A stretch of 64,000 nt of DNA, taken from assembly GCA_946413245.1 (NCBI GenBank), contig CAMKJS010000002.1:22695-86694 (forward strand), read 5' to 3'. Positions 1 to 64,000 of the stretch are shown in pieces. This stretch comes from an uncultured Clostridia bacterium. Lineage in GTDB: Bacteria > Bacillota > Clostridia > Christensenellales > Aristaeellaceae. The translations under genes were made by a program, and so were the position numbers. Position 1 is the first letter of the stretch. Each line of letters begins with the position of its first letter. Below the pieces are notes generated by a model. The model had not been told where the DNA came from, did not search any database, and saw only the letters and a program-made list of their open reading frames with translations.

Positions 1-1
1 T

Positions 2-898
2 CTCAAAGCCCTGGGCATCGGCCCGGGAGACGAGGTTATCGTTCCCTCCGACACCTTTATCGCCACGGCGCTGGCAGTGACCTACACAGGCGCGCGGCCC
101 GTGTTCGCCGAGCCGAGGCTGAGCACCTTCAACCTGGATCCGGACCGGCTGGAGGCCCTCATCACGCCGCGCACCCGTGCCATTCTCCCCGTGCATCTGT
201 ACGGGCAGACCTGTGAGATGGATCCGATTCTGGAAATTGCCGGGCGGCACGGCCTTCCGGTGGTGGAGGACTGCGCACAGGCCCACGGCGCCCTGTATAA
301 GGGACGGAAGGCCGGCACCTTCGGCGTCGCCGCGGCGTTCTCCTTCTACCCGGGAAAGAATCTGGGCGCTCTGGGGGACGCCGGCGCCGTGATCACTTCG
401 GATCCGGCCCTGGCCGCCAAAGTCCGTGCCCTGGGCAACTACGGGTCGGACGTGAAGTATCACCATATTTATCAGGGGCATAACAGCCGGCTGGACGAGA
501 TCCAGGCGGCACTGCTCTCCGTCAAGCTTCCGCATCTGGAACGGATGAACGAATCCCGCCGGGAGACAGCCCGGAAATATCTGGATGGCATCCGGAATCC
601 GCAGGTGATCCTGCCCGCCGTGCTGCCGGAATGTACACCCGTATGGCATATCTTCGGAGTGCGCTGCCGCCGCCGCGCGGAGCTGGAAAAATGGCTGGAC
701 AGCCGCGGCATCGGAACCAACAAGCATTATCCGGTTCCCATCCATCTGCAGGAATGCTACCGGGATCTCGGATTCAGCCGGGGCGCGTATCCGGTTGCGG
801 AGGAAATCAGCGAAACAGAACTGAGCCTGCCCATGTATTACGGCATGACGGACGAGGAAACCGGCCGTGTCATTGACGCGGTCAATTCCTTTGCCTGA
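2..898 (+). CDS. DegT/DnrJ/EryC1/StrS family aminotransferase (5' end cut by window start)
   Basis: Frame is open from base 2 ([26 protein letters not shown]...) upstream of the listed GTG at 77; motifs [21 protein letters not shown] and [18 protein letters not shown]. Confidence 0.93.
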
Positions 899-921
899 TC
901 CGGCCGGAAGGAGGTTTCCCG

Positions 922-1647
922 ATGAATATCGCCATTATTACCGCCGCCGGCGTCGGCACCCGCTCCGGGCAGGTGGTTCCCAAGCAGTTCCTGAATGTCA
1001 ATGACAAACCGATCATTATTTATACCCTGGAGTGCTTCCAGCGACATCCGGAGATCGACGCCATTTACGTGGCCATCCTCAAGGGCTGGGAAGGGTTCAT
1101 GGATCTGTATGCCAGGCAGTTTCACATCACCAAGCTGAAAGGCGTCATCCGGGGCGGGGCAACGGGGCAGGAATCCATTGAAAACGTGCTGGCCGCTGTG
1201 GAAAAGGAATATTCCCGGGATGATCTGGTGATCGTCCATGACGGCAGCCGCCCCTATGTGCCGGAAAAGGTCATCACCGAGAACCTCCGGGTCTGCCGGG
1301 CGCACGGCAACGCCACGGCCGCCATCGACACCAAGGAAGCCATGCTGCAGACGGAGGACAAAATCAAGTCCTGCGTCAGTATCGACCGGGAAATCCTGTA
1401 CCGGACCCAGACGCCGCACAGCATGCCTTTGGGCGATATGATGGATCTGCACCGGGAAGCGGCGGAGAAGGGGATCACCGGCTCGGTGGCCACCTGTACC
1501 CTGCTGATCGAGTGCGGATATACCGTGTGGTTTTCCAGGGGATCGGACCTGAACTTCAAGATCACCTCCGCGGAGGACCTGATGATTTTCCGGGCGCTGG
1601 TGGCCGTGATGGATAAAATGAATCTGACGGAGGATGAACTGGCATGA
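922..1647 (+). CDS. IspD/TarI family cytidylyltransferase
   Basis: AAGVGTRSGQVVPKQFL N-terminal nucleotidyltransferase motif, VHDGSRPYV, RTQTPHSM; AAGGAGG RBS. Confidence 0.88.
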   Translation: MNIAIITAAGVGTRSGQVVPKQFLNVNDKPIIIYTLECFQRHPEIDAIYVAILKGWEGFMDLYARQFHITKLKGVIRGGATGQESIENVLAAVEKEYSRDDLVIVHDGSRPYVPEKVITENLRVCRAHGNATAAIDTKEAMLQTEDKIKSCVSIDREILYRTQTPHSMPLGDMMDLHREAAEKGITGSVATCTLLIECGYTVWFSRGSDLNFKITSAEDLMIFRALVAVMDKMNLTEDELA

Positions 1648-3431
1648 ACGTGGCGGAATACATCGTGAAATATGTGGAATACCGGGAAATTGAACATGCC
1701 TATGTAATCGTCGGCGGCGCGGCCCTCTGGATCTGCAAGGCGCTCGGGCAGTCCGAAAAGCTGAAGTTCACCTTTGTCAACCATGAGCAGGCCGCCGTCA
1801 TGGGAGCGGACGGGTATGCCCGGATCTCCGGAAAGCCCGGCGTCGCCTTCGTCACCAACGGGCCTGCCCTGACCAATACCGTCACCGGCATGGCCCAGGC
1901 CTGGGTGGACTCCTCCCCGGTGGTGCTGTTCACCGGGGATTCCAACAGCATGCACCTGCGGTTTGAACGGGAAAATCACATTCGCCAGTACGGCACCCAG
2001 GATGTGAACACCCTCGCCATCATGGAGCCTGTCACCAAGAAAACCTGGACGCTGACGGATCCCGCACGGACGGCGGACGTTCTGGCCGAAGCCTTCTGGC
2101 TGGCTGAAAACGGCAGGCCCGGTCCGGTCTGCCTGAACGTGCCTATCGACGTCCAGTCCGCCGACTGCCCCTGTGCCTTCCCGCCTGTGTGGACTCCGCC
2201 GGAAGAGAAGCGCCTGCCCGCGGAGCAGGTGCGCGGCGTGCTGGAGCAGCTGAAACAGGCCAAACGGCCTCTGATCCTGGCCGGCCAGGGCGTCCGCCTC
2301 TGCGGCGGCACGGAGCTGTTCCGCCGGCTGCTGCCCCGGCTGGACGTGCCGGTGGTCAACTCCCGGATGGGAATCGATACCATCACGACGGACGATCCGT
2401 ATTTTGCGGGCCGTTGCGGCAACCACGGCTACCGCTCCTCCCATTTCGCGCTGCAGACCTGCGACGTGCTGCTGATCCTGGGAAGCCGTCTCGCGCCGAA
2501 CACCACCGGGTACAACGTGCCGGATTTCGCCAGGCAGGCCCGGAAAATTCTGGTGGAATGCGATCCGGCGGAGCTGAAGCAGTACGGCGTGAAGATCGAC
2601 GAAATCCTGGAAGGGAATATTCTGGACTTCCTGCGGCAGGCGGAAGAGATGCTGGCGGATCCGGCCCTGGCCGGCTCCCATACAGCCTGGGCTGAAACCT
2701 GCCGGGACTGGCTCCGGAGATATCCGATCATGCAGGACAGATACCGCACCGGAGAGATCATCAACTCCTACCGCCTGGTGGACACCGTAACGAAGCAGGC
2801 GGGACCGGAGGATATCGTGATCGCGGACACGGGATCCTCCTGCAGTATTGTGGCGCAGACCTGGTTCGTGCGCGGCCGGCAGCGGGTCTTCATCTCCGGC
2901 GGGCTCTCCGCCATGGGCTACTGGGCCACCTCCCTGGGACTGGCGGAAGCCAACCGAGGCAGCGGGCAGGTGCTGTGCTTCGTGGGCGACGGATCCCTGC
3001 AGATGAACATCCAGGAGTTTGCCACCCTGGCGATGTATAAAATTCCGGTCAAGATCTTTCTGGTCACCAACGACGGTTATCAGTTCGTGCGTATGTCCCA
3101 GGGCGGATATAACATTAATCCTCCCTTCGGCACGGACGCCTCGGACGGCGTGCCGATACCGAACATCGAGCGGGTGACGAAGGCCTACGGTCTCGGCTAT
3201 CTTTCCTGTTCCGACCCGGCGCTGCTGGAGGATACCGTCCGGCAGGCGCTGGCCGCCGAAGGCCCCACCGTGTGCGAGGTGACGGTCAGCAAGGATCTTC
3301 AGGTGGAACCCCGGCTGAAGTCCGTCGCGCGGCCGGACGGCAGCTTCGGTATGCCGGCATATGAGAACCTGTATCCGAACCTGCCGGAAGAAGTCCTGCG
3401 GGCGGAACTCGCGAAAGCGTACGGGGACTGA
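1644..3431 (+). CDS. Thiamine-diphosphate-binding enzyme, acetolactate synthase large-subunit-like
   Basis: NHEQAAVMGADGYARISGKPGVAFVTNGPALTN (catalytic Glu region) and GDGSLQMNIQEFATLAMYKIPVKIFLVTND ThDP motif; overlaps previous gene by ATGA. Confidence 0.9.
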   Translation: MNVAEYIVKYVEYREIEHAYVIVGGAALWICKALGQSEKLKFTFVNHEQAAVMGADGYARISGKPGVAFVTNGPALTNTVTGMAQAWVDSSPVVLFTGDSNSMHLRFERENHIRQYGTQDVNTLAIMEPVTKKTWTLTDPARTADVLAEAFWLAENGRPGPVCLNVPIDVQSADCPCAFPPVWTPPEEKRLPAEQVRGVLEQLKQAKRPLILAGQGVRLCGGTELFRRLLPRLDVPVVNSRMGIDTITTDDPYFAGRCGNHGYRSSHFALQTCDVLLILGSRLAPNTTGYNVPDFARQARKILVECDPAELKQYGVKIDEILEGNILDFLRQAEEMLADPALAGSHTAWAETCRDWLRRYPIMQDRYRTGEIINSYRLVDTVTKQAGPEDIVIADTGSSCSIVAQTWFVRGRQRVFISGGLSAMGYWATSLGLAEANRGSGQVLCFVGDGSLQMNIQEFATLAMYKIPVKIFLVTNDGYQFVRMSQGGYNINPPFGTDASDGVPIPNIERVTKAYGLGYLSCSDPALLEDTVRQALAAEGPTVCEVTVSKDLQVEPRLKSVARPDGSFGMPAYENLYPNLPEEVLRAELAKAYGD

Positions 3432-3477
3432 GCGGCAGCCTGTTCCCGGGAAACAAGGGCAAGGAGTGACTGGAGTT

Positions 3478-4422
3478 TTGATTCACGCGGAACGTTATAC
3501 TCCGGCGGATCAGGAGCGCTGGAACCGGTTCAACGCCGAAAGCCGGAACGCGCTGTTCATGTTTGACCGAAAGTATATGGACTATCATCAGGACCGCTTC
3601 CGGGATCATTCCCTGCTCTTCCGGGAGGGAGAGGAGCTGCTGGCCCTGCTGCCCATGAATGAATCCGGGGATACGCTGGCCTCCCACGGCGGACTGACCT
3701 ACGGAGGGCTGATCACCGGTCCGCGCCTGAAGCAGAAACAGGCGCTGGAATGCATGGAGGAGCTCCTGCGTTATGCCCGGGAAAAGGGTTTCCGGGAAAT
3801 ACTCTGGAAATGCATTCCCTTTCTGTACTGGTCCCAGCCCGCGGAGGAGGATCAGTACGCGCTTTTCCGCTGCGGCGCGGAACTGTTTAAAGTGGAGGCT
3901 TCCACCGTCATAAGTCTGGCTGATCCCCTGGAGATGGCGACGCTCCGGAAGCGGAAAATCAGGCAGGCGGATAAAAACGGCGTCACGGTGGCGGAGGTTT
4001 CCGGCCGGGAAGACTACGAAGCTTTTATTGCCCTGGAAAACCGGGTGCTGGAGAAATACCACGGCCTGCGGGCGGTGCATTCCGCCGCGGAGCTGTATCT
4101 GCTTCACAGCCGGTTTCCGGAAAACATCCGGATCTTCGCCGCGTTCCTGGCCGGCGCCATGATCGCCGGTACGGTTGTGTTCGAATATGACCGGGTTATT
4201 CATACCCAGTATCTGGCGGCGGACGACACGGCCAGGCAGATCGGCGCGCTGGATCTGGTCGTCAGCCGCGTCATCGACCGCTACCGCGGGCAGAAGCAGT
4301 GGCTGGATTTCGGCATCTCCACCGAGCAGGGCGGGCGCGTTCTGAACGAGGGCCTGATCGCGCAGAAGGAAGGCTTCGGCGGCCGCACCGTCGTATATAA
4401 GACCTGGAAAATCAATCTGTAA
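3478..4422 (+). CDS. GNAT/FemAB-like acetyl- or aminoacyl-transferase
   Basis: Open frame; likely TTG start at 3478 preceded by AAGGAG (3461-3466); C-terminal GNAT/FemAB-like region IGALDLVVSRVIDRYRGQKQWLDFGIS. Confidence 0.75.
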   Translation: MIHAERYTPADQERWNRFNAESRNALFMFDRKYMDYHQDRFRDHSLLFREGEELLALLPMNESGDTLASHGGLTYGGLITGPRLKQKQALECMEELLRYAREKGFREILWKCIPFLYWSQPAEEDQYALFRCGAELFKVEASTVISLADPLEMATLRKRKIRQADKNGVTVAEVSGREDYEAFIALENRVLEKYHGLRAVHSAAELYLLHSRFPENIRIFAAFLAGAMIAGTVVFEYDRVIHTQYLAADDTARQIGALDLVVSRVIDRYRGQKQWLDFGISTEQGGRVLNEGLIAQKEGFGGRTVVYKTWKINL

Positions 4423-4440
4423 GGGAGGAGGAAAAAGGAA

Positions 4441-5751
4441 ATGGAAAGCCTGTTCCACCGGGCGTTCACGGCGGTGAAAGCCGTGCTGTTTGAGCGGGGG
4501 CATCTGGTTTACTGGCTGAACATTCCTTCCTTCCGGCACAGTGTAAAGACTGTGAGAGCCCTCCCCCGGAAGGACAAGGCACGCATCGGCTTCATTATGC
4601 AGCTGCCCAATAACTGGGCGGCCATTCAGTCCGTTTATGAGGCCGCGCTGAAGGATCCCCGGACAGAGCCGGTGGTGCTGCTGATGCCGGAGCTGGAATT
4701 TGCGTTCTACATCAAGCTGAAAAAAATCATCTGGGAAAAGAACTACGCTTTCGGCGAAAAGGAATTCGGAAAAGACTGCGTGCGGACCTATGATCCGGAA
4801 ACCGAAACCTGGGTGGATCCCCGGAGCCTGGACCTGGATTACGTTTTCTTCCCCCGGCCTTACGAGACCTATCTCCCGAAGCCGTACCGTGCCTCGCAGC
4901 TGCGGAAAATCTGCCGCACCTGTTATGTGCCGTACACTTCCCCGCTGCTGGGGGATTACCCGCTGGTATACAATATGCACTTCATCCGGAACCTGCACAT
5001 TGTCTTCTGTGAAAAGCAGCATGCCTACGACTACGTCACCGGCCGTCTCCGTCTTACCTTCCGCAGCGGAATTCAGAAGGTATTCAACGCGGGTTTCCCC
5101 AAGTTTGACCTGAACTGGAATATGGAAGGCGCCGAGAGCGCTGTCTGGCCGCGGCCGCGGCAGGCGGGCAGGCTCCGGGTGCTGTGGACGCCGCGCTGGA
5201 CGACGGATCCCCGGCTGTGCGGCAGCAATTTCATGAATTACAAGGACGACATGATCCGCTGGGCGGAAGAGACCCCCTCCATGGATCTGGTTTTCCGTCC
5301 CCACCCCCTGGGGCTGGAAAACTATGTCAGTTCCGGCCTTGTGACACAGGAGGAGCTGGACGCCTATCTGAAGCGCTATGCCGACGGGGAAAACACCGCG
5401 GTGGACCGGAACGCGGGCTACTACGACACCTTCTGGAGCTCCGACGTGCTGGTGACCGATATGAGCTCCGTGCTGATGGATTATATGCTCACCGGGCGGC
5501 CCATCGTTTTCTGCCCCACCCCCATCGGAAAGCTGATGTCAGATGACCGGCGGTACGACGTCGGCAACCTGATCGACGGCATGTATACGGTTCATTCCTT
5601 CGCGGAAATCGTAAAAACCGTGCAGTCGCTGGCAGCCGGCGAGGATCCGAAGCGGGAAATCCGCGCCGGAATGGCCCGGATGATGCGGCGGGAAGGGCAC
5701 AGCGGGCAGGACGTGCTGGAACTGGTCAAAGCGGATTATTTCGGAAAGTAA
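4441..5751 (+). CDS. CDP-glycerol glycerophosphotransferase family protein (TagB/TagF-like)
   Basis: C-terminal motif DVLVTDMSSVLMDYMLTGRPIVFCP and VFRPHPLGLENY. Confidence 0.82.
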   Translation: MESLFHRAFTAVKAVLFERGHLVYWLNIPSFRHSVKTVRALPRKDKARIGFIMQLPNNWAAIQSVYEAALKDPRTEPVVLLMPELEFAFYIKLKKIIWEKNYAFGEKEFGKDCVRTYDPETETWVDPRSLDLDYVFFPRPYETYLPKPYRASQLRKICRTCYVPYTSPLLGDYPLVYNMHFIRNLHIVFCEKQHAYDYVTGRLRLTFRSGIQKVFNAGFPKFDLNWNMEGAESAVWPRPRQAGRLRVLWTPRWTTDPRLCGSNFMNYKDDMIRWAEETPSMDLVFRPHPLGLENYVSSGLVTQEELDAYLKRYADGENTAVDRNAGYYDTFWSSDVLVTDMSSVLMDYMLTGRPIVFCPTPIGKLMSDDRRYDVGNLIDGMYTVHSFAEIVKTVQSLAAGEDPKREIRAGMARMMRREGHSGQDVLELVKADYFGK

Positions 5752-5763
5752 GAGGAAAATCGC

Positions 5764-6489
5764 TTGAAGCTGCTGATTGTGATTCCCGCGTACAACGAGG
5801 CGGAGAATATTGTCCGGGTCATGGGGGAGCTGCGGGAAGCTGCTCCCGGGACGGACTATGTCATCGTCAATGACGGCTCCGGGGACGAAACCGCTGAAAT
5901 CTGCCGGAAAAACGGATTTCACCTGCTGAACCTGCCGGCAAACCTGGGGCTGACCGGCGCGTTTCAGACCGGTATGCAGTACGCCGTGCGGAACGGGTAC
6001 GACGCGGTGCTGCAGCTGGATGCCGACGGCCAGCACGATCCCCGCTATATCGGCCTGATGGCGGAAACCATGGAGCGTACGGGCTGCGACCTGGTGATCG
6101 CCTCCCGGTTCGTGACGGAAAAGAAGCCCCTTTCCCCGCGCATGATCGGCAGCGATCTGATTTCCGCGGCCATCCGGCTGACCACCGGAAAGCGGCTGAC
6201 GGATCCCACCTCCGGCATGCGGCTCTGGGGAAAAAGCCTGCTGCATGGGATGGCCTGGGGGATGAATCTGCGGCCGGAGCCGGATACCCTGGCTTACCTG
6301 ATCCGCAGCGGGGCCGCCGTGGAAGAGGTCCAGGTCACCATGCGGGAGCGGATCGCCGGACAAAGCTATCTGAGCGTCGGAAAGTCCGCCCGGTATATGC
6401 TGCAGATGTTCAGTAACATTCTGCTGATTCAGTGGGCGCTCCGCAAAGTCGAGCCGGAACATGTCCGGAAGGAGAAGAAGGAGGAGTAA
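5764..6489 (+). CDS. Glycosyltransferase family 2 (polyprenyl-phosphate sugar transferase-like)
   Basis: VIPAYNEAENIVRVMGEL, IVNDGSGDET, LQLDADGQHDP; TTG start. Confidence 0.92.
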   Translation: MKLLIVIPAYNEAENIVRVMGELREAAPGTDYVIVNDGSGDETAEICRKNGFHLLNLPANLGLTGAFQTGMQYAVRNGYDAVLQLDADGQHDPRYIGLMAETMERTGCDLVIASRFVTEKKPLSPRMIGSDLISAAIRLTTGKRLTDPTSGMRLWGKSLLHGMAWGMNLRPEPDTLAYLIRSGAAVEEVQVTMRERIAGQSYLSVGKSARYMLQMFSNILLIQWALRKVEPEHVRKEKKEE

Positions 6490-6493
6490 ACGG

Positions 6494-6841
6494 ATGGCGC
6501 TGGGACTGCGGATTATATTGATTGTCGGTTCGGTGCTGAACGCCGTGTACGTGCTCGGAAAGATCCGGCATAACAAGATGTCCATGGAAAGCTCCATTTA
6601 CTGGGTGCTGTTTTCCGTGGTCGTAGTACTGCTGGGCATATTCCCGGATATCGCAATTTGGTTCGCGGACCGGCTCGGCGTCGTAAGCCCGGTCAATCTG
6701 GTATATCTGGTCATCATCTTTCTGCTGCTGGTCAAAACCTTTACACAGGATCAGCGGATCGCCCGGATGGAACGTCAGCTGACCCGGCTGGCCCAGGTAT
6801 GGGCGCTGCGGGAGGAAGAGAAAGGGCAGCAGCCGGACTGA
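6494..6841 (+). CDS. DUF2304-like small membrane protein
   Basis: Two or three hydrophobic helices plus charged C-terminal helix; placed directly after GT2, as is typical of DUF2304. Confidence 0.75.
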   Translation: MALGLRIILIVGSVLNAVYVLGKIRHNKMSMESSIYWVLFSVVVVLLGIFPDIAIWFADRLGVVSPVNLVYLVIIFLLLVKTFTQDQRIARMERQLTRLAQVWALREEEKGQQPD

Positions 6842-6844
6842 GGC

Positions 6845-7873
6845 ATGGAGGAGAAAAGCTTGGAAGCGAACCGGACCGGGCAGGAGGAAGCCGGACGGCA
6901 GGAGCGCGTCAAAGGACGGATCTCACTGCTCCTGCTGACCTACAGGCGCTTTGACGGCGTCCTCACGTCCCTGGACAGCATTTTCATGCAGGATTATCCG
7001 GACATCGAGATCATCCTGTCCGACGACGGCTCCCCGGGCTGGGAGGCGTTCCTTCCCGAACTCCGTTCCTATGTGGAGCGGCACCGGGGAGAGAATATCC
7101 GCCGGGTGGAATATCATCATCTGGCGGAGAATCAGGGTACTGTCAGGAATGAGAACGCGGCCCTCGGCCTGACCCGGGGGGAATATATCAAGGATATGGC
7201 GCCGGAGGACCGGCTGGCTGTTCCGGACGCGCTGACCCGATACGTCCGTTTCCTGGAGGAATGCGGCTGCCTGATCTGCTTTTCCCGGCAGGAAGGGGTC
7301 ACCGAGACCGGTGAGATCGTCCGGCACCTGGCATCCAGCGCGGAGGATTACCATGTGCTGCGAACCCTGACACCGCTGCAGCTGCGGAACCGGCTCTTTT
7401 CGAGAAACTGTCTTCCCGCCCCGGCCTGGTTTGCCCGGTGGGAACTGTACGCCCTGCACGGCCTGTATCTGCCTGTTACCCGGATTATAGAAGACTATCC
7501 CTACTGGATTCATCTGTGCACCCGCCAGGTAAAAATCGGCTTTACGGACGACGTGCTGGTGCGGTACAGCCTTTCCAATTCCGGCGCCGGCTGCTACAGT
7601 CCCGCCTTCATGCGGGATATGTTCGCCATCTACGAGCAGTGCATCTTTCCCCTGGACCGCCGTTTCGGCCCGCTGCAGCCCCTGTATAACCGCCTGAAGC
7701 GGGCGGGGCTGAACGCGTATATGGATCGCGCCTGCTGGGAAGACTACAGCCGGCCGCGGCGCCTGCTGGCCTGGCTGTGGCACGGAGCGTTCTTTCTCTT
7801 TATCCGCTTCGGGGAATGGCGCATGCGGCGCTTAAACGCGCACGAAAAAAAAGGATCCGGAAGCAGGCAATAA
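6845..7873 (+). CDS. Glycosyltransferase family 2
   Basis: ISLLLLTYRRFDGVLTSLDSIFMQDYPDIEIILSDDGS. Confidence 0.9.
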   Translation: MEEKSLEANRTGQEEAGRQERVKGRISLLLLTYRRFDGVLTSLDSIFMQDYPDIEIILSDDGSPGWEAFLPELRSYVERHRGENIRRVEYHHLAENQGTVRNENAALGLTRGEYIKDMAPEDRLAVPDALTRYVRFLEECGCLICFSRQEGVTETGEIVRHLASSAEDYHVLRTLTPLQLRNRLFSRNCLPAPAWFARWELYALHGLYLPVTRIIEDYPYWIHLCTRQVKIGFTDDVLVRYSLSNSGAGCYSPAFMRDMFAIYEQCIFPLDRRFGPLQPLYNRLKRAGLNAYMDRACWEDYSRPRRLLAWLWHGAFFLFIRFGEWRMRRLNAHEKKGSGSRQ

Positions 7874-7902
7874 ACATCACGGCAGAAAAGGAGGAACCGG
7901 TC

Positions 7903-9135
7903 ATGAACGCAGGCGTCAGCCGCAAGGCCAATTTTACCTGGAACATGATCGGTTCCGTTTTTGAGTCGGCGCTGAACTTCGTGCTGCTGATCGCGGTGAA
8001 CCGGATCGCCGGGGAAGCAGCCGGGGGCGTGTTCACCCTGGCTTTTTCCCACGCGCAGCTCATGTATTACGTGGGCACGCTGGAGGTGCGGCCCATCCAT
8101 TCCACCGACGTGACCCAGAAGTACCGCTTTGCGGACTATTTCTCGCTGCGCACCGTATCCTGCGCTCTGATGATGCTGGTCTGCCTCGCCTATGTGCTTC
8201 TCATGGACGGAGATCCGGTGAAAAAGCGGGTCATGCTGTACATCTGCGCCTATAAGATGCTGGACGCCTTTTATGACGTGTTCGCCTGCATGTTCCAGCA
8301 GCACGACCGGATCGAGTATTCCGGCAAAGTCAGCACCGTCCGGGTCGGTCTGGTTCTGCCGGTATTTATCGGAATCCTCGCCGCGACCGGGAATCTGGAA
8401 ACCGCCGCTCTGGGTATGATCGGCGCCAGCCTCGCGGTACTGCTGACCTGGAACCTGCGCCTCTGGAAACAATTCCCGGACGCGTCCATCCGGTTTCAGC
8501 TGCGGAACGCGAAGGAGATCCTCCTCAGCTGCTTTCCGCTGTTCATTTCGGTGTTCGTCATGCTGTACATCAGCAACGCGCCGAAATACGCCATCAACAC
8601 CTGGTGCTCGGACGTCGTTCAGAACCGGTACAGCATTCTGTTCATGCCGGCCTTCGCCGTCAATCTCTTCAGCCAGTTCGTGCTGCGTCCCCTGCTGACT
8701 CCCATGGCCCGCCTTTGGAACGAAAACGAAATCCGCCCGTTTCAGCGCAATCTGATCCGGATGCTGGCCGGGCTCGCGGGCGTTACCCTGCTGGGGGCGG
8801 CCGGCGCCTGGATGCTGGGTATTCCGGTTCTCGAATGGCTGTACCGGGCGGATCTGTCCGGAGACCGCGTAATCCTCCTCTGGGTCATGGTCTATGGCGG
8901 TCTGAACGCCGTGAACGTCTTCCTGTATGATATGATCGCCGTCACCCGGAACCAGCGCAAGCTGACCGCAGCCTACCTGATTGCCGCGGCCGCGGTGTAT
9001 TTCCTGGCCCCGGCCCTGGTCCGGCAGCATGCCATGAGCGGCGCGATTACGGCGTCTCTTCTCTCCCTGGGACTGCTGGATATGATGCTGCTGGGTATCA
9101 TGGCCTTTGTCCTCCGGAAGAAGGCCGCCGGCTGA
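7903..9135 (+). CDS. Polysaccharide/oligosaccharide flippase (Wzx-like, MOP superfamily)
   Basis: Multi-TM protein with SRKANFTWNMIGSVFESALNFVLLIAVNRIAGE N-terminus; ATG 7903 with AAGGAGG upstream. Confidence 0.85.
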   Translation: MNAGVSRKANFTWNMIGSVFESALNFVLLIAVNRIAGEAAGGVFTLAFSHAQLMYYVGTLEVRPIHSTDVTQKYRFADYFSLRTVSCALMMLVCLAYVLLMDGDPVKKRVMLYICAYKMLDAFYDVFACMFQQHDRIEYSGKVSTVRVGLVLPVFIGILAATGNLETAALGMIGASLAVLLTWNLRLWKQFPDASIRFQLRNAKEILLSCFPLFISVFVMLYISNAPKYAINTWCSDVVQNRYSILFMPAFAVNLFSQFVLRPLLTPMARLWNENEIRPFQRNLIRMLAGLAGVTLLGAAGAWMLGIPVLEWLYRADLSGDRVILLWVMVYGGLNAVNVFLYDMIAVTRNQRKLTAAYLIAAAAVYFLAPALVRQHAMSGAITASLLSLGLLDMMLLGIMAFVLRKKAAG

Positions 9136-9137
9136 CT

Positions 9138-11060
9138 TCAGTTCTTCATTGCCCGCATGGCGTTCAGCACCGCCAGCACGGTAACTCCCACGTCCGCGAA
9201 TACCGCCAGGCCCATGCCGGCCAGGCCCATGCCGGCCAGTACCAGCGCCGCCAGCTTCACCGCGATGGCAAACACGGCGTTCTGCCGGGCAATGCCGATG
9301 GTACGCCGGGAAATCCGGATCGCGGCGGCAATCTTGGAGGGCTGATCGTCCATCAGCACCACGTCCGCCGCTTCGATGGCAGCGTCCGATCCCAGGGCGC
9401 CCATGGCGATCCCGACATCCGCCCGGGCCAGCACCGGCGCGTCGTTCATTCCGTCCCCCGCGAAGGCGAGGGCCTTTTTTGGTTCCTTTTTTTCCAGCAG
9501 TTCTTCCACGGCTGTCACCTTGTCCGCCGGCAGCAGACCCGCCCGGTACTCGTCCAGGCCCAGGGTCTCCGCCACATGCCGGCCGACCTCCTCACGGTCG
9601 CCGGTCAGCATCACGGTCCGGGATACGCCGCATGCACGGAGAGCACGAACCGCTTCGGCAGAATCCGCCTTGATCCGGTCCGATACCAGAATGTAGCCGG
9701 CATATTCTCCGTCGATCGCGATATGGAGAACCGTTCCGGCCTTTTCGCAGGCGCTCCGCCCCGCTCCGACTCCGTCCATCAGCTTCGTATTGCCGACCGC
9801 CACCCGGCGGCCGTTGATCCGCGCGATGATTCCCTGTCCGGATACCTCCTCGGTTTCCTCCACGGTGCAGTCGTCGTTTTCCTCCGGGTAAGCCGCTCGC
9901 AGCGAGGCAGCGATGGGGTGCGTGGAATACCGTTCCACATGGGCCGCCAGATGCAGCAGCTCGTGGGCGCTGATTTCCTCCGGATGAATGTCCGTCACCT
10001 CGAAGACGCCTTCCGTCAGGGTTCCGGTCTTATCGAACACCACCGTCTCCGTCCGGGCCAGAGCATCCATGTAGTTGGCGCCTTTGATCAGAATGCCCTT
10101 CCGGGAAGCGCCTCCGATGCCGCAGAAGAAGGTCAGGGGCACAGAAATCACCAGGGCGCAGGGACAGGAAACCACCAGGAAGGTCAGCGCTCTCCCGAAC
10201 CACAGGGGAAACGCGCTTCCGAAGTTTCCGGAGAACAGGGGCGGGAGCACCGCCAGCAGCAAGGCGGCGATGACCACCCCAGGCGTATAAACCCGGGCGA
10301 ACTTCGTGATGAAGGTTTCGCTGCGGGATTTATTCTCCCCGGCGTTTTCCACGAGTTCCAGAATACGCGCAGCCGTGGATTCATCCGCCGCCTTCGCCGC
10401 GCGCACCCGCAGCACACCGCTCAGATTCACACAGCCGGATACGATCTCGTCCCCTTCCTCCACGTCCCGGGGAACGCTTTCACCGGTCAGCGCCGCTGTA
10501 TCCAGGCTGGATTTTCCCTCCAGCACGGTTCCGTCCATGGGTACCTTTTCCCCGGGGCGGATCACCACGATCTCGCCGACCTGAACTTCTTCCGGAGAAA
10601 CAGTCACCACCGCGCCGTCCCGCTCCACGTTGGCGCTGTCCGGCCGGATTTCCATCAGCTGAGAAATGGAGCGCCGGCTGCTGCCCTCGGCGATATCCTC
10701 AAAAGTCTCTCCCAGCTGGAAGAACAGCATCACGAACACCGCTTCGGCGAACTCCGGCTTCATGCCAGGCAGAAAACCGATGGCCAGCGCGCCGAGCGTA
10801 GCGATGCACATCAGCAGATCCTCGCTGAACACCTCGCCTTTCTTCATATCCTCGAAGGCTTCCGCGTACAGATCGTAGCTGATCAGCACATATGGCACCA
10901 GATAAATCAGCAGCTGTGCCCACAGGGGCAGGGCCGTGCGGGCAGTAATGATCATCGCCGCCGCAAGCAGAACCGCTGCCGCCAGGATCCGCCCGATCTT
11001 TTCCCGGATTTCCGGCTCCAGGCCGGCCGCCTTCTCACAGATCTTCTTCCACATGTTCAA
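9138..11060 (-). CDS. Heavy-metal translocating P1B-type ATPase (Cd/Zn/Co type, CadA/ZntA-like)
   Basis: SCPCAL metal-binding motif, DKTGTLTEG phosphorylation site, TGES, AFAGDGMNDAPVLARADVGIAMG. Confidence 0.95.
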   Translation of the reverse strand: MNMWKKICEKAAGLEPEIREKIGRILAAAVLLAAAMIITARTALPLWAQLLIYLVPYVLISYDLYAEAFEDMKKGEVFSEDLLMCIATLGALAIGFLPGMKPEFAEAVFVMLFFQLGETFEDIAEGSSRRSISQLMEIRPDSANVERDGAVVTVSPEEVQVGEIVVIRPGEKVPMDGTVLEGKSSLDTAALTGESVPRDVEEGDEIVSGCVNLSGVLRVRAAKAADESTAARILELVENAGENKSRSETFITKFARVYTPGVVIAALLLAVLPPLFSGNFGSAFPLWFGRALTFLVVSCPCALVISVPLTFFCGIGGASRKGILIKGANYMDALARTETVVFDKTGTLTEGVFEVTDIHPEEISAHELLHLAAHVERYSTHPIAASLRAAYPEENDDCTVEETEEVSGQGIIARINGRRVAVGNTKLMDGVGAGRSACEKAGTVLHIAIDGEYAGYILVSDRIKADSAEAVRALRACGVSRTVMLTGDREEVGRHVAETLGLDEYRAGLLPADKVTAVEELLEKKEPKKALAFAGDGMNDAPVLARADVGIAMGALGSDAAIEAADVVLMDDQPSKIAAAIRISRRTIGIARQNAVFAIAVKLAALVLAGMGLAGMGLAVFADVGVTVLAVLNAMRAMKN

Positions 11061-11343
11061 ATATCGCCTCCACGACCATTCTGATATGCGCGTCCGCCAG
11101 TGCGTAGTACACGTCCTTGCCGTCCCGCCGGCCCCGAAGGATTCTGGCGCTCTTGAGCACCGCCAGCTGATGGGACACTGCGGAAGGGCTCATGCCGATC
11201 CGCTCGGCGATATCCAGGCCCCGGGCTTCCCGCTCCATCAGCACCGCCAGGATTTTCACCCGGGTCACATTCCCCAGCGCCTTGAACACGTCCGCCGTCT
11301 CCATCAGCGTGACCTCGTCCATAGCCTCGTACCGGTTCTCCAT
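11035..11343 (-). CDS. ArsR/SmtB family metal-responsive regulator
   Basis: VFKALGNVTRVKILAVLMEREARGLDIAERIGMSPSAVSHQLAVLKSARILRGRRDGKDVYYAL. Confidence 0.93.
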   Translation of the reverse strand: MENRYEAMDEVTLMETADVFKALGNVTRVKILAVLMEREARGLDIAERIGMSPSAVSHQLAVLKSARILRGRRDGKDVYYALADAHIRMVVEAIFEHVEEDL

Positions 11344-11384
11344 GTGTTTCCTCCTCCCCGAATCCGGGATGTTTAATACAAATC

Positions 11385-11453
11385 TTGAATGTTTGCTCAA
11401 TTGAGCAATCGTTCAATCGTTAAGAGTATAATCTTGCTGTCCGCTCCTGTCAA
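11385..11453 (-). promoter_or_regulatory. Sigma-A promoter and ArsR-type operator of the arsR/P1B-ATPase operon
   Basis: Minus strand: TTGACA (11448-11453), 17-nt spacer, TATACT (11425-11430), followed by a 32-bp palindrome TTGAATGTTTGCTCAA|TTGAGCAATCGTTCAA (11385-11416; 14/16 arm matches). Confidence 0.85.
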
Positions 11454-11483
11454 GAGCAAAAGAGAAAAAAGCGAAAAACAGAC

Positions 11484-11510
11484 AAAAAAAGCGGGGACCT
11501 CAATCCCCGC
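11484..11510 (-). terminator. Rho-independent terminator
   Basis: Minus strand GCGGGGATTGAGGTCCCCGCTTTTTTT downstream of the 11581-12531 gene. Confidence 0.85.
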
Positions 11511-11580
11511 AGTTTCTCCGGCCGTTCAGACAGCCTGTGCTGAACAAGCTGTTCTGCTCCGCAGATTGCCGGAAAAGCGA

Positions 11581-12531
11581 TCATTCCGCCGGCAGTTCGT
11601 GATATTCACCGCTTGCCATCAGCGCCTGAATCAGGGCCGACGCGGTCTCGTAATTGGCGTCTGATTCGTCCGCGTTTTTATAGCTGCAGACATACTTAAA
11701 CCCATACTCTCCCATCCAGACCTGCGCATACAGAGTTCCGTAGCTCCTCTTTTCCCCGGCCAGGTATGTGCCGTAAGCTTTCTCCGTATAATCGCCTTTT
11801 TCAATACCCCGCTCGACGGTTTTTTTGCTGACCGCGGATGTGGTATAGAAGGTAAACTGCGCGCCGTTTTCATCTTCGTACACGCCGCTTACATGCAGGC
11901 AGGAATCGTTCATGATCGTGTGCGTCAGCGGAATCTCTTTTCCGTTAAACGTAATCTGCATGGGATAAAACATCGTGCCCCCGTCGTCCACGAGTTTGTC
12001 CGCCGGAAAGCCCGTATCGAACGCGGTAGCAAACGGTCCGGCAAGAACCGCGTCCCGTATCTCGTTCAGGTATTCCTCCCCTTTTCCTTCATCCTCCGGA
12101 TCAATCACGGCACGGAGATAATACGTGTCGGGATCCAGCGGCAGATCACCCAGATGAATCACGATCTGTCCGTCCTCTGTGAGATAGGCGGGGCGGTCGC
12201 CGGCGGTCACCAGCGTGCACCCTTCATCCGCGACAGAAAACTTCTCCTCGTATAATCTGTCGCCCGGTTCTCTTTTATCTTTCGCCATCCCCAGCAGATA
12301 AACATGGATGCTTGCTCCGTCCGTGTTGAAATAACAGTTCGTGCACGCTGAAATGTTCAAATTGCTGATGCTCCACTCGCCTTCCGGCAGGTAGAACGAG
12401 AAATCTTCGCCGAGAATCCGGTTGCGGAGCGTGTACACCTGCCATGTATCCTTGACCTCGGCGGCTTCAGCGATTGCGAAAGAAAGCATGAGTACCAGCA
12501 GAACTGCAATAACCACAAGAATCTTTTTCAT
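11581..12531 (-). CDS. Secreted protein of unknown function
   Basis: Signal peptide MKKILVVIAVLLVLMLSFAIAEA; no family recognised. Confidence 0.75.
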   Translation of the reverse strand: MKKILVVIAVLLVLMLSFAIAEAAEVKDTWQVYTLRNRILGEDFSFYLPEGEWSISNLNISACTNCYFNTDGASIHVYLLGMAKDKREPGDRLYEEKFSVADEGCTLVTAGDRPAYLTEDGQIVIHLGDLPLDPDTYYLRAVIDPEDEGKGEEYLNEIRDAVLAGPFATAFDTGFPADKLVDDGGTMFYPMQITFNGKEIPLTHTIMNDSCLHVSGVYEDENGAQFTFYTTSAVSKKTVERGIEKGDYTEKAYGTYLAGEKRSYGTLYAQVWMGEYGFKYVCSYKNADESDANYETASALIQALMASGEYHELPAE

Positions 12532-12737
12532 GAGTGTTCTCCTCCCTGTGTTGTCTGAATCTGCCTGCAGTATCTTTCGGTTACACAAACGGTAACTTGT
12601 TTACAGATATTATATCACCAAATAATCCGGAATACAAACCATAAATCCCACAATCAAAGCAGAGCAGTATCCAACAGTTTTCAGCTGTTCATTTTATAGC
12701 GCAGCGACCGATCTGTGCGGCTGTTTTTTTTGCAAAA

Positions 12738-12765
12738 GAAACTTTTGGCAGGAATAAACCGTATA
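12738..12765 (+). promoter_or_regulatory. Putative ECF-sigma-dependent (autoregulatory) promoter
   Basis: GAAAC-TTTT (12738-12746) with 17 nt between AAAC and CGTA (12760-12763), about 35 nt upstream of the ECF sigma gene start. Confidence 0.6.
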
Positions 12766-12799
12766 TTATATGAAGATCTTCTTTCAGGAGGGCTCATTC

Positions 12800-13267
12800 A
12801 TGACCAGGGATGCCTTCGGGCAGTTGTATTTGCAATTGATTCCCGGATTGTACAGGCTGGCTCAAAGCATCCTGCATCATCGGGAAGACGCTATGGATGC
12901 GGTTCAGCAGGCAGTCGAGAAAGCCTGGAAAGCTTCTGACAAAATTCATTCCGGCGGGGAAAAGGCTTACATCACCAGAATTGTTATCAACGAGTGCAGA
13001 AATATACAGCGGCACAGAATGCGCATTGTTCCCCGGCCCGATCTTCCCGGGAATAAGCCGGATGAATCCCACGTTGAATTGTTCGCTGCCATTTCCGCTC
13101 TTCCGGAAAAGTATCGTCTTCCGCTGTTGCTGCGCTATATGGAAGGATACAGTGAAAAAGAAACCGCCGAAACGCTGCATATATCTGTATCCGCTTTGAA
13201 ATCGAGGCTTTTCAGGGCAAGAAACAGCCTGAAAGACATTATCATTGAGGAGAGTGAAAGTCAATGA
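12800..13267 (+). CDS. ECF-type RNA polymerase sigma factor
   Basis: QSILHHREDAMDAVQQAVEKAWKA (region 2) and LPEKYRLPLLLRYMEGYSEKETAETLHISVSALKSRLFRAR (region 4); CAGGAGG RBS. Confidence 0.92.
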   Translation: MTRDAFGQLYLQLIPGLYRLAQSILHHREDAMDAVQQAVEKAWKASDKIHSGGEKAYITRIVINECRNIQRHRMRIVPRPDLPGNKPDESHVELFAAISALPEKYRLPLLLRYMEGYSEKETAETLHISVSALKSRLFRARNSLKDIIIEESESQ

Positions 13268-13599
13268 AGCATATTACCGATAAAGATCTGCAGCAGTTAT
13301 ACGATGAAGCGCCACAAATTTTATATGACCATGTTCGTCAAAAGCTTTCTCTCCTTCAGGAGAAAAAGCAGGAAGCGGCTATCATAAAAAAGAGATACAG
13401 TGCCCGCCTGATTGCGGCAGCAATCGTTCTGATCGGGCTGATGACGATCGCACTGGCAACCGGCACTGTACAAAAGTGGTTATACGTCAACCGGGACAAC
13501 ACAGTCATTGAAATACGCGAAGAAGCAACCGCCAATCCGTCTCTCCCTGATTCTGATTATGGTAAAAATCCGTATCGTCTCCCCGGAACGATCACATGA
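13264..13599 (+). CDS. Small single-TM protein, candidate anti-sigma factor
   Basis: ATGA overlap with the ECF sigma gene; cytoplasmic N-terminus, one TM (LIAAAIVLIGLMTIALAT), short outer tail. Confidence 0.6.
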   Translation: MKHITDKDLQQLYDEAPQILYDHVRQKLSLLQEKKQEAAIIKKRYSARLIAAAIVLIGLMTIALATGTVQKWLYVNRDNTVIEIREEATANPSLPDSDYGKNPYRLPGTIT

Positions 13600-13661
13600 T
13601 ACAAACCGGCCTGCTGATCTTTGGGAAATAAACGGATATGCCTGGGAAGGATCCGCTCTGA

Positions 13662-16388
13662 ATGTTGAAACAAATAAGTGTAATCCGGTTTGGATTGATT
13701 CTTTCAGTTTGTTTGCTCTTTGCTTTTTACTGCGTTTCCGCGGAAAACCTTCTGGAGAACGGGGATTTTCGGGAGCTTGATGAAGATGGCTTGCCTGTCG
13801 GCTGGTATACAGACGCCTATATTCCTGATCCCGGCTACACTGAATTCACAACAGGAGAAGGGCATACCGAACTGTCAGTTTCAGTCGAAATCCGTAACTA
13901 CGGTTACAATGACGCCCGCTTTGCACAGGTTGTGGATGTAAACCCTGACAGTCTCTATTGCTTAAGCGGATACATCCGGGCTGATGATGTGGAAGGTGGC
14001 CACGGAGCCAACCTCAGCGTGGAAGGTGTATATGCCTTCAGCAAAAAAACCTATGACACAGATGGACAATGGCAGTTTATTGAATATTTCGGTAAAACAG
14101 GACCGGAGCAGAATGAAATCACTGTTTTTGCCAGGCTGGGCGGATATAGCGGAGAAAGCGCAGGAAAAGCTGCATTTTCCGATTTGAAACTGGTCCAGGC
14201 TGACAGGGTTCCGGAAGGCAGTGTTGCTGATTTATGGTACAGGGAATCGGATGATACGCATCATGACGAGGAATACCTCGACGATGATGTGACAGAAGTT
14301 CCCAGTAGTGTCTGGCCTTGGGTACTCGCCATCATTCTGGCCTGCCTGCTGTCTGCGTCGGCGACAATTTTCCTGATGAAGCATTGTCCGCATTCCTCAA
14401 TCATTCATTCTGTCCGCTGTGCAGAGAGCATCACATTGAACAATTGGCATCCGGATCGCAGTCTGCACTGGAAGCGAAAAGATACTTTGATTCTTTGCGC
14501 TGTGACAACACTGATTTATTCCTTGCTCAGTCTGCTGACGCTTGGCAGCACCAAAGCGCCTCAGACTGACTGGACGTCCAGCGGAACAAACGAACAGATT
14601 GTTTTCGATCTTGGCAGTATCCAGGAGAATTTTGAAATCCTGTATTTTGCCGGAGTCAGTCATCATAACTTCTCAGTTTCTGTCAGCGATGACGGTGAAA
14701 ACTGGGCAGAGGAAACATGGGCCCAGATGAATGAATGGCAATGCTGGAAATGGAAATACATAACCATTTCCTACGAATCCGAGCAAAGCGGGAGATCTTT
14801 TTCGAATCCAAACCAGTCAAACATCGTCCGTTTCAGCGGGCGGTATGTCCGCCTGTCAAGCAGGCAGTATGCCCTCTCGCTGAAAGAGATTCTGTTCCGT
14901 CGCATGGACGGTTCAGCCATATCTCCCGCAGTTGTGTCACAGAACGGCGCAAATCCTGAAAGTATATATTATTCAGATCCCTCCGCTCTGATTGATGAAC
15001 CTGAAACGCTGGAGCAGCTTCCCGCTTTGTTTGCTGATGAAAAAGTACTCCCTCGGAAAGCGGAGCCGTCCTGGTGGAACAGTACTTATTTCGACGAAAT
15101 ATACCATGCCCGAACCGCGTATGAGTTTCTTCAGGGTACCGTTCCCTATGAGACCAGCCATCCCCCGCTTGGCAAAGAACTGATGAGCATATGTATCGCT
15201 GTTTTCGGAATGACGCCTTTCGGCTGGCGTTTCGCCGGAGCAGTCGCGGGGATTCTGATGCTGCCCGGTATGTATCTGCTCGGGAAGCAATTGACAAAAA
15301 AGACATGGATTGCCGCGCTGGCCTGTCTGCTGATGGCGCTGGATTGTATGCATCTGACACAGACGCAGATTGCCACAATAGACAGTTTCCCGGTTCTGTT
15401 TATCATCTTTTCCTACTTTTTCATGCTGCGCTTCCTTCAGACAGATTACCTGCAGGAAAAGACTGCTGTCTCCTTGATTTCGCTCTGCTGCAGCGGTCTG
15501 TGCATGGGCCTTTCCGTTGCGAGCAAATGGATCGGCATATATGCCGGAGCGGGACTGGCTGTACTCTTTTTCCGGCATTGTCTCAGGATAATCCTGCTGG
15601 AGCAGAAGGCAGGCAAGACAAGCAGAAAAAAACGTTCATGTGCCGCCCCGCGCAAAACGCTGGCGCTTTGCCTTTGGTGTATAATATTCTTCGTTGTCAT
15701 CCCGGTGACTGTGTATCTGCTAAGCTACATTCCATATTTCGTCTACAAAGCCCATCAGATTGATTCTTTTTCCGATTACATCGCAGAAGTATGGGATACC
15801 CAGATTCACATGTTCCGCTATCACAGCAGCCCCGGATTGGGAATGGATCACGATTTTTATTCTCCGTGGTGGGAATGGCCGCTTATCCTCAGACCGATGT
15901 ATTATGCGTCCGAAGAATATGTCCCGTCGTCTTCCTCAGTTCATTACAGCATATTCTGTTTCGGGAATCCGGTAATCTGGTTTGGCGGTCTCGCGGCGCT
16001 TCTGTGCTGTCTTATCCGCTCTGCTGTATGCAGCAGATACGAATCAGCCGGTTCCGATCGGATCCGGCATCTGACATCAACTTCTTTAGACTCCCGATAT
16101 GTATTCCTTTTCACGGGCCTGCTTGCGCAGTATCTTCCATGGGTATTGGTTCCGAGAGGCACCTATATCTATCATTACTTTGCCAGTCTGCCTTTTCTGA
16201 TGATAGCCGTCTGCCTCTGCTTTGACGGGTATAAAGAAGACGCCTCAAAAATCCTGAAAAGCTGCTTCATCCTGCTGATTACAGCCGCCGCCGGCTTCTT
16301 TATTCTGCTTTTTCCATATGCCAGCGGGATAGCAGTCCCCTCTTTCTGGCTGGATCTTGGTCAGAAAATCCTGAATATATGGTATTAG
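13662..16388 (+). CDS. PMT/GT39-like glycosyltransferase with N-terminal extracytoplasmic CBM-like and discoidin-like domains
   Basis: Signal peptide, ENLLENGDFRELDEDGLPVGW (CBM4_9-like), FDLGSIQENFEILYFAGVSHHNFSVSVSDDGENW...GRYVRLSS (F5/8C-like), then WNSTYFDEIYHARTAYEFLQGTVPYETSHPPLGKELM (PMT motif) and many TMs. Confidence 0.82.
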   Translation: MLKQISVIRFGLILSVCLLFAFYCVSAENLLENGDFRELDEDGLPVGWYTDAYIPDPGYTEFTTGEGHTELSVSVEIRNYGYNDARFAQVVDVNPDSLYCLSGYIRADDVEGGHGANLSVEGVYAFSKKTYDTDGQWQFIEYFGKTGPEQNEITVFARLGGYSGESAGKAAFSDLKLVQADRVPEGSVADLWYRESDDTHHDEEYLDDDVTEVPSSVWPWVLAIILACLLSASATIFLMKHCPHSSIIHSVRCAESITLNNWHPDRSLHWKRKDTLILCAVTTLIYSLLSLLTLGSTKAPQTDWTSSGTNEQIVFDLGSIQENFEILYFAGVSHHNFSVSVSDDGENWAEETWAQMNEWQCWKWKYITISYESEQSGRSFSNPNQSNIVRFSGRYVRLSSRQYALSLKEILFRRMDGSAISPAVVSQNGANPESIYYSDPSALIDEPETLEQLPALFADEKVLPRKAEPSWWNSTYFDEIYHARTAYEFLQGTVPYETSHPPLGKELMSICIAVFGMTPFGWRFAGAVAGILMLPGMYLLGKQLTKKTWIAALACLLMALDCMHLTQTQIATIDSFPVLFIIFSYFFMLRFLQTDYLQEKTAVSLISLCCSGLCMGLSVASKWIGIYAGAGLAVLFFRHCLRIILLEQKAGKTSRKKRSCAAPRKTLALCLWCIIFFVVIPVTVYLLSYIPYFVYKAHQIDSFSDYIAEVWDTQIHMFRYHSSPGLGMDHDFYSPWWEWPLILRPMYYASEEYVPSSSSVHYSIFCFGNPVIWFGGLAALLCCLIRSAVCSRYESAGSDRIRHLTSTSLDSRYVFLFTGLLAQYLPWVLVPRGTYIYHYFASLPFLMIAVCLCFDGYKEDASKILKSCFILLITAAAGFFILLFPYASGIAVPSFWLDLGQKILNIWY

Positions 16389-16409
16389 AATTGTTACGTA
16401 AATTGGCAG

Positions 16410-18149
16410 TCAATCTTTCACTTCATATATTGCTGCTTCCAGCGGCGCCAGGATCCCTTTTTCGCCGGCGCCTGTGCCGAGAAGCAGCTCCGCGCCTTCC
16501 AGAACGGCTGCATCGTATGCTGCGGGTTCCAGGGAAAAATTAATCAGAACGACAGCCTTTGCCTTTTCATTTTCGCGAATATAGGCAAAGATCTGTTCGT
16601 TTTCGTGGAACAGTTCCTGATAATCTCCGGTGATCAGCTCGGAATGCTCCCGGCGAAGTCCTGCCAGGGAAATATACCAGTTCAGGATTGAATCGGGGTT
16701 TTCCCGTTCAGCGGCGGCGTTATACGTTCCATAGTCTTCATAGACCGGCAGCCATGGCGTTCCCGTGGTAAAGCCCGCGTTCTCCGAATTGTCCCACTGC
16801 ATGGGCGTACGGGAACTGTCCCGGGCAAACCGATGCACGCCGGCCAGGGCCTCCTCCGCTGAATATCCTTCCCCGACGGCAAACCAGTAATGGTTCCTGG
16901 TGGAAACATCGTCATATTCCTCAATGGAAGGCCAGGCAACGTTCACAAATCCCAGTTCCTCTCCTTCCATAATGAACGGAGTGCCGCGCATGGTCAGCAG
17001 CAGCGCCGCCAGTGCTTTCCCGCCGGCCACGCGGTCCGCGCCTGCCGGCAGAAAGTGGTTGATGGAGCGGGGCTGGTCATGATTTTCCAGGAAGATGGGA
17101 TACCATCCGCTGACCTGTTTGGTTGCCTCCTGGCTGGCAGCAAAAAGAGCCTTGAAGTCCGGCAGAGACCATTCTCTGGTCTCGCACCAGTTCATCTCAT
17201 CCGGCAAATCGATCACGACATGACTGAATTCGAACACCATGTCAAACACGCCTTCGGCGCCGACCCATTCAGGCAGTTCCTCCGCGGAAACTCCGTTGGC
17301 CTCGCCCACCGTAAAGATATCCGTTCCTTCCTGCACGGCAGCCTTAAACTCCCGAAGATAGTCCAGGATTCCGGCCGTGTTGGCCGTCATGGCATGGATG
17401 CCAACCGTTCCATCACTGGCGTCCGGTTCGCCGTCGGACATCTCCGCTGGCTTTTTGATGTAGGTGATCGCGTCCAGGCGGAAACCTCCTACCCCTTTTT
17501 CCACCCAGAAGCGGGCCACATTTATCAGCGCCTCCCGTACTTCCGGATTGGCCCAGTTCAGATCCGGCTGCTCCGGAAGAAAGGTATGAAGATAATACTG
17601 TCCTCTGGTTTCGTCATATTCCCAGGCGGATCCCCCGAATATACTGCGCCAGTTGTTCGGCGCGCTTCCGTTCTCCTTCGGATCCGCCCAGATATACCAG
17701 TCACTTTTCCCGTTATCCAGCCCGGAGCGTGATTCCGTAAACCACTCGTTCTCGCAGGATGTGTGGTTGAACACCAGATCCATCACGATCCGGATATCCC
17801 GCTTACCCGCTTCCGCGATCAGGGTTTCCATATCCGCCATCGTTCCGTAAGCCGGATCGATATTATAATAGTCCGCGATATCGTACCCGTTGTCCGCCTG
17901 CGGAGAAACATAGCAGGGAGTCAGCCAGACCGCGCCGACACCGAGGCTTTGCAGATGATCCAGCTCGGAGATAATCCCCTGAAGATCTCCGATGCCGTCC
18001 CCGTCGGAATCCTTGAAGCTTTTCACGTAAATTTCGTATGCGATCGTACGCTTCCACCATTCGGACTGATCCTGAGCCGCTTCACCCGCGGCAGCGCAGA
18101 CAAACAGGATAGCAGCCAGCACGATAGCCAGGATACATTTTCTTTTCAT
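16410..18149 (-). CDS. GH13 alpha-glucosidase / oligo-1,6-glucosidase-like, exported
   Basis: Signal peptide MKRKCILAIVLAAILFVCAAAGEA; EIYVKSFKDSDGDGIGDLQGI, DLVFNHTS, QPDLNW, GVGGFRLDAI, ENHDQPR. Confidence 0.92.
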   Translation of the reverse strand: MKRKCILAIVLAAILFVCAAAGEAAQDQSEWWKRTIAYEIYVKSFKDSDGDGIGDLQGIISELDHLQSLGVGAVWLTPCYVSPQADNGYDIADYYNIDPAYGTMADMETLIAEAGKRDIRIVMDLVFNHTSCENEWFTESRSGLDNGKSDWYIWADPKENGSAPNNWRSIFGGSAWEYDETRGQYYLHTFLPEQPDLNWANPEVREALINVARFWVEKGVGGFRLDAITYIKKPAEMSDGEPDASDGTVGIHAMTANTAGILDYLREFKAAVQEGTDIFTVGEANGVSAEELPEWVGAEGVFDMVFEFSHVVIDLPDEMNWCETREWSLPDFKALFAASQEATKQVSGWYPIFLENHDQPRSINHFLPAGADRVAGGKALAALLLTMRGTPFIMEGEELGFVNVAWPSIEEYDDVSTRNHYWFAVGEGYSAEEALAGVHRFARDSSRTPMQWDNSENAGFTTGTPWLPVYEDYGTYNAAAERENPDSILNWYISLAGLRREHSELITGDYQELFHENEQIFAYIRENEKAKAVVLINFSLEPAAYDAAVLEGAELLLGTGAGEKGILAPLEAAIYEVKD

Positions 18150-18229
18150 CGTTTACACCGTCCTTCGACCGTCACTCTTCCGGGAACCGTCTTTTTATCT
18201 TTCTGTACCGGTAAAGAAAAGTCCTGCTG

Positions 18230-18258
18230 CCAAACAAAACGCCCTGCCGAAGCAGGGC
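18230..18258 (-). terminator. Rho-independent terminator of glgA
   Basis: Minus strand GCCCTGCTTCGGCAGGGCGTTTTGTTTGG. Confidence 0.8.
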
Positions 18259-18275
18259 AGAAAACGGTGATGATC

Positions 18276-19793
18276 TTATCCCTTCAGTTTCAGATACAGA
18301 TCCAGGTACTGCAACGCGGAATTCTCCCAGGAAACATCCTTCTCCATGTCCCGGCGCACCATATCGTCCCAGTGAACGCGGTCGGTGAAGTACAGCGTGC
18401 GCGCCGCGTTGACCGCATCCAGCAGCAGATTCGCGTTGTAATGATCGAAGGTGAAGCCGTTGCCGGTGAAAGCCGATCCGTCATAGGGCTGCACGGTATC
18501 CTTCAGGCCGCCGGTCTCCCGGACGATCGGAATCGTGCCGTAGCGCATGGCAATCAGCTGTGTCAGGCCGCAGGGCTCAAACAGGCTGGGCACCAGCAGC
18601 GCGTCCGCCCCGGCGTAAATCTGATGTGCCAGCCCTTCGTTGTAGGAGATGAAAGCACAGACCGTTCCCTTGTGTATTCCTTCGTAATAACGGAAAGCGT
18701 TCTCATACCGGGAATCTCCCGTTCCCAGCACCACGAACTGCGTATTTCCGTCGATCAGCTGCGGGAAGATGGCGTCCACCAGATCCAGGCCTTTCTGATC
18801 CGTCAGGCGGGAAATCAGGCCCAGCACCATCTTGCTGTCGTCCTGTTCCAGGCCGAGCTTTTCCTGCAGCGCGCGCTTGTTTTCACGCTTCTTTTCCAGC
18901 ACGCTGCCGACGTCGTACGGTGCGGCCAGCAGCTTGTCCGCCGCGCTGTCCCACTGTTCCACGTCAATCCCGTTCACGATGCCGCACAGCTTGGGGCTGT
19001 GATAGCTCAGGTGGGAATCCAGCCCTTCGCCGAAGGCAGGCGTCTGGATCTCCTGGGCGTAGGTGGCGCTGACGGTGGTGATCCAGTCCGCGTAGGCCAG
19101 GCCGCCCTTGAACATGTTGGCCTCGTCTTCGTTCCGCTTGAACACGGGATAGTCAAACAGATAATCCGGCAGGCCCGTCCAGTACTTCAGGTGCTCAATC
19201 CCGCAGATGCCCTGGAACCGCAGATTGTGGATCGTTACAATACTTTTTGCACGGCCGATGGGCGTATCGTTGAACCGGGTTCTCAGATACAGCGGCACCA
19301 GGCCTGCCTGCCAGTCATGGCAGTGCACCACATCCGGGATCCATTCCAGATAGTTCAGGATCGCCAGGGAAGCCTTGGAGAAATAGCAGTATTTGGGAAT
19401 ATCCTCCCACAGGCCGGTATACGGATTTCCCCAGTCAAAGAATTCCCGGTTGTCGATAAAGTCATAGATGACGCCGTCCTTCTCGGTTTCCATGATGCCG
19501 ACATAGAAGGTGCGCCCGTCCGAGCACAGATCCATCATGAAGGATCCTTTGTAGGTCAGCTTGTCCCGGTACTTGTCCGGAATGCAGCGGTACAGGGGCA
19601 GGATTACCCTTACCTCGACGTTTTCCCGGATCAGTGCCCGGGGCAGGGCGTACATTACGTCCCCCAGCCCGCCGGTTTTCACAAACGGATAGCATTCGGA
19701 CCCGATAAAGGCAACCCGGCACACCGGATTCTGCGCGGAATCCGCTGCGTCGATCCCGGTAACTCCATCCAGCACATTTTTCTTTTCAGCCAT
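18276..19793 (-). CDS. glgA: Glycogen synthase (ADP-glucose type)
   Basis: VAFIGSECYPFVKTGGLGDVMYALP; LVPSLFEPCGLTQLIAMRYGTIPIVRETGGL. Confidence 0.95.
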   Translation of the reverse strand: MAEKKNVLDGVTGIDAADSAQNPVCRVAFIGSECYPFVKTGGLGDVMYALPRALIRENVEVRVILPLYRCIPDKYRDKLTYKGSFMMDLCSDGRTFYVGIMETEKDGVIYDFIDNREFFDWGNPYTGLWEDIPKYCYFSKASLAILNYLEWIPDVVHCHDWQAGLVPLYLRTRFNDTPIGRAKSIVTIHNLRFQGICGIEHLKYWTGLPDYLFDYPVFKRNEDEANMFKGGLAYADWITTVSATYAQEIQTPAFGEGLDSHLSYHSPKLCGIVNGIDVEQWDSAADKLLAAPYDVGSVLEKKRENKRALQEKLGLEQDDSKMVLGLISRLTDQKGLDLVDAIFPQLIDGNTQFVVLGTGDSRYENAFRYYEGIHKGTVCAFISYNEGLAHQIYAGADALLVPSLFEPCGLTQLIAMRYGTIPIVRETGGLKDTVQPYDGSAFTGNGFTFDHYNANLLLDAVNAARTLYFTDRVHWDDMVRRDMEKDVSWENSALQYLDLYLKLKG

Positions 19794-19878
19794 ATGATCC
19801 TCCTTTTTTGTTGACAGTGAAACGAGTCTGTGTTTTCCGTTGTTTTTATTATATCCGATTTCGGGCGTTCGGGCAAGC

Positions 19879-21939
19879 TCATTCTTCCATAAGCACGGCC
19901 ACCGCCTCAAAAGGCGCTTTCAGCTCCACCGTCAGCTGCCCCTGTTCCAGCGTCACCCGGTTCTCCTCGGAGCACATGACCCGGCAGATTCTGCCGGCCT
20001 CCGCCGGCAGCGTCACCCGGTCCGGATGTTCCCCGCCGAAGGTATGGATCACCGCCAGCGTTCGGCTCCCGGCTTTCCGGACTACGGCCTGCCAGCCTTC
20101 CGGGTGCCGCCAGCTGGCGGATACCTGCCCGAAGAAGGCGGAAACCCCGTCCCGGATCACGTCACGCGCTTCCCGGTAAAAAGCGATCCCCTCCTCCGTC
20201 TTCCGGCGCTGTTCCGCGTTCAGTCCGGGCAGATCGCCGGAGAGGCAGAGGACACCAAGGAAGGTATTGATCAGGGAATAATTGATTCTCCGCAGGCTGT
20301 CCTTCGCCTGCAGAACCGCCCAGATCTGGCTCTGCGCCGGAAGAATCAGCCGGTGCAGAGCCGCCGCGATAATCGGAATCTCGGCGCACTCATGGGCGTC
20401 CGAGAAGGAAGCCATATCCGACACGGCCATCAGGGACGGCTCCAGCCGGTGGCCGCCGGAGGAGCAGTTTTCGATATACAGCCCCGGAACCGCTTCCCGC
20501 AGGCGGCGGAAGAAGCGCAACGTTCCCTGCATGTTCTGCCGCAGGCCCTCGCCCAGGCTGTCCGGATCGTCGCAGCCGACCCCGATGCAGTCGTTATAGT
20601 CTACCTTGATGTATTCAAAGCCGCAGCGTTTCAGCAGGCTGATGACCCGTTCCTCCAGATACGCATGGGTCTCTTCCTTCCGCAGGTCCAGGAAGCGCCG
20701 GTTGTCGGTATCGATCACAGCTCCGCGCCGGGTCAGCAGCAGCTCTTTCCGGTGAGACAGCTCCGATCCTCCGCCGCATGTCTCCGGCTCGAACCAGAGT
20801 CCCGGTTTCATCCCGTGGGCCCGGATCATGTCCGCGGTGGCCTTCAGCCCCTGCGGAAACATTTCCTTTTCCTCCGGAATCCAGTCCCCGCCGCAGTCGG
20901 ACCAGCCCATCCCGGGCTGCCGGTACCAGCCCGCGTCAATCACCAGGAAATCCACTCCGAGTCCGTCCAGGCTTTCGGCAAGCCTCTCCAGGTTTGCGTG
21001 GGTCGGATTTCCCCAGGTGGTGCAGTATTCGTTGCAAAGCACAGGCAGCGGCTCCGCCGGCCGTGGCAGGTTCCGCCGGTGCGCCGTCAGCAGGCGCTGA
21101 GACACCCGGTCCACCCCGCCGATTCCCGCCGTCACGAAGGCAGCGGGCGTCTCAAAGCACTCTCCCGGCTTCACTGTCTTTGCCCAATGCCCGAAATCCT
21201 CATCCGGCAGGGAAGCCATCATACTCAGGCAATCGTCCTTTCTGCGGATCTCCATCTGCCAGGAGGAAGGACAGGCCAGCTGCATGGCCCAGGTCACGCC
21301 GGCTTTCCGGTCTTCCAGCGCCGCGAAGGGGAACCAGCCCCGTACCGGCATGGATCCCACCTGACCGAATTTGCACAGGCGCAGCGCGTGCCCCGTCCAG
21401 GAGCGCTCCAGCATGGCTTCCTCGACCGTCTCCGTTTTCAGCCGTCCCTCCGCGCTCCACATGCTGGCCGCCCGGTGCAGCAGCAGGGCTCCGGAAGCGT
21501 CCCCATCCGTAAAAGGAGTGATCCCGCTGAGATTGGCGCTGGAAAGCAGATCCAGCGTCACCGGTTCGGAGCCGCGGTTTTCAAACACACAGGACACAAG
21601 AAGCGCTTCCAGGCCCGGTTCCCATTCCGCCCTGTGACGGATCCGCCGGCCCGCGGCATCCTCCGTTACAGTGATGACCGCATTCCCTTCCCGCTGCTGG
21701 GATACCAGCCGCTGGGCAGCGGAAGCCGCCGTGGTGGCCAGGGTGTGGCCGTTCCCGTAGCCGGCAGGCAGATGATCCCCTCTCGCGTGCAGCTGCACCA
21801 GCGGTTCCGGAGTATACGCCTTGTCCAGCACCCGGTCCTTCATCACAGCCGGAATCAGCGTCATACCGATCCGGCCCGCGTCGTCCGTCCAATACCGAAG
21901 CAGCATATCTCCGGGATAAAATTCACTGTATATCTTCAT
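19879..21939 (-). CDS. GH36 alpha-galactosidase
   Basis: YGNGH..., LWFEPETCGGGSEL, EYIKVDYND nucleophile region, ENCSSGGHRLEP. Confidence 0.93.
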   Translation of the reverse strand: MKIYSEFYPGDMLLRYWTDDAGRIGMTLIPAVMKDRVLDKAYTPEPLVQLHARGDHLPAGYGNGHTLATTAASAAQRLVSQQREGNAVITVTEDAAGRRIRHRAEWEPGLEALLVSCVFENRGSEPVTLDLLSSANLSGITPFTDGDASGALLLHRAASMWSAEGRLKTETVEEAMLERSWTGHALRLCKFGQVGSMPVRGWFPFAALEDRKAGVTWAMQLACPSSWQMEIRRKDDCLSMMASLPDEDFGHWAKTVKPGECFETPAAFVTAGIGGVDRVSQRLLTAHRRNLPRPAEPLPVLCNEYCTTWGNPTHANLERLAESLDGLGVDFLVIDAGWYRQPGMGWSDCGGDWIPEEKEMFPQGLKATADMIRAHGMKPGLWFEPETCGGGSELSHRKELLLTRRGAVIDTDNRRFLDLRKEETHAYLEERVISLLKRCGFEYIKVDYNDCIGVGCDDPDSLGEGLRQNMQGTLRFFRRLREAVPGLYIENCSSGGHRLEPSLMAVSDMASFSDAHECAEIPIIAAALHRLILPAQSQIWAVLQAKDSLRRINYSLINTFLGVLCLSGDLPGLNAEQRRKTEEGIAFYREARDVIRDGVSAFFGQVSASWRHPEGWQAVVRKAGSRTLAVIHTFGGEHPDRVTLPAEAGRICRVMCSEENRVTLEQGQLTVELKAPFEAVAVLMEE

Positions 21940-21975
21940 GGGCGTTCCCCCCTGTATTTCCGGCCCCGCCGAATC

Positions 21976-22419
21976 TCACTGCTTCGTCCGGAATCCTTTC
22001 CGGATTTCAGCGTCCCGGAACATTCTCTTTTCCTCCTCCGTCTCCGGAATAAACTGCGGTACCGGCGTCGGAAGGTCCTGGTCATCCAGGGCGACGAACA
22101 GTACGTACGCCTGGTTGATCAGCTCCCGGGAACCGTCCAGGCGTTCCACCATGCTGTCCACCCGCACCTCCAGGGAAGTGCGCCCCGTCCAGGTGACGAA
22201 GGCCTCCTGCACGATGGTGTCGTTCAGGTAAGCCGGTTTCAGGAAGGTGAGGTTGTCTATGCAGACAGTGGTCACCGCCTTATGGGTGAAACGCCTCGCG
22301 GCGACAGCCCCGATTACGTCGATCCAGGCCATAATCTGTCCGCCGAAAAGGCGGGGTTTCTTATAGCCGTTGCAATGCTGCGGCATCACGATCTGTACAG
22401 CGGTCGTCTTCTCAATCAT
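21976..22419 (-). CDS. Acyl-CoA thioesterase, hotdog fold
   Basis: NGYKKPRLFGGQIMAWIDVIGAVAARRFTHKAVTTVCIDNLTFLKPA. Confidence 0.85.
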   Translation of the reverse strand: MIEKTTAVQIVMPQHCNGYKKPRLFGGQIMAWIDVIGAVAARRFTHKAVTTVCIDNLTFLKPAYLNDTIVQEAFVTWTGRTSLEVRVDSMVERLDGSRELINQAYVLFVALDDQDLPTPVPQFIPETEEEKRMFRDAEIRKGFRTKQ

Positions 22420-22448
22420 TTTTCGGATCTCCTTTCCCTTATCTCCTG

Positions 22449-22994
22449 TCAGTCTTCTCCGACCAGGTGAACCGTTTCCCAGGGATGCCCGACAGCCGGC
22501 AGAAACACCTCCGTCACGTCCCGGGTTCTCATTTTCAGGCTGGAGGTGCACACGCAGGGATGGCACCCTACGTATTCTTCCTTCAGCACATCCTCGTCGA
22601 TCAGCAGCCGCACCGCATGGCCATGATCGTTCATCAGCCCCATCACACTGACCGCACCTGGCTCGATATCCAGATACCGCAACATGTCTTCCGCATCGGC
22701 GAAAGACAGCCGGGCGGAATGAATCTGAGCGGACAGCTCCTTCGTTTTGAATTTTTTGTCTCCCGGCATCATCAGCAGATAGAATGCCGTCTTCTGCCGG
22801 TTGCACAGGAACAGGTTCTTGCAGATCAGCACCCCCAGCACCGCGTCAATCTCGTTGCAGGCCTCCATGTTGTCCGCCCGCTCGTGATCCGTCCGCTGAT
22901 ACCGGATTCCCAGCCGGTCCAGAAAATCATAGGTCCGTATTTCCCGTTCCAGCCTGCCTTCCGCGTTCAGCGGCCGGCCTTCAAATAGTTCCAT
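22449..22994 (-). CDS. YbaK/ProX-like prolyl-tRNA editing domain protein
   Basis: YQRTDHERADNMEACNEIDAVLGVLICKNLFLCNRQKTAFYLLMMPGDKKF; VSVMGLMNDHGHAVRLLIDEDVL. Confidence 0.88.
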   Translation of the reverse strand: MELFEGRPLNAEGRLEREIRTYDFLDRLGIRYQRTDHERADNMEACNEIDAVLGVLICKNLFLCNRQKTAFYLLMMPGDKKFKTKELSAQIHSARLSFADAEDMLRYLDIEPGAVSVMGLMNDHGHAVRLLIDEDVLKEEYVGCHPCVCTSSLKMRTRDVTEVFLPAVGHPWETVHLVGED

Positions 22995-23231
22995 ACGCTT
23001 TTCCCTCCGATTGGTCTGATGTCCTGTGTATATGTTCGCTCCCCGCCCGTTCTTCCCCTTTTCTTCCTTCCGTATTTTGCGGCAAAACCGGCACGGCTGT
23101 TCCGAGTTGCCTGCCGGAAGTCTCTGTTTTCCTGTTGTTTTCCGGTCTGTACCGGAAGGAGAACGGCCTCCGCGTCCCGAATCGTTCCTCAGCATGAAAA
23201 CACCGCGGGACAAAAGAGGAGGCATACCGGT

Positions 23232-24236
23232 TTGGCATCCACCCTGAAGGATCTGGCACGGGAAACCGGCCTGGGGCTCGCCACCCTATCCAAATACTTT
23301 AACGGCGGAAGCGTCCGGGAAAAAAACAGGGTGCTGATTGAGGCCGCGGTCAGCAAACTCCACTATACGCCCAACGAGGTGGCCCGAAGTCTGAAAACGC
23401 AGCATTCCCGGGCTGTGGGCGTCATTATTCCCGAGCTGAGCAACACCTTCATCACCTCCATTATTTCCGCCATGGAGGATCTGCTGCGCCAGCAGAATTA
23501 CGCGGTCATTGTTTCCGACTGCCGCAGCGATCCTGCGCGGGAAAAGGAGGCTGTTCAGTTCATGCTGAACCGCCGGGTGGACGGGCTGATCAACATGCCC
23601 ACCGATCCCACCGGCGCGCATCTCCAGCCGGCTCTGAACGCCGGCATTCCCATCCTGCTGATTGACCGGCTGATCAGTTCCCTGATGAACCGGGTCAGCG
23701 CTGTGGTTATTGATAACGTGCAGGCTTCGGAGCAGGCCGTGCGGAAGCTGACCGCGCTCGGGCACCGCCGGATCGGGCTGATTCTGGGCAGTCCGAATCT
23801 GTACACCACCCAATGCCGTCTCGCCGGTTATCTGAACGCCCTGCTGGGAAGCGGCATCGAGCCGGATGACAGCTGCATCCGATACGGGGATTACACGATG
23901 GAAGGCGGATATCAGGCCGTTCAGTCCCTGCTGCAGCTGGAACCGCGCCTCACCGCCCTGTTCGTCACCAATTTCGAGATGACTCTCGGCGCCATGCTGG
24001 CGCTCCAGCGTTCCGGCATCCGGATTCCCGAAGACCTCTCCGTCATCGGGTTTGACAAGCTGGAGCTGTTCGGGCCGATCTTTCCGGATCTGACGCTGAT
24101 TCATCAGCCGCAGCAGAGCATCGGCCGGGAAAGCGCCGCGCTGATGCTGAACCTGCTCAGCAATCCGGGGGCGGCGCACCGCATCGTCACCCTGAGCACC
24201 GAGCTTTCGGAAGGACGTTCCGTCCGCCCTCTTTGA
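23232..24236 (+). CDS. LacI family transcriptional regulator
   Basis: STLKDLARETGLGLATLSKYFNGGSVREKNR HTH; periplasmic-binding-like domain; TTG start after GAGGAGG. Confidence 0.92.
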   Translation: MASTLKDLARETGLGLATLSKYFNGGSVREKNRVLIEAAVSKLHYTPNEVARSLKTQHSRAVGVIIPELSNTFITSIISAMEDLLRQQNYAVIVSDCRSDPAREKEAVQFMLNRRVDGLINMPTDPTGAHLQPALNAGIPILLIDRLISSLMNRVSAVVIDNVQASEQAVRKLTALGHRRIGLILGSPNLYTTQCRLAGYLNALLGSGIEPDDSCIRYGDYTMEGGYQAVQSLLQLEPRLTALFVTNFEMTLGAMLALQRSGIRIPEDLSVIGFDKLELFGPIFPDLTLIHQPQQSIGRESAALMLNLLSNPGAAHRIVTLSTELSEGRSVRPL

Positions 24237-24274
24237 CGATTTCCGAATCACGAATCATCACGTTTTCAGCAGGC

Positions 24275-24305
24275 TTGACTTAAAGAATACTCTAAGTTTT
24301 ACAAT
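24275..24305 (+). promoter_or_regulatory. MerR-type promoter (19-bp spacer with dyad)
   Basis: TTGACT (24275-24280), 19-bp spacer, TACAAT (24300-24305); dyad ACTTAAAG-AATA-CTCTAAGT (24278-24297). Confidence 0.7.
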
Positions 24306-24354
24306 ATTCCAGGTCGCCCGACTTTGTTATTTGAATCAGATCGGAGGAATGATT

Positions 24355-25533
24355 GTGTTCGGATTTAATTACTACACACCCACAAAAGTTGTTTTCGGCA
24401 AAAGCACGGAAGAACAAACCGCTGAACTGATCCGGGAATTCGGCGGAAAAAAGGTCCTGATCCATTACGGCGGCGGGAGCGTCATTCGTTCCGGGCTGCT
24501 GAAAAAAGTTACGGATATTCTGGACAAAGCGGGAATCGCTTATGTAACGCTCGGCGGCGTCGTGCCGAATCCCCATCTGGGTCTTGTGTACGAAGGCATC
24601 GAGCTCTGTAAAAAAGAAGAAGTCGATTTTCTTCTGGCCGTCGGCGGCGGAAGCGTTATCGACTCCGCGAAGGCGATCGGATACGGCGTAACCAACGATG
24701 GGGACGTCTGGGATTTCTATGACTATAAGCGGGAAGCTACTGCCTGTCTCCCCCTGGGCGTAATTCTGACCATCGCCGCGACCGGAAGCGAAATGAGCGA
24801 TTCTTCGGTTATCACCAAGGAGGAGGGACTGGTCAAGCGCGGATACAGCAGTGATTTCAGCAGGCCGAAATTCGCGGTCATGAATCCGGAGCTGACCATG
24901 ACGCTTCCGGATTACCAGACCGCGTGCGGCTGCACCGACATCATGATGCATACCATGGAGCGGTATTTCACCAACGGCGGAAACATGGAAATTACAGACG
25001 CCCTGGCGGAAGGGCTTCTGCGCACCGTGATGAAAAACGCCGAAATCCTGGCCGCGGATCCGAAAAACTATGACGCCCGCGCCGAGATCATGTGGGCCGG
25101 GAGCCTTTCCCATAACGGACTCACGGGCTGCGGCAACGACGGCGGGGACTGGATGACACACAAGCTGGAGCATGAACTGGGCGGCCTGTACGACGTGGCG
25201 CACGGCGCGGGGCTGGCGGCGGTCTGGGGAAGCTGGGCAAGGTATGTCTGCGGAAACTGCCTGCCGCGGTTTAAACAGTTTGCTGTAAATGTCATGGGCG
25301 TCGGTCCGGAAGGTTCGGATGAAGAGATCGCGCTGAAAGGCATCGCGGCCCTGGAAGATTTCTTCCGGAGAATCCACATGCCCACCAATCTGAGAGAGCT
25401 CGGAGTCACCGCCACGGAAGAGGATCTGGTCACGATGGCGCACAAGTGCGCGGTGGGCGTCGGCGGCGCAATGGGTTCCGCCAGGCTGCTCAACGAAGAA
25501 GATATGCTGGCGATTTTCCGGGCCAGCAGATAA
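24355..25533 (+). CDS. Iron-containing alcohol dehydrogenase (YqhD/BDH-type)
   Basis: FNYYTPTKVVFGKSTEEQTAEL, AVGGGSVIDSAKAIGYG, HKLEHELGGLYDVAHGAGLA; start could also be ATG 24349. Confidence 0.92.
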   Translation: MFGFNYYTPTKVVFGKSTEEQTAELIREFGGKKVLIHYGGGSVIRSGLLKKVTDILDKAGIAYVTLGGVVPNPHLGLVYEGIELCKKEEVDFLLAVGGGSVIDSAKAIGYGVTNDGDVWDFYDYKREATACLPLGVILTIAATGSEMSDSSVITKEEGLVKRGYSSDFSRPKFAVMNPELTMTLPDYQTACGCTDIMMHTMERYFTNGGNMEITDALAEGLLRTVMKNAEILAADPKNYDARAEIMWAGSLSHNGLTGCGNDGGDWMTHKLEHELGGLYDVAHGAGLAAVWGSWARYVCGNCLPRFKQFAVNVMGVGPEGSDEEIALKGIAALEDFFRRIHMPTNLRELGVTATEEDLVTMAHKCAVGVGGAMGSARLLNEEDMLAIFRASR

Positions 25534-25543
25534 CGGAAAAGCC

Positions 25544-25589
25544 CTGCCGCTCCCAGGGGATACCCCGGGCCGCGGCAGGGCTTTTTTAT
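25544..25589 (+). terminator. Rho-independent terminator (convergent intergenic)
   Basis: AGCCCTGCCGC...GCGGCAGGGCTTTTTTATTTT. Confidence 0.85.
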
Positions 25590-25598
25590 TTTCCCGAA

Positions 25599-27401
25599 TT
25601 ATTTCATATAGAACGGGCCGTAGGCCGCGCAGGCGCGGTAGTCCGCGCTTTCTTTGTCCATGCCGAAAGCGTTCCAGCAGGCCGGGCGGTAGATTTTCTC
25701 CACCGGCACGTTATGCAGCGCAACGGGGATGCGCAGCATGGACGCCATGGTGATCAGATCCGCGCCGATATGGCCGTAACTGATCGCGCCGTGGTTGGCA
25801 CCCCAGCAGTTCATGACCTCGTAAGCGGTCCTGAAGGGGCTGCCCTCCCGGCCGTCACAGCGGGGCGTAAACCAGGTGCAGGGCCAGGTGTAGTCCGTGC
25901 GCTTCCACAGGATATCCGTCACCTCGTCCGGAAGCTCCACAGTCCAGCCTTCGGCGATCTGGAGCATCGGGCCCAGGCCGTCCACCAGATTCAGCCGGAT
26001 CATCGTGGCAGGCATGGTGCAATCGGTGATGAAGCGGGAGGAGTATCCGCCGCCGCGGAAATAGCCCAGATCCGCGTAGTTCCAGGTGGTATGCTCCATG
26101 ATGGCTTTCTGGTCCGCTTCGGTAACTTCATACCACGGCTTCATCAGGCGGTTCCCCTCCGGATCGCGTGCCTGCCCGTTGGCGTCCAGACAGCACGCAC
26201 CGGAATTGATCAGGTGAATCAGCCCGCCGTTCTCCCGAACGACGCCTTCGACCTCATAGCCGGTCACGCGCTTCACCGCCTCGGGGCTCCAGTAGGTGCG
26301 CACGTCGGCAAACATCTGGGCCCGGTTGGTCAGCAGCTTCATGAACATCATACCCAGGCCGTTCAGCACGTCGTTCTCGGTAGCCAGCACATAGGGCTCC
26401 CTGGCGCCGTTATGGTCGAAGGAGGTGTTCAGCATCGCCTCCGGGAAATCGCAGTTCGGATAAAAATCAGTCCACTGGCGCTGCCCCTGGAAACCGGCAG
26501 CCAGCGCGTTGTGACCCACCATTTCCTCTTCATTGCCCTTGGGCAGGTTGGGATTGCCGTTCATCAGATCTTTGATGATCAGGTACATCTTCAGGGTAAA
26601 CTCCCAGTCCCTGTCCTTCTGCTCCCGGCTGCGCTGCAGCGCTTCGGGGTTTTTGTCGAAGCCTTCCTTCACATGGATATCCGCCCACGCCTTCAGCTTT
26701 GCATATTCCTTCTCGTCGTAAATGCCCTCGGTCATTCGCCGGATGATTTCCACCTCGTCCACGGATTCCACGCGCATTCCTAGATATTCCTCGATAAACT
26801 TCGAGTCGATAATGGATCCTCCGATGCCCATGCAGATGGAACCGATTTGCAGATAGCTCTTGCCACGCATGGTGGCCGCCGCCACGGCGGCACAGCCGAA
26901 CCGGAGCAGCTTTTCCTTTACGTCCTCCGGAATCACAGTATCGTCCGCGTCCTGCACCTCATGGCCGTAAATCCCGAAGGCCGGCAAACCTTTCTGCGCG
27001 TGGGTAGCCAGAACGGAGGCCAGGTATACGGCGCCGGGGCGTTCCGTACCGTTCAGGCCCCAGACAGCCTTGATCGTGTTCCGGTCCATGTCCATGGTCT
27101 CGGAGCCGTAACACCAGCAGGGCGTCACAGTGAGGGTGATCGCGACGCCTTCGCGGCGAAACTTCTCCTCGCAGGCGGCGGATTCGCCGACACGGCCGAT
27201 GGTGGTATCGGCGATAACCACCTTCACCGGCTCGCCGTTGGAATAGCGCAGATTCTCCTCATACAGTTTTGCGGCGGATTTCGCCATGTTCATAGTCTGG
27301 TCTTCGAGGCTTTCGCGCACCTTCAGCGCGCCGCGGCGTCCGTCGATCACGGGACGGATGCCGATAACCGGATAACTGCCTGCATACCTGTTCGCTGCCA
27401 T
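25599..27401 (-). CDS. fucI: L-fucose isomerase
   Basis: [65 protein letters not shown]. Confidence 0.94.
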
Positions 27402-27558
27402 TTTTTCATCCTCCTGATATGGTTCTGTTCGGTTCTCCGTGTGGTTCATATGATGATGGGACGGTTTCGTCTGTTTTTATCATACCATATCCGGGAATAA
27501 AAAAGAAGAAGAATCCGAAAAACGGATTCTTGAAATACAGAACGGTGATCCCGATCGT

Positions 27559-27729
27559 TTATTCCTCCGGCATGATCAGAGCCGCGATCAGATACGCGAC
27601 GATTCCGATACCGGATATAACCACCAGGATCCTGACCAGCGCTGAGCTTATGCCCAGATACTCCGCAATACCGCCGCATACACCGGCAATCCACTTGTCT
27701 GTCTTGCTTCTGTGCAGTCTCTTTTCCAT
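27559..27729 (-). CDS. Small PspC-domain membrane protein (56 aa), absent from the ORF track because of its length
   Basis: Manual translation: MEKRLHRSKTDKWIAGVCGGIAEYLGISSALVRILVVISGIGIVAYLIAALIMPEE*; GGGGGA RBS-like sequence upstream. Confidence 0.9.
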   Translation of the reverse strand: MEKRLHRSKTDKWIAGVCGGIAEYLGISSALVRILVVISGIGIVAYLIAALIMPEE

Positions 27730-27773
27730 GTTCCGATCCCCCTGTTTATATATTGGGCTACCGTATTTATTAT

Positions 27774-27824
27774 AGCCGGGCTGCGGGATTCCCGCAACCG
27801 GGGATTCCGCAGCCCGGCTTTTGT
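27774..27824 (+). terminator. Strong hairpin with T-run between DUF4097 and pspC-like genes
   Basis: Perfect 13-bp stem AGCCGGGCTGCGG (27774-27786) / CCGCAGCCCGGCT (27807-27819); T-run TTTTGTTTT is on the + side only. Confidence 0.6.
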
Positions 27825-27825
27825 T

Positions 27826-29022
27826 TTACCCCTTCTGAATCCGGATATCGCCGCTGACGGTTCTGGCCCGCAGCTTCAGCGGAGCGATTTCCCCGGCGTC
27901 CTCGACGTCGCAGTCGATTTCTCCGATGGTCGTCGAGATGCTGACCGCGGCCGGAGCACAGTCGTCCGGCAGCGTAACGGACACATCCCCGCTGGTGGAT
28001 TCCGCGCTCACCGTTCCGGACGGCGCCTGCTGCAGCTGAAGATTCACGTCGCCGCTGACGCTCTTGCCCTGTACGTCCACCGCTGTTCCGTCAAAATCCA
28101 CGTCACCGCTGACGCTCTTGCAAAGCAGCTCTCCGAAATCGCCTTCCACATCCACGTCGCCGCTGATGGCGCTGGCTTCACATTTCCGGGCAAAGGCGGA
28201 GCTGATCCGGATATCGCCGCTGGCGGAAGAGGCAAACAGTTTGTCCAGTTCGTCCTTCACAGAGCAGACCAGCTCCACGTCGCCGCTGGCTGTGCGCAGC
28301 GTGATTTCCGGAATTCCGTGCGGCGCAGCCTCCACGTCGCCGCTGCTGGCGTTGATTTCCAGCACGGAGATCAGCTTTTCCGGCACCCGGATCTCAATCA
28401 GTTCGTCGCTGAAGAAGGAGCCGTTGTTCACCCGGTCCATCACCATATGGACGGTTTTGTCCATAATGGTTCTTACCTTGCCCAGCAGCTCGTTCAGTGT
28501 CATATCCATCACGCGCTGGCCCTGCTCCACAGCTTCCTCGCCGGCGTTCTTCATCTCGTCCGTTACCCGCACGGTCTCCACCGCCAGGGTATCACCCTGC
28601 CGCTCCGCGCGGATTTCCTCCGGCATTTCGCAGCGGATCTCAATGCGGTCCCCTTCGGTGGAAGTAACTTTCACGTCATGCGATCCGGCGTCCACCCGGA
28701 TCCGGCAGATGCCCTCAGCGGAATAAGTGCGCACTGTGTCGTCCGTTTCCTCCGCGTCCGCGGCGCTGTCCCGCTGCTCCGCGGATATTTCGTCCGCTTC
28801 TGTTTTCTCCCGTTTCGGATACTGGTCGATTACGTCCTGCATACCGTTCAGGCTTTCCTTCACGGCTGCCGCTGCATTCTCTTCAGACATCCCGCTGTCA
28901 ACCAGATCCTGAAAATGTTCCTGGCAGTTGAGCATGAGTTCATCGTGCATGGCTTTGGTTTCTTCGTTCTGCACCACGTCCCGGAACAGCAGATTTACCA
29001 TTTCACTGATCGTCTTATTCAT
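27826..29022 (-). CDS. DUF4097-like beta-strand-repeat envelope protein with N-terminal DUF1700-like region
   Basis: Repeated SGDV(D/E)/SGDI motifs (SASGDIRISSAFARKCEASAISGDVDVEG...); divisome/envelope-stress type architecture. Confidence 0.85.
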   Translation of the reverse strand: MNKTISEMVNLLFRDVVQNEETKAMHDELMLNCQEHFQDLVDSGMSEENAAAAVKESLNGMQDVIDQYPKREKTEADEISAEQRDSAADAEETDDTVRTYSAEGICRIRVDAGSHDVKVTSTEGDRIEIRCEMPEEIRAERQGDTLAVETVRVTDEMKNAGEEAVEQGQRVMDMTLNELLGKVRTIMDKTVHMVMDRVNNGSFFSDELIEIRVPEKLISVLEINASSGDVEAAPHGIPEITLRTASGDVELVCSVKDELDKLFASSASGDIRISSAFARKCEASAISGDVDVEGDFGELLCKSVSGDVDFDGTAVDVQGKSVSGDVNLQLQQAPSGTVSAESTSGDVSVTLPDDCAPAAVSISTTIGEIDCDVEDAGEIAPLKLRARTVSGDIRIQKG

Positions 29023-29035
29023 GAATCATTCCTCC

Positions 29036-29362
29036 TCATCCGTAAATCAGTCGGTTCAGTAGTTCCTTGGTTTCTTCCCAGGCCTGCGTCTCTTCTTCCA
29101 GACGCCGGCGTCCCTGCTCTGTCAGCGCGTAATAGCGGCGCCTGGCGCCGATGTCCTCGTTTCCCCAGTAGGAACGGATCAGGCCGGCTTCTTCCATGCG
29201 CCGGAAAGCCGTGTACAGCGTGGCTTCCTTCAGTTCCACACTGCCGCTGCTGATTTCGGAAACCTGTTTGTTGATCCGGTATCCGTAGCTGTCCTCCTCC
29301 GCCAGACGGCGCAGAAGAATCACATCCGTGTACCCCCGAAGTAAATCCGCAGAAAGCTTCAT
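29036..29362 (-). CDS. PadR family transcriptional regulator
   Basis: LRRLAEEDSYGYRINKQVSEISSGSVELKEATLYTAFRRMEEAGLIRSYWG...RRYYALTEQGRRRL. Confidence 0.94.
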   Translation of the reverse strand: MKLSADLLRGYTDVILLRRLAEEDSYGYRINKQVSEISSGSVELKEATLYTAFRRMEEAGLIRSYWGNEDIGARRRYYALTEQGRRRLEEETQAWEETKELLNRLIYG

Positions 29363-29384
29363 TCGCTCACCTCCTCGTGATGTC

Positions 29385-29420
29385 GATATACATTATATTC
29401 ATATCTACCTCGTCTGTCAA
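29385..29420 (-). promoter_or_regulatory. padR-operon promoter with dyad overlapping -10
   Basis: Minus strand TTGACA (29415-29420), 17-nt spacer, TATAAT (29392-29397); imperfect palindrome GATATGAATATAATGTATATC (29385-29405). Confidence 0.75.
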
Positions 29421-29576
29421 TGTATTTCTTCAGAAAATTTATTTTATTCAGTAAATGTTTTCTCTCCGGAAAGGAAAAGTATTGTATAATAGGTTCGTTA
29501 CCGTGCGTTCTCCCGCCGCTGAACCTGTTATTGCCCTGCTCCGGGAGAGCAGAAAACCGAAAGAAGGGTTGATTGG

Positions 29577-30323
29577 ATGTCCGTACTGGATCAACTGAAC
29601 GGAACCGGGATTTATCTGATCTGCGGCGGGATCGTGCTGTTCATCGCCGCGGTCTGCGTCGTGTTTATGGTTCGGGCCTGGAAAGCGGGAAAAGCGCTTG
29701 GAATGGATCCTGTGCGCATGAAACGGGCCATCGCCTCCAGCGCCACCTTCTCCGTGCTGCCCAGCGTGGGCATTTTGCTGGGTGTGCTGGCTCTCAGCGG
29801 CAGCCTCGGCATACCGTGGCCCTGGCTGCGCCTGAGCGTGATCGGCGCCCTGCATTATGAGACCCAGGTGGCGGACGCCGCCGCGGAGCAGCTTGGTATC
29901 CGCCTGGGCATGGATCCCATGACCACCCAGGCCTTTTCCACCATCGCCCTGCTGATGAGCGTATGCATCATGTGGGGCATGGTGCTGGCCACCCTGTTCA
30001 ACCGGAAATACCTGAACCGCCTGCAGGGAAAGGATCCGGCAGCCAAGAAGAGCGGCGGCTTCGGCGATTTCGCCATGGTCGCCATGTTCATCGGTATGGT
30101 CAGCGCCTATCTGGGCAGCTACCTGGGCGGATTCGTTTCCGGGAAAGGCCGTTTCACTTTCGCCGGCAGCTGGACGCCCCTGCTGGTGGCGGCAGTCGCT
30201 GCTCTGGCCATGGCCGGGTTCACCTGGCTGGCTGAAAAGAAGCACTGGGATTGGCTGGACAATTTCTCCATTGCCGGAAGCATGTTGCTGGGAATGCTTG
30301 CAGCTGTACTGGCCGGACAGTGA
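29577..30323 (+). CDS. DUF5058 family membrane protein
   Basis: GTGIYLICGGIVLFIAAVCVVFMVRAWKAGKALGMDP...; multi-TM. Confidence 0.75.
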   Translation: MSVLDQLNGTGIYLICGGIVLFIAAVCVVFMVRAWKAGKALGMDPVRMKRAIASSATFSVLPSVGILLGVLALSGSLGIPWPWLRLSVIGALHYETQVADAAAEQLGIRLGMDPMTTQAFSTIALLMSVCIMWGMVLATLFNRKYLNRLQGKDPAAKKSGGFGDFAMVAMFIGMVSAYLGSYLGGFVSGKGRFTFAGSWTPLLVAAVAALAMAGFTWLAEKKHWDWLDNFSIAGSMLLGMLAAVLAGQ

Positions 30324-30338
30324 GGGAGGAGGATTACC

Positions 30339-31012
30339 GTGGATAAACAGCAAGCCTATAACACATATATGAAAAACACCCACCGGCTGGGGCGGGCGGT
30401 TTCCTTGCTGACGCTAGCCATGCTGCTGGGAGCGCCGTTCCTGATCGGCAGCCTGCTGGGCACTATGCCGGATCTGGCCGCCGCGGCCCGGGGCTTCCTC
30501 TCCGTCGGCCTGGTATGGACAGTTTCCAGCGTGGTGGAATATCTGGTCTACACTCCGATGCTGGGCGCCGGCGGCAGCTATCTGGCCTTCATCACCGGCA
30601 ACCTGATCAATATGAAGATTCCCTGCGCCATGAATGCCCGGGAGCTGGTGGACGCCAAAACCGGCACCGCCGAGAACGAGGTGATTTCCACCCTGTCCAT
30701 CGCCACCTCATCCCTGGTCACCATCGTGGTGCTCGCCGCCGGCGTAGCCCTGATGATTCCGCTGCGCCCGGTACTGGAAAGCCCCGTGCTTGCGCCGGCC
30801 TTTGCCAATGTGGTTCCTGCCCTGTTCGGCGCTATGGCGTATAAGTATTACCGCAAGGATGTTCGGCTGGCCCTGGTGCCGCTGTGCTGCATGTCGCTCT
30901 TGTTCATGCTGGTGCCGTCCCTGACCTCCTCCACCAGCTTTATGATTATCCCCAGCGGCGCGCTGGCCATCGGCCTGAGCTGGCTGAAGTACCGGAAAGG
31001 AGCGAAGCAGGC

Positions 31013-31016
<4 letters not shown>
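30339..31016 (+). CDS. Multi-TM membrane protein partner of DUF5058
   Basis: Immediately downstream; GAGGSYLAFITGNLINMKIPCAMNARELVD; TM helices throughout. Confidence 0.7.
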
Positions 31017-32455
<1,439 letters not shown>

Positions 32456-33172
32456 TCATCCCCGGATATTCACAGCGGTACCGATGGAAACATACCGGTC
32501 CAGCACCGCCCGGAAATCCGTCCCTTCTTCCGCTTCTTCGTTGAGAATGCCGTTTACATGAAGCCGGACGCCTCCGCCCGGCAGCTTTTCCGTCTCCTTG
32601 TACCGGTCCCGAAAAAGGCCGCTGCGGGAGACGGAACGGTTCTCCAGGATACCTTTGCATTCCTCCGGTGGGCAGGCCGGAATATTTACATTGTAAATGG
32701 TACCGTAGGGCAGCTTCCGGCCGATCAGCATCCCGAGAATATCCGGCAGCACCTGCTCCGTCAGGCGGTGATCCTCCCCGAGCCCCTCGGACAGGGCAAT
32801 CGCCGGCACTCCCTGGTGCTTTGCCTCGAAGGCGGCACCGACCGTGCCCGAATACTGGAGATCCGTCGCGATATTATAGCCGGCATTGATCCCGGAAAGA
32901 ACGATATCCGGCTTCCGAGGCAGCAGATGCAGAATCCCGGCCCGGACGCAGTCCGCCGGCGTTCCGCTGCAGCTGAACGCCCGCACGCCTTCCACAGGAA
33001 AATCACAGGGCAGGAAATCAAGGTGCTCCCGCAGCGTAATACTGTGGGAGCACGCGCTTCTCTGCGCGTCCGGCGCGATCACCCATACCTCCCCGAAGGC
33101 CGCGGCAGCCCGTGCCAGACGAATCAGTCCCCCGTCCCGGATGCCGTCGTCATTGGTCAGCAGCAGAATCAT
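32456..33172 (-). CDS. surE: 5'/3'-nucleotidase SurE
   Basis: MILLLTNDDGIRDGGLIRLARAAAAFGEVWVIAPDAQRSACSHSIT; LSGINAGYNIATDLQYSGTVGAAFE. Confidence 0.94.
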   Translation of the reverse strand: MILLLTNDDGIRDGGLIRLARAAAAFGEVWVIAPDAQRSACSHSITLREHLDFLPCDFPVEGVRAFSCSGTPADCVRAGILHLLPRKPDIVLSGINAGYNIATDLQYSGTVGAAFEAKHQGVPAIALSEGLGEDHRLTEQVLPDILGMLIGRKLPYGTIYNVNIPACPPEECKGILENRSVSRSGLFRDRYKETEKLPGGGVRLHVNGILNEEAEEGTDFRAVLDRYVSIGTAVNIRG

Positions 33173-33190
33173 GAAACCCTCCCCCGCCGC

Positions 33191-33814
33191 TCAGTTGCTC
33201 GCGGCTGAAGCCGAAGAAGAGGAAGAGAAGCTGGAAGAGGAAGATCTGATTCTCTCCCGGTCCCGGATCATATGCTGCAGGGTCACCAGAATGGCCACCA
33301 CGATCTTTTCATACTCCGGCTGATAAAGATCCAGGCAGTATTTATCGTGGAGGGAAATCAGCTTCTGGCTGATCACCGCGATCACCTGCTCGTTCTGGTC
33401 GTAGATTTCAAAGTTCAGTGCCCAGACGTTGCCGCGCAGCTGCCAGCCGAGACCCTCGATATTGGTGATATCTTTTATAATGTGCCACAGCTCGTTGGAC
33501 AGCTCAAACTGAAAGCCGTCAGCCATGGTCACAAAGTGGCGCTGATGCAGCGAGAAAAACTTCCGTTCGATATGGGCCACCTGATTTCCGTCGCTGTCGG
33601 TTATATCCGTCTTGTCACGGATGGAAAAAAACTTGCTCTGGGCATGATAAAGCATCCGCTCATGCTCGTCGGTAATATCCTCGTGCGCGTGCAGCGAAAA
33701 GACCTTGGAAGTCGTAAACAGAGACTTCACCGGCTCCCCGAAGCATTCCACGTTGTTGACGTTGGCCTGTTCCCCCGCTTCCCGGAAACGGTGATACTTT
33801 GAAAAAACACCCAT
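33191..33814 (-). CDS. LURP-one-related/YxjI-like protein with Ser-rich tail
   Basis: HYHAQSKFFSIRDKTDITDSDGNQVAHIERKFFSLHQRHFVTMADG; C-terminal SSSSSFSSSSSASAASN. Confidence 0.78.
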   Translation of the reverse strand: MGVFSKYHRFREAGEQANVNNVECFGEPVKSLFTTSKVFSLHAHEDITDEHERMLYHAQSKFFSIRDKTDITDSDGNQVAHIERKFFSLHQRHFVTMADGFQFELSNELWHIIKDITNIEGLGWQLRGNVWALNFEIYDQNEQVIAVISQKLISLHDKYCLDLYQPEYEKIVVAILVTLQHMIRDRERIRSSSSSFSSSSSASAASN

Positions 33815-33931
33815 CCTTCTTTACTCCCTTCGGCCCGGTCCTCATTCCCTGTACGGACCGGCTCTGATATATTATACGCAATATTGGATCATCTGGCATC
33901 ATAAAAGCAGGCCCAAAGCCGGCGATATGCA

Positions 33932-34444
33932 TCAGTTCCGGTGATTCTGCCCCGGCAGATCCTCCAGGATCACGGACCAGGCCTCAGTCAGCCTCTCCAG
34001 GGACCACTGCGCGTTCGCCGGACTGGTGGAGGGCAGGCAGAGCGCTTCCCGCCCGGTCACCGGCCGGATATGCTTCTCATACTGCCGGAAGGATTCCTTC
34101 CCGTTGCAGCAGATCCGACGGATCGGCGCGTGATCCAGAATCACCCGCAGGTCGTTCGCCTTCACTTCCCGGATGCTGGCGTCGGAGGAGCCCGTAATCA
34201 CGCAGCTGGCGATGGAATCCCACAGCGCCAGACCGTGGGTCAGGATCAGTTCCCGTTTTTCCTCTGTCGTCCCCGGGGGCTCCTGCCCGAACAGGGCTGC
34301 CATTACCTTCCAGAACCGGTTCTGCGGATGGCCGTAGAAAAACTGCTGCTCCCGGGATTTGACGGATGGGAAGGAGCCGAGAATCAGCACCCGGCTGTGT
34401 TCGCTGAAGAGCGGTCCGAAAGGATGCTCAATCCGCTGCGCCAT
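33932..34444 (-). CDS. DNA-deoxyinosine glycosylase (uracil-DNA glycosylase superfamily)
   Basis: VLILGSFPSVKSREQQFFYGHPQNRFWKVMAALFG; LPSTSPANAQ. Confidence 0.88.
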   Translation of the reverse strand: MAQRIEHPFGPLFSEHSRVLILGSFPSVKSREQQFFYGHPQNRFWKVMAALFGQEPPGTTEEKRELILTHGLALWDSIASCVITGSSDASIREVKANDLRVILDHAPIRRICCNGKESFRQYEKHIRPVTGREALCLPSTSPANAQWSLERLTEAWSVILEDLPGQNHRN

Positions 34445-34480
34445 TTTTTTCTTCCTTTCATATACCGGTGTGCCGGTAAA

Positions 34481-35281
34481 TCAGCTCCCCGTGGAACGGT
34501 AAAAGCGCATAGCGCCCTGGAACCAGAGCCAGATCAGCCCGAAGACCGCCACCCCGGACAGCGGGGTTATGTATACCGTCCAGGCAGGCCAGTCGTACAG
34601 CGGTTTCCCCAGGATCACGGAACCCGGCAGCTGCAGGGTCAGCGCGAAAGGCGCCACGACCGTGAACAGGATCCGCAGCGGTCTGGGAAACGCGTCGATC
34701 GGATACTCGCACGCGCTCCGGCCGCCGTAGGTCAGCGCGTTCACCAGCTCCACGGATTTCACGCTGTGAATGCAGAAAATCGCTTCAATCATGAACAGGC
34801 CCTGGATCAGGCAGCTCCCGCACAGGATTGCCTCCGCCATCAGCAGCGCCTTCCCCGCCGTCCACTGCACCGCGGACATGCGGCACCCGATCACCAGGGA
34901 TACGACGCCCACGGCGATGCAGGTAATCCGCCTGGGATCCGCCGCGCTGCAGATCACCTGAGTCAGTATGCCCCGGGGCCGGGCCAGGAACGTATCCAGC
35001 TGTCCGGTCCGGATCAGGTACGGAAAGTTCCCGGTAATCCCCCTGGCGAAACACTCCGTCAGATAGAACGTCACGGCCATCAGGCCGAAAAAAAAGTACA
35101 GATCACCGGCTTCCCACCGGTTCATCCGCTCGAAGCGGTCCACCAGCAGGATCACCGCCAGCATCTCGCCGCCCTCCATCACCAGCTGAGCCGCCGTCTG
35201 CATCAGGAAGGACAGCGGATACTGCGTCTGGCTTTTGATCTGCATGCGCATGGCGTGCAGATAGAGCTTGATCACATCCAT
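34481..35281 (-). CDS. ABC-2 type transporter permease
   Basis: Six-TM protein in operon with second permease and ATPase; YLIRTGQLDTFLARPRG. Confidence 0.82.
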   Translation of the reverse strand: MDVIKLYLHAMRMQIKSQTQYPLSFLMQTAAQLVMEGGEMLAVILLVDRFERMNRWEAGDLYFFFGLMAVTFYLTECFARGITGNFPYLIRTGQLDTFLARPRGILTQVICSAADPRRITCIAVGVVSLVIGCRMSAVQWTAGKALLMAEAILCGSCLIQGLFMIEAIFCIHSVKSVELVNALTYGGRSACEYPIDAFPRPLRILFTVVAPFALTLQLPGSVILGKPLYDWPAWTVYITPLSGVAVFGLIWLWFQGAMRFYRSTGS

Positions 35282-35284
35282 TTC

Positions 35285-36076
35285 TCAGCCTCCCTGTATC
35301 ACGATCCGCTTCTGGTTCTGCCGCCAGAACAGGATCCCGAGACCGATCAGCAGCAGGATCCATCCTGTCTGAAGCTGCAGCACGCCCCGAGCCGCCTCCG
35401 GCGGCACCTGCCCGGTATACAGGCGGATCGGCGCGTCCAGCAGCTGTGCGTAGGGCAGCAGCCGGATCACCGGCTGCCAGCTGTCCGGAAACAGCGTCAG
35501 CGGAAGAATGTTTCCGGCAAAAATCATCAGGAGCATATTCAGCATCGCCTGCATCCCGCGGGAATCCAGCGTACGCATGGTGAATCCCATGGTAATGTTT
35601 TCCAGTGCGGAAACGCACAGCAGACCCAGGATCAGCGCTGCCAGGCTCCAGGCCAATCCCGCCGCCGAGGCCGGGAGCATCAGTCCCCATCCTTCCGGCA
35701 GCAGAAACGCGAACACCAGCATCGGTGCTGCCCGGAGCAGGCTTCCCATCAGTTTCTGGGCCATAATGCGGGCATAGTAAAACCCGTACAGGTTCAGCGG
35801 CCGGCAGAGATCATAAGCGATACTGCCCGTACGGATTTTATCCAGCAGTTCCGGATCCGAGGCCAGCAGCATCCGGAAAAACGCCTGCTGCAGCCATACG
35901 TAGCTCGTGATTTCCCGAAGCGGCATCGTCTGCGGTTTCCCGGCATACAGCGCCCGGTAAACCGCGATCAGAATCAGCCCGAAAAACATCTGGCAGATGA
36001 TGCCTCCCAGCACCGCTCCCCGGTACTGCAGCTCCAGCCTTCTCCGCAGCCGGAAAGCGGACAGGTACGCCTTCAT
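35285..36076 (-). CDS. ABC-2 type transporter permease
   Basis: MKAYLSAFRLRRRLELQYRGAVLGGIICQMFFGLILIAVYRALY; start corrected from the longer ORF. Confidence 0.82.
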   Translation of the reverse strand: MKAYLSAFRLRRRLELQYRGAVLGGIICQMFFGLILIAVYRALYAGKPQTMPLREITSYVWLQQAFFRMLLASDPELLDKIRTGSIAYDLCRPLNLYGFYYARIMAQKLMGSLLRAAPMLVFAFLLPEGWGLMLPASAAGLAWSLAALILGLLCVSALENITMGFTMRTLDSRGMQAMLNMLLMIFAGNILPLTLFPDSWQPVIRLLPYAQLLDAPIRLYTGQVPPEAARGVLQLQTGWILLLIGLGILFWRQNQKRIVIQGG

Positions 36077-37041
36077 AGATCCATCTCCCGGTACATGGCC
36101 GCTACCAGGCGGTCGATGTTTTGCGGCTGCACGGTCAGTTCCCGGATCGTTCCCGCCTGCTGCAGCCGGGCAATCAGCTCCGCCGTCGCGAATTCCGCAG
36201 GCGCATAGGAAATATGCAGGGTTTCCCCCTCCCGCTGCACCGGCACGACGGAAGGCAGATCCGGTAAGGCGCCGGTCTCCTCGTACCGTACCTCCACCGT
36301 CCGCAGAGTATCGTATCTCCCCAGCAGGTCCTGCAGGGCGCCGTCGAACAGCTTGCGTCCGTGCCCCAGTACCATCACCCGCGGACACAGGGCCACGATG
36401 TCTTCCATATCGTGAGTGGTCAGCAGAATCGTGGTCCCCTGCTCCCGGTTCTCCCACTGCAGAAAGTCACGCAGCGCCAGCTTGCTGACCGCGTCCAGCC
36501 CGATGGTGGGCTCATCCAGGAACAGCAGCTCCGGCCGGTGCAGCAGCGAACCGCACAGTTCCGCCCGCATGCGCTGCCCGAGGCTCAGCTGCCGCAGCGG
36601 CGTTCGCAGCAGCGTTTCCAGCTGCAGAGCTTCCGCCAGTTCCTTCAGCCGCGTCCGGTAATCCGTCTCCCCGATCCGGTACACGTCCCGGAGCAGGTCG
36701 TAACTGTCCTGAATCGGCACATCCCACCACAGCTGAGTACGCTGCCCGAATACCACGCCGATGCGGCGCACGTGAGCCTTCCGCTCTTTCCACGGCACCC
36801 GGCCGCCCACCGTTACCTCCCCCCCGTCCGGCGTCAGGATTCCGGACAGGATCTTCACGGTGGTGGACTTTCCGGCTCCGTTGGGGCCGATATACCCCAG
36901 CAGTTCTCCCTGCTCCACGTCAAAAGAGACCTCCCGCAGCGCCTGCACGATCTTCTTTTCCCGCAGCATGGTTCCCTTCGCCCGCTTCTGCCGGACGGTA
37001 AACTGTTTCTCCAGATTCCTCACATGAATGTAGCTCATCAT
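36073..37041 (-). CDS. ABC transporter ATP-binding protein (ABC-2 type exporter)
   Basis: Walker A GPNGAGKST, signature LSLGQRMRAEL, Walker B LLFLDEPTIGLD. Confidence 0.93.
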   Translation of the reverse strand: MMSYIHVRNLEKQFTVRQKRAKGTMLREKKIVQALREVSFDVEQGELLGYIGPNGAGKSTTVKILSGILTPDGGEVTVGGRVPWKERKAHVRRIGVVFGQRTQLWWDVPIQDSYDLLRDVYRIGETDYRTRLKELAEALQLETLLRTPLRQLSLGQRMRAELCGSLLHRPELLFLDEPTIGLDAVSKLALRDFLQWENREQGTTILLTTHDMEDIVALCPRVMVLGHGRKLFDGALQDLLGRYDTLRTVEVRYEETGALPDLPSVVPVQREGETLHISYAPAEFATAELIARLQQAGTIRELTVQPQNIDRLVAAMYREMDL

Positions 37042-37067
37042 TCATCCCTTGCTGTCCATACAGCTGA

Positions 37068-39791
37068 TTATTGAACCTCTCTTTTCTTTGCGGCTGACCA
37101 GGCCGAATAGTACTTCTTCCCGTCAACCTTCTTCCATGTCCGAATCCGGACGTAATATATTTTTCCGGTTTTCAGTTTTTTCAGCACGATCCTGGTCGTG
37201 GCGGCTTTGCTGATCGTCTTCTTTTTCGAATCCGAGAAGTCCTTCTTCAGGCTGTACTCAATCTGATATCCGTCAACTCCGTTGATTTTGCCCCATCTCA
37301 GCGTCAGCTGTTTCTTCCCGGCAGTCAGGGTATTCAGCTGCGCGGGTTTGGGATTAATTACAAATGTGGCTTTCTTTTTCCCGGTATAATTCCCCTTCCC
37401 GGTAACGGTCACAGTAGCCGTGCCTACATTCTTGTTATTCTGATAGGCGACAGTATAATCCGTTCCCTGGACCAGTTCTTTGCCTTTGCAGGTGACTTTC
37501 AGCTCGGGGCGGATCGCTTTCCCGGTATAGACCTGCGCGGCGATCTTGCTGATTTTGCTGTTTTTCAGATCGATGCGTTTGCCGGCAATGACCTGGGTCG
37601 CCTTGTCCACCCGCAGCTCGTAGTCGCTGATTCCGGGATAATCCTCGTCCTCGATGCGCCAGATCTTCACCTCGGGATCAGATTCCCATGCTTCCGGATC
37701 CGTAGTATTCACCAGTTTTTTCAGCGGCGGGCATCCGGATACATCCAGGCTGGAGAACGAATTGTAGTTGCAGCGAAGGATGGCCAGCTTTTTGTTTTTG
37801 CTTATATCCAGCTTTTTCAGCTTGTTGGAATAGCAACGGAGTTCCGTAAGCTCGGTGTTGCTTCCCACATCCAGGCTCGTCAGCAGATTGTTTTCACAGC
37901 CGATATAGGTCAGCGCCGTGTTCTTGCTCACGTCAAGACTCTTCAGTCGGTTTTCTCCGCAGTTAAAATCGGTCAGCGCCGTATTCTTGCTCACGTCAAG
38001 GCTCGTCAGCTCATTTCCGTAGCAGTAGAGGGCTTTCAGCGCCGTATTGTTGCTGAGATCAAGGCTCGTCAGGTAGTTGGATCCGCACCACAGTTCTCTC
38101 AGCGCCGTAAAGTATTCGATTCCCTTCAGATCGGATATGTCGCTGGCGGAACAGTGAATCTCCGTCGCTTCGTCGATCTCGTCGCTGCTCAGCCCGCCGT
38201 CACCGTCCTTGTCAAACGTTTCCTTCACATACTCCCGGAATCTGTCATCCGGGAAATTGGCTGTGCTGATGGCGATCGCATCGGGATCCGAGCCCATGAT
38301 CACCTGGGTCGCCTTGTCCACCCGCAGCTCGTAGTCGCTGATTCCGGGATAATCCTCGTCCTCGATGCGCCAGATCTTCACCTCGGGATCAGATTCCCAT
38401 GCTTCCGGATCCGTAGTATTCACCAGTTTTTTCAGCGGCGGGCATCCGGATACATCCAGGCTGGAGAACGAATTGTAGTTGCAGCGAAGGATGGCCAGCT
38501 TTTTGTTTTTGCTTATATCCAGCTTTTTCAGCTTGTTGGAATAGCAACGGAGTTCCGTAAGCTCGGTGTTGCTTCCCACATCCAGGCTCGTCAGCAGATT
38601 GTTTTCACAGCCGATATAGGTCAGCGCCGTGTTCTTGCTCACGTCAAGACTCTTCAGTCGGTTTTCTCCGCAGTTAAAATCGGTCAGCGCCGTATTCTTG
38701 CTCACGTCAAGGCTCGTCAGCTCATTTCCGTAGCAGTAGAGGGCTTTCAGCGCCGTATTGTTGCTGAGATCAAGGCTCGTCAGGTAGTTGGATCCGCACC
38801 ACAGTTCTCTCAGCGCCGTAAAGTATTCGATTCCCTTCAGATCGGATATGTCGCTGGCGGAACAGTGAATCTCCGTCGCTTCGTCGATCTCGTCGCTGCT
38901 CAGCCCGCCGTCACCGTCCTTGTCAAACGTTTCCTTCACATACTCCCGGAATCTGTCATCCGGGAAATTGGCTGTGCTGATGGCGATCGCATCGGGATCC
39001 GAGCCCATGATCACCTGGGTCGCCTTGTCCACCCGCAGCTCATAAGCGTTGAATCCGGGGCTGTCCTTGTCCGCAAGGAACCAGATTTTTACAGCCGAAT
39101 CTGATTCCCATTCTTCAGGTTCCGTGGTGGCCACCATTTTTTTCAGTCCCGGGCACCCGGATATGTCCAGACTGGACAGCTGATTATAGTTGCATCGAAG
39201 GATAGCCAGCTTTTTGCTTTTGCTTATATCCAGTTTTTTCAGCTTGTTGGAATAGCAGCGAAGTTCCGTCAGTTCGGTATTGCTGCGCACGTCCAGGCTC
39301 GTCAGCTGATTATCTTCACAGCCGATATAGGTCAGCGCCGTATTTCTGCTTACATCCAGACTTGTCAGCTGGTTTTCACCGCAGTTAAAATCGGTCAGCG
39401 CCGTATTCTTGCTCAGATCGAGACTCGTCAGTTCATTTCCGTAACAATAGAGCTCCTCAAGTGCCGTATTCCCGCTCAGATCAAGGCTCGCCAGCCGGTT
39501 GGATCCGCACCAGAGCTCTTTCAGCGCCGTAAAATATTCGATCCCCTTCAGATCGGATATATCGCTGGCGGAAACACGAATCTTCGTCACCGCGTCAATC
39601 TCGTCACTGGTCAGCCAGCCGTCCCCGTCCGTATCACAGGATTCCTCCACATACTCCCGGAAATTGTCATCCGGGAAATTGGCGGTATTGATGGCCACGT
39701 CCGCCGCCGCAGCCGGGGCAGCCGTCACCAGTGCCAGTAACAACAGCACAGCCGTCAGAATCAACCTGAACCTGATATTTTCTTTTTTCAT
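37068..39791 (-). CDS. Secreted LRR protein with EF-hand/dockerin-like modules and C-terminal Ig-like and FN3-like domains
   Basis: Signal peptide; three modules beginning NFPDDxFREYVxExxDxDGDGxLxSDEID followed by NTALTxLxCxxNxLxSLDVS repeats; C-terminal YTGKAIRPELKVTCKGKELVQGTDYTVAY and YYVRIRTWKKVDGKKYYSAWS. Confidence 0.88.
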   Translation of the reverse strand: MKKENIRFRLILTAVLLLLALVTAAPAAAADVAINTANFPDDNFREYVEESCDTDGDGWLTSDEIDAVTKIRVSASDISDLKGIEYFTALKELWCGSNRLASLDLSGNTALEELYCYGNELTSLDLSKNTALTDFNCGENQLTSLDVSRNTALTYIGCEDNQLTSLDVRSNTELTELRCYSNKLKKLDISKSKKLAILRCNYNQLSSLDISGCPGLKKMVATTEPEEWESDSAVKIWFLADKDSPGFNAYELRVDKATQVIMGSDPDAIAISTANFPDDRFREYVKETFDKDGDGGLSSDEIDEATEIHCSASDISDLKGIEYFTALRELWCGSNYLTSLDLSNNTALKALYCYGNELTSLDVSKNTALTDFNCGENRLKSLDVSKNTALTYIGCENNLLTSLDVGSNTELTELRCYSNKLKKLDISKNKKLAILRCNYNSFSSLDVSGCPPLKKLVNTTDPEAWESDPEVKIWRIEDEDYPGISDYELRVDKATQVIMGSDPDAIAISTANFPDDRFREYVKETFDKDGDGGLSSDEIDEATEIHCSASDISDLKGIEYFTALRELWCGSNYLTSLDLSNNTALKALYCYGNELTSLDVSKNTALTDFNCGENRLKSLDVSKNTALTYIGCENNLLTSLDVGSNTELTELRCYSNKLKKLDISKNKKLAILRCNYNSFSSLDVSGCPPLKKLVNTTDPEAWESDPEVKIWRIEDEDYPGISDYELRVDKATQVIAGKRIDLKNSKISKIAAQVYTGKAIRPELKVTCKGKELVQGTDYTVAYQNNKNVGTATVTVTGKGNYTGKKKATFVINPKPAQLNTLTAGKKQLTLRWGKINGVDGYQIEYSLKKDFSDSKKKTISKAATTRIVLKKLKTGKIYYVRIRTWKKVDGKKYYSAWSAAKKREVQ
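37591..39012. repeat. Tandem duplication of a 711-bp unit (two apparently identical copies, 37591-38301 and 38302-39012)
   Basis: Shared landmarks (acctgggtcg at 37591, 38302, 39013; tagtcgctga at 37621 and 38332) all offset 711 bp; encoded 237-aa units read as identical; a third, diverged copy follows. Confidence 0.92.
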
Positions 39792-39868
39792 GGGTTCGCT
39801 CCTCCCTTCTGTAATCCAACCTCTGTGGCATGTCTTTTGATGTCAGGCACAATATACCATTCTTTTCA

Positions 39869-40351
39869 TCATGATTCAACCCTGTCGCTCTCCATGATCC
39901 CCCAGCTGATCTCCTGCTCAATCACCCGTGCAATCTCTTTCAGCCCGGCTTCGTCTTCCGCGCCGAATCTGTTCAAAACCGGGCTGTCCATATCCAGCAC
40001 CGCCAGGGGTTTTCCGTCTGCGTGCAGCGGGATCACAAGCTCGGACCGGGAGGCGCTGTCACAGGCAATATGCCCGGGAAACGCGTGCACGTCCGGCACG
40101 TTCAACGCTTCGTCCCGCTCCAGGCTGGATCCGCATACGCCTTTTCCCACGGGAATATGCACACAGGCGGGCTTGCCCTGGAACGGCCCGACTACCAGCC
40201 GGCCCCCGCGGAGCAGATAAAAGCCCACCCAGTTCAGCTCCGGCAGCGTGTCCGCAAGCAGGGCGGATACATTGCTGAGCGCCGAAACGAACCAGCAGTC
40301 CGCCGCGATCATCTCCCGCGTCTGTTGCCTGAGCAGTTCATAATCTGTCAT
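39869..40351 (-). CDS. GAF-domain free methionine-(R)-sulfoxide reductase (fRMsr)
   Basis: GPFQGKPACVHIPVGKGVCGSS...HIACDSASRSELVIPL with the expected cysteines. Confidence 0.92.
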   Translation of the reverse strand: MTDYELLRQQTREMIAADCWFVSALSNVSALLADTLPELNWVGFYLLRGGRLVVGPFQGKPACVHIPVGKGVCGSSLERDEALNVPDVHAFPGHIACDSASRSELVIPLHADGKPLAVLDMDSPVLNRFGAEDEAGLKEIARVIEQEISWGIMESDRVES

Positions 40352-40551
40352 ATGCTGATCCTCCGTAATCTGCTGCTTCGCGGCAGGCTCTTTGTCTGCC
40401 GCTTCTGCGGAATGTTTCTTCGTCTTTCCTTTCGCTCCGCGGTTTCTCTGCCGCGGACAGGAAATTGCTGCTCGGTATTGTATCATAAAAAAGGCGGTTG
40501 CGGGAGAGTCCGAACCCGCAAAAAAATGTTGCGGGTTATGAAAACTCGACG

Positions 40552-40580
40552 TTGACAATGCAGCCCCGCTTCGGTACAAT
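40552..40580 (+). promoter_or_regulatory. Sigma-A promoter of DUF362 gene
   Basis: TTGACA (40552-40557), 17-nt spacer, TACAAT (40575-40580). Confidence 0.75.
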
Positions 40581-40662
40581 CCAGTCAGAAAGCGTGCATA
40601 GCAAGCCGGTTATTTTGCCGGCACGAACGGAAAAAAACGCCGGAAACCAAGGAGGAAACCGC

Positions 40663-41793
40663 ATGAGCAGCACAAAATCCGCCGTATACTTCACCGATTT
40701 CAGAACGAAGCTGGATGTGAGCCAGGGCGTCAAACTGCAGAACCTCTGCAAAAAGGCCGGAATAGGAAACATTGACTTCACCGGAAAGTTTGTCGCCATT
40801 AAGATGCACTTCGGGGAACTGGGGAATTTCGCCTACCTCCGTCCCAACTATGTCAAAGCCGTTGCCGACCTGATCAAAAGCCTGGGCGGAAAGCCTTTCC
40901 TGACGGACTGCAACACGCTGTACCCCGGCAGCCGGAAAAACGCCGTAGACCATCTGTACAACGCGGAGGTCAACGGTTTCAACAGCGTCACCACCGGCTG
41001 TTATGTGATCATCGCGGACGGGCTGAAGGGCACGGATGATATCGTGGTGCCCGTTCCGAACGGGGAATACTGCAAGGAAGCCTATATCGGCCGGGCACTG
41101 TACGACGCGGACATCATCATATCCCTGAACCATTTCAAGGGGCATGAGATGACCGGTTTCGGCGGCGCGGTCAAGAATCTCGGCATGGGCGGCGGCAGCC
41201 GGGCCGGAAAAATGCATCAGCATAATGACGGCAAGCCCGTGGTGAACCCAAGCGCCTGCCGCTGCTGCCGGATCTGCGCCCGGGAATGCGGGTCCGACGC
41301 CATCTCTTACGAGAGCGGAAAGGCGGTCATCGATCAGAATATCTGCAAAGGCTGCGGACGGTGCATCGGCGCCTGCGCCTTTGACGCCATCCACGCGACA
41401 GACGGGACCGCGGCGGATATGCTGGGCAGGAAAATGGCGGAATATACCGCCGCCGTCTGCAGCGGAAAGCCCTGCTTCCATATCACCCTGATTATGGACG
41501 TATCCCCGAACTGCGACTGCCACGGGGAAAACGACGCGCCGATCCTGCCGAACCTGGGCATGCTGGCCTCCTTCGATCCGGTGGCGCTGGACCAGGCCTG
41601 TGCGGATCTGTGCCTCGCGGCGGAGCCCATGCCCAACAGCCAGCTCTCGGATAATCTGGCCAAACCCGACTGGCAGCATCACCACGATCATTTCCTGGAC
41701 AGCAACCCGAACGTCAGCTGGAAGGAAACCCTGGCCCACGGGGAAAAGATCGGGCTGGGCACCCGGGAATATGAGCTGATCCGAATTAAATAA
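40663..41793 (+). CDS. DUF362 domain protein with two 4Fe-4S clusters
   Basis: CRCCRICARECGSDAISYESGKAVIDQNICKGCGRCIGACAFDAI; FKGHEMTGFGGAVKNLGMG; AAGGAGG RBS. Confidence 0.93.
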   Translation: MSSTKSAVYFTDFRTKLDVSQGVKLQNLCKKAGIGNIDFTGKFVAIKMHFGELGNFAYLRPNYVKAVADLIKSLGGKPFLTDCNTLYPGSRKNAVDHLYNAEVNGFNSVTTGCYVIIADGLKGTDDIVVPVPNGEYCKEAYIGRALYDADIIISLNHFKGHEMTGFGGAVKNLGMGGGSRAGKMHQHNDGKPVVNPSACRCCRICARECGSDAISYESGKAVIDQNICKGCGRCIGACAFDAIHATDGTAADMLGRKMAEYTAAVCSGKPCFHITLIMDVSPNCDCHGENDAPILPNLGMLASFDPVALDQACADLCLAAEPMPNSQLSDNLAKPDWQHHHDHFLDSNPNVSWKETLAHGEKIGLGTREYELIRIK

Positions 41794-41823
41794 TCAGCAT
41801 CTTTCACCTGACATATGAATCAG

Positions 41824-41857
41824 AACCACCGGCGCGGCCGGTGGTTTTGATTTTTAT
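41824..41857 (+). terminator. Rho-independent terminator
   Basis: AACCACCGGC-GCG-GCCGGTGGTT then TTGATTTTTAT. Confidence 0.85.
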
Positions 41858-41860
41858 CTC

Positions 41861-42145
41861 TTATTCTTCGCAGTCAAAAATTGCTTTGCCTTCCAGCAGA
41901 TCGCCGTATTTCGCCTTCCACAGCTTATGGGCTTCACACGCGTCATATCGCTCCAGCCCTTCCGGGGTCACCGTCATTTCGATCATCAGGCTGTACCGAT
42001 TCTCCCGGGTGCTGTTGGAGGGATGGATCTCCACCTTCTCCACGCCTTCCAGGGTCAGCGTCTGATTGAACAGCTCCGTGATCTCCGGCAGCAGCCGCTG
42101 CGTATCGTTCCGGTCTCTGAATTTCGCGATGATATAATGCTTCAT
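41861..42145 (-). CDS. Dabb/stress-responsive A/B-barrel domain protein
   Basis: HYIIAKFRD...ITELFNQTLTLEGVEKVEIHPSN...; about 94 aa. Confidence 0.8.
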   Translation of the reverse strand: MKHYIIAKFRDRNDTQRLLPEITELFNQTLTLEGVEKVEIHPSNSTRENRYSLMIEMTVTPEGLERYDACEAHKLWKAKYGDLLEGKAIFDCEE

Positions 42146-42194
42146 GAAATGCTCCTTTCCCGGTCCTTTATCCGGATTATGTTATCAGCCGCTC

Positions 42195-43862
42195 TTATCC
42201 CAATCCGTTTTTCATCTCTCTCAATTGTTTCGCCGTCTCCAGATACTCTTCCTGCAGGCGTTCCGGGCTGTCTCCCTTTTTCGGCGCCGACATTCTGGCG
42301 GACAGCGCCGCCAGGCGCATCTCCAGGCTGCTGATCGCCAGCTGCCTGTCCGCCTCGTTCCGGTCCTGCGGCCGGGGCGCCTTCATTTCCTCCAGCGTTC
42401 CTTCAAAAGAAACCAGTTTGCCCTGTTCAAACCGGACGATCCGGGTGGCTGTCTTCCGGATGAATTCCTCGTCATGGCTCACGAACAGCACCGTGCCGCC
42501 GTATTCCGCCAGCAGGCGCTCCAGTTCCTCCAGCGTAAACAGGTCCAGATGGTTGGTAGGCTCGTCCAGCACCAGCAGATTGCAGTCCGTCAGCAGCAGT
42601 CTGGCCAGCGCCACCTTCGCGCGCTCGCCGCCCGAAAGCACGGACACAGGCTTGAATACATCCTCCCGCTGAAAGTTCAGGCGGATCAGCACCGTTCTGG
42701 CCAGGCTCTCCGGATGGACCGAAACGTCCATTACGTTCTCCAGCACCGTCCGGTCCGGCCGCAGCGTCTTCTCGTGGTGCTGGTCGAACCAGCCTGCCCG
42801 GACCGCCGGATTGAACCGAACCGTCCCGTCGAAGCGGATTTCTTCCCCGCTTTGTCCGGCCAGGACAGAAAGCAGCGTCGTTTTTCCGCAGCCGTTGCTG
42901 CCCATCAGGGCTGTACGGCTCCCTGTCGGCAGGGTAAAACCTGTCCGGCTCAGCAGCACGGTTCCTCCGGCTTCCAGCGTGTCGCATCTGCACTCTAGCG
43001 CCGTCCTGGCTTCCACGGGGTGAGCGACGCCCAGCTTCATCCGGATATCCGGAAGCGCTCTGGGCTTCTCCTTCACTTCCATCTGTTCCATGCGGTTCTG
43101 AATCGTCCGCTTGGCGTGACTGAGCTGCAGCACCGCGTCCGTCCACTCCCGGGTATGCAGCCGGGCTTCGCTGTTTCCCATCCGGCTCGGCGCTTTCCGG
43201 ACGGAAGACGCCCGTTCCGCCATGCGCTGGGCCGATTCTTTCAGCCGCTTCTGTTCCGACCGGTACTGGTCGTACTCGAACTGCTGCCGTTCCCGCTGTC
43301 TTCTCCGTTCCTCCATGAAAGCGTCGTAACCGCCGGGGAATACGGTCACCTCTCCGTCTTCCAGATACCAGATCCGTTTGCAGAGCAGGCGGAGCAGCGC
43401 CCGATCGTGCGAAATCAGGATGATCGCGCCGGAAAACTCCGTCAGCTGCCTGCGCAGCAGCGCCAGGCCTTCTTCGTCCAGATCCGTGGTAGGCTCGTCC
43501 GCCAGCAGGAGCTGCGGGTGCTGCGACAGCGCCGCTGAAATCCGGTTTCGGGTCATTTCTCCTCCGGAAAGGCCCTCCCGCGTCTCTCCGGCCCGGAACA
43601 GCGCCCGGATCCGGCTGTCGTCTCCGCCGTTCTCGTTCCCCTGCTGATGGATCAGGGCCAGAGAGCCGGCCCGCTGAACCGTGCCTTCGTCCGCCTCCGT
43701 TTCGCCGGCCAGAATCCGCAGCAGAGTAGTTTTGCCCGCTCCGTTTTCGCCGATCAGCCCGATCCGCTCTCCGTCAAAAACCTCCAGATGATCCAGGCGG
43801 ATCAGCTGCCGGTCCCCGTAATATTTCGTCAGATTGTCCGCTCTCAAAAGCAGTTTCGCCAT
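42195..43862 (-). CDS. ABC-F family ATPase (ribosomal-protection/antibiotic-resistance-like)
   Basis: Two ABC domains without TMs: GENGAGKTT/LSGGEMTRNRISAAL and GSNGCGKTT/LSGGERAKVALARLLL; long charged interdomain linker. Confidence 0.93.
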   Translation of the reverse strand: MAKLLLRADNLTKYYGDRQLIRLDHLEVFDGERIGLIGENGAGKTTLLRILAGETEADEGTVQRAGSLALIHQQGNENGGDDSRIRALFRAGETREGLSGGEMTRNRISAALSQHPQLLLADEPTTDLDEEGLALLRRQLTEFSGAIILISHDRALLRLLCKRIWYLEDGEVTVFPGGYDAFMEERRRQRERQQFEYDQYRSEQKRLKESAQRMAERASSVRKAPSRMGNSEARLHTREWTDAVLQLSHAKRTIQNRMEQMEVKEKPRALPDIRMKLGVAHPVEARTALECRCDTLEAGGTVLLSRTGFTLPTGSRTALMGSNGCGKTTLLSVLAGQSGEEIRFDGTVRFNPAVRAGWFDQHHEKTLRPDRTVLENVMDVSVHPESLARTVLIRLNFQREDVFKPVSVLSGGERAKVALARLLLTDCNLLVLDEPTNHLDLFTLEELERLLAEYGGTVLFVSHDEEFIRKTATRIVRFEQGKLVSFEGTLEEMKAPRPQDRNEADRQLAISSLEMRLAALSARMSAPKKGDSPERLQEEYLETAKQLREMKNGLG

Positions 43863-43864
43863 AC

Positions 43865-44089
43865 AAAAACACGCCCCTCCCATGCCGCGGAAGCGCGTGA
43901 AAAAGCATACGAAAAAACGTTAGGCTCTGCGTCACGCGACCTTCCGACGGCAACATGAAATCACACTCCCGGAGCATTGTTCCGGAAGGGTTGCTGCAGC
44001 CGAAATTCAGTCGCGGATTTTCATCAGTCCCTGAAACCGTCCTTTCTTTGATCTGTCATTAAAATACAGGAACAGAAGCCGTTTGTCAA
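43865..44089 (-). promoter_or_regulatory. Promoter and ~190-nt leader with candidate terminator/antiterminator attenuator of the ABC-F gene
   Basis: Minus strand TTGACA (44084-44089), 17 nt, TATTTT (44061-44066); hairpin CACGCGCTTCCGCGGCATGGGAGGGGCGTG + TTTTT (43865-43899) covering the SD; competing arm GGAAGGTCGCGTGA (43932-43945). Confidence 0.7.
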
Positions 44090-44109
44090 GCCGTCTCCGG
44101 ACAATTCCG

Positions 44110-45483
44110 TTACTGTTCCAGCACGTTTTCCCGGGTGACGTTCCGCAGCCACTTCTTGCTCCGGTAATGCCCGATAACCCACGGCCATTTCACGAACTCG
44201 TCCGTACACAGCAGAAAATACACCCACATCGGCGGCAGCTTCAGCACCGCGGCGGACAGGAATCCCAGCGGCAGAGCGTAAAGCCACATGTCGATTGTGT
44301 CGCAGACAAACCCGAAGCGGCTGTCCCCGCCCGCGCGGAACACGCCCGCGATCAGGGTGGTATTCACCGCCTGGCCCATTACATAATAGGTATTGATCCA
44401 GAGCATGCCCTTCAGAAAGCCCTTGCCTGTCTCTGTCAGACTGGCGAACCGAAGCACGAACGGCATGGCCGCCAGTACGATCAGCCCGCCGGCCAGCCCG
44501 GACAGCACCGTCAGCTTCATCAGCACCGTGGCGCCCCGGTCCGCCTCTTCCATTTTGCCGTCACCCAGCATCTGCCCCAGCAGAATGCCTCCGCCGCTGG
44601 CCACGCTGAAGCAGAGCACCGTTCCGAAGTTTCTCACCAGGGAGGTGAACGAATTGGCCGCCACCATATCCGTGCCGAGGAACTGGCCGATGATGACTGA
44701 ATACATGGAAAACGCCAGCCCCCAGGAAACGTCGTTCAGCGTCGCCGGCATAGCCATCTTCAGGAAATCCCGGAACAGCAGCTTGCTCTTGATGAACATA
44801 TAGGAAAGCTTCAGCCGGACGTCCTTGCTCCGGGCTGAAACGATCAGCGTCAGCGCCAGCTCGACGATTCTGGAAATCGAAGTCGCCAGCGCGACGCCCG
44901 CGGCGCCGAGCTTCGGGGCGCCGAACAGGCCGAAGATGAACACCGCGTTCAGCAGGATATTCAGCGTAAAGGCCACCGTGTTCAGCGCCGTGCTGACGGC
45001 TACCCGGCCCACGGAGCGGAGCGTAGCCAGATAGATTTCAATCAGGCCCCAGCACAGGTACGCCACGGAAACGTTCCGAAGATATCCGGCGCCGATGGAG
45101 ATCAGATCCGGATCCGGCGTAAAGGCCCGCATCATGAGTTCCGGAATAGTCAGCACGGCAACCGAGAACAGCAGCGTCACACCGACGGAAAAGCGCAGCG
45201 CGATGCCTTCCACCGCGTCTACCGCGCGCATGTCGCCCTTGCCGAAATACTGAGCGCTCAGCATGGTGACCCCGGTCCCCAGCCCGTACAGGATCATGAA
45301 CAGCACCGTGGCATACTGTGTCGCCAGGGAAACCGCCGAGATATGCTCCTGACCCACGAAGTTCAGCATGACCACGTCCGCGGAATTCACCGCGGCGCTC
45401 AGCAGGTTCTGCAGAATAATCGGTCCGGTCAGTTTCAGGATCCGGCCGAAAACAGCCCGTTCCTCTCTGCGGATTGTCAGCAT
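44110..45483 (-). CDS. MATE family efflux transporter
   Basis: LTGPIILQNLLSAAVNSADVVMLNFVGQEHISAVSLATQ; 12-TM pattern. Confidence 0.93.
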   Translation of the reverse strand: MLTIRREERAVFGRILKLTGPIILQNLLSAAVNSADVVMLNFVGQEHISAVSLATQYATVLFMILYGLGTGVTMLSAQYFGKGDMRAVDAVEGIALRFSVGVTLLFSVAVLTIPELMMRAFTPDPDLISIGAGYLRNVSVAYLCWGLIEIYLATLRSVGRVAVSTALNTVAFTLNILLNAVFIFGLFGAPKLGAAGVALATSISRIVELALTLIVSARSKDVRLKLSYMFIKSKLLFRDFLKMAMPATLNDVSWGLAFSMYSVIIGQFLGTDMVAANSFTSLVRNFGTVLCFSVASGGGILLGQMLGDGKMEEADRGATVLMKLTVLSGLAGGLIVLAAMPFVLRFASLTETGKGFLKGMLWINTYYVMGQAVNTTLIAGVFRAGGDSRFGFVCDTIDMWLYALPLGFLSAAVLKLPPMWVYFLLCTDEFVKWPWVIGHYRSKKWLRNVTRENVLEQ

Positions 45484-45702
45484 GCGCTCTCTTCTCCCCT
45501 TCGTTCGTTCCGGCAGAGTATACCACAATCCCGCGAACGCAACAATCTCTCGTGATATCAGTCCCGCGTGCGATCCGAAGATTCCCGTTTCCATTTCATG
45601 GGTTTTCTGTGGTATAATCCGCCTGTCAGATCATTGGCTTCCCGTTTTCCCGATAAGAGGCCGGAGCCGTCTGACCGAATACTGAAATCAGGGAGGCCGC
45701 GT

Positions 45703-46701
45703 ATGACTGTTCAGATGATCACAGATTCTCAGCAAAAGCCGAAGATCGCCCGGGAGATTCTTGAAGCCCTTCCGGACTGGTTCGGTGTGGCGGAATCCAG
45801 GGAAAAATATATTCTGGAAAGTGGGAATCAGCCGTTTTTTGCGGCTGAACAGAACGGCTCGCCCGCCGGTTTCCTGTGCCTGAAGGAGACAGGAAACAGC
45901 ACGGTGGAGCTGGCGGTGATGGGTGTTAAGAAGGAATATCACCGTATGGGCATCGGAAAGGCTCTGTTTCAGGCCGCGAGGAAATACGCGGAGAAGGCCG
46001 GATATCTGTTTATGCAGGTCAAAACGGTTCAGATGGGCCGCTATGAGGATTACGATCGCACGAACCGATTCTATCTGAGCCTCGGATTCAGGCAGTTCGA
46101 AGTCATCCCTACCCTGTGGGATGAGGATAATCCGTGCCAGATCTATGTGCTGTCCCTTGCGGGAGCCTCTGTGCAGGACCTGATCATGAACCGGCGCAGC
46201 TACCGCGGGAAGTATAAACCGGACAAGGTGCCCCGGGAGGATCTCCGCGCCATTCTGGAAGCCGGGCTGGCCGCGCCGTCAGGCTGCAACAAACAGACGA
46301 CCAGCCTGATCGCCGTGGATAATGAAGAGCTGCTGTCAAAACTCAAGGCAGCCATTGATCCGCCTGTGGCGGAAACGGCGCCGGCCATGATCTGCGTGCT
46401 GACGAAAAGGATCGTCGCGTACCGGGACAGATGTTTCGCAACGCAGGATTACGCTGCCGCCATTGAAAACATGCTGCTGGCGATCACGGCGCTGGGATAC
46501 CGGAGCTGCTGGTACGAGGGGCACATCACTGACGCCGACCGGATCGGCGACAGGCTGGCGAAGATTCTCGGCGTCCCGGATGAATACGAGCTGGTCTGCA
46601 TTCTTCCCGTCGGTATTGCGGAAACGGCTCCCGGCTCTCCGAAGAAGCTTCCGTTTGAAGAACGGGCCTGGTTCAACGGATTCCGGAACGCCGATGACTG
46701 A
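45703..46701 (+). CDS. Fusion: N-terminal GNAT acetyltransferase and C-terminal nitroreductase-like domain
   Basis: GNAT: ELAVMGVKKEYHRMGIGKALFQAARKYAEKAG; nitroreductase: DLIMNRRSYRGKYKPDKVPREDLRAILEAGLAAPSGCNKQTT...CFATQDYAAAIENMLLAITALGYRSCW. Confidence 0.9.
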   Translation: MTVQMITDSQQKPKIAREILEALPDWFGVAESREKYILESGNQPFFAAEQNGSPAGFLCLKETGNSTVELAVMGVKKEYHRMGIGKALFQAARKYAEKAGYLFMQVKTVQMGRYEDYDRTNRFYLSLGFRQFEVIPTLWDEDNPCQIYVLSLAGASVQDLIMNRRSYRGKYKPDKVPREDLRAILEAGLAAPSGCNKQTTSLIAVDNEELLSKLKAAIDPPVAETAPAMICVLTKRIVAYRDRCFATQDYAAAIENMLLAITALGYRSCWYEGHITDADRIGDRLAKILGVPDEYELVCILPVGIAETAPGSPKKLPFEERAWFNGFRNADD

Positions 46702-46758
46702 CATTCCGGAAAAGGATTCGGAATACAGCAGATTCGCGAAGGGAGCGGCAGGGTAAAA

Positions 46759-47517
46759 ATGCGGGAAGAAAGCATTCAGAATAAAAAGGCATGGGAATAC
46801 GACGCCTACAACTTCTGGGTCAGGACAGCCGGAACGCCTGCGGAAAGAGCTGCCCGGGACAAGGAAGACCCGAAACGGATGCTGAAACAGTATGCACGCT
46901 ATTTTGATTCGTTCACAGGCATAAAAATCGCCAACATCTGCGGTTCCTGCGGAAAAAAGGCGATTCCGCTGGCTTTGCTTGGCTCCGACGTTACGGTTTT
47001 TGATATTTCCGAGGCGAATAAAAAGTACGCGCTTGAAACCGCAGAGGCTGCCGGAGTTTCCGTTCATTATGAGGTCTGCGATATTCTGGAAATTGATCTG
47101 GAAAAATATGCGGAAGCCTTTGACGTGGTATTTATGGAAGGCGGCGTTCTGCATTATTTCCACGATCCTGACCGGTTCATGCAGATGATGTACGCGATCA
47201 CTAAGCCCGGCGGGAAAATGATCTGCAGTGACTTTCACCCGTTCACCAAGATTTCGGACATCCTTCATCTCGAACAGCCTGCGATGAGCTATTTTTGCAC
47301 GAATGTATTTGAGGGGGAAATGGCGCACGCAAGATTCTACGAGGACGAAGTCCGGAAGCAGATTCCAAAGTGCAGATACAGAAAATACACCATCAGCGAG
47401 ATCATCAACGCCATCATCGGAAACGGCTTCATCCTGGAACGGTTTGACGAGCACCCCGCGTGGGAGAATCAGAATCTTCCCGGAGAATTCACAGCGGTAG
47501 CGAAAAAAGAAACCTGA
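46759..47517 (+). CDS. Class I SAM-dependent methyltransferase
   Basis: IANICGSCGKKAIPLALLGSDVTVFDISEANKKYA; FDVVFMEGGVLHYFHDPDRFM. Confidence 0.87.
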   Translation: MREESIQNKKAWEYDAYNFWVRTAGTPAERAARDKEDPKRMLKQYARYFDSFTGIKIANICGSCGKKAIPLALLGSDVTVFDISEANKKYALETAEAAGVSVHYEVCDILEIDLEKYAEAFDVVFMEGGVLHYFHDPDRFMQMMYAITKPGGKMICSDFHPFTKISDILHLEQPAMSYFCTNVFEGEMAHARFYEDEVRKQIPKCRYRKYTISEIINAIIGNGFILERFDEHPAWENQNLPGEFTAVAKKET

Positions 47518-47555
47518 TATCCCCTCCCCTGATCCGGGGATGATTGAAAAAAAGC

Positions 47556-47586
47556 AAAAACTCGCGGGGCAATATTGTCCCGCGGA
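47556..47586 (-). terminator. Rho-independent terminator of signal peptidase gene
   Basis: Minus strand CTCCGCGGGACAATATTGCCCCGCGAGTTTTTG. Confidence 0.7.
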
Positions 47587-47607
47587 GATTGTCCTATGTG
47601 AAAAGAA

Positions 47608-48228
47608 TTACTGGATCCCTCGTATTTCGCTGAACGGGAACAGCACGGTCCGCACATGCCCGATGATCATGTCCCGGGAGAGCGATCCCTGGGAGCGGCT
47701 GTCGTTCGAGTTGTTCCGGTGGTCCCCCATGACAAAGTATTCACCCTCCGGAACGGTATACGGGCCGAAGGTGTTCAGCCGGCCGCCCCGATACGCGTCG
47801 CTGATATACGGCTCGTCATACTTTTCCCCGTTGATGAACAGATATCCGTCCCGGATCTCCACCGTGTCTCCGGGCAAGCCCACAACCCGCTTGACGAAAT
47901 TGGTATCCCCGCGTCCCGGATACCGGCAGATCACCACGTCAAAACGCTGAGGATCTCCGCCGGTCGTGATGCGGGCCGCATTTTCCTTTGTTTCCGCGTC
48001 CTGCCAGGGAAGAGAGAGCCATGTCGTGGCATAATCGTACTTGGTCACAAACATAATCTCTCCGTCTGCCAGCGTATTGTCCATCGACTTACCGTCCACC
48101 CGGACCAGCTCAAAAGCAAATGCCCGGATCGGAACTGCGATGATTACCGCGGCAGCAATTGTCAGAACCCATTCCAGGATTTCCCGCGCAAGCGTTTTTT
48201 GTCTTTTTTCCTCTTTCTGTTTTTTCAT
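47608..48228 (-). CDS. lepB: Signal peptidase I
   Basis: RVDGKSMDNTLADGEIMFV (catalytic Ser), RGDTNFVKRVVGLPGDTVEI (catalytic Lys), MGDHRNNSNDSR. Confidence 0.95.
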   Translation of the reverse strand: MKKQKEEKRQKTLAREILEWVLTIAAAVIIAVPIRAFAFELVRVDGKSMDNTLADGEIMFVTKYDYATTWLSLPWQDAETKENAARITTGGDPQRFDVVICRYPGRGDTNFVKRVVGLPGDTVEIRDGYLFINGEKYDEPYISDAYRGGRLNTFGPYTVPEGEYFVMGDHRNNSNDSRSQGSLSRDMIIGHVRTVLFPFSEIRGIQ

Positions 48229-48333
48229 GCATTTGCACCGCCTTTCAGATCGATTGGAAGAAGTCATGCAGGCCGGTACAAATATAAAGCTGCTGCTGTG
48301 ATGATTGCGTGGTCATTGAGAGGATAAACGATG

Positions 48334-49206
48334 TTACAGAAATGACATCTGCTCAAACTTTTCCGGAAAATGATTCAGATAATCAAAGCAATCATCCGGT
48401 TTATACAGGATCTGATGTTCCCGGCAGAAGTTCCGGAACAGATGCATCAGCTGCCTGCTGTCCGGGCTGGGGATCTCATACGCGTTCCCGTAGGTTCTGA
48501 TATATTTTTCCTTCAGTCCCGGAAAATGCCTGTCCAGCGCCGCGTAATAGTATTCCCGATCCCCTTCCCGCAATGTAAGTCCCATATCGAAGCAGATAAT
48601 CCCTTTCACTTCAGCCTGCGCGCAGGCTTCCAGAATCGGTATCACGTTTTCCGCAGTATCGTTGATAAAGGGCAGAATCGGTGTCAGCCAGACGACCGTG
48701 GGGATTCCCCTTTTCCGCATTTCCTCAAGCACTTCGACCCTTCTTTTTGTGCTGCATACATTCGGCTCGACGATCTGACACAGCTGACCGTCCCAGGTTG
48801 TCAGCGTGATCTGCACCACGCATTTGGCCCGCCGGTTGATTTCCTCCAGCAAGTCAATATCCCGCAGAATCCTGTCGGATTTCGTCTGCACCGCGGCCCC
48901 GAACCCATATTTGCAGATAATCTCCAGGCATTGCCGGGTCAGCTTCAGTTTTTCTTCGCAATGCATATAGGGATCCGACATGGATCCCGTACCGATCATG
49001 GCCTTCTGCCGTTTGGATCTCAGGGCCTGCTCGAGCAGTTCCGGCGCATTCTGCTTGACCTCGATGTCCTCAAAAGAATGGGTGAACTGGTAGCATCTGC
49101 TTCGGCTGTCACAGTAGATGCATCCGTGAGAGCATCCGCGGTAAATATTCATCCCGTAATGCCCGCGTCCGCCGGTCAGAATCCCTTTCGCCTCCACAAA
49201 ATGCAT
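48334..49206 (-). CDS. SPL-like radical SAM protein
   Basis: IYRGCSHGCIYCDSRSRCY (CxxxCxxC), GTGSMSDPY, TKSDRILRDIDLL. Confidence 0.92.
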   Translation of the reverse strand: MHFVEAKGILTGGRGHYGMNIYRGCSHGCIYCDSRSRCYQFTHSFEDIEVKQNAPELLEQALRSKRQKAMIGTGSMSDPYMHCEEKLKLTRQCLEIICKYGFGAAVQTKSDRILRDIDLLEEINRRAKCVVQITLTTWDGQLCQIVEPNVCSTKRRVEVLEEMRKRGIPTVVWLTPILPFINDTAENVIPILEACAQAEVKGIICFDMGLTLREGDREYYYAALDRHFPGLKEKYIRTYGNAYEIPSPDSRQLMHLFRNFCREHQILYKPDDCFDYLNHFPEKFEQMSFL

Positions 49207-49264
49207 CCGTCATTCTCCTCCGCCGCGAAGGCGGGTTTCTTTATTCATACAGCCCTTCCGGAAA

Positions 49265-50452
49265 TCAGAAATGGTCCTCCACCAGAATCGGCTTCCGGAC
49301 AAATACGCGCTCCAGCATTTCCCGGTTCCCCAGGACGACCGTGTCCTCCCGGTACAGTGCTTCCGGCAGGCTGACAGCACCGGAAGCAAGCTGCCCCAGC
49401 GCCTTTTCCGATACGATCAGATCCGGCTCCTTTTCCGTCGGTACGACTCCCTCGCCGGTTACCGCCCAGATTCCGTTATTCTCCGGAATCATTTCGTCGG
49501 TTACCCGGATCACGAACCGGCAGCCTGCCGGCTTTTTCATCGTCTCAAGCGCCTTCACCGCGTTGACCACCCGGATCATATAGCTCTGTTCCGAGGTCTT
49601 CTGAATATCATATACCAGCGGGCTGCGGATCAGGGACAGGAGTTCAATCTCCCGGGGCAGGAACAGCCGGATCGTCCCGTAATCCGCCGAGAACCGGGCC
49701 AGGAAGCCAAGGATCGCCCGGAACCCCCGCGGCCCGTTCCACGCCAGATCCCGTACGTCCAGAATAGCCTGCGGATCATGACGGATATCCTGGAAAATCA
49801 GGTACGCGACCGGTTCCTCCGCCTCATACAGCATGTAGCAGAACTTCCGGTCCTTATAATATTCACCCTTCAGGTGCTCCTCCATGCGTCGCTCGTCCCG
49901 GCAGATAGCCAGGTTGTACCCCGAAGCGCAGCGATTATACAGTTCCGTCCATGTCTGCACCGGGTCTCCCTGCTTCCACAGTCTGACTTTTCCGTAAAAC
50001 GCGTATCCCTTCAGTACGGAGGGGCTGAATTCATAAATATTTTTCCAGCAGACGGTTTCATAGCCGAATTTCCTGTAAAACGCGTGGCTGAAAGGGTACA
50101 GCGTCGAAATGACTTCCCCGTCCGCGTACGCGTGAGGAAGCAGCGCGCGGAAAATCTCCTTCACCGCGCCGTCCATCCTGTATTCGGGAAGGGTGGAAAC
50201 CGCTCCGATCCCTCCGTTCCGGATCAGGGTTCCGTCCAGCCAGCTCGTGAACTGATTGTTGATGATGTGCGCCATCAGCGTTCCGTCCTCATCAAAGGCG
50301 CCCCAGTCCTGATCAGTTTCCTTTTCGCTCTCCTGTTTTGCCTTTTCGGGATCCTCCATACGCTGATGAAACGCCACCGTCGAAATCAGCCTGGCCTGAA
50401 AACGTTCTTCTCCCTGCAGCTGCCGTATCTCCATCTTTCTCTGTACCCTCAT
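49265..50452 (-). CDS. Eis-like GNAT N-acetyltransferase
   Basis: IRNGGIGAVSTLPEYRMDGAVKEIFRALLPHAYADGEVISTLYPFSHAFYRKFGYE; SCP2-like C-terminal region. Confidence 0.88.
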   Translation of the reverse strand: MRVQRKMEIRQLQGEERFQARLISTVAFHQRMEDPEKAKQESEKETDQDWGAFDEDGTLMAHIINNQFTSWLDGTLIRNGGIGAVSTLPEYRMDGAVKEIFRALLPHAYADGEVISTLYPFSHAFYRKFGYETVCWKNIYEFSPSVLKGYAFYGKVRLWKQGDPVQTWTELYNRCASGYNLAICRDERRMEEHLKGEYYKDRKFCYMLYEAEEPVAYLIFQDIRHDPQAILDVRDLAWNGPRGFRAILGFLARFSADYGTIRLFLPREIELLSLIRSPLVYDIQKTSEQSYMIRVVNAVKALETMKKPAGCRFVIRVTDEMIPENNGIWAVTGEGVVPTEKEPDLIVSEKALGQLASGAVSLPEALYREDTVVLGNREMLERVFVRKPILVEDHF

Positions 50453-50554
50453 TTTCCGCATGTATTTCAGAGGTGACGTACTTCCCTCCGGATTGAGCTA
50501 AGAATACCACAATCCCAGATGATCCGCAATGGCCGGTTCTGCCGGGAGCATCAT

Positions 50555-50617
50555 AAAAAAACACACTCCGCCGGGTTCGGCAGGTTTCGGTTCAGCTGCC
50601 GTCCTGCCGGCGGAATG
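50555..50617 (-). terminator. Rho-independent terminator
   Basis: Minus strand CATTCCGCCGG ... CCGGCGGAGTG TGTTTTTTT. Confidence 0.7.
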
Positions 50618-50645
50618 CGTTTGTTTTCCCTGCGGGGCCTGATGG

Positions 50646-51998
50646 TTATTTCCCGGCAGTGCCCGAAACCACCATGCCATAGGCAAACAGGCGTTTCAGA
50701 TCCGTCCAGGCCATATTTCTGCCCCGTCCCCCCATCACTGCGGCAATCAGGGTGACGCCGTTCTCCTGATACGCGCCGACATAGCAGAAACCGGCTGACG
50801 AGGTATATCCGCTTTTAATCCCGGCTGCGTGCGGAATATAGTATTCGGATTCAGGATCAAAAATCTCCCATTTCAGAGACAAAGGCAGCGGCCCCCGCTT
50901 CTCCGTAGCCGGCAGGGTATATTTCAGGCACGTCACGATTTCGCGGAACAGCGCCTGCGATAAACCGTACCGCGCCGCCGTCACGAGATCCCTGGCAGTG
51001 GTATAGTGTCCTTTCGCGGTATAGCCGTGCGCATTGACAAAATGTGAATTCTTCATTCCCAGCGCCGCGGCGGTCCGGTTCATTCGCTCCGCGAAAGCTT
51101 CTGTGCTCCCTGCGCAAAGCGCCGCGACCGCGTTCGCCGCGTCATTTCCCGAGCGGATCATCATCGCATACAGCAAATCCCGCATGGTCATTGATTCCCC
51201 CGGATAAACCGGCACCAGAGAACTGTCCGTCGGTATATCCGCGGCGGCGTCCGGAATCACGATCTTCTCTTCCGGATCGCACATGGAAAGCGCCGTCAGC
51301 AGCGTCATGATTTTCGTCGTGCTTGCCGGTTCCGCCTGCTCGTCCGCGTTTTTCTCCAGCAGCGTCTCCCCGGTCACCGCGTTAATCAGGCAGGCATTTC
51401 TCGCGTAAAGATGCGTCCCCTTCAGGCTTTCCGGATGCTGATCGTCAAAGCATGCCGGCGCTTCAATCCCATAGACGCTCATGTCGCTCGACAGCAGCGT
51501 GTATTCATCTGTCGAAAGCCTTCCGTCCTGCCGGATCCGGTCCGGAACCAGCTCAGCCATCTGCTCTTCAAAAGCGGTCACCGCAGCTTCCGTATTCGCG
51601 CCGTATTTCCCGTCCGCGCTGTCCCGCAGCAGGTTCAGACCGATCAGTCTCCGCTGCGCTTCCCGGACTCGGGTGCCCCAGCTTCCCCGCAGCAGCGTAC
51701 GTAACAGTTCCCCGTTTTCCTCCCGCATGATCAGGTCAGCGGTTTTCATGTCAGGCAGCCCGGTAGGTTCTACGCCGAATCCGTTATCCGCCAGCAATGT
51801 CTGCGCCAGCATGACGGCCGAGGAGGTTTTCTCCCCCAGAATCCCGTCCGCTTCACCGATCTCGTATCCAAGGGCAAGCAGGCGCTTCTGCAGGGCTTTC
51901 AGATCCGTTTCCTCCGCCCTCGCCGGCAGAGAAAGCAAAACCAGACAGAAAGCCAGCACCGCACACATGATTCTCCTGCGCTGAAATCTCATAACCAT
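50646..51998 (-). CDS. Serine-type D-Ala-D-Ala carboxypeptidase with N-terminal peptidoglycan-binding domain
   Basis: Signal peptide; LKALQKRLLALGYEIGEADGILG (PG-binding 1); EPASTTKIMTLLTAL (SxxK), SGNDAANAVA, KSGYTSSAG. Confidence 0.92.
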   Translation of the reverse strand: MVMRFQRRRIMCAVLAFCLVLLSLPARAEETDLKALQKRLLALGYEIGEADGILGEKTSSAVMLAQTLLADNGFGVEPTGLPDMKTADLIMREENGELLRTLLRGSWGTRVREAQRRLIGLNLLRDSADGKYGANTEAAVTAFEEQMAELVPDRIRQDGRLSTDEYTLLSSDMSVYGIEAPACFDDQHPESLKGTHLYARNACLINAVTGETLLEKNADEQAEPASTTKIMTLLTALSMCDPEEKIVIPDAAADIPTDSSLVPVYPGESMTMRDLLYAMMIRSGNDAANAVAALCAGSTEAFAERMNRTAAALGMKNSHFVNAHGYTAKGHYTTARDLVTAARYGLSQALFREIVTCLKYTLPATEKRGPLPLSLKWEIFDPESEYYIPHAAGIKSGYTSSAGFCYVGAYQENGVTLIAAVMGGRGRNMAWTDLKRLFAYGMVVSGTAGK

Positions 51999-52167
51999 CG
52001 CCTCACGCTCTCCGCTCCGTCTTCATTCCGGAGAATGCCCGCTGCGCTGTTTCATCAGCCTGAATCCCCGGATTGTTCATTCGATCATACAACGAAGAAT
52101 TCGGCTGTTTTGTTTCCCGCCACGCGTCGGCGAATCCGCTGCCGTGCCGCCTTCCTTCCGTTTTCTC

Positions 52168-52743
52168 TCAGGAATTCACCTTGGCCATCGGTTCTCCCCA
52201 AGCGCCGAGATCTGCCCCGTTCCAGCTGAAATAGCGGCTGCAGGTAGTCTTCACCGGAGCGATCGCTGTCAGCTTTTCCAGAGAAGTATCCGATCCCTTT
52301 GCAAGCAGATCGTCCTGAAGCAGATTGCGAATTCTGCACAGCATCACTTCTCCGTCTTTCAGCGGAACAAACTGTTTGACTTCCAGCTCGTATGTAACCG
52401 GCGACGCAGTCAGAACCGGCACAGGGAGAACGCGTCCTTCCTCGGTTTCAAGGCTGCGGCTCATTTTTTCCGGGCTGTGACCGTCTGTATTGCCCAGATA
52501 ATCCGCCAGCGGCAGCAGCGGTTCAGTAACGAGATTGGCGGAAAACATCTTCCGCTTATGAATGTTTTCCTTCGTCAGCTTATCGCCGCCGATACAGGCC
52601 ATTACGCCGAGCTCACCGTCCCAGATATAGCTGAACCAGCAGAAAAGGCCGAAATCAGCCTTTCCTTCGTCATCATAAGTACCGTAAAGAAAAAGGGTCT
52701 GCGGACAAAAATCGTTTGTGGGTTTCATGCTTGTCTTACTCAT
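52168..52743 (-). CDS. Flavin reductase-like domain protein
   Basis: FCPQTLFLYGTYDDEGKADFGLFCWFSYIWDGELGVMACIGGDKLTKENIHKRKMFSANLVTE. Confidence 0.8.
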   Translation of the reverse strand: MSKTSMKPTNDFCPQTLFLYGTYDDEGKADFGLFCWFSYIWDGELGVMACIGGDKLTKENIHKRKMFSANLVTEPLLPLADYLGNTDGHSPEKMSRSLETEEGRVLPVPVLTASPVTYELEVKQFVPLKDGEVMLCRIRNLLQDDLLAKGSDTSLEKLTAIAPVKTTCSRYFSWNGADLGAWGEPMAKVNS

Positions 52744-52853
52744 CGTTTTTCCCTTTCTGAGGCATTTGTTCTGAGCCGGATTCTTTTCCGGTTCCGGCCG
52801 CCTCCCGGCCATCCGTATGCGATGCTTCCATGTCTTCCGTATATCACCGGGAA

Positions 52854-53492
52854 TCACTCCCGTATGACTTCACCTGTTTCCGGGTCTATCCTTTCTGTCT
52901 GTCCGGAATTTGCGTATGCCTGTTCTTTCTTCGTCATCTGATTGATCGCGGCGATCTGATCCAGATGATCCAGTATGTACCGCTGGGCGTTCTGATTGTA
53001 CAAAACCACTGTATAATCTCCCCGCTGGCTTGTCCTTGTTTCCGTGGTTATTCCCAGTGCCCTGCCCCTGTCTGTAGGTTCCCGCTTTGTCCTTCCCTGC
53101 GTGTCGGTGTACTGAACTAAATAACCTTCTCTTTCCAGAAAAGCCGTAATGCTTCTGTGACTGAGTTTTTTCATGTTTTCAGTTTCCGTAAGGGAATTGA
53201 TCCGTTCAGTGATCGCGCTGACGAAAATCGGCTGCTCAAACAGCTGAAACCTGCCCGCCTGCTCTGCTGTCAGTTCAAACGGTACCAGCGTCGTTTTCGG
53301 TGCCTTTTTCAATCCGCCCTTCTCAATTACCTGCCGCAAAACATCTGAAACAAAGAACAGGCAGCGGGATATGCGGACATTATTGACGATATCTGTTTCC
53401 GGAAGCTGCTCATTCGACAAAGGGTTGATCCCATTGGCCAATTTGTCCAGGTATCCTTTCGCGTGAATCATGATTTCCAGTTCCGTAGCCAT
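52854..53492 (-). CDS. Conserved-looking hypothetical protein
   Basis: Clean ORF; possible nucleic-acid-binding C-terminal region (HRSITAFLEREGYLVQYTDTQGRTKREPTDRGRALGI); no family assigned. Confidence 0.7.
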   Translation of the reverse strand: MATELEIMIHAKGYLDKLANGINPLSNEQLPETDIVNNVRISRCLFFVSDVLRQVIEKGGLKKAPKTTLVPFELTAEQAGRFQLFEQPIFVSAITERINSLTETENMKKLSHRSITAFLEREGYLVQYTDTQGRTKREPTDRGRALGITTETRTSQRGDYTVVLYNQNAQRYILDHLDQIAAINQMTKKEQAYANSGQTERIDPETGEVIRE

Positions 53493-53661
53493 GGCGTCTG
53501 TTCTCCGTTCTTCTGAGTATGTCATATTATATTCCATGAACCCGGTTTATTTCAAGAAACAAGAACGGCCCTGCAGGCACTTCATGGAAATTGCGCTTAT
53601 GGACATTGAAAGACATGTATGGTAGGATACTCTGCATCATAATTCGGAAGGAGTATGCGGG

Positions 53662-55845
53662 ATGAAGAAAATGATTGCGGGAAGCATCGTCAGATACCGC
53701 GGCTGGATCCTGCTTTTCCTTTCGCTGATTACGGTCTGGAGTGTTCCCCAGATATCCCGGACCCGGATCAATTACGATCTGACCCGGTATCTTTCTGACA
53801 GCACCATGACTAAGCGGGCGCTGAAGGTTATGGACAGCGAGTTTGGTTCCACCGAGCAGCTTCAGGTCATGTTCGCGGATCTGGACGCGGACGCGCTGGC
53901 CGGTTTCATCGACAGGCTGAAGACCGTGGAAGAGATCCGTTTCGTTCAGTATGATCCGGCCGCGAATACCGTAATCAGAGGCGGAAAGACCTACCGGTGC
54001 GTAACGCTGACCCTCCGCGACTGCGATACGCCGGCGCTTGTTTCCGTTCTCCGAACCATGTTCCCGGAAGCAGGAAAGTACTGGGTCGGAGGCTCTGCCG
54101 CCCAGCAGCTGGACGTACAGCGCAGCGTGGCTGCGGAAATTCCCGGTGTGATGGCGATTGCCGTAGCAATCGTGATGTTGGTTCTGCTGCTTACCAGTCA
54201 CGCATGGCTTGAGCCGTTCCTGCTCCTGATCGTGTTTACGGTGTCCATCCTGATCAATATGGGAACCAACTTTCTCTTCCCGGACGTATCCTTCATCACC
54301 TTTGCAGTCTGCGCGATCCTGCAGCTCGCCCTGTCCATCGACTACGCAATCATGCTGCTGCATACCTGGAACAGCTTCTGCGATGACGGCTTAAATCCTG
54401 AAGATGCCATGGCCGAGGCGCTTTCCCAGTGCTTCATGCGGATTGCCTCCAGCGCCCTGACCACAGTGGCCGGGCTTCTTTCTCTCCTGTTTATGAGCTT
54501 CACCATCGGGTTCGATATCGGCCTGGTGCTCAGCAAAGGGATCCTGATCAGCATGCTGGGCGTTTTTCTGCTGATGCCTGCCCTGACACTGCTTCTGAAA
54601 AAGCCCCTGCTCCGGACGCGGCATAAGCCTGTACGGCTGAACGGGGCCCGGCTGGGCGGATGGATCTGGAAGCATAAAAAGCCGCTCGCCGCGTTCCTGA
54701 TCCTCGCGGTTCTCGGCGGAGCGTATCTGACCGCGAACAACACCTACAGTTTTATGGTTCCCAATACCCTCACCGGCGACGACACCAGTGAAATTTCCGA
54801 TCTCTTCGGGGTTTCCCGCCCGCTGGTTCTGCTGGTTCCCGGCGGTGAAGAGGACGCGGATTACGACAGGCAGCGGGAGCTGGTACGGCTTCTGGAAGGA
54901 ATCCGGCGTCCCGATGGTTCTCCCGCTCTGCAGGAAATCACCGCCATGGTCACCACAGGCGAGGCCGCCCTGCGATACTATTCCCCTGCGGAGGTCGCGG
55001 AGATGACCGGCGCGGACCCGAGCCTGGTTTCCATGTTCTTTCTCCTGAACGGCTTCGGCAGTTCCGTCCGCGCGGACGTGCTGCTGAACGCTGCCGGATC
55101 CTTTGCGGAAAGCAGCGAAGTCGTTGCAGGCCTGAAGCAGCAGCTTGACTCCGCCCGGGAAGTATTCATCGGGGAGCATTACCAGCGGATCATCCTCAGT
55201 CCCTCCTTTTCTGTAACCGATGCGGATTTCAACCCCTGCATGGAAGCGATCCTGGCTGCCGCGGAAACTGTATACGGAAATCAGTATTTCGTCACCGGCA
55301 GCCCAATGTCCACCTATGATATCGGAAACGCTTTCCACAGCGATCTGCTGAAAGTGAACCTCATTACCCTGCTGGCTATTCTGCTGATCGTGATCCTCAG
55401 TTTCCGCTCGTTCTCGCTTCCTCTGCTTCTGGTCTTTGTCATTGAAGGCGCTATCTGGATCTCCATGGGGCTGAGCAGGGTATTCGGCCAGTCCGTTTTC
55501 TTTATTTCCTATCTGATCTGTCTCTCCATTCAGATGGGTGCCACGATTGACTACGGTATTCTGCTCAGTGACCAGTACCGCATCGCGCGCCGCGGCGGCA
55601 TAGCCCCGAAAGAGGCCCTGCAGGCAGCGCTTGAAAAAGCGCTGCCCACTGTCCTGACCTCCGATATCATTCTGATTACCGCGGGGTTCATCATCGGAAT
55701 TCAGTGTAGTATCTACTATATTTCCAGCATCGGCCTGCTGATCTCCAGAGGCGCGCTGATGTCCGTGCTGCTGGTGCTGTTTCTGCTCCCTGCGCTGCTG
55801 ACGCTGCTCGACCGCCGGATTATCCGGGAAAGAAATCGGTCATGA
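53662..55845 (+). CDS. MMPL/RND family transporter
   Basis: Two repeats of extracytoplasmic loop plus TM bundle (LQLALSIDYAIMLLHTW; CLSIQMGATIDYGILLSDQYR). Confidence 0.92.
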   Translation: MKKMIAGSIVRYRGWILLFLSLITVWSVPQISRTRINYDLTRYLSDSTMTKRALKVMDSEFGSTEQLQVMFADLDADALAGFIDRLKTVEEIRFVQYDPAANTVIRGGKTYRCVTLTLRDCDTPALVSVLRTMFPEAGKYWVGGSAAQQLDVQRSVAAEIPGVMAIAVAIVMLVLLLTSHAWLEPFLLLIVFTVSILINMGTNFLFPDVSFITFAVCAILQLALSIDYAIMLLHTWNSFCDDGLNPEDAMAEALSQCFMRIASSALTTVAGLLSLLFMSFTIGFDIGLVLSKGILISMLGVFLLMPALTLLLKKPLLRTRHKPVRLNGARLGGWIWKHKKPLAAFLILAVLGGAYLTANNTYSFMVPNTLTGDDTSEISDLFGVSRPLVLLVPGGEEDADYDRQRELVRLLEGIRRPDGSPALQEITAMVTTGEAALRYYSPAEVAEMTGADPSLVSMFFLLNGFGSSVRADVLLNAAGSFAESSEVVAGLKQQLDSAREVFIGEHYQRIILSPSFSVTDADFNPCMEAILAAAETVYGNQYFVTGSPMSTYDIGNAFHSDLLKVNLITLLAILLIVILSFRSFSLPLLLVFVIEGAIWISMGLSRVFGQSVFFISYLICLSIQMGATIDYGILLSDQYRIARRGGIAPKEALQAALEKALPTVLTSDIILITAGFIIGIQCSIYYISSIGLLISRGALMSVLLVLFLLPALLTLLDRRIIRERNRS

Positions 55846-56008
55846 AAACAATCCCATTTTCCCTCAGCTGTGTTATAATGGTTTCAGGTAACTGTTCAGC
55901 CATGTTCTTTTCAGGTCCCTGTCCTGTTGTCAGGGTTCTTCATTTGCTGATATCACAGCGTGACTGACACGTTACATTTTCAGAATGATCCGGAAAGGAT
56001 GGAACAGT

Positions 56009-57424
56009 ATGAAACTGAACATGAAGCGGACCTGTCAGATCGGATTTGCGTTTTTCGGTATTCTTCTGCTTTGGCAGGTGTACGATTCCTGGTGCCCGAC
56101 ATTTCTGACAGACCTGTTCGCTCACCGGATGTACGGAATGACATCAGCCGAGCTGAAAGCCAGCGCGCCGGAAAACATTCTGAACGTGCAGTGGCTGGTC
56201 GGCATCATCATGGCCTGCGACAACCTGGCGGCCCTGATCCTGCTTCCGATATTCGGCAGACTTTCTGACAAAACCAGCACGCCGATCGGAAAACGGATGC
56301 CCTACATCCTCGTCGGCACGGTCGTATCCGCTGTTGCGTTTCCCTTCATCCCGCTGTTCTTCCATCAGAACAACATGGCCGGAATGATCATCATGATGGG
56401 CGTCGTTCTGATCTTCATGATGATGTACAGGAATCCCGCCGTCTCCCTCATGCCCGATATCACCCCCAAGCCTCTGCGCGCCAGGGCCAACGGGATCATC
56501 AACATCATGGGCTACCTGGGCGGTGGGTTCGCGACCATTCTCGGGGTTTTCCTCAAGCTCAGCGATTATATCAATGTTACGGACCGCAGCACAAAAATGT
56601 GGATTATTGAGATCCCGTTCATTGTCGCGTCCCTGCTGATGGTTCTCTCCGCGCTGGTGCTGTTCTTCACCATTAAGGAAAACAAAATCGCGGAGGAAAT
56701 CCGGGACGAAATGGCGGAGGGGGAACGCCTTGCCGCCGTTGAAAACCCTGTGACCGATGAAGGCCCCATGTCTCCCGCGAACCGGCGCATGCTCCTGGCA
56801 ATTCTTCTGGCGGAGTTCCTCTGGTTCATGTCGGACAACGCGATCGGAACCTATATCGGCAATTATGTCATCTACTATCTGAACGCTTCGTCAGGTGCCA
56901 CCATGATTCTGACCCTCGGCGGCGGCCTGGCCTCAGCGGTCGGCTTTATGATCGCCGGCGGCATCGCTGAAAAAATCGGCCGGAAATGGACTGTTTCCTG
57001 CGGCCTGCTGATCAGCTTCGCCGCGCTGCTGATTATGATTCTTGTCCATCCCACAGGCAAGGCAGTCGGTGAGCACGGCGAGTTCTCCTTCCCCTCCATC
57101 CTGTACGTGGTCTGGGCGCTGAAGGGATTCGGCATGGCACTGGTTCACAACTGCTCCTTCCCCATGGTGGTCGAACTGTGCACCTCCAAGAACATCGGCA
57201 AATTCACCGGCTATTACTACGCGGCCAGCATGTCCGCCCAGACCGTTACGCCGGTACTGCTGGGCCTGATCTTCATGAAAACCGGCGCCTGGGGCGCGCT
57301 GCCTGTATATTCCTCCATTCTGATTTTCCTGAGCGCTCTGGTCTTCATCCTCCTGGTCCGGAATATCGTCGCACGCAAAGCCGCTAACGTCACCGGTCTG
57401 GAAGCGCTGGGCGAGGACAACTGA
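56009..57424 (+). CDS. MFS transporter
   Basis: 12-TM; GRLSDKTSTPIGKRMPYILVGTVVSA; GGIAEKIGRKWTVSCGL. Confidence 0.92.
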   Translation: MKLNMKRTCQIGFAFFGILLLWQVYDSWCPTFLTDLFAHRMYGMTSAELKASAPENILNVQWLVGIIMACDNLAALILLPIFGRLSDKTSTPIGKRMPYILVGTVVSAVAFPFIPLFFHQNNMAGMIIMMGVVLIFMMMYRNPAVSLMPDITPKPLRARANGIINIMGYLGGGFATILGVFLKLSDYINVTDRSTKMWIIEIPFIVASLLMVLSALVLFFTIKENKIAEEIRDEMAEGERLAAVENPVTDEGPMSPANRRMLLAILLAEFLWFMSDNAIGTYIGNYVIYYLNASSGATMILTLGGGLASAVGFMIAGGIAEKIGRKWTVSCGLLISFAALLIMILVHPTGKAVGEHGEFSFPSILYVVWALKGFGMALVHNCSFPMVVELCTSKNIGKFTGYYYAASMSAQTVTPVLLGLIFMKTGAWGALPVYSSILIFLSALVFILLVRNIVARKAANVTGLEALGEDN

Positions 57425-57425
57425 G

Positions 57426-58208
57426 ATGAGAAAATTTTCCCCTTCGGACTTCCGCGGCTGGTATTATGCGCACAGAGGCCTGTACGACAATCACCGCGGT
57501 ATTCCGGAGAACTCGCTTCCCGCATTTCGCGCGGCAGCGGAAAAAGGATACGGAGCCGAGCTGGATGTTCAGCTTTCCGCCGACGGCCATGTCGTGGTGT
57601 TTCATGACGATACCCTGGACCGGATCTGCGGCGTCTCCGGCTGCGTCTCAGACTTTCATCTGGCGGATCTGCGGAAAATGCGGCTGCTTGGCACGAACGA
57701 AACCATTCCTCTGTTTACAGATGCGCTGAAAGTGCTGCAGCAGGGCTCCGGCCCGCTCATTGTGGAGCTGAAAAGCGGCAGACGAAATAAAGAGCTGTGC
57801 GAAAAAACCCGGGATATTCTGCTGGAATATCCCGGGGTCTTCTGCATTGAGTCCTTTGATCCGAGAATCGTCCGCTGGTTCCGGAAAGCTGCCCCCGATT
57901 TCTTCCGCGGCCAGCTTTCCCAGCCCGCGGCGGATTACGGCGGTCTGGTTACCGCGCCGGTTGCCTGCCTGATGGCCGGCTGCCGGTTTTCCTTCCTGAA
58001 CAAGCCGGACTTTATCGCTTACAAGATCGGTCCCCGGCCCGAAAGGGTTCTGCGCATGCGCCGAAAAGGAGTTCTGCTGATTGCCTGGACGTCGCGTACC
58101 CCTGAACAGGATGCCGGAGAAAACGACGCCGTAATCTTTGAATATGCCGCACCGCCTCCAACCTATGCAAAAAACGAATTTGCTTCGTCAGCTTTTGATC
58201 CGGCATAG
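57426..58208 (+). CDS. Glycerophosphodiester phosphodiesterase
   Basis: YYAHRGLYDNHRGIPENSLPAFRAAAEKGYGAELDVQLSADGHVVVFHDDTLDRICG. Confidence 0.94.
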   Translation: MRKFSPSDFRGWYYAHRGLYDNHRGIPENSLPAFRAAAEKGYGAELDVQLSADGHVVVFHDDTLDRICGVSGCVSDFHLADLRKMRLLGTNETIPLFTDALKVLQQGSGPLIVELKSGRRNKELCEKTRDILLEYPGVFCIESFDPRIVRWFRKAAPDFFRGQLSQPAADYGGLVTAPVACLMAGCRFSFLNKPDFIAYKIGPRPERVLRMRRKGVLLIAWTSRTPEQDAGENDAVIFEYAAPPPTYAKNEFASSAFDPA

Positions 58209-58298
58209 TACTCAGTCAGGCCGGTCAGCAACAGTCAATTTGGGAACACGGCTGAACTCCCACGGTATTATAGGTGACCGCTGTTCATCTGTCTTCGC

Positions 58299-59168
58299 TC
58301 ATTGTGCCATACAGGCATAAAGCGTTACCCACTTATTCTCTTCACCGACCTGGCCTGCCTTGAATGCCGGCACACTTTTGGAAGCTGTCAGAATATATCT
58401 TCCGTTTTCCTTTCGGTATTGATTCAGTACTTTATATCCGGCCTGCATCGCTTCAGAATCCGGCTGACACCCCAAAACTCTCAGCGCGTAAACGATGTTC
58501 TGTGCCCCAACCTTGATCGGATCAGAAGGATAGAATGTGCCCAGCATAACGTCAACCATGGGTGTCTTCATATCGTCCGTCCTGTAGAAGATGTTTCTTT
58601 TCGTAAAATACTGAACGAGTTTGCTCTCGCAGTCCATCCTGTATCCCAGCAGATGCAGTTCAGCAACAAGCAGGAGATATTCCACCGTCAGCCTTGCGCA
58701 GCTCTTGTGCGGTTTCCTCGGATCGTTGATCTTTTTGTTTGTGCTGATGCATCCAAAGCCTCCGTCTTCCTTGATTCCGCTTAAGGCACAGGCGATTTCG
58801 TTCTTTACGATATCCTCCTGATCATATCCCAGTTTTACGAGATTCCTGAGCAGGTATGGTTCTCCGCACAGCATCTTAAACCCGGTGCTCTCTATCAGAG
58901 CAAATACCTCGTCGTCTATATCTTTTCCGATATCTTTACGGGTCAGCCCCCATTCGGCCAATGCCATGATGGCGTCAAATTTAGCCCATGGTTTATCGGT
59001 CCTGAGTTTTTTCAGCGCCCGTTCGTATATTTTGCTCTGCAGCAGCAGTCTTTTGCAGTCGACGACTTTTTCATCGTCGTCCGGCAGTTTCATATATTCC
59101 TTCAGCGTTCTGAGCCGCACTTCCGGCGTCTCATCCTCCAGCAGCCACTCCAAAGTCGATTGATCCAT
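58299..59168 (-). CDS. Alpha-toroid/prenyltransferase-like repeat protein of unknown function
   Basis: ETPEVRLRTLKEYMKLPDDD...KPWAKFDAIMALAEWGL...GGFGCISTNK...CARLTVEYLLLVAEL. Confidence 0.65.
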   Translation of the reverse strand: MDQSTLEWLLEDETPEVRLRTLKEYMKLPDDDEKVVDCKRLLLQSKIYERALKKLRTDKPWAKFDAIMALAEWGLTRKDIGKDIDDEVFALIESTGFKMLCGEPYLLRNLVKLGYDQEDIVKNEIACALSGIKEDGGFGCISTNKKINDPRKPHKSCARLTVEYLLLVAELHLLGYRMDCESKLVQYFTKRNIFYRTDDMKTPMVDVMLGTFYPSDPIKVGAQNIVYALRVLGCQPDSEAMQAGYKVLNQYRKENGRYILTASKSVPAFKAGQVGEENKWVTLYACMAQ

Positions 59169-59184
59169 CGTTTTCTCCTCCGTA

Positions 59185-60024
59185 TCACTTGCTTTTTCTG
59201 ACAGGAATACAGATCTCGCTGACGTAATCCCGTGAAGACGGATCTCCGGGCAGGTAGTTTTCAATATCATAATCAGGGATCAGCTCATATTCGGAAACCG
59301 GCAGCCACTCCTTGTAAATGCGTTCCCACATGGCCTGGATTGCCTTGGGCGTCGGTCCGACACATTTGAAAACTGCCCAGGTATATTCCGGAATATGGAT
59401 GATCTCAAACCCGTCCGGAATGCCTTCCGCATCGGAAGCTTTGCAGCCGATGCCGTACCGGAACGCATCGCCGTCGGTTTTCTGCTGGGCGCAGAGTCCG
59501 AGATATCCCGGAATCCTGCGGTACTCCTCATTCGCGTAATATTCGTCCCAGAATTTCGGAATCTCCGTTTCGCTTGTTTCCGCGTGAAAATCCTTCGCGT
59601 GCATGAGAAGATCCATCGCTTCCCATTTTTCAATCGTGTACTCCATGATACTGCCTCCTTCAATTGTCATCCGGACGGTAAACCGGTTCATGAACTGAAT
59701 GGGGCTTCCCTTTTTCACCTGCATCGGTGAAAACCCGTGGAACCGTGTAAACGCTTTGGTAAAGCTTTCCGGCGAATCATAGCAGTACTTCAAAGCCACG
59801 TCGATGACCTTTTCATCTCCGCTGATCAGATCCGCCCCGGCCTGCGAAAGGCGCCTTTTCCGCAGGTATTCCGCCGGGGACATTTCCGTCAGCAGGGAAA
59901 AAGCTCTCTGGAAATGAAAGGCGGAAAGGTATACATGCTTCGCGATATCCGCCAGCGTGATCTCGTCCGTCAGATGGTTCTCCATGTACTCAATGGCGTC
60001 GTTGATTGTTTTGATCCAGTTCAT
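59185..60024 (-). CDS. AraC family regulator with GyrI-like effector-binding domain
   Basis: HLTDEITLADIAKHVYLSAFHFQRAFSLLTEMSPAEYLRKRRLSQAG; C-terminal EIPKFWDEYYANEEY...FKCVGPTPKAIQAMWERIYKEWLP. Confidence 0.93.
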   Translation of the reverse strand: MNWIKTINDAIEYMENHLTDEITLADIAKHVYLSAFHFQRAFSLLTEMSPAEYLRKRRLSQAGADLISGDEKVIDVALKYCYDSPESFTKAFTRFHGFSPMQVKKGSPIQFMNRFTVRMTIEGGSIMEYTIEKWEAMDLLMHAKDFHAETSETEIPKFWDEYYANEEYRRIPGYLGLCAQQKTDGDAFRYGIGCKASDAEGIPDGFEIIHIPEYTWAVFKCVGPTPKAIQAMWERIYKEWLPVSEYELIPDYDIENYLPGDPSSRDYVSEICIPVRKSK

Positions 60025-60064
60025 CCGGTCTCCCTCCTTTCACAATGAATCATAAGGCTGTTCA

Positions 60065-60769
60065 TCAGGATAATCCTGTCTTTGATTGCGTGATTTTGTC
60101 CGGATAGGATGAGGGTAGCCAGTATACCGAATACTCCGTTTCGATCTCAAAGCCGAATTTTTCTGCCAGATGCCGGGAAACGTCGTTTTGCGCGTCCCAA
60201 TGGACCGTGATGCTGCGCTCCATACAGTCCCGCAGCATCCAGGCGGCGCAGGCTATGGCCAGTTTTTTTCCTCGATGTGCTTCTTTTGTGGAAATGTCCA
60301 TTTCAGCTTCACCGTTCAGGCTCAGGAAAGAAGAAGCCGCTGCCACAATCTCTCCGTCGTGATAGATTACAGCGCCGGAACCTTCAGTCCGAAACACCGC
60401 AAAGCAGGAATAATTCTCCCCATGAGAGAACGGATGCCTTTCAAACGCGGCCTCATCCATACCGGTCAGCCGGTAACCTTCCGGGATCACAATGTTTTCC
60501 GGTATGATAAATCGGCATGCCGGTTTCATCATCGTTCGACGGTATATTGCCGCATCGGGATACTGTGCCCTGATCTGCTCTTCCCAGGCATTTGTCAGAC
60601 ACACCAGCGGCCTGTCCCTGAAACAGGAGTCCACCCGTGCAATGGATTCCGCTTCCGGTTCCCCGTCCAGATAAACAAACAGCGCGTCTGTGATACTGCT
60701 CCGGCTGTACTCTTTCCGTTCGCCGAAAACGCGCTGCAGCGCTGCCCGGTATAAAAGAGGCATGTTCAT
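60065..60769 (-). CDS. GNAT family N-acetyltransferase
   Basis: AEMDISTKEAHRGKKLAIACAAWMLRDCMERSITVHWDAQNDVSRHLAEKFGFE. Confidence 0.88.
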   Translation of the reverse strand: MNMPLLYRAALQRVFGERKEYSRSSITDALFVYLDGEPEAESIARVDSCFRDRPLVCLTNAWEEQIRAQYPDAAIYRRTMMKPACRFIIPENIVIPEGYRLTGMDEAAFERHPFSHGENYSCFAVFRTEGSGAVIYHDGEIVAAASSFLSLNGEAEMDISTKEAHRGKKLAIACAAWMLRDCMERSITVHWDAQNDVSRHLAEKFGFEIETEYSVYWLPSSYPDKITQSKTGLS

Positions 60770-60817
60770 ACTTTTTCACCAAATCCTGAACCGTCTTCTG
60801 ACAGAGTTCGTCCGGTC

Positions 60818-61861
60818 TTACTCCGCATTCCTGTTTTCCAGTACTTTCATCAGAGGCGGTACGATTTTCAGTTTCCGGGTTGTAGCCGGTCTGAATACAA
60901 TATATTCACTGCCGTCATATTCTTCATAGCTTTCACGGACAAGTTCTTCCGAACCGTCTCCGACCCAGGACAACCATGTGCTGCCGCTGTCTGATACCAT
61001 ACAGAACAGATAATCCTGATTGCTCTGCGGATAGATTTCCTCCATGTACTGTTTCATTTCAGCGGATACATCCGCAATGGTCTCAGGCGACGCGTATACA
61101 GACGCGATTCCAAAGTGATACGGCCCGGCTGTGTATTCTTTATACTTTGAATTGAATATCTCTTCTGTTGTCATACCGTCGTAGCTCATCTTGGCGTTGC
61201 TCATGCCTTCATACAGCGCGTCCGTATCTTCAATACCGGCAATCGGAAGCAGCGTCTCATAAGCTTCTCTGTCCAGGTCTGTCACATTGTATGTCATGTT
61301 CCGGGTATCGGAAAGAATTCCCATCAGCATCGCTCTGGCCGCACTGGGGGTTATTTCCGTTTGGCATTCCTGAAAGCACAGGCAGATCAGGGAACCCGTC
61401 GCACCGACAGGCATGGAAAGAACCGGTATCACTTCCGGGCTTTTGACGTCTCCCATCCCATGATGATCCAGAATGCCGACAATCCGTGCCTGGGCCATAG
61501 AATCGATTGCGTGCGCATAGGAACTGTGATCCACCAGGATAAACTGCTTATCCCGTGCATCATCCAGAATCCGGGGCGCCTCCAGGCCGAGGGCCTGCAG
61601 TGCATATGCCGATTCGTTGTCAATCCTTTCCGAGGCAGCCGGAACAGCCTGAATACCGTTTGCGTTCAGCAATTCTGCAAACGCGATTGCCGATCCGATC
61701 GAATCCGGATCGGGGCTTTTGTGACCGATCACATAGGTGACTTCGCTGCCATAGTCAATTTTCTGAAGAAGTTGAACGTATTTACTGCCGTCTGCCGCGG
61801 CATGGAACAGGATCGCCCCCGCCAGCAGCAGAATGACCAGTTTCCTGAATAACCTTTTCAT
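60818..61861 (-). CDS. Exported DHH-family phosphoesterase (family II pyrophosphatase-like)
   Basis: N-terminal signal peptide MKRLFRKLVILLLAGAILFHAAADG then YVIGHKSPDPDSIGSAIAFAELL, ILVDHSSYAHAID, GILDHHGMGD. Confidence 0.9.
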   Translation of the reverse strand: MKRLFRKLVILLLAGAILFHAAADGSKYVQLLQKIDYGSEVTYVIGHKSPDPDSIGSAIAFAELLNANGIQAVPAASERIDNESAYALQALGLEAPRILDDARDKQFILVDHSSYAHAIDSMAQARIVGILDHHGMGDVKSPEVIPVLSMPVGATGSLICLCFQECQTEITPSAARAMLMGILSDTRNMTYNVTDLDREAYETLLPIAGIEDTDALYEGMSNAKMSYDGMTTEEIFNSKYKEYTAGPYHFGIASVYASPETIADVSAEMKQYMEEIYPQSNQDYLFCMVSDSGSTWLSWVGDGSEELVRESYEEYDGSEYIVFRPATTRKLKIVPPLMKVLENRNAE

Positions 61862-61907
61862 GAGGGATCCTCCCCTGTTAATTCGCATCCGGTTCTTGTT
61901 ATTTTCC

Positions 61908-62255
61908 TTATAATAACGAGTATCCCAAACTGATATCAAATGGGGAAATCAACAGTCTTTGCAAATCTTTTCTGTACAAATCAAAAAACAGCTTTATGGC
62001 CTTCCCATAGTTTTCTTTTGTGTCAAATTCCCAATAGGAATAATACTTTACGCACTTAACGACTTTAGTTAGCTCTCTTGGCGGGTTTCCCAATTCAATT
62101 CCATCTATCGTATAAAATCTCTTGACATATTTTATGGAAATACAGCCATCCCATTTCATTTGATCTGCTGACATTTTTTCAGCCATTGCCTCAAATTGCT
62201 CTGTTTCTTCAGGCTTTACCTGAAACAGTTTTATCTCAACAAAACTCTTTGCCAT
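61908..62255 (-). CDS. Small hypothetical protein, possible ferredoxin-like-fold/ABM-type
   Basis: MAKSFVEIKLFQVKPEETEQFEAMAEKMSADQMKWDGCISIKYVKRFY; markedly AT-rich relative to flanks. Confidence 0.7.
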   Translation of the reverse strand: MAKSFVEIKLFQVKPEETEQFEAMAEKMSADQMKWDGCISIKYVKRFYTIDGIELGNPPRELTKVVKCVKYYSYWEFDTKENYGKAIKLFFDLYRKDLQRLLISPFDISLGYSLL

Positions 62256-62422
62256 TATGCCTTCCTCAATTTGCATTACAGCTTCTGATATTTATATCAT
62301 AATAAACCACAGGAGCGTTAAAAAGCAAGCATTTTCGAACACGTTCTCTTTTCGCGCACATTGCATTTACAGGAAGGGTTTGCTGCAACTGTTCAGGTTG
62401 TAGCAAACCCATAAACCGTGCC

Positions 62423-63088
62423 TCAGAGTCGGACATCTTCTTCCGTAAACGGCCTGATCTCTCCCTTATCAATCCGGTGGATGATCCCGATAATATCAAC
62501 CTTTCCGTTTTTGATAAAGATGGCGCTCTCGTCCTCCATGGCACAAACAGGCCTTTCCATGGAAACCGCCTTCATGAGACGCAGCCGTTCTGTGTCTTCA
62601 TAGCTGAAATGGCCGATCATTGTGATATCGGCAAACCCAAGCCCTTCATACGGAACCAGGGATTCCCAAATATCCACCGTCGTTCTTCCCATGTTCATGG
62701 ACCCGGCGCTGACGCCCAGAACCATCGCCGGGCCGTCCCGGACAATATCATAAATGCCTTTGTCACGCATCAGCTGCATCTGCTCAGCGCAGGCTCCGCC
62801 GCCCATCAGGAAGAAGCAGTCGGCTTCCCGAGCCCGCTTCTGCGCGTCGGCAGGTTCCATTCTGGCGTCGACTACGCAGAATCGGTCAAAGCCGATTCCG
62901 TATTCAATGAACATCCCATGCATCCCTGTCGAGTCCTCGTCATTCTGCTGATAATCCACCGGGCAGGCGGTGATAAACACAATGCACCTGCGCACGGACA
63001 ACTCTTTTCCCAGGCGTTCGGCAATCTCATCTGTAAACCTGCGGTCCGGGAATCCGCTGAAAAAAGCGATTGCTTTATTCTTGTTCAT
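62423..63088 (-). CDS. Type 1 glutamine amidotransferase-like / peptidase S51 (peptidase E-like)
   Basis: CFFLMGGGACAEQMQLMRDKG; AMVLGVSAGSMNMG nucleophile elbow. Confidence 0.85.
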   Translation of the reverse strand: MNKNKAIAFFSGFPDRRFTDEIAERLGKELSVRRCIVFITACPVDYQQNDEDSTGMHGMFIEYGIGFDRFCVVDARMEPADAQKRAREADCFFLMGGGACAEQMQLMRDKGIYDIVRDGPAMVLGVSAGSMNMGRTTVDIWESLVPYEGLGFADITMIGHFSYEDTERLRLMKAVSMERPVCAMEDESAIFIKNGKVDIIGIIHRIDKGEIRPFTEEDVRL

Positions 63089-64000
63089 TATCGTTTCCTC
63101 CATTCAGTTTTGTCTGTAATGTATCTGTTTCTTTCTGGTCCAGTTCCCTGTATACCGGCTTCCGCAGCCGGGTAAAGCTGATCAGCATCCCGGCAATCCC
63201 GATGATAAAGAACATCAGCCCGATACCGGCTCCTTTTCCTGTCCCAAAGAGTCCGGACAGTGCCTGCTGCGCCGGAGAATCTGTCATCATAAACGGCTCA
63301 AATACCGTATCCGCCAGCAGACCGCCCAACAGGAGCGCAGGCGGAATCGTGAAATTCTGGAGAGTGCTCTTTGCGGAAAACACCCGTCCCTGCATCTCCA
63401 TCGGAACCTTCTCCCGCATCAGGGTATCCTCGTTCACATTCATCACAGCAGCCAGCACATAACTGCCGAACGCCGCGGTGCACCACAGCCAGGGTCGGGA
63501 AGTCAGGCTCTGGATGATATTCCCGGTGAAGACCAGTCCGGTAGTGATGAATATTAACGGAACCCGTTTCTTTGCCGGTTTCATCAGTGTCGCCAGCAGG
63601 CTCCCGGCCAGTACTCCCAGGGCGGTAAAGCTTTCCACCATGCCCAGCACAGCCTGGTTATTGCCTGTCCGGCCAAGGATAAACGGAGAAAGCATGCCGT
63701 CGTTGCCCAATTTCGCCAGAAAATTGATCACTGCCAGGAACAGGGTGATCCGCAGGATAGCCGTATGGTCCTTCAGATAACGGAGCCCTGTCAGGCAGGT
63801 TTCTGAGAAAGGTTCCTCTTCCGTTTTCTGCCGTTCCGTCTCCGGGATCCGGATCAGGAACAGCAGGACCAGGAAGGCTACGGCAAAAGTCGACAGATCA
63901 ACAATCAATACCAGATTCAGTCCGCCGCAGGCCAGCAGCAGTGCGCCCAGCGCCGGAGCCAGAATGGATACGGCGGCTCCGCTGAATCCCTGCAGGCCGC
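63075..64000 (-). CDS. MFS transporter (5' end beyond window)
   Basis: Frame open to window edge (GLQGFSGAAVSILAPALGALLLACGGLNLVLIVDLSTFAVAFLVLLFLIRIPETE...); MFS TM pattern. Confidence 0.88.
   Translation of the reverse strand, partial: GLQGFSGAAVSILAPALGALLLACGGLNLVLIVDLSTFAVAFLVLLFLIRIPETERQKTEEEPFSETCLTGLRYLKDHTAILRITLFLAVINFLAKLGNDGMLSPFILGRTGNNQAVLGMVESFTALGVLAGSLLATLMKPAKKRVPLIFITTGLVFTGNIIQSLTSRPWLWCTAAFGSYVLAAVMNVNEDTLMREKVPMEMQGRVFSAKSTLQNFTIPPALLLGGLLADTVFEPFMMTDSPAQQALSGLFGTGKGAGIGLMFFIIGIAGMLISFTRLRKPVYRELDQKETDTLQTKLNGGNDNEQE

Follow-up and report, generated by a model that had tools for sequence, protein, structure and literature searches.

How the synthesis of a ribosome protection factor may be coupled to the state of the ribosome is the question raised by a leader of about 190 nt, located on the minus strand between a MATE gene (44110-45594) and the start codon (43862) of an ABC-F gene in a stretch of 64,000 nucleotides from an uncultured Clostridia bacterium (the window, to which all coordinates refer). 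An earlier note, made from the letters of this stretch, had proposed a transcription attenuator at this place. The analysis presented here makes it very probable that the leader is a ribosome-mediated attenuator of an ARE-type ABC-F gene, and conservation, covariation and in-silico occlusion all favour a switch under ribosome control in which terminator and antiterminator exclude each other.

The ABC-F gene and its promoter

The regulated gene (42195..43862, minus strand) encodes a Vga/CplR-like ABC-F ribosomal protection-like protein of 555 aa. The protein scored above the cut-off of NF000355, the general NCBIfam model for ribosomal-protection ABC-F proteins, and the next-best models were Vga and CplR, in both cases under their own curated cut-offs (470 bits vs. 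725 for the Vga family, NF000170, and 435 bits vs. 780 for the CplR family, NF043038), which places it outside both families as these models delimit them. Among proteins of solved structure, its best relatives are Vga(A)LC and Lmo0919/VgaL. The NF000355 score and the solved relatives identify an ARE-type ABC-F gene, as found downstream of attenuators of this class, and the likely phenotype predicted from model scores and solved relatives is resistance to pleuromutilins, lincosamides and streptogramin A. Of 200 genomes from the window's family, 53 contain relatives of the protein, which also occur in rumen and gut Clostridia contigs.

As the earlier note had read it, the gene has a promoter of its own followed by a leader of about 190 nt. 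The promoter (44061..44089, minus strand) consists of TTGACA (44089-44084), a 17-nt spacer and TATTTT (44066-44061), and the same element lies 13-16 nt upstream of a GAAAGG motif in 57 of 59 distinct homologous leaders. A dedicated promoter with an untranslated leader, a hallmark of the attenuator class, is thus kept in nearly all of them. In the surroundings, a strong terminator-like hairpin of 17 pairs (41817-41853) lies between a convergent DUF362/ferredoxin-type gene and a small Dabb-like gene that follows the ABC-F gene, and a single open frame on the plus strand (45568-46701) joins a GNAT acetyltransferase domain to a nitroreductase domain.

Homologous leaders within one family

The 59 distinct homologous leaders belong to one uncultured Clostridia family; 40 leaders were aligned, and 45 close relatives served for counting T-runs. 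The layout recurs across the 59, with the promoter, a GAAAGGA-GG element, a very short uORF, GCCGTTTGGAGGTTGCG, and a hairpin whose terminal T-run immediately precedes the start codon. Among the 40 aligned leaders, the four pairing segments described below, as well as the ATG and TGA of the uORF, are invariant or nearly so. A covariance model (R1) built from the 5' half of the leader gave one match in the window's genome and 43 matches in 42 of the 200 family genomes, all 43 of them located before this ABC-F gene. No other gene with this leader was found in the R1 searches of the family genomes, and no match was obtained outside the family in the sample of the order searched. Rfam yielded no relevant match to the window leader at gathering or permissive thresholds; that the earlier note did not recognise the sequence is explained by the lack of an Rfam family covering it.

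More distant relatives of the ABC-F protein carry other leaders. At the level of the order, similar layouts with other sequences occur, for example with uORFs MRNI and MKIR and a T-run before the start (L140, L141). Two leaders (L097, L099) are of a different type: their uORFs read MIIK and MTIR, and their GAAAGGGTAAG 5' ends are similar to the vga(A) leader. In L094 the uORF region (MKIC) folds onto the Shine-Dalgarno sequence and start codon of the ABC-F gene (z -3.6), and a similar, weaker fold occurs in L096 (uORF MKNC, z -1.3); L094 looks like a case of pure translational attenuation, and L096 less clearly so. One homologue (L020) has a single internal TGA in the ABC-F frame over the matched stretch, possibly reflecting a broken copy or an assembly error.

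A short uORF as the presumed sensor

A short conserved uORF near the 5' end, typical of this class of attenuators, is found at 44007..44024 on the minus strand (ATGAAAATCCGCGACTGA, MKIRD-stop). The earlier note had placed it at 44008-44025, one base off its true position at 44024-44007; the uORF itself is borne out by an ATG and a TGA that are invariant in the 40 aligned leaders. It is preceded, near the 5' end of the transcript, by a presumed Shine-Dalgarno sequence, GAAAGGACGG (44037..44046), which is complementary to the 3' end of 16S rRNA and whose AAAGG is likewise invariant in the alignment. The spacing between this element and the uORF ATG is long in all leaders (about 12-15 nt; 44046-44024 in the window), as it also is in the vga(A) leader; this spacing counts against the attenuator reading. 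The five-codon uORF is the presumed sensor, on which ribosomes would initiate and stall.

Most uORFs comprise five codons (50 of the 59 leaders), eight have four and one has three. The second residue is K or R in 50/59 and the peptide starts with M[KR]I in 33/59, whereas residues 4-5 vary (S, D, V, G, I, Q, K or C) and do so along with segment 2 of the leader, in such a way that RNA pairing is kept and the peptide is not. A longer leader ORF from 43977, which had also been offered as a possible sensor, was discarded because its ATG is missing from every other aligned leader. An upstream frame overlapping the uORF start as UGAUG was rejected as well, being unconserved, with a spacer of varying length.

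Three alternative helices

The helix that makes the switch scheme work is an anti-antiterminator, absent from the first description of the leader. Its 5' arm, segment 1 (CGCGAC, 44010..44015, minus strand as for all leader elements), coincides with uORF codons 4-5 and pairs with GTCGCG (43940-43935), as indicated by the fold, covariation and a swap test. According to fold and alignment, the helix continues with CGGC (43999..44002) paired with GCCG (43951-43948), for which 98% of alignment cells are paired, and it encloses a variable apical hairpin (43961..43988) that holds the unconserved ATG at 43977. Segment 2 (GCCGTCGGAAGGTCGCGTGA, 43932..43951) is common to the anti-antiterminator, with segment 1, and to the antiterminator, with segment 3, on the evidence of folds, alignment and covariation. 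The minimum-free-energy structure predicted for the leader (-76.1 kcal/mol, z -3.5) contains the anti-antiterminator. Another pairing present in the window fold, between GAAAGGACG and the CGTTTTTTC stretch, was dropped for lack of covariation by eye.

Across the alignment, 94.5-96% of the anti-antiterminator cells are paired, with two-sided compensatory changes in four of the six helix pairs, and only 0-1 of 500 shuffles were as good; sliding the partner by 1-3 columns lowered pairing to 23-67%. Covarying combinations of uORF tail and segment 2 include AGC-stop with GCTGC (L018, L019, L022), GAC with GTC (the window), GGCATC with GATGCC (L081), CGCCAG with CTGGCG (L088) and AGGAAC with GTTCCT (L095). 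These compensatory changes fall on several branches of the protein tree and thus represent several independent events, among them an A-U to G-C change in the window lineage that is absent from its nearest relatives. In the swap test, a uORF tail was fitted better by its own leader than by foreign ones (p<5e-5, 31 distinct tails/leaders). This test was used in place of a per-locus comparison of duplex energy with shuffled leaders, which gave no significant result, since chance alone readily yields short duplexes. As segment 1 lies within a presumably translated uORF, part of its conservation could be at the codon level.

The antiterminator is formed by GGAAGGTCGCGTGA (43945-43932) with TCACGCGCTTCC (43900-43889), extended by GCCG (43951-43948) with CGGC (43887-43884) in the terminator loop, and is therefore even longer than the complementarity to the terminator 5' arm first noticed. 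None of 200 shuffles was as stable (-29.7 kcal/mol), RNAalifold picked this helix with no structure supplied, with four compensatory pairs, and its covariation score was matched in 0/500 shuffles. The competing GC-rich terminator-like hairpin joins TCACGCGCTTCC to GGGAGGGGCGTG (43881-43870) and is followed by TTTTT (43869-43865), GT and the ABC-F start codon (ATG, 43862-43860), as had been described earlier together with the Shine-Dalgarno sequence in its 3' arm; its energy is -18.3 kcal/mol, a stability equalled by 2/200 shuffles. Segment 3 (TCACGCGCTTCCGCGGC, 43884..43900), defined by folds and covariation, comprises the terminator 5' arm and the loop CGGC, and pairs with segment 2 in the ON state or with segment 4 in the OFF state. 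Segment 4 (GGGAGGGGCGTG plus TTTTT, 43865..43881), which rests on the fold and the T-run control, combines the terminator 3' arm, the U-tract and the ABC-F Shine-Dalgarno sequence. Termination in vivo would be expected from the hairpin and its T-run.

Covariation of the terminator helix is weaker, its score being reached in 213/500 shuffles, partly because the helix register shifts between species. The leader thus holds mutually exclusive anti-antiterminator, antiterminator and terminator helices with the uORF in the first, the arrangement that defines the attenuator class, of which the terminator helix alone covaries less. Two of the checks that had been suggested, namely folding of the leader and complementarity in homologous leaders, came out in favour of the switch: terminator and antiterminator hairpins are stable, and the complementarity is kept and covaries, as judged by the compensated anti-antiterminator pairs and the shuffled antiterminator scores.

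Proposed mechanism and in-silico switching

From the sequence and comparison of the leaders, the promoter, the uORF, three alternative helices, their covariation and an exclusive link to the ABC-F gene are established. A mechanism of the following kind is proposed. In drug-free cells the five-codon uORF would be translated and left quickly by the ribosome, its last codons (segment 1) would pair with segment 2, segment 3 would consequently be available to pair with segment 4, and RNA polymerase would terminate at the U-tract, immediately ahead of the ABC-F start codon; in any read-through transcript the Shine-Dalgarno sequence would be locked in the terminator hairpin. In the presence of a drug, a ribosome held on the uORF start codon or slightly beyond it would cover segment 1 with a footprint reaching to about +16, and the freed segment 2 would capture the emerging segment 3, so that no terminator would form, transcription would continue and the ABC-F Shine-Dalgarno sequence would be exposed. 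That the leader responds to antibiotics is proposed by analogy, given the identity of the gene and the characterised homologues cplR, vmlR and rli53; the inducing drug would most likely be a pleuromutilin, a lincosamide or a streptogramin A.

Ribosome occlusion was simulated in 40 leaders with transcripts ending before the terminator 3' arm, in which uORF positions +1 to +16 were forced to be unpaired, +16 being where the edge of a ribosome initiating on the vmlR uORF is reported to lie (PMC9226507). In the free truncated RNA the anti-antiterminator was favoured in 32/40 leaders and the antiterminator exceeded 0.5 in only 6/40, whereas covering the uORF brought the antiterminator above 0.5 in 29/40, compared with 12/40 and 8/40 for two control masks. 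In the window leader, antiterminator probability rose from 0.18 to 0.83 with the uORF covered, and it also rose, to 0.89, with a control mask placed immediately 5' of the uORF. When full-length leaders are folded to equilibrium, the antiterminator loses to the terminator in most of them even if the uORF is covered, and therefore the switch must act kinetically, during transcription. A kinetic decision is usual for attenuators.

Alternative explanations

That the last hairpin merely hides the ABC-F Shine-Dalgarno sequence, with the T-run as an incidental spacer and transcription unattenuated, appears improbable. Such purely translational control would agree with the hairpin 3' arm being the Shine-Dalgarno sequence itself, with the two homologues lacking a T-run (L015, L032), and with L094 and L096, which lack the whole terminator and in which the uORF region folds onto the Shine-Dalgarno region. 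However, at least four T directly follow the hairpin before the start codon in 42 of 45 close leaders, vs. 2 of about 90 other Shine-Dalgarno-led genes from the same genomes (the window and 18 further loci), and termination at the start codon has been demonstrated for the homologous cplR leader (PMC10201436).

It is very unlikely that the leader reads arginine or asparagine supply, or a specific peptide, in the manner of biosynthetic or macrolide leader peptides: the frequency of MRIRN/MKIRN-like uORF peptides would fit such sensing, but residues 4-5 vary with segment 2, preserving RNA pairing over peptide, and the regulated gene serves ribosome protection and not biosynthesis. A ligand-binding riboswitch or protein-binding leader without any role for the ribosome, which a conserved and highly structured RNA might suggest, has equally little to recommend it, since the uORF start and stop are invariant, with 3-5 codons in the 59 leaders, the apical hairpin is variable and without a conserved pocket, and an Rfam match is absent. 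Ribosome-mediated attenuation of transcription thus remains the preferred reading.

Comparison with known attenuators

A close published parallel in features is the cplR leader of Clostridioides difficile, in which transcription ends at the start codon and the terminator sequesters the Shine-Dalgarno sequence; this leader requires its uORF (MRI, inside a 5' anti-antiterminator) and combines transcriptional and translational control (PMC10201436). The window leader shares with it the ARE1-type ABC-F target, the short uORF within the 5' anti-antiterminator, the terminator at the start codon with the Shine-Dalgarno sequence in its 3' arm, and the predicted dual control. It differs in that its uORF usually has five codons instead of three, the last two being the pairing arm, and in that the window protein falls well short of the cut-off for CplR (435 vs. 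780 bits). In Bacillus subtilis, vmlR has a uORF MIN and a logic of anti-antiterminator, antiterminator and terminator (PMC9226507); the three-helix logic, the uORF sensor and the start-codon-stalling drugs would be common to both, whereas vmlR has a separate Shine-Dalgarno hairpin (SL-4) downstream of the terminator. A NusG pause has been shown in vmlR, and here TTNTTT occurs between segments 2 and 3 in only 15/40 leaders.

The Listeria rli53/lmo0919 leader provides a precedent for ribosome-mediated transcription attenuation with a three-codon uORF (PMC8079631); it resembles the window leader in this logic and in its Vga-like ABC-F target, and differs from it in uORF length and in that the window leader has no Rfam match. 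A staphylococcal plasmid vga(A) leader (L144), as read from its sequence, has in common with the window leader a TTGACA promoter, a GAAAGG Shine-Dalgarno motif with long spacing, a tiny uORF (MIN) and a T-tailed hairpin; unlike it, the vga(A) leader gave no R1 match, and its T-tailed hairpin lies apart from the gene's own Shine-Dalgarno sequence. As far as can be judged at the sequence level, the window leader appears to have every testable feature of the cplR, vmlR and rli53 attenuators. The principle is thus already known from Listeria, Bacillus and Clostridioides; what is new is a clade-wide version without an Rfam entry and with a uORF longer than the known three-codon ones.

Implications

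Dozens of naturally occurring variants of a single attenuator, once aligned, reveal that RNA pairing, and not the peptide, constrains uORF codons 4-5, which points to stalling at the start codon as the sensed signal. A further-reaching reading, put forward tentatively and with some doubt, is that in one Clostridia family the sensor of start-codon stalling in the ABC-F leaders, indifferent to the peptide, is retained while the pairing arms are all subject to turnover, with a range from the full four-segment attenuator to a terminator-less uORF/Shine-Dalgarno fold (L094 and, less clearly, L096). If true, the steps that lead from attenuation of transcription to attenuation of translation only could be followed for a single gene. 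A covariance model is supplied for annotating such leaders, and the findings indicate that ribosome protection of the inducible kind is widespread across an uncultured family of gut and rumen Clostridia.
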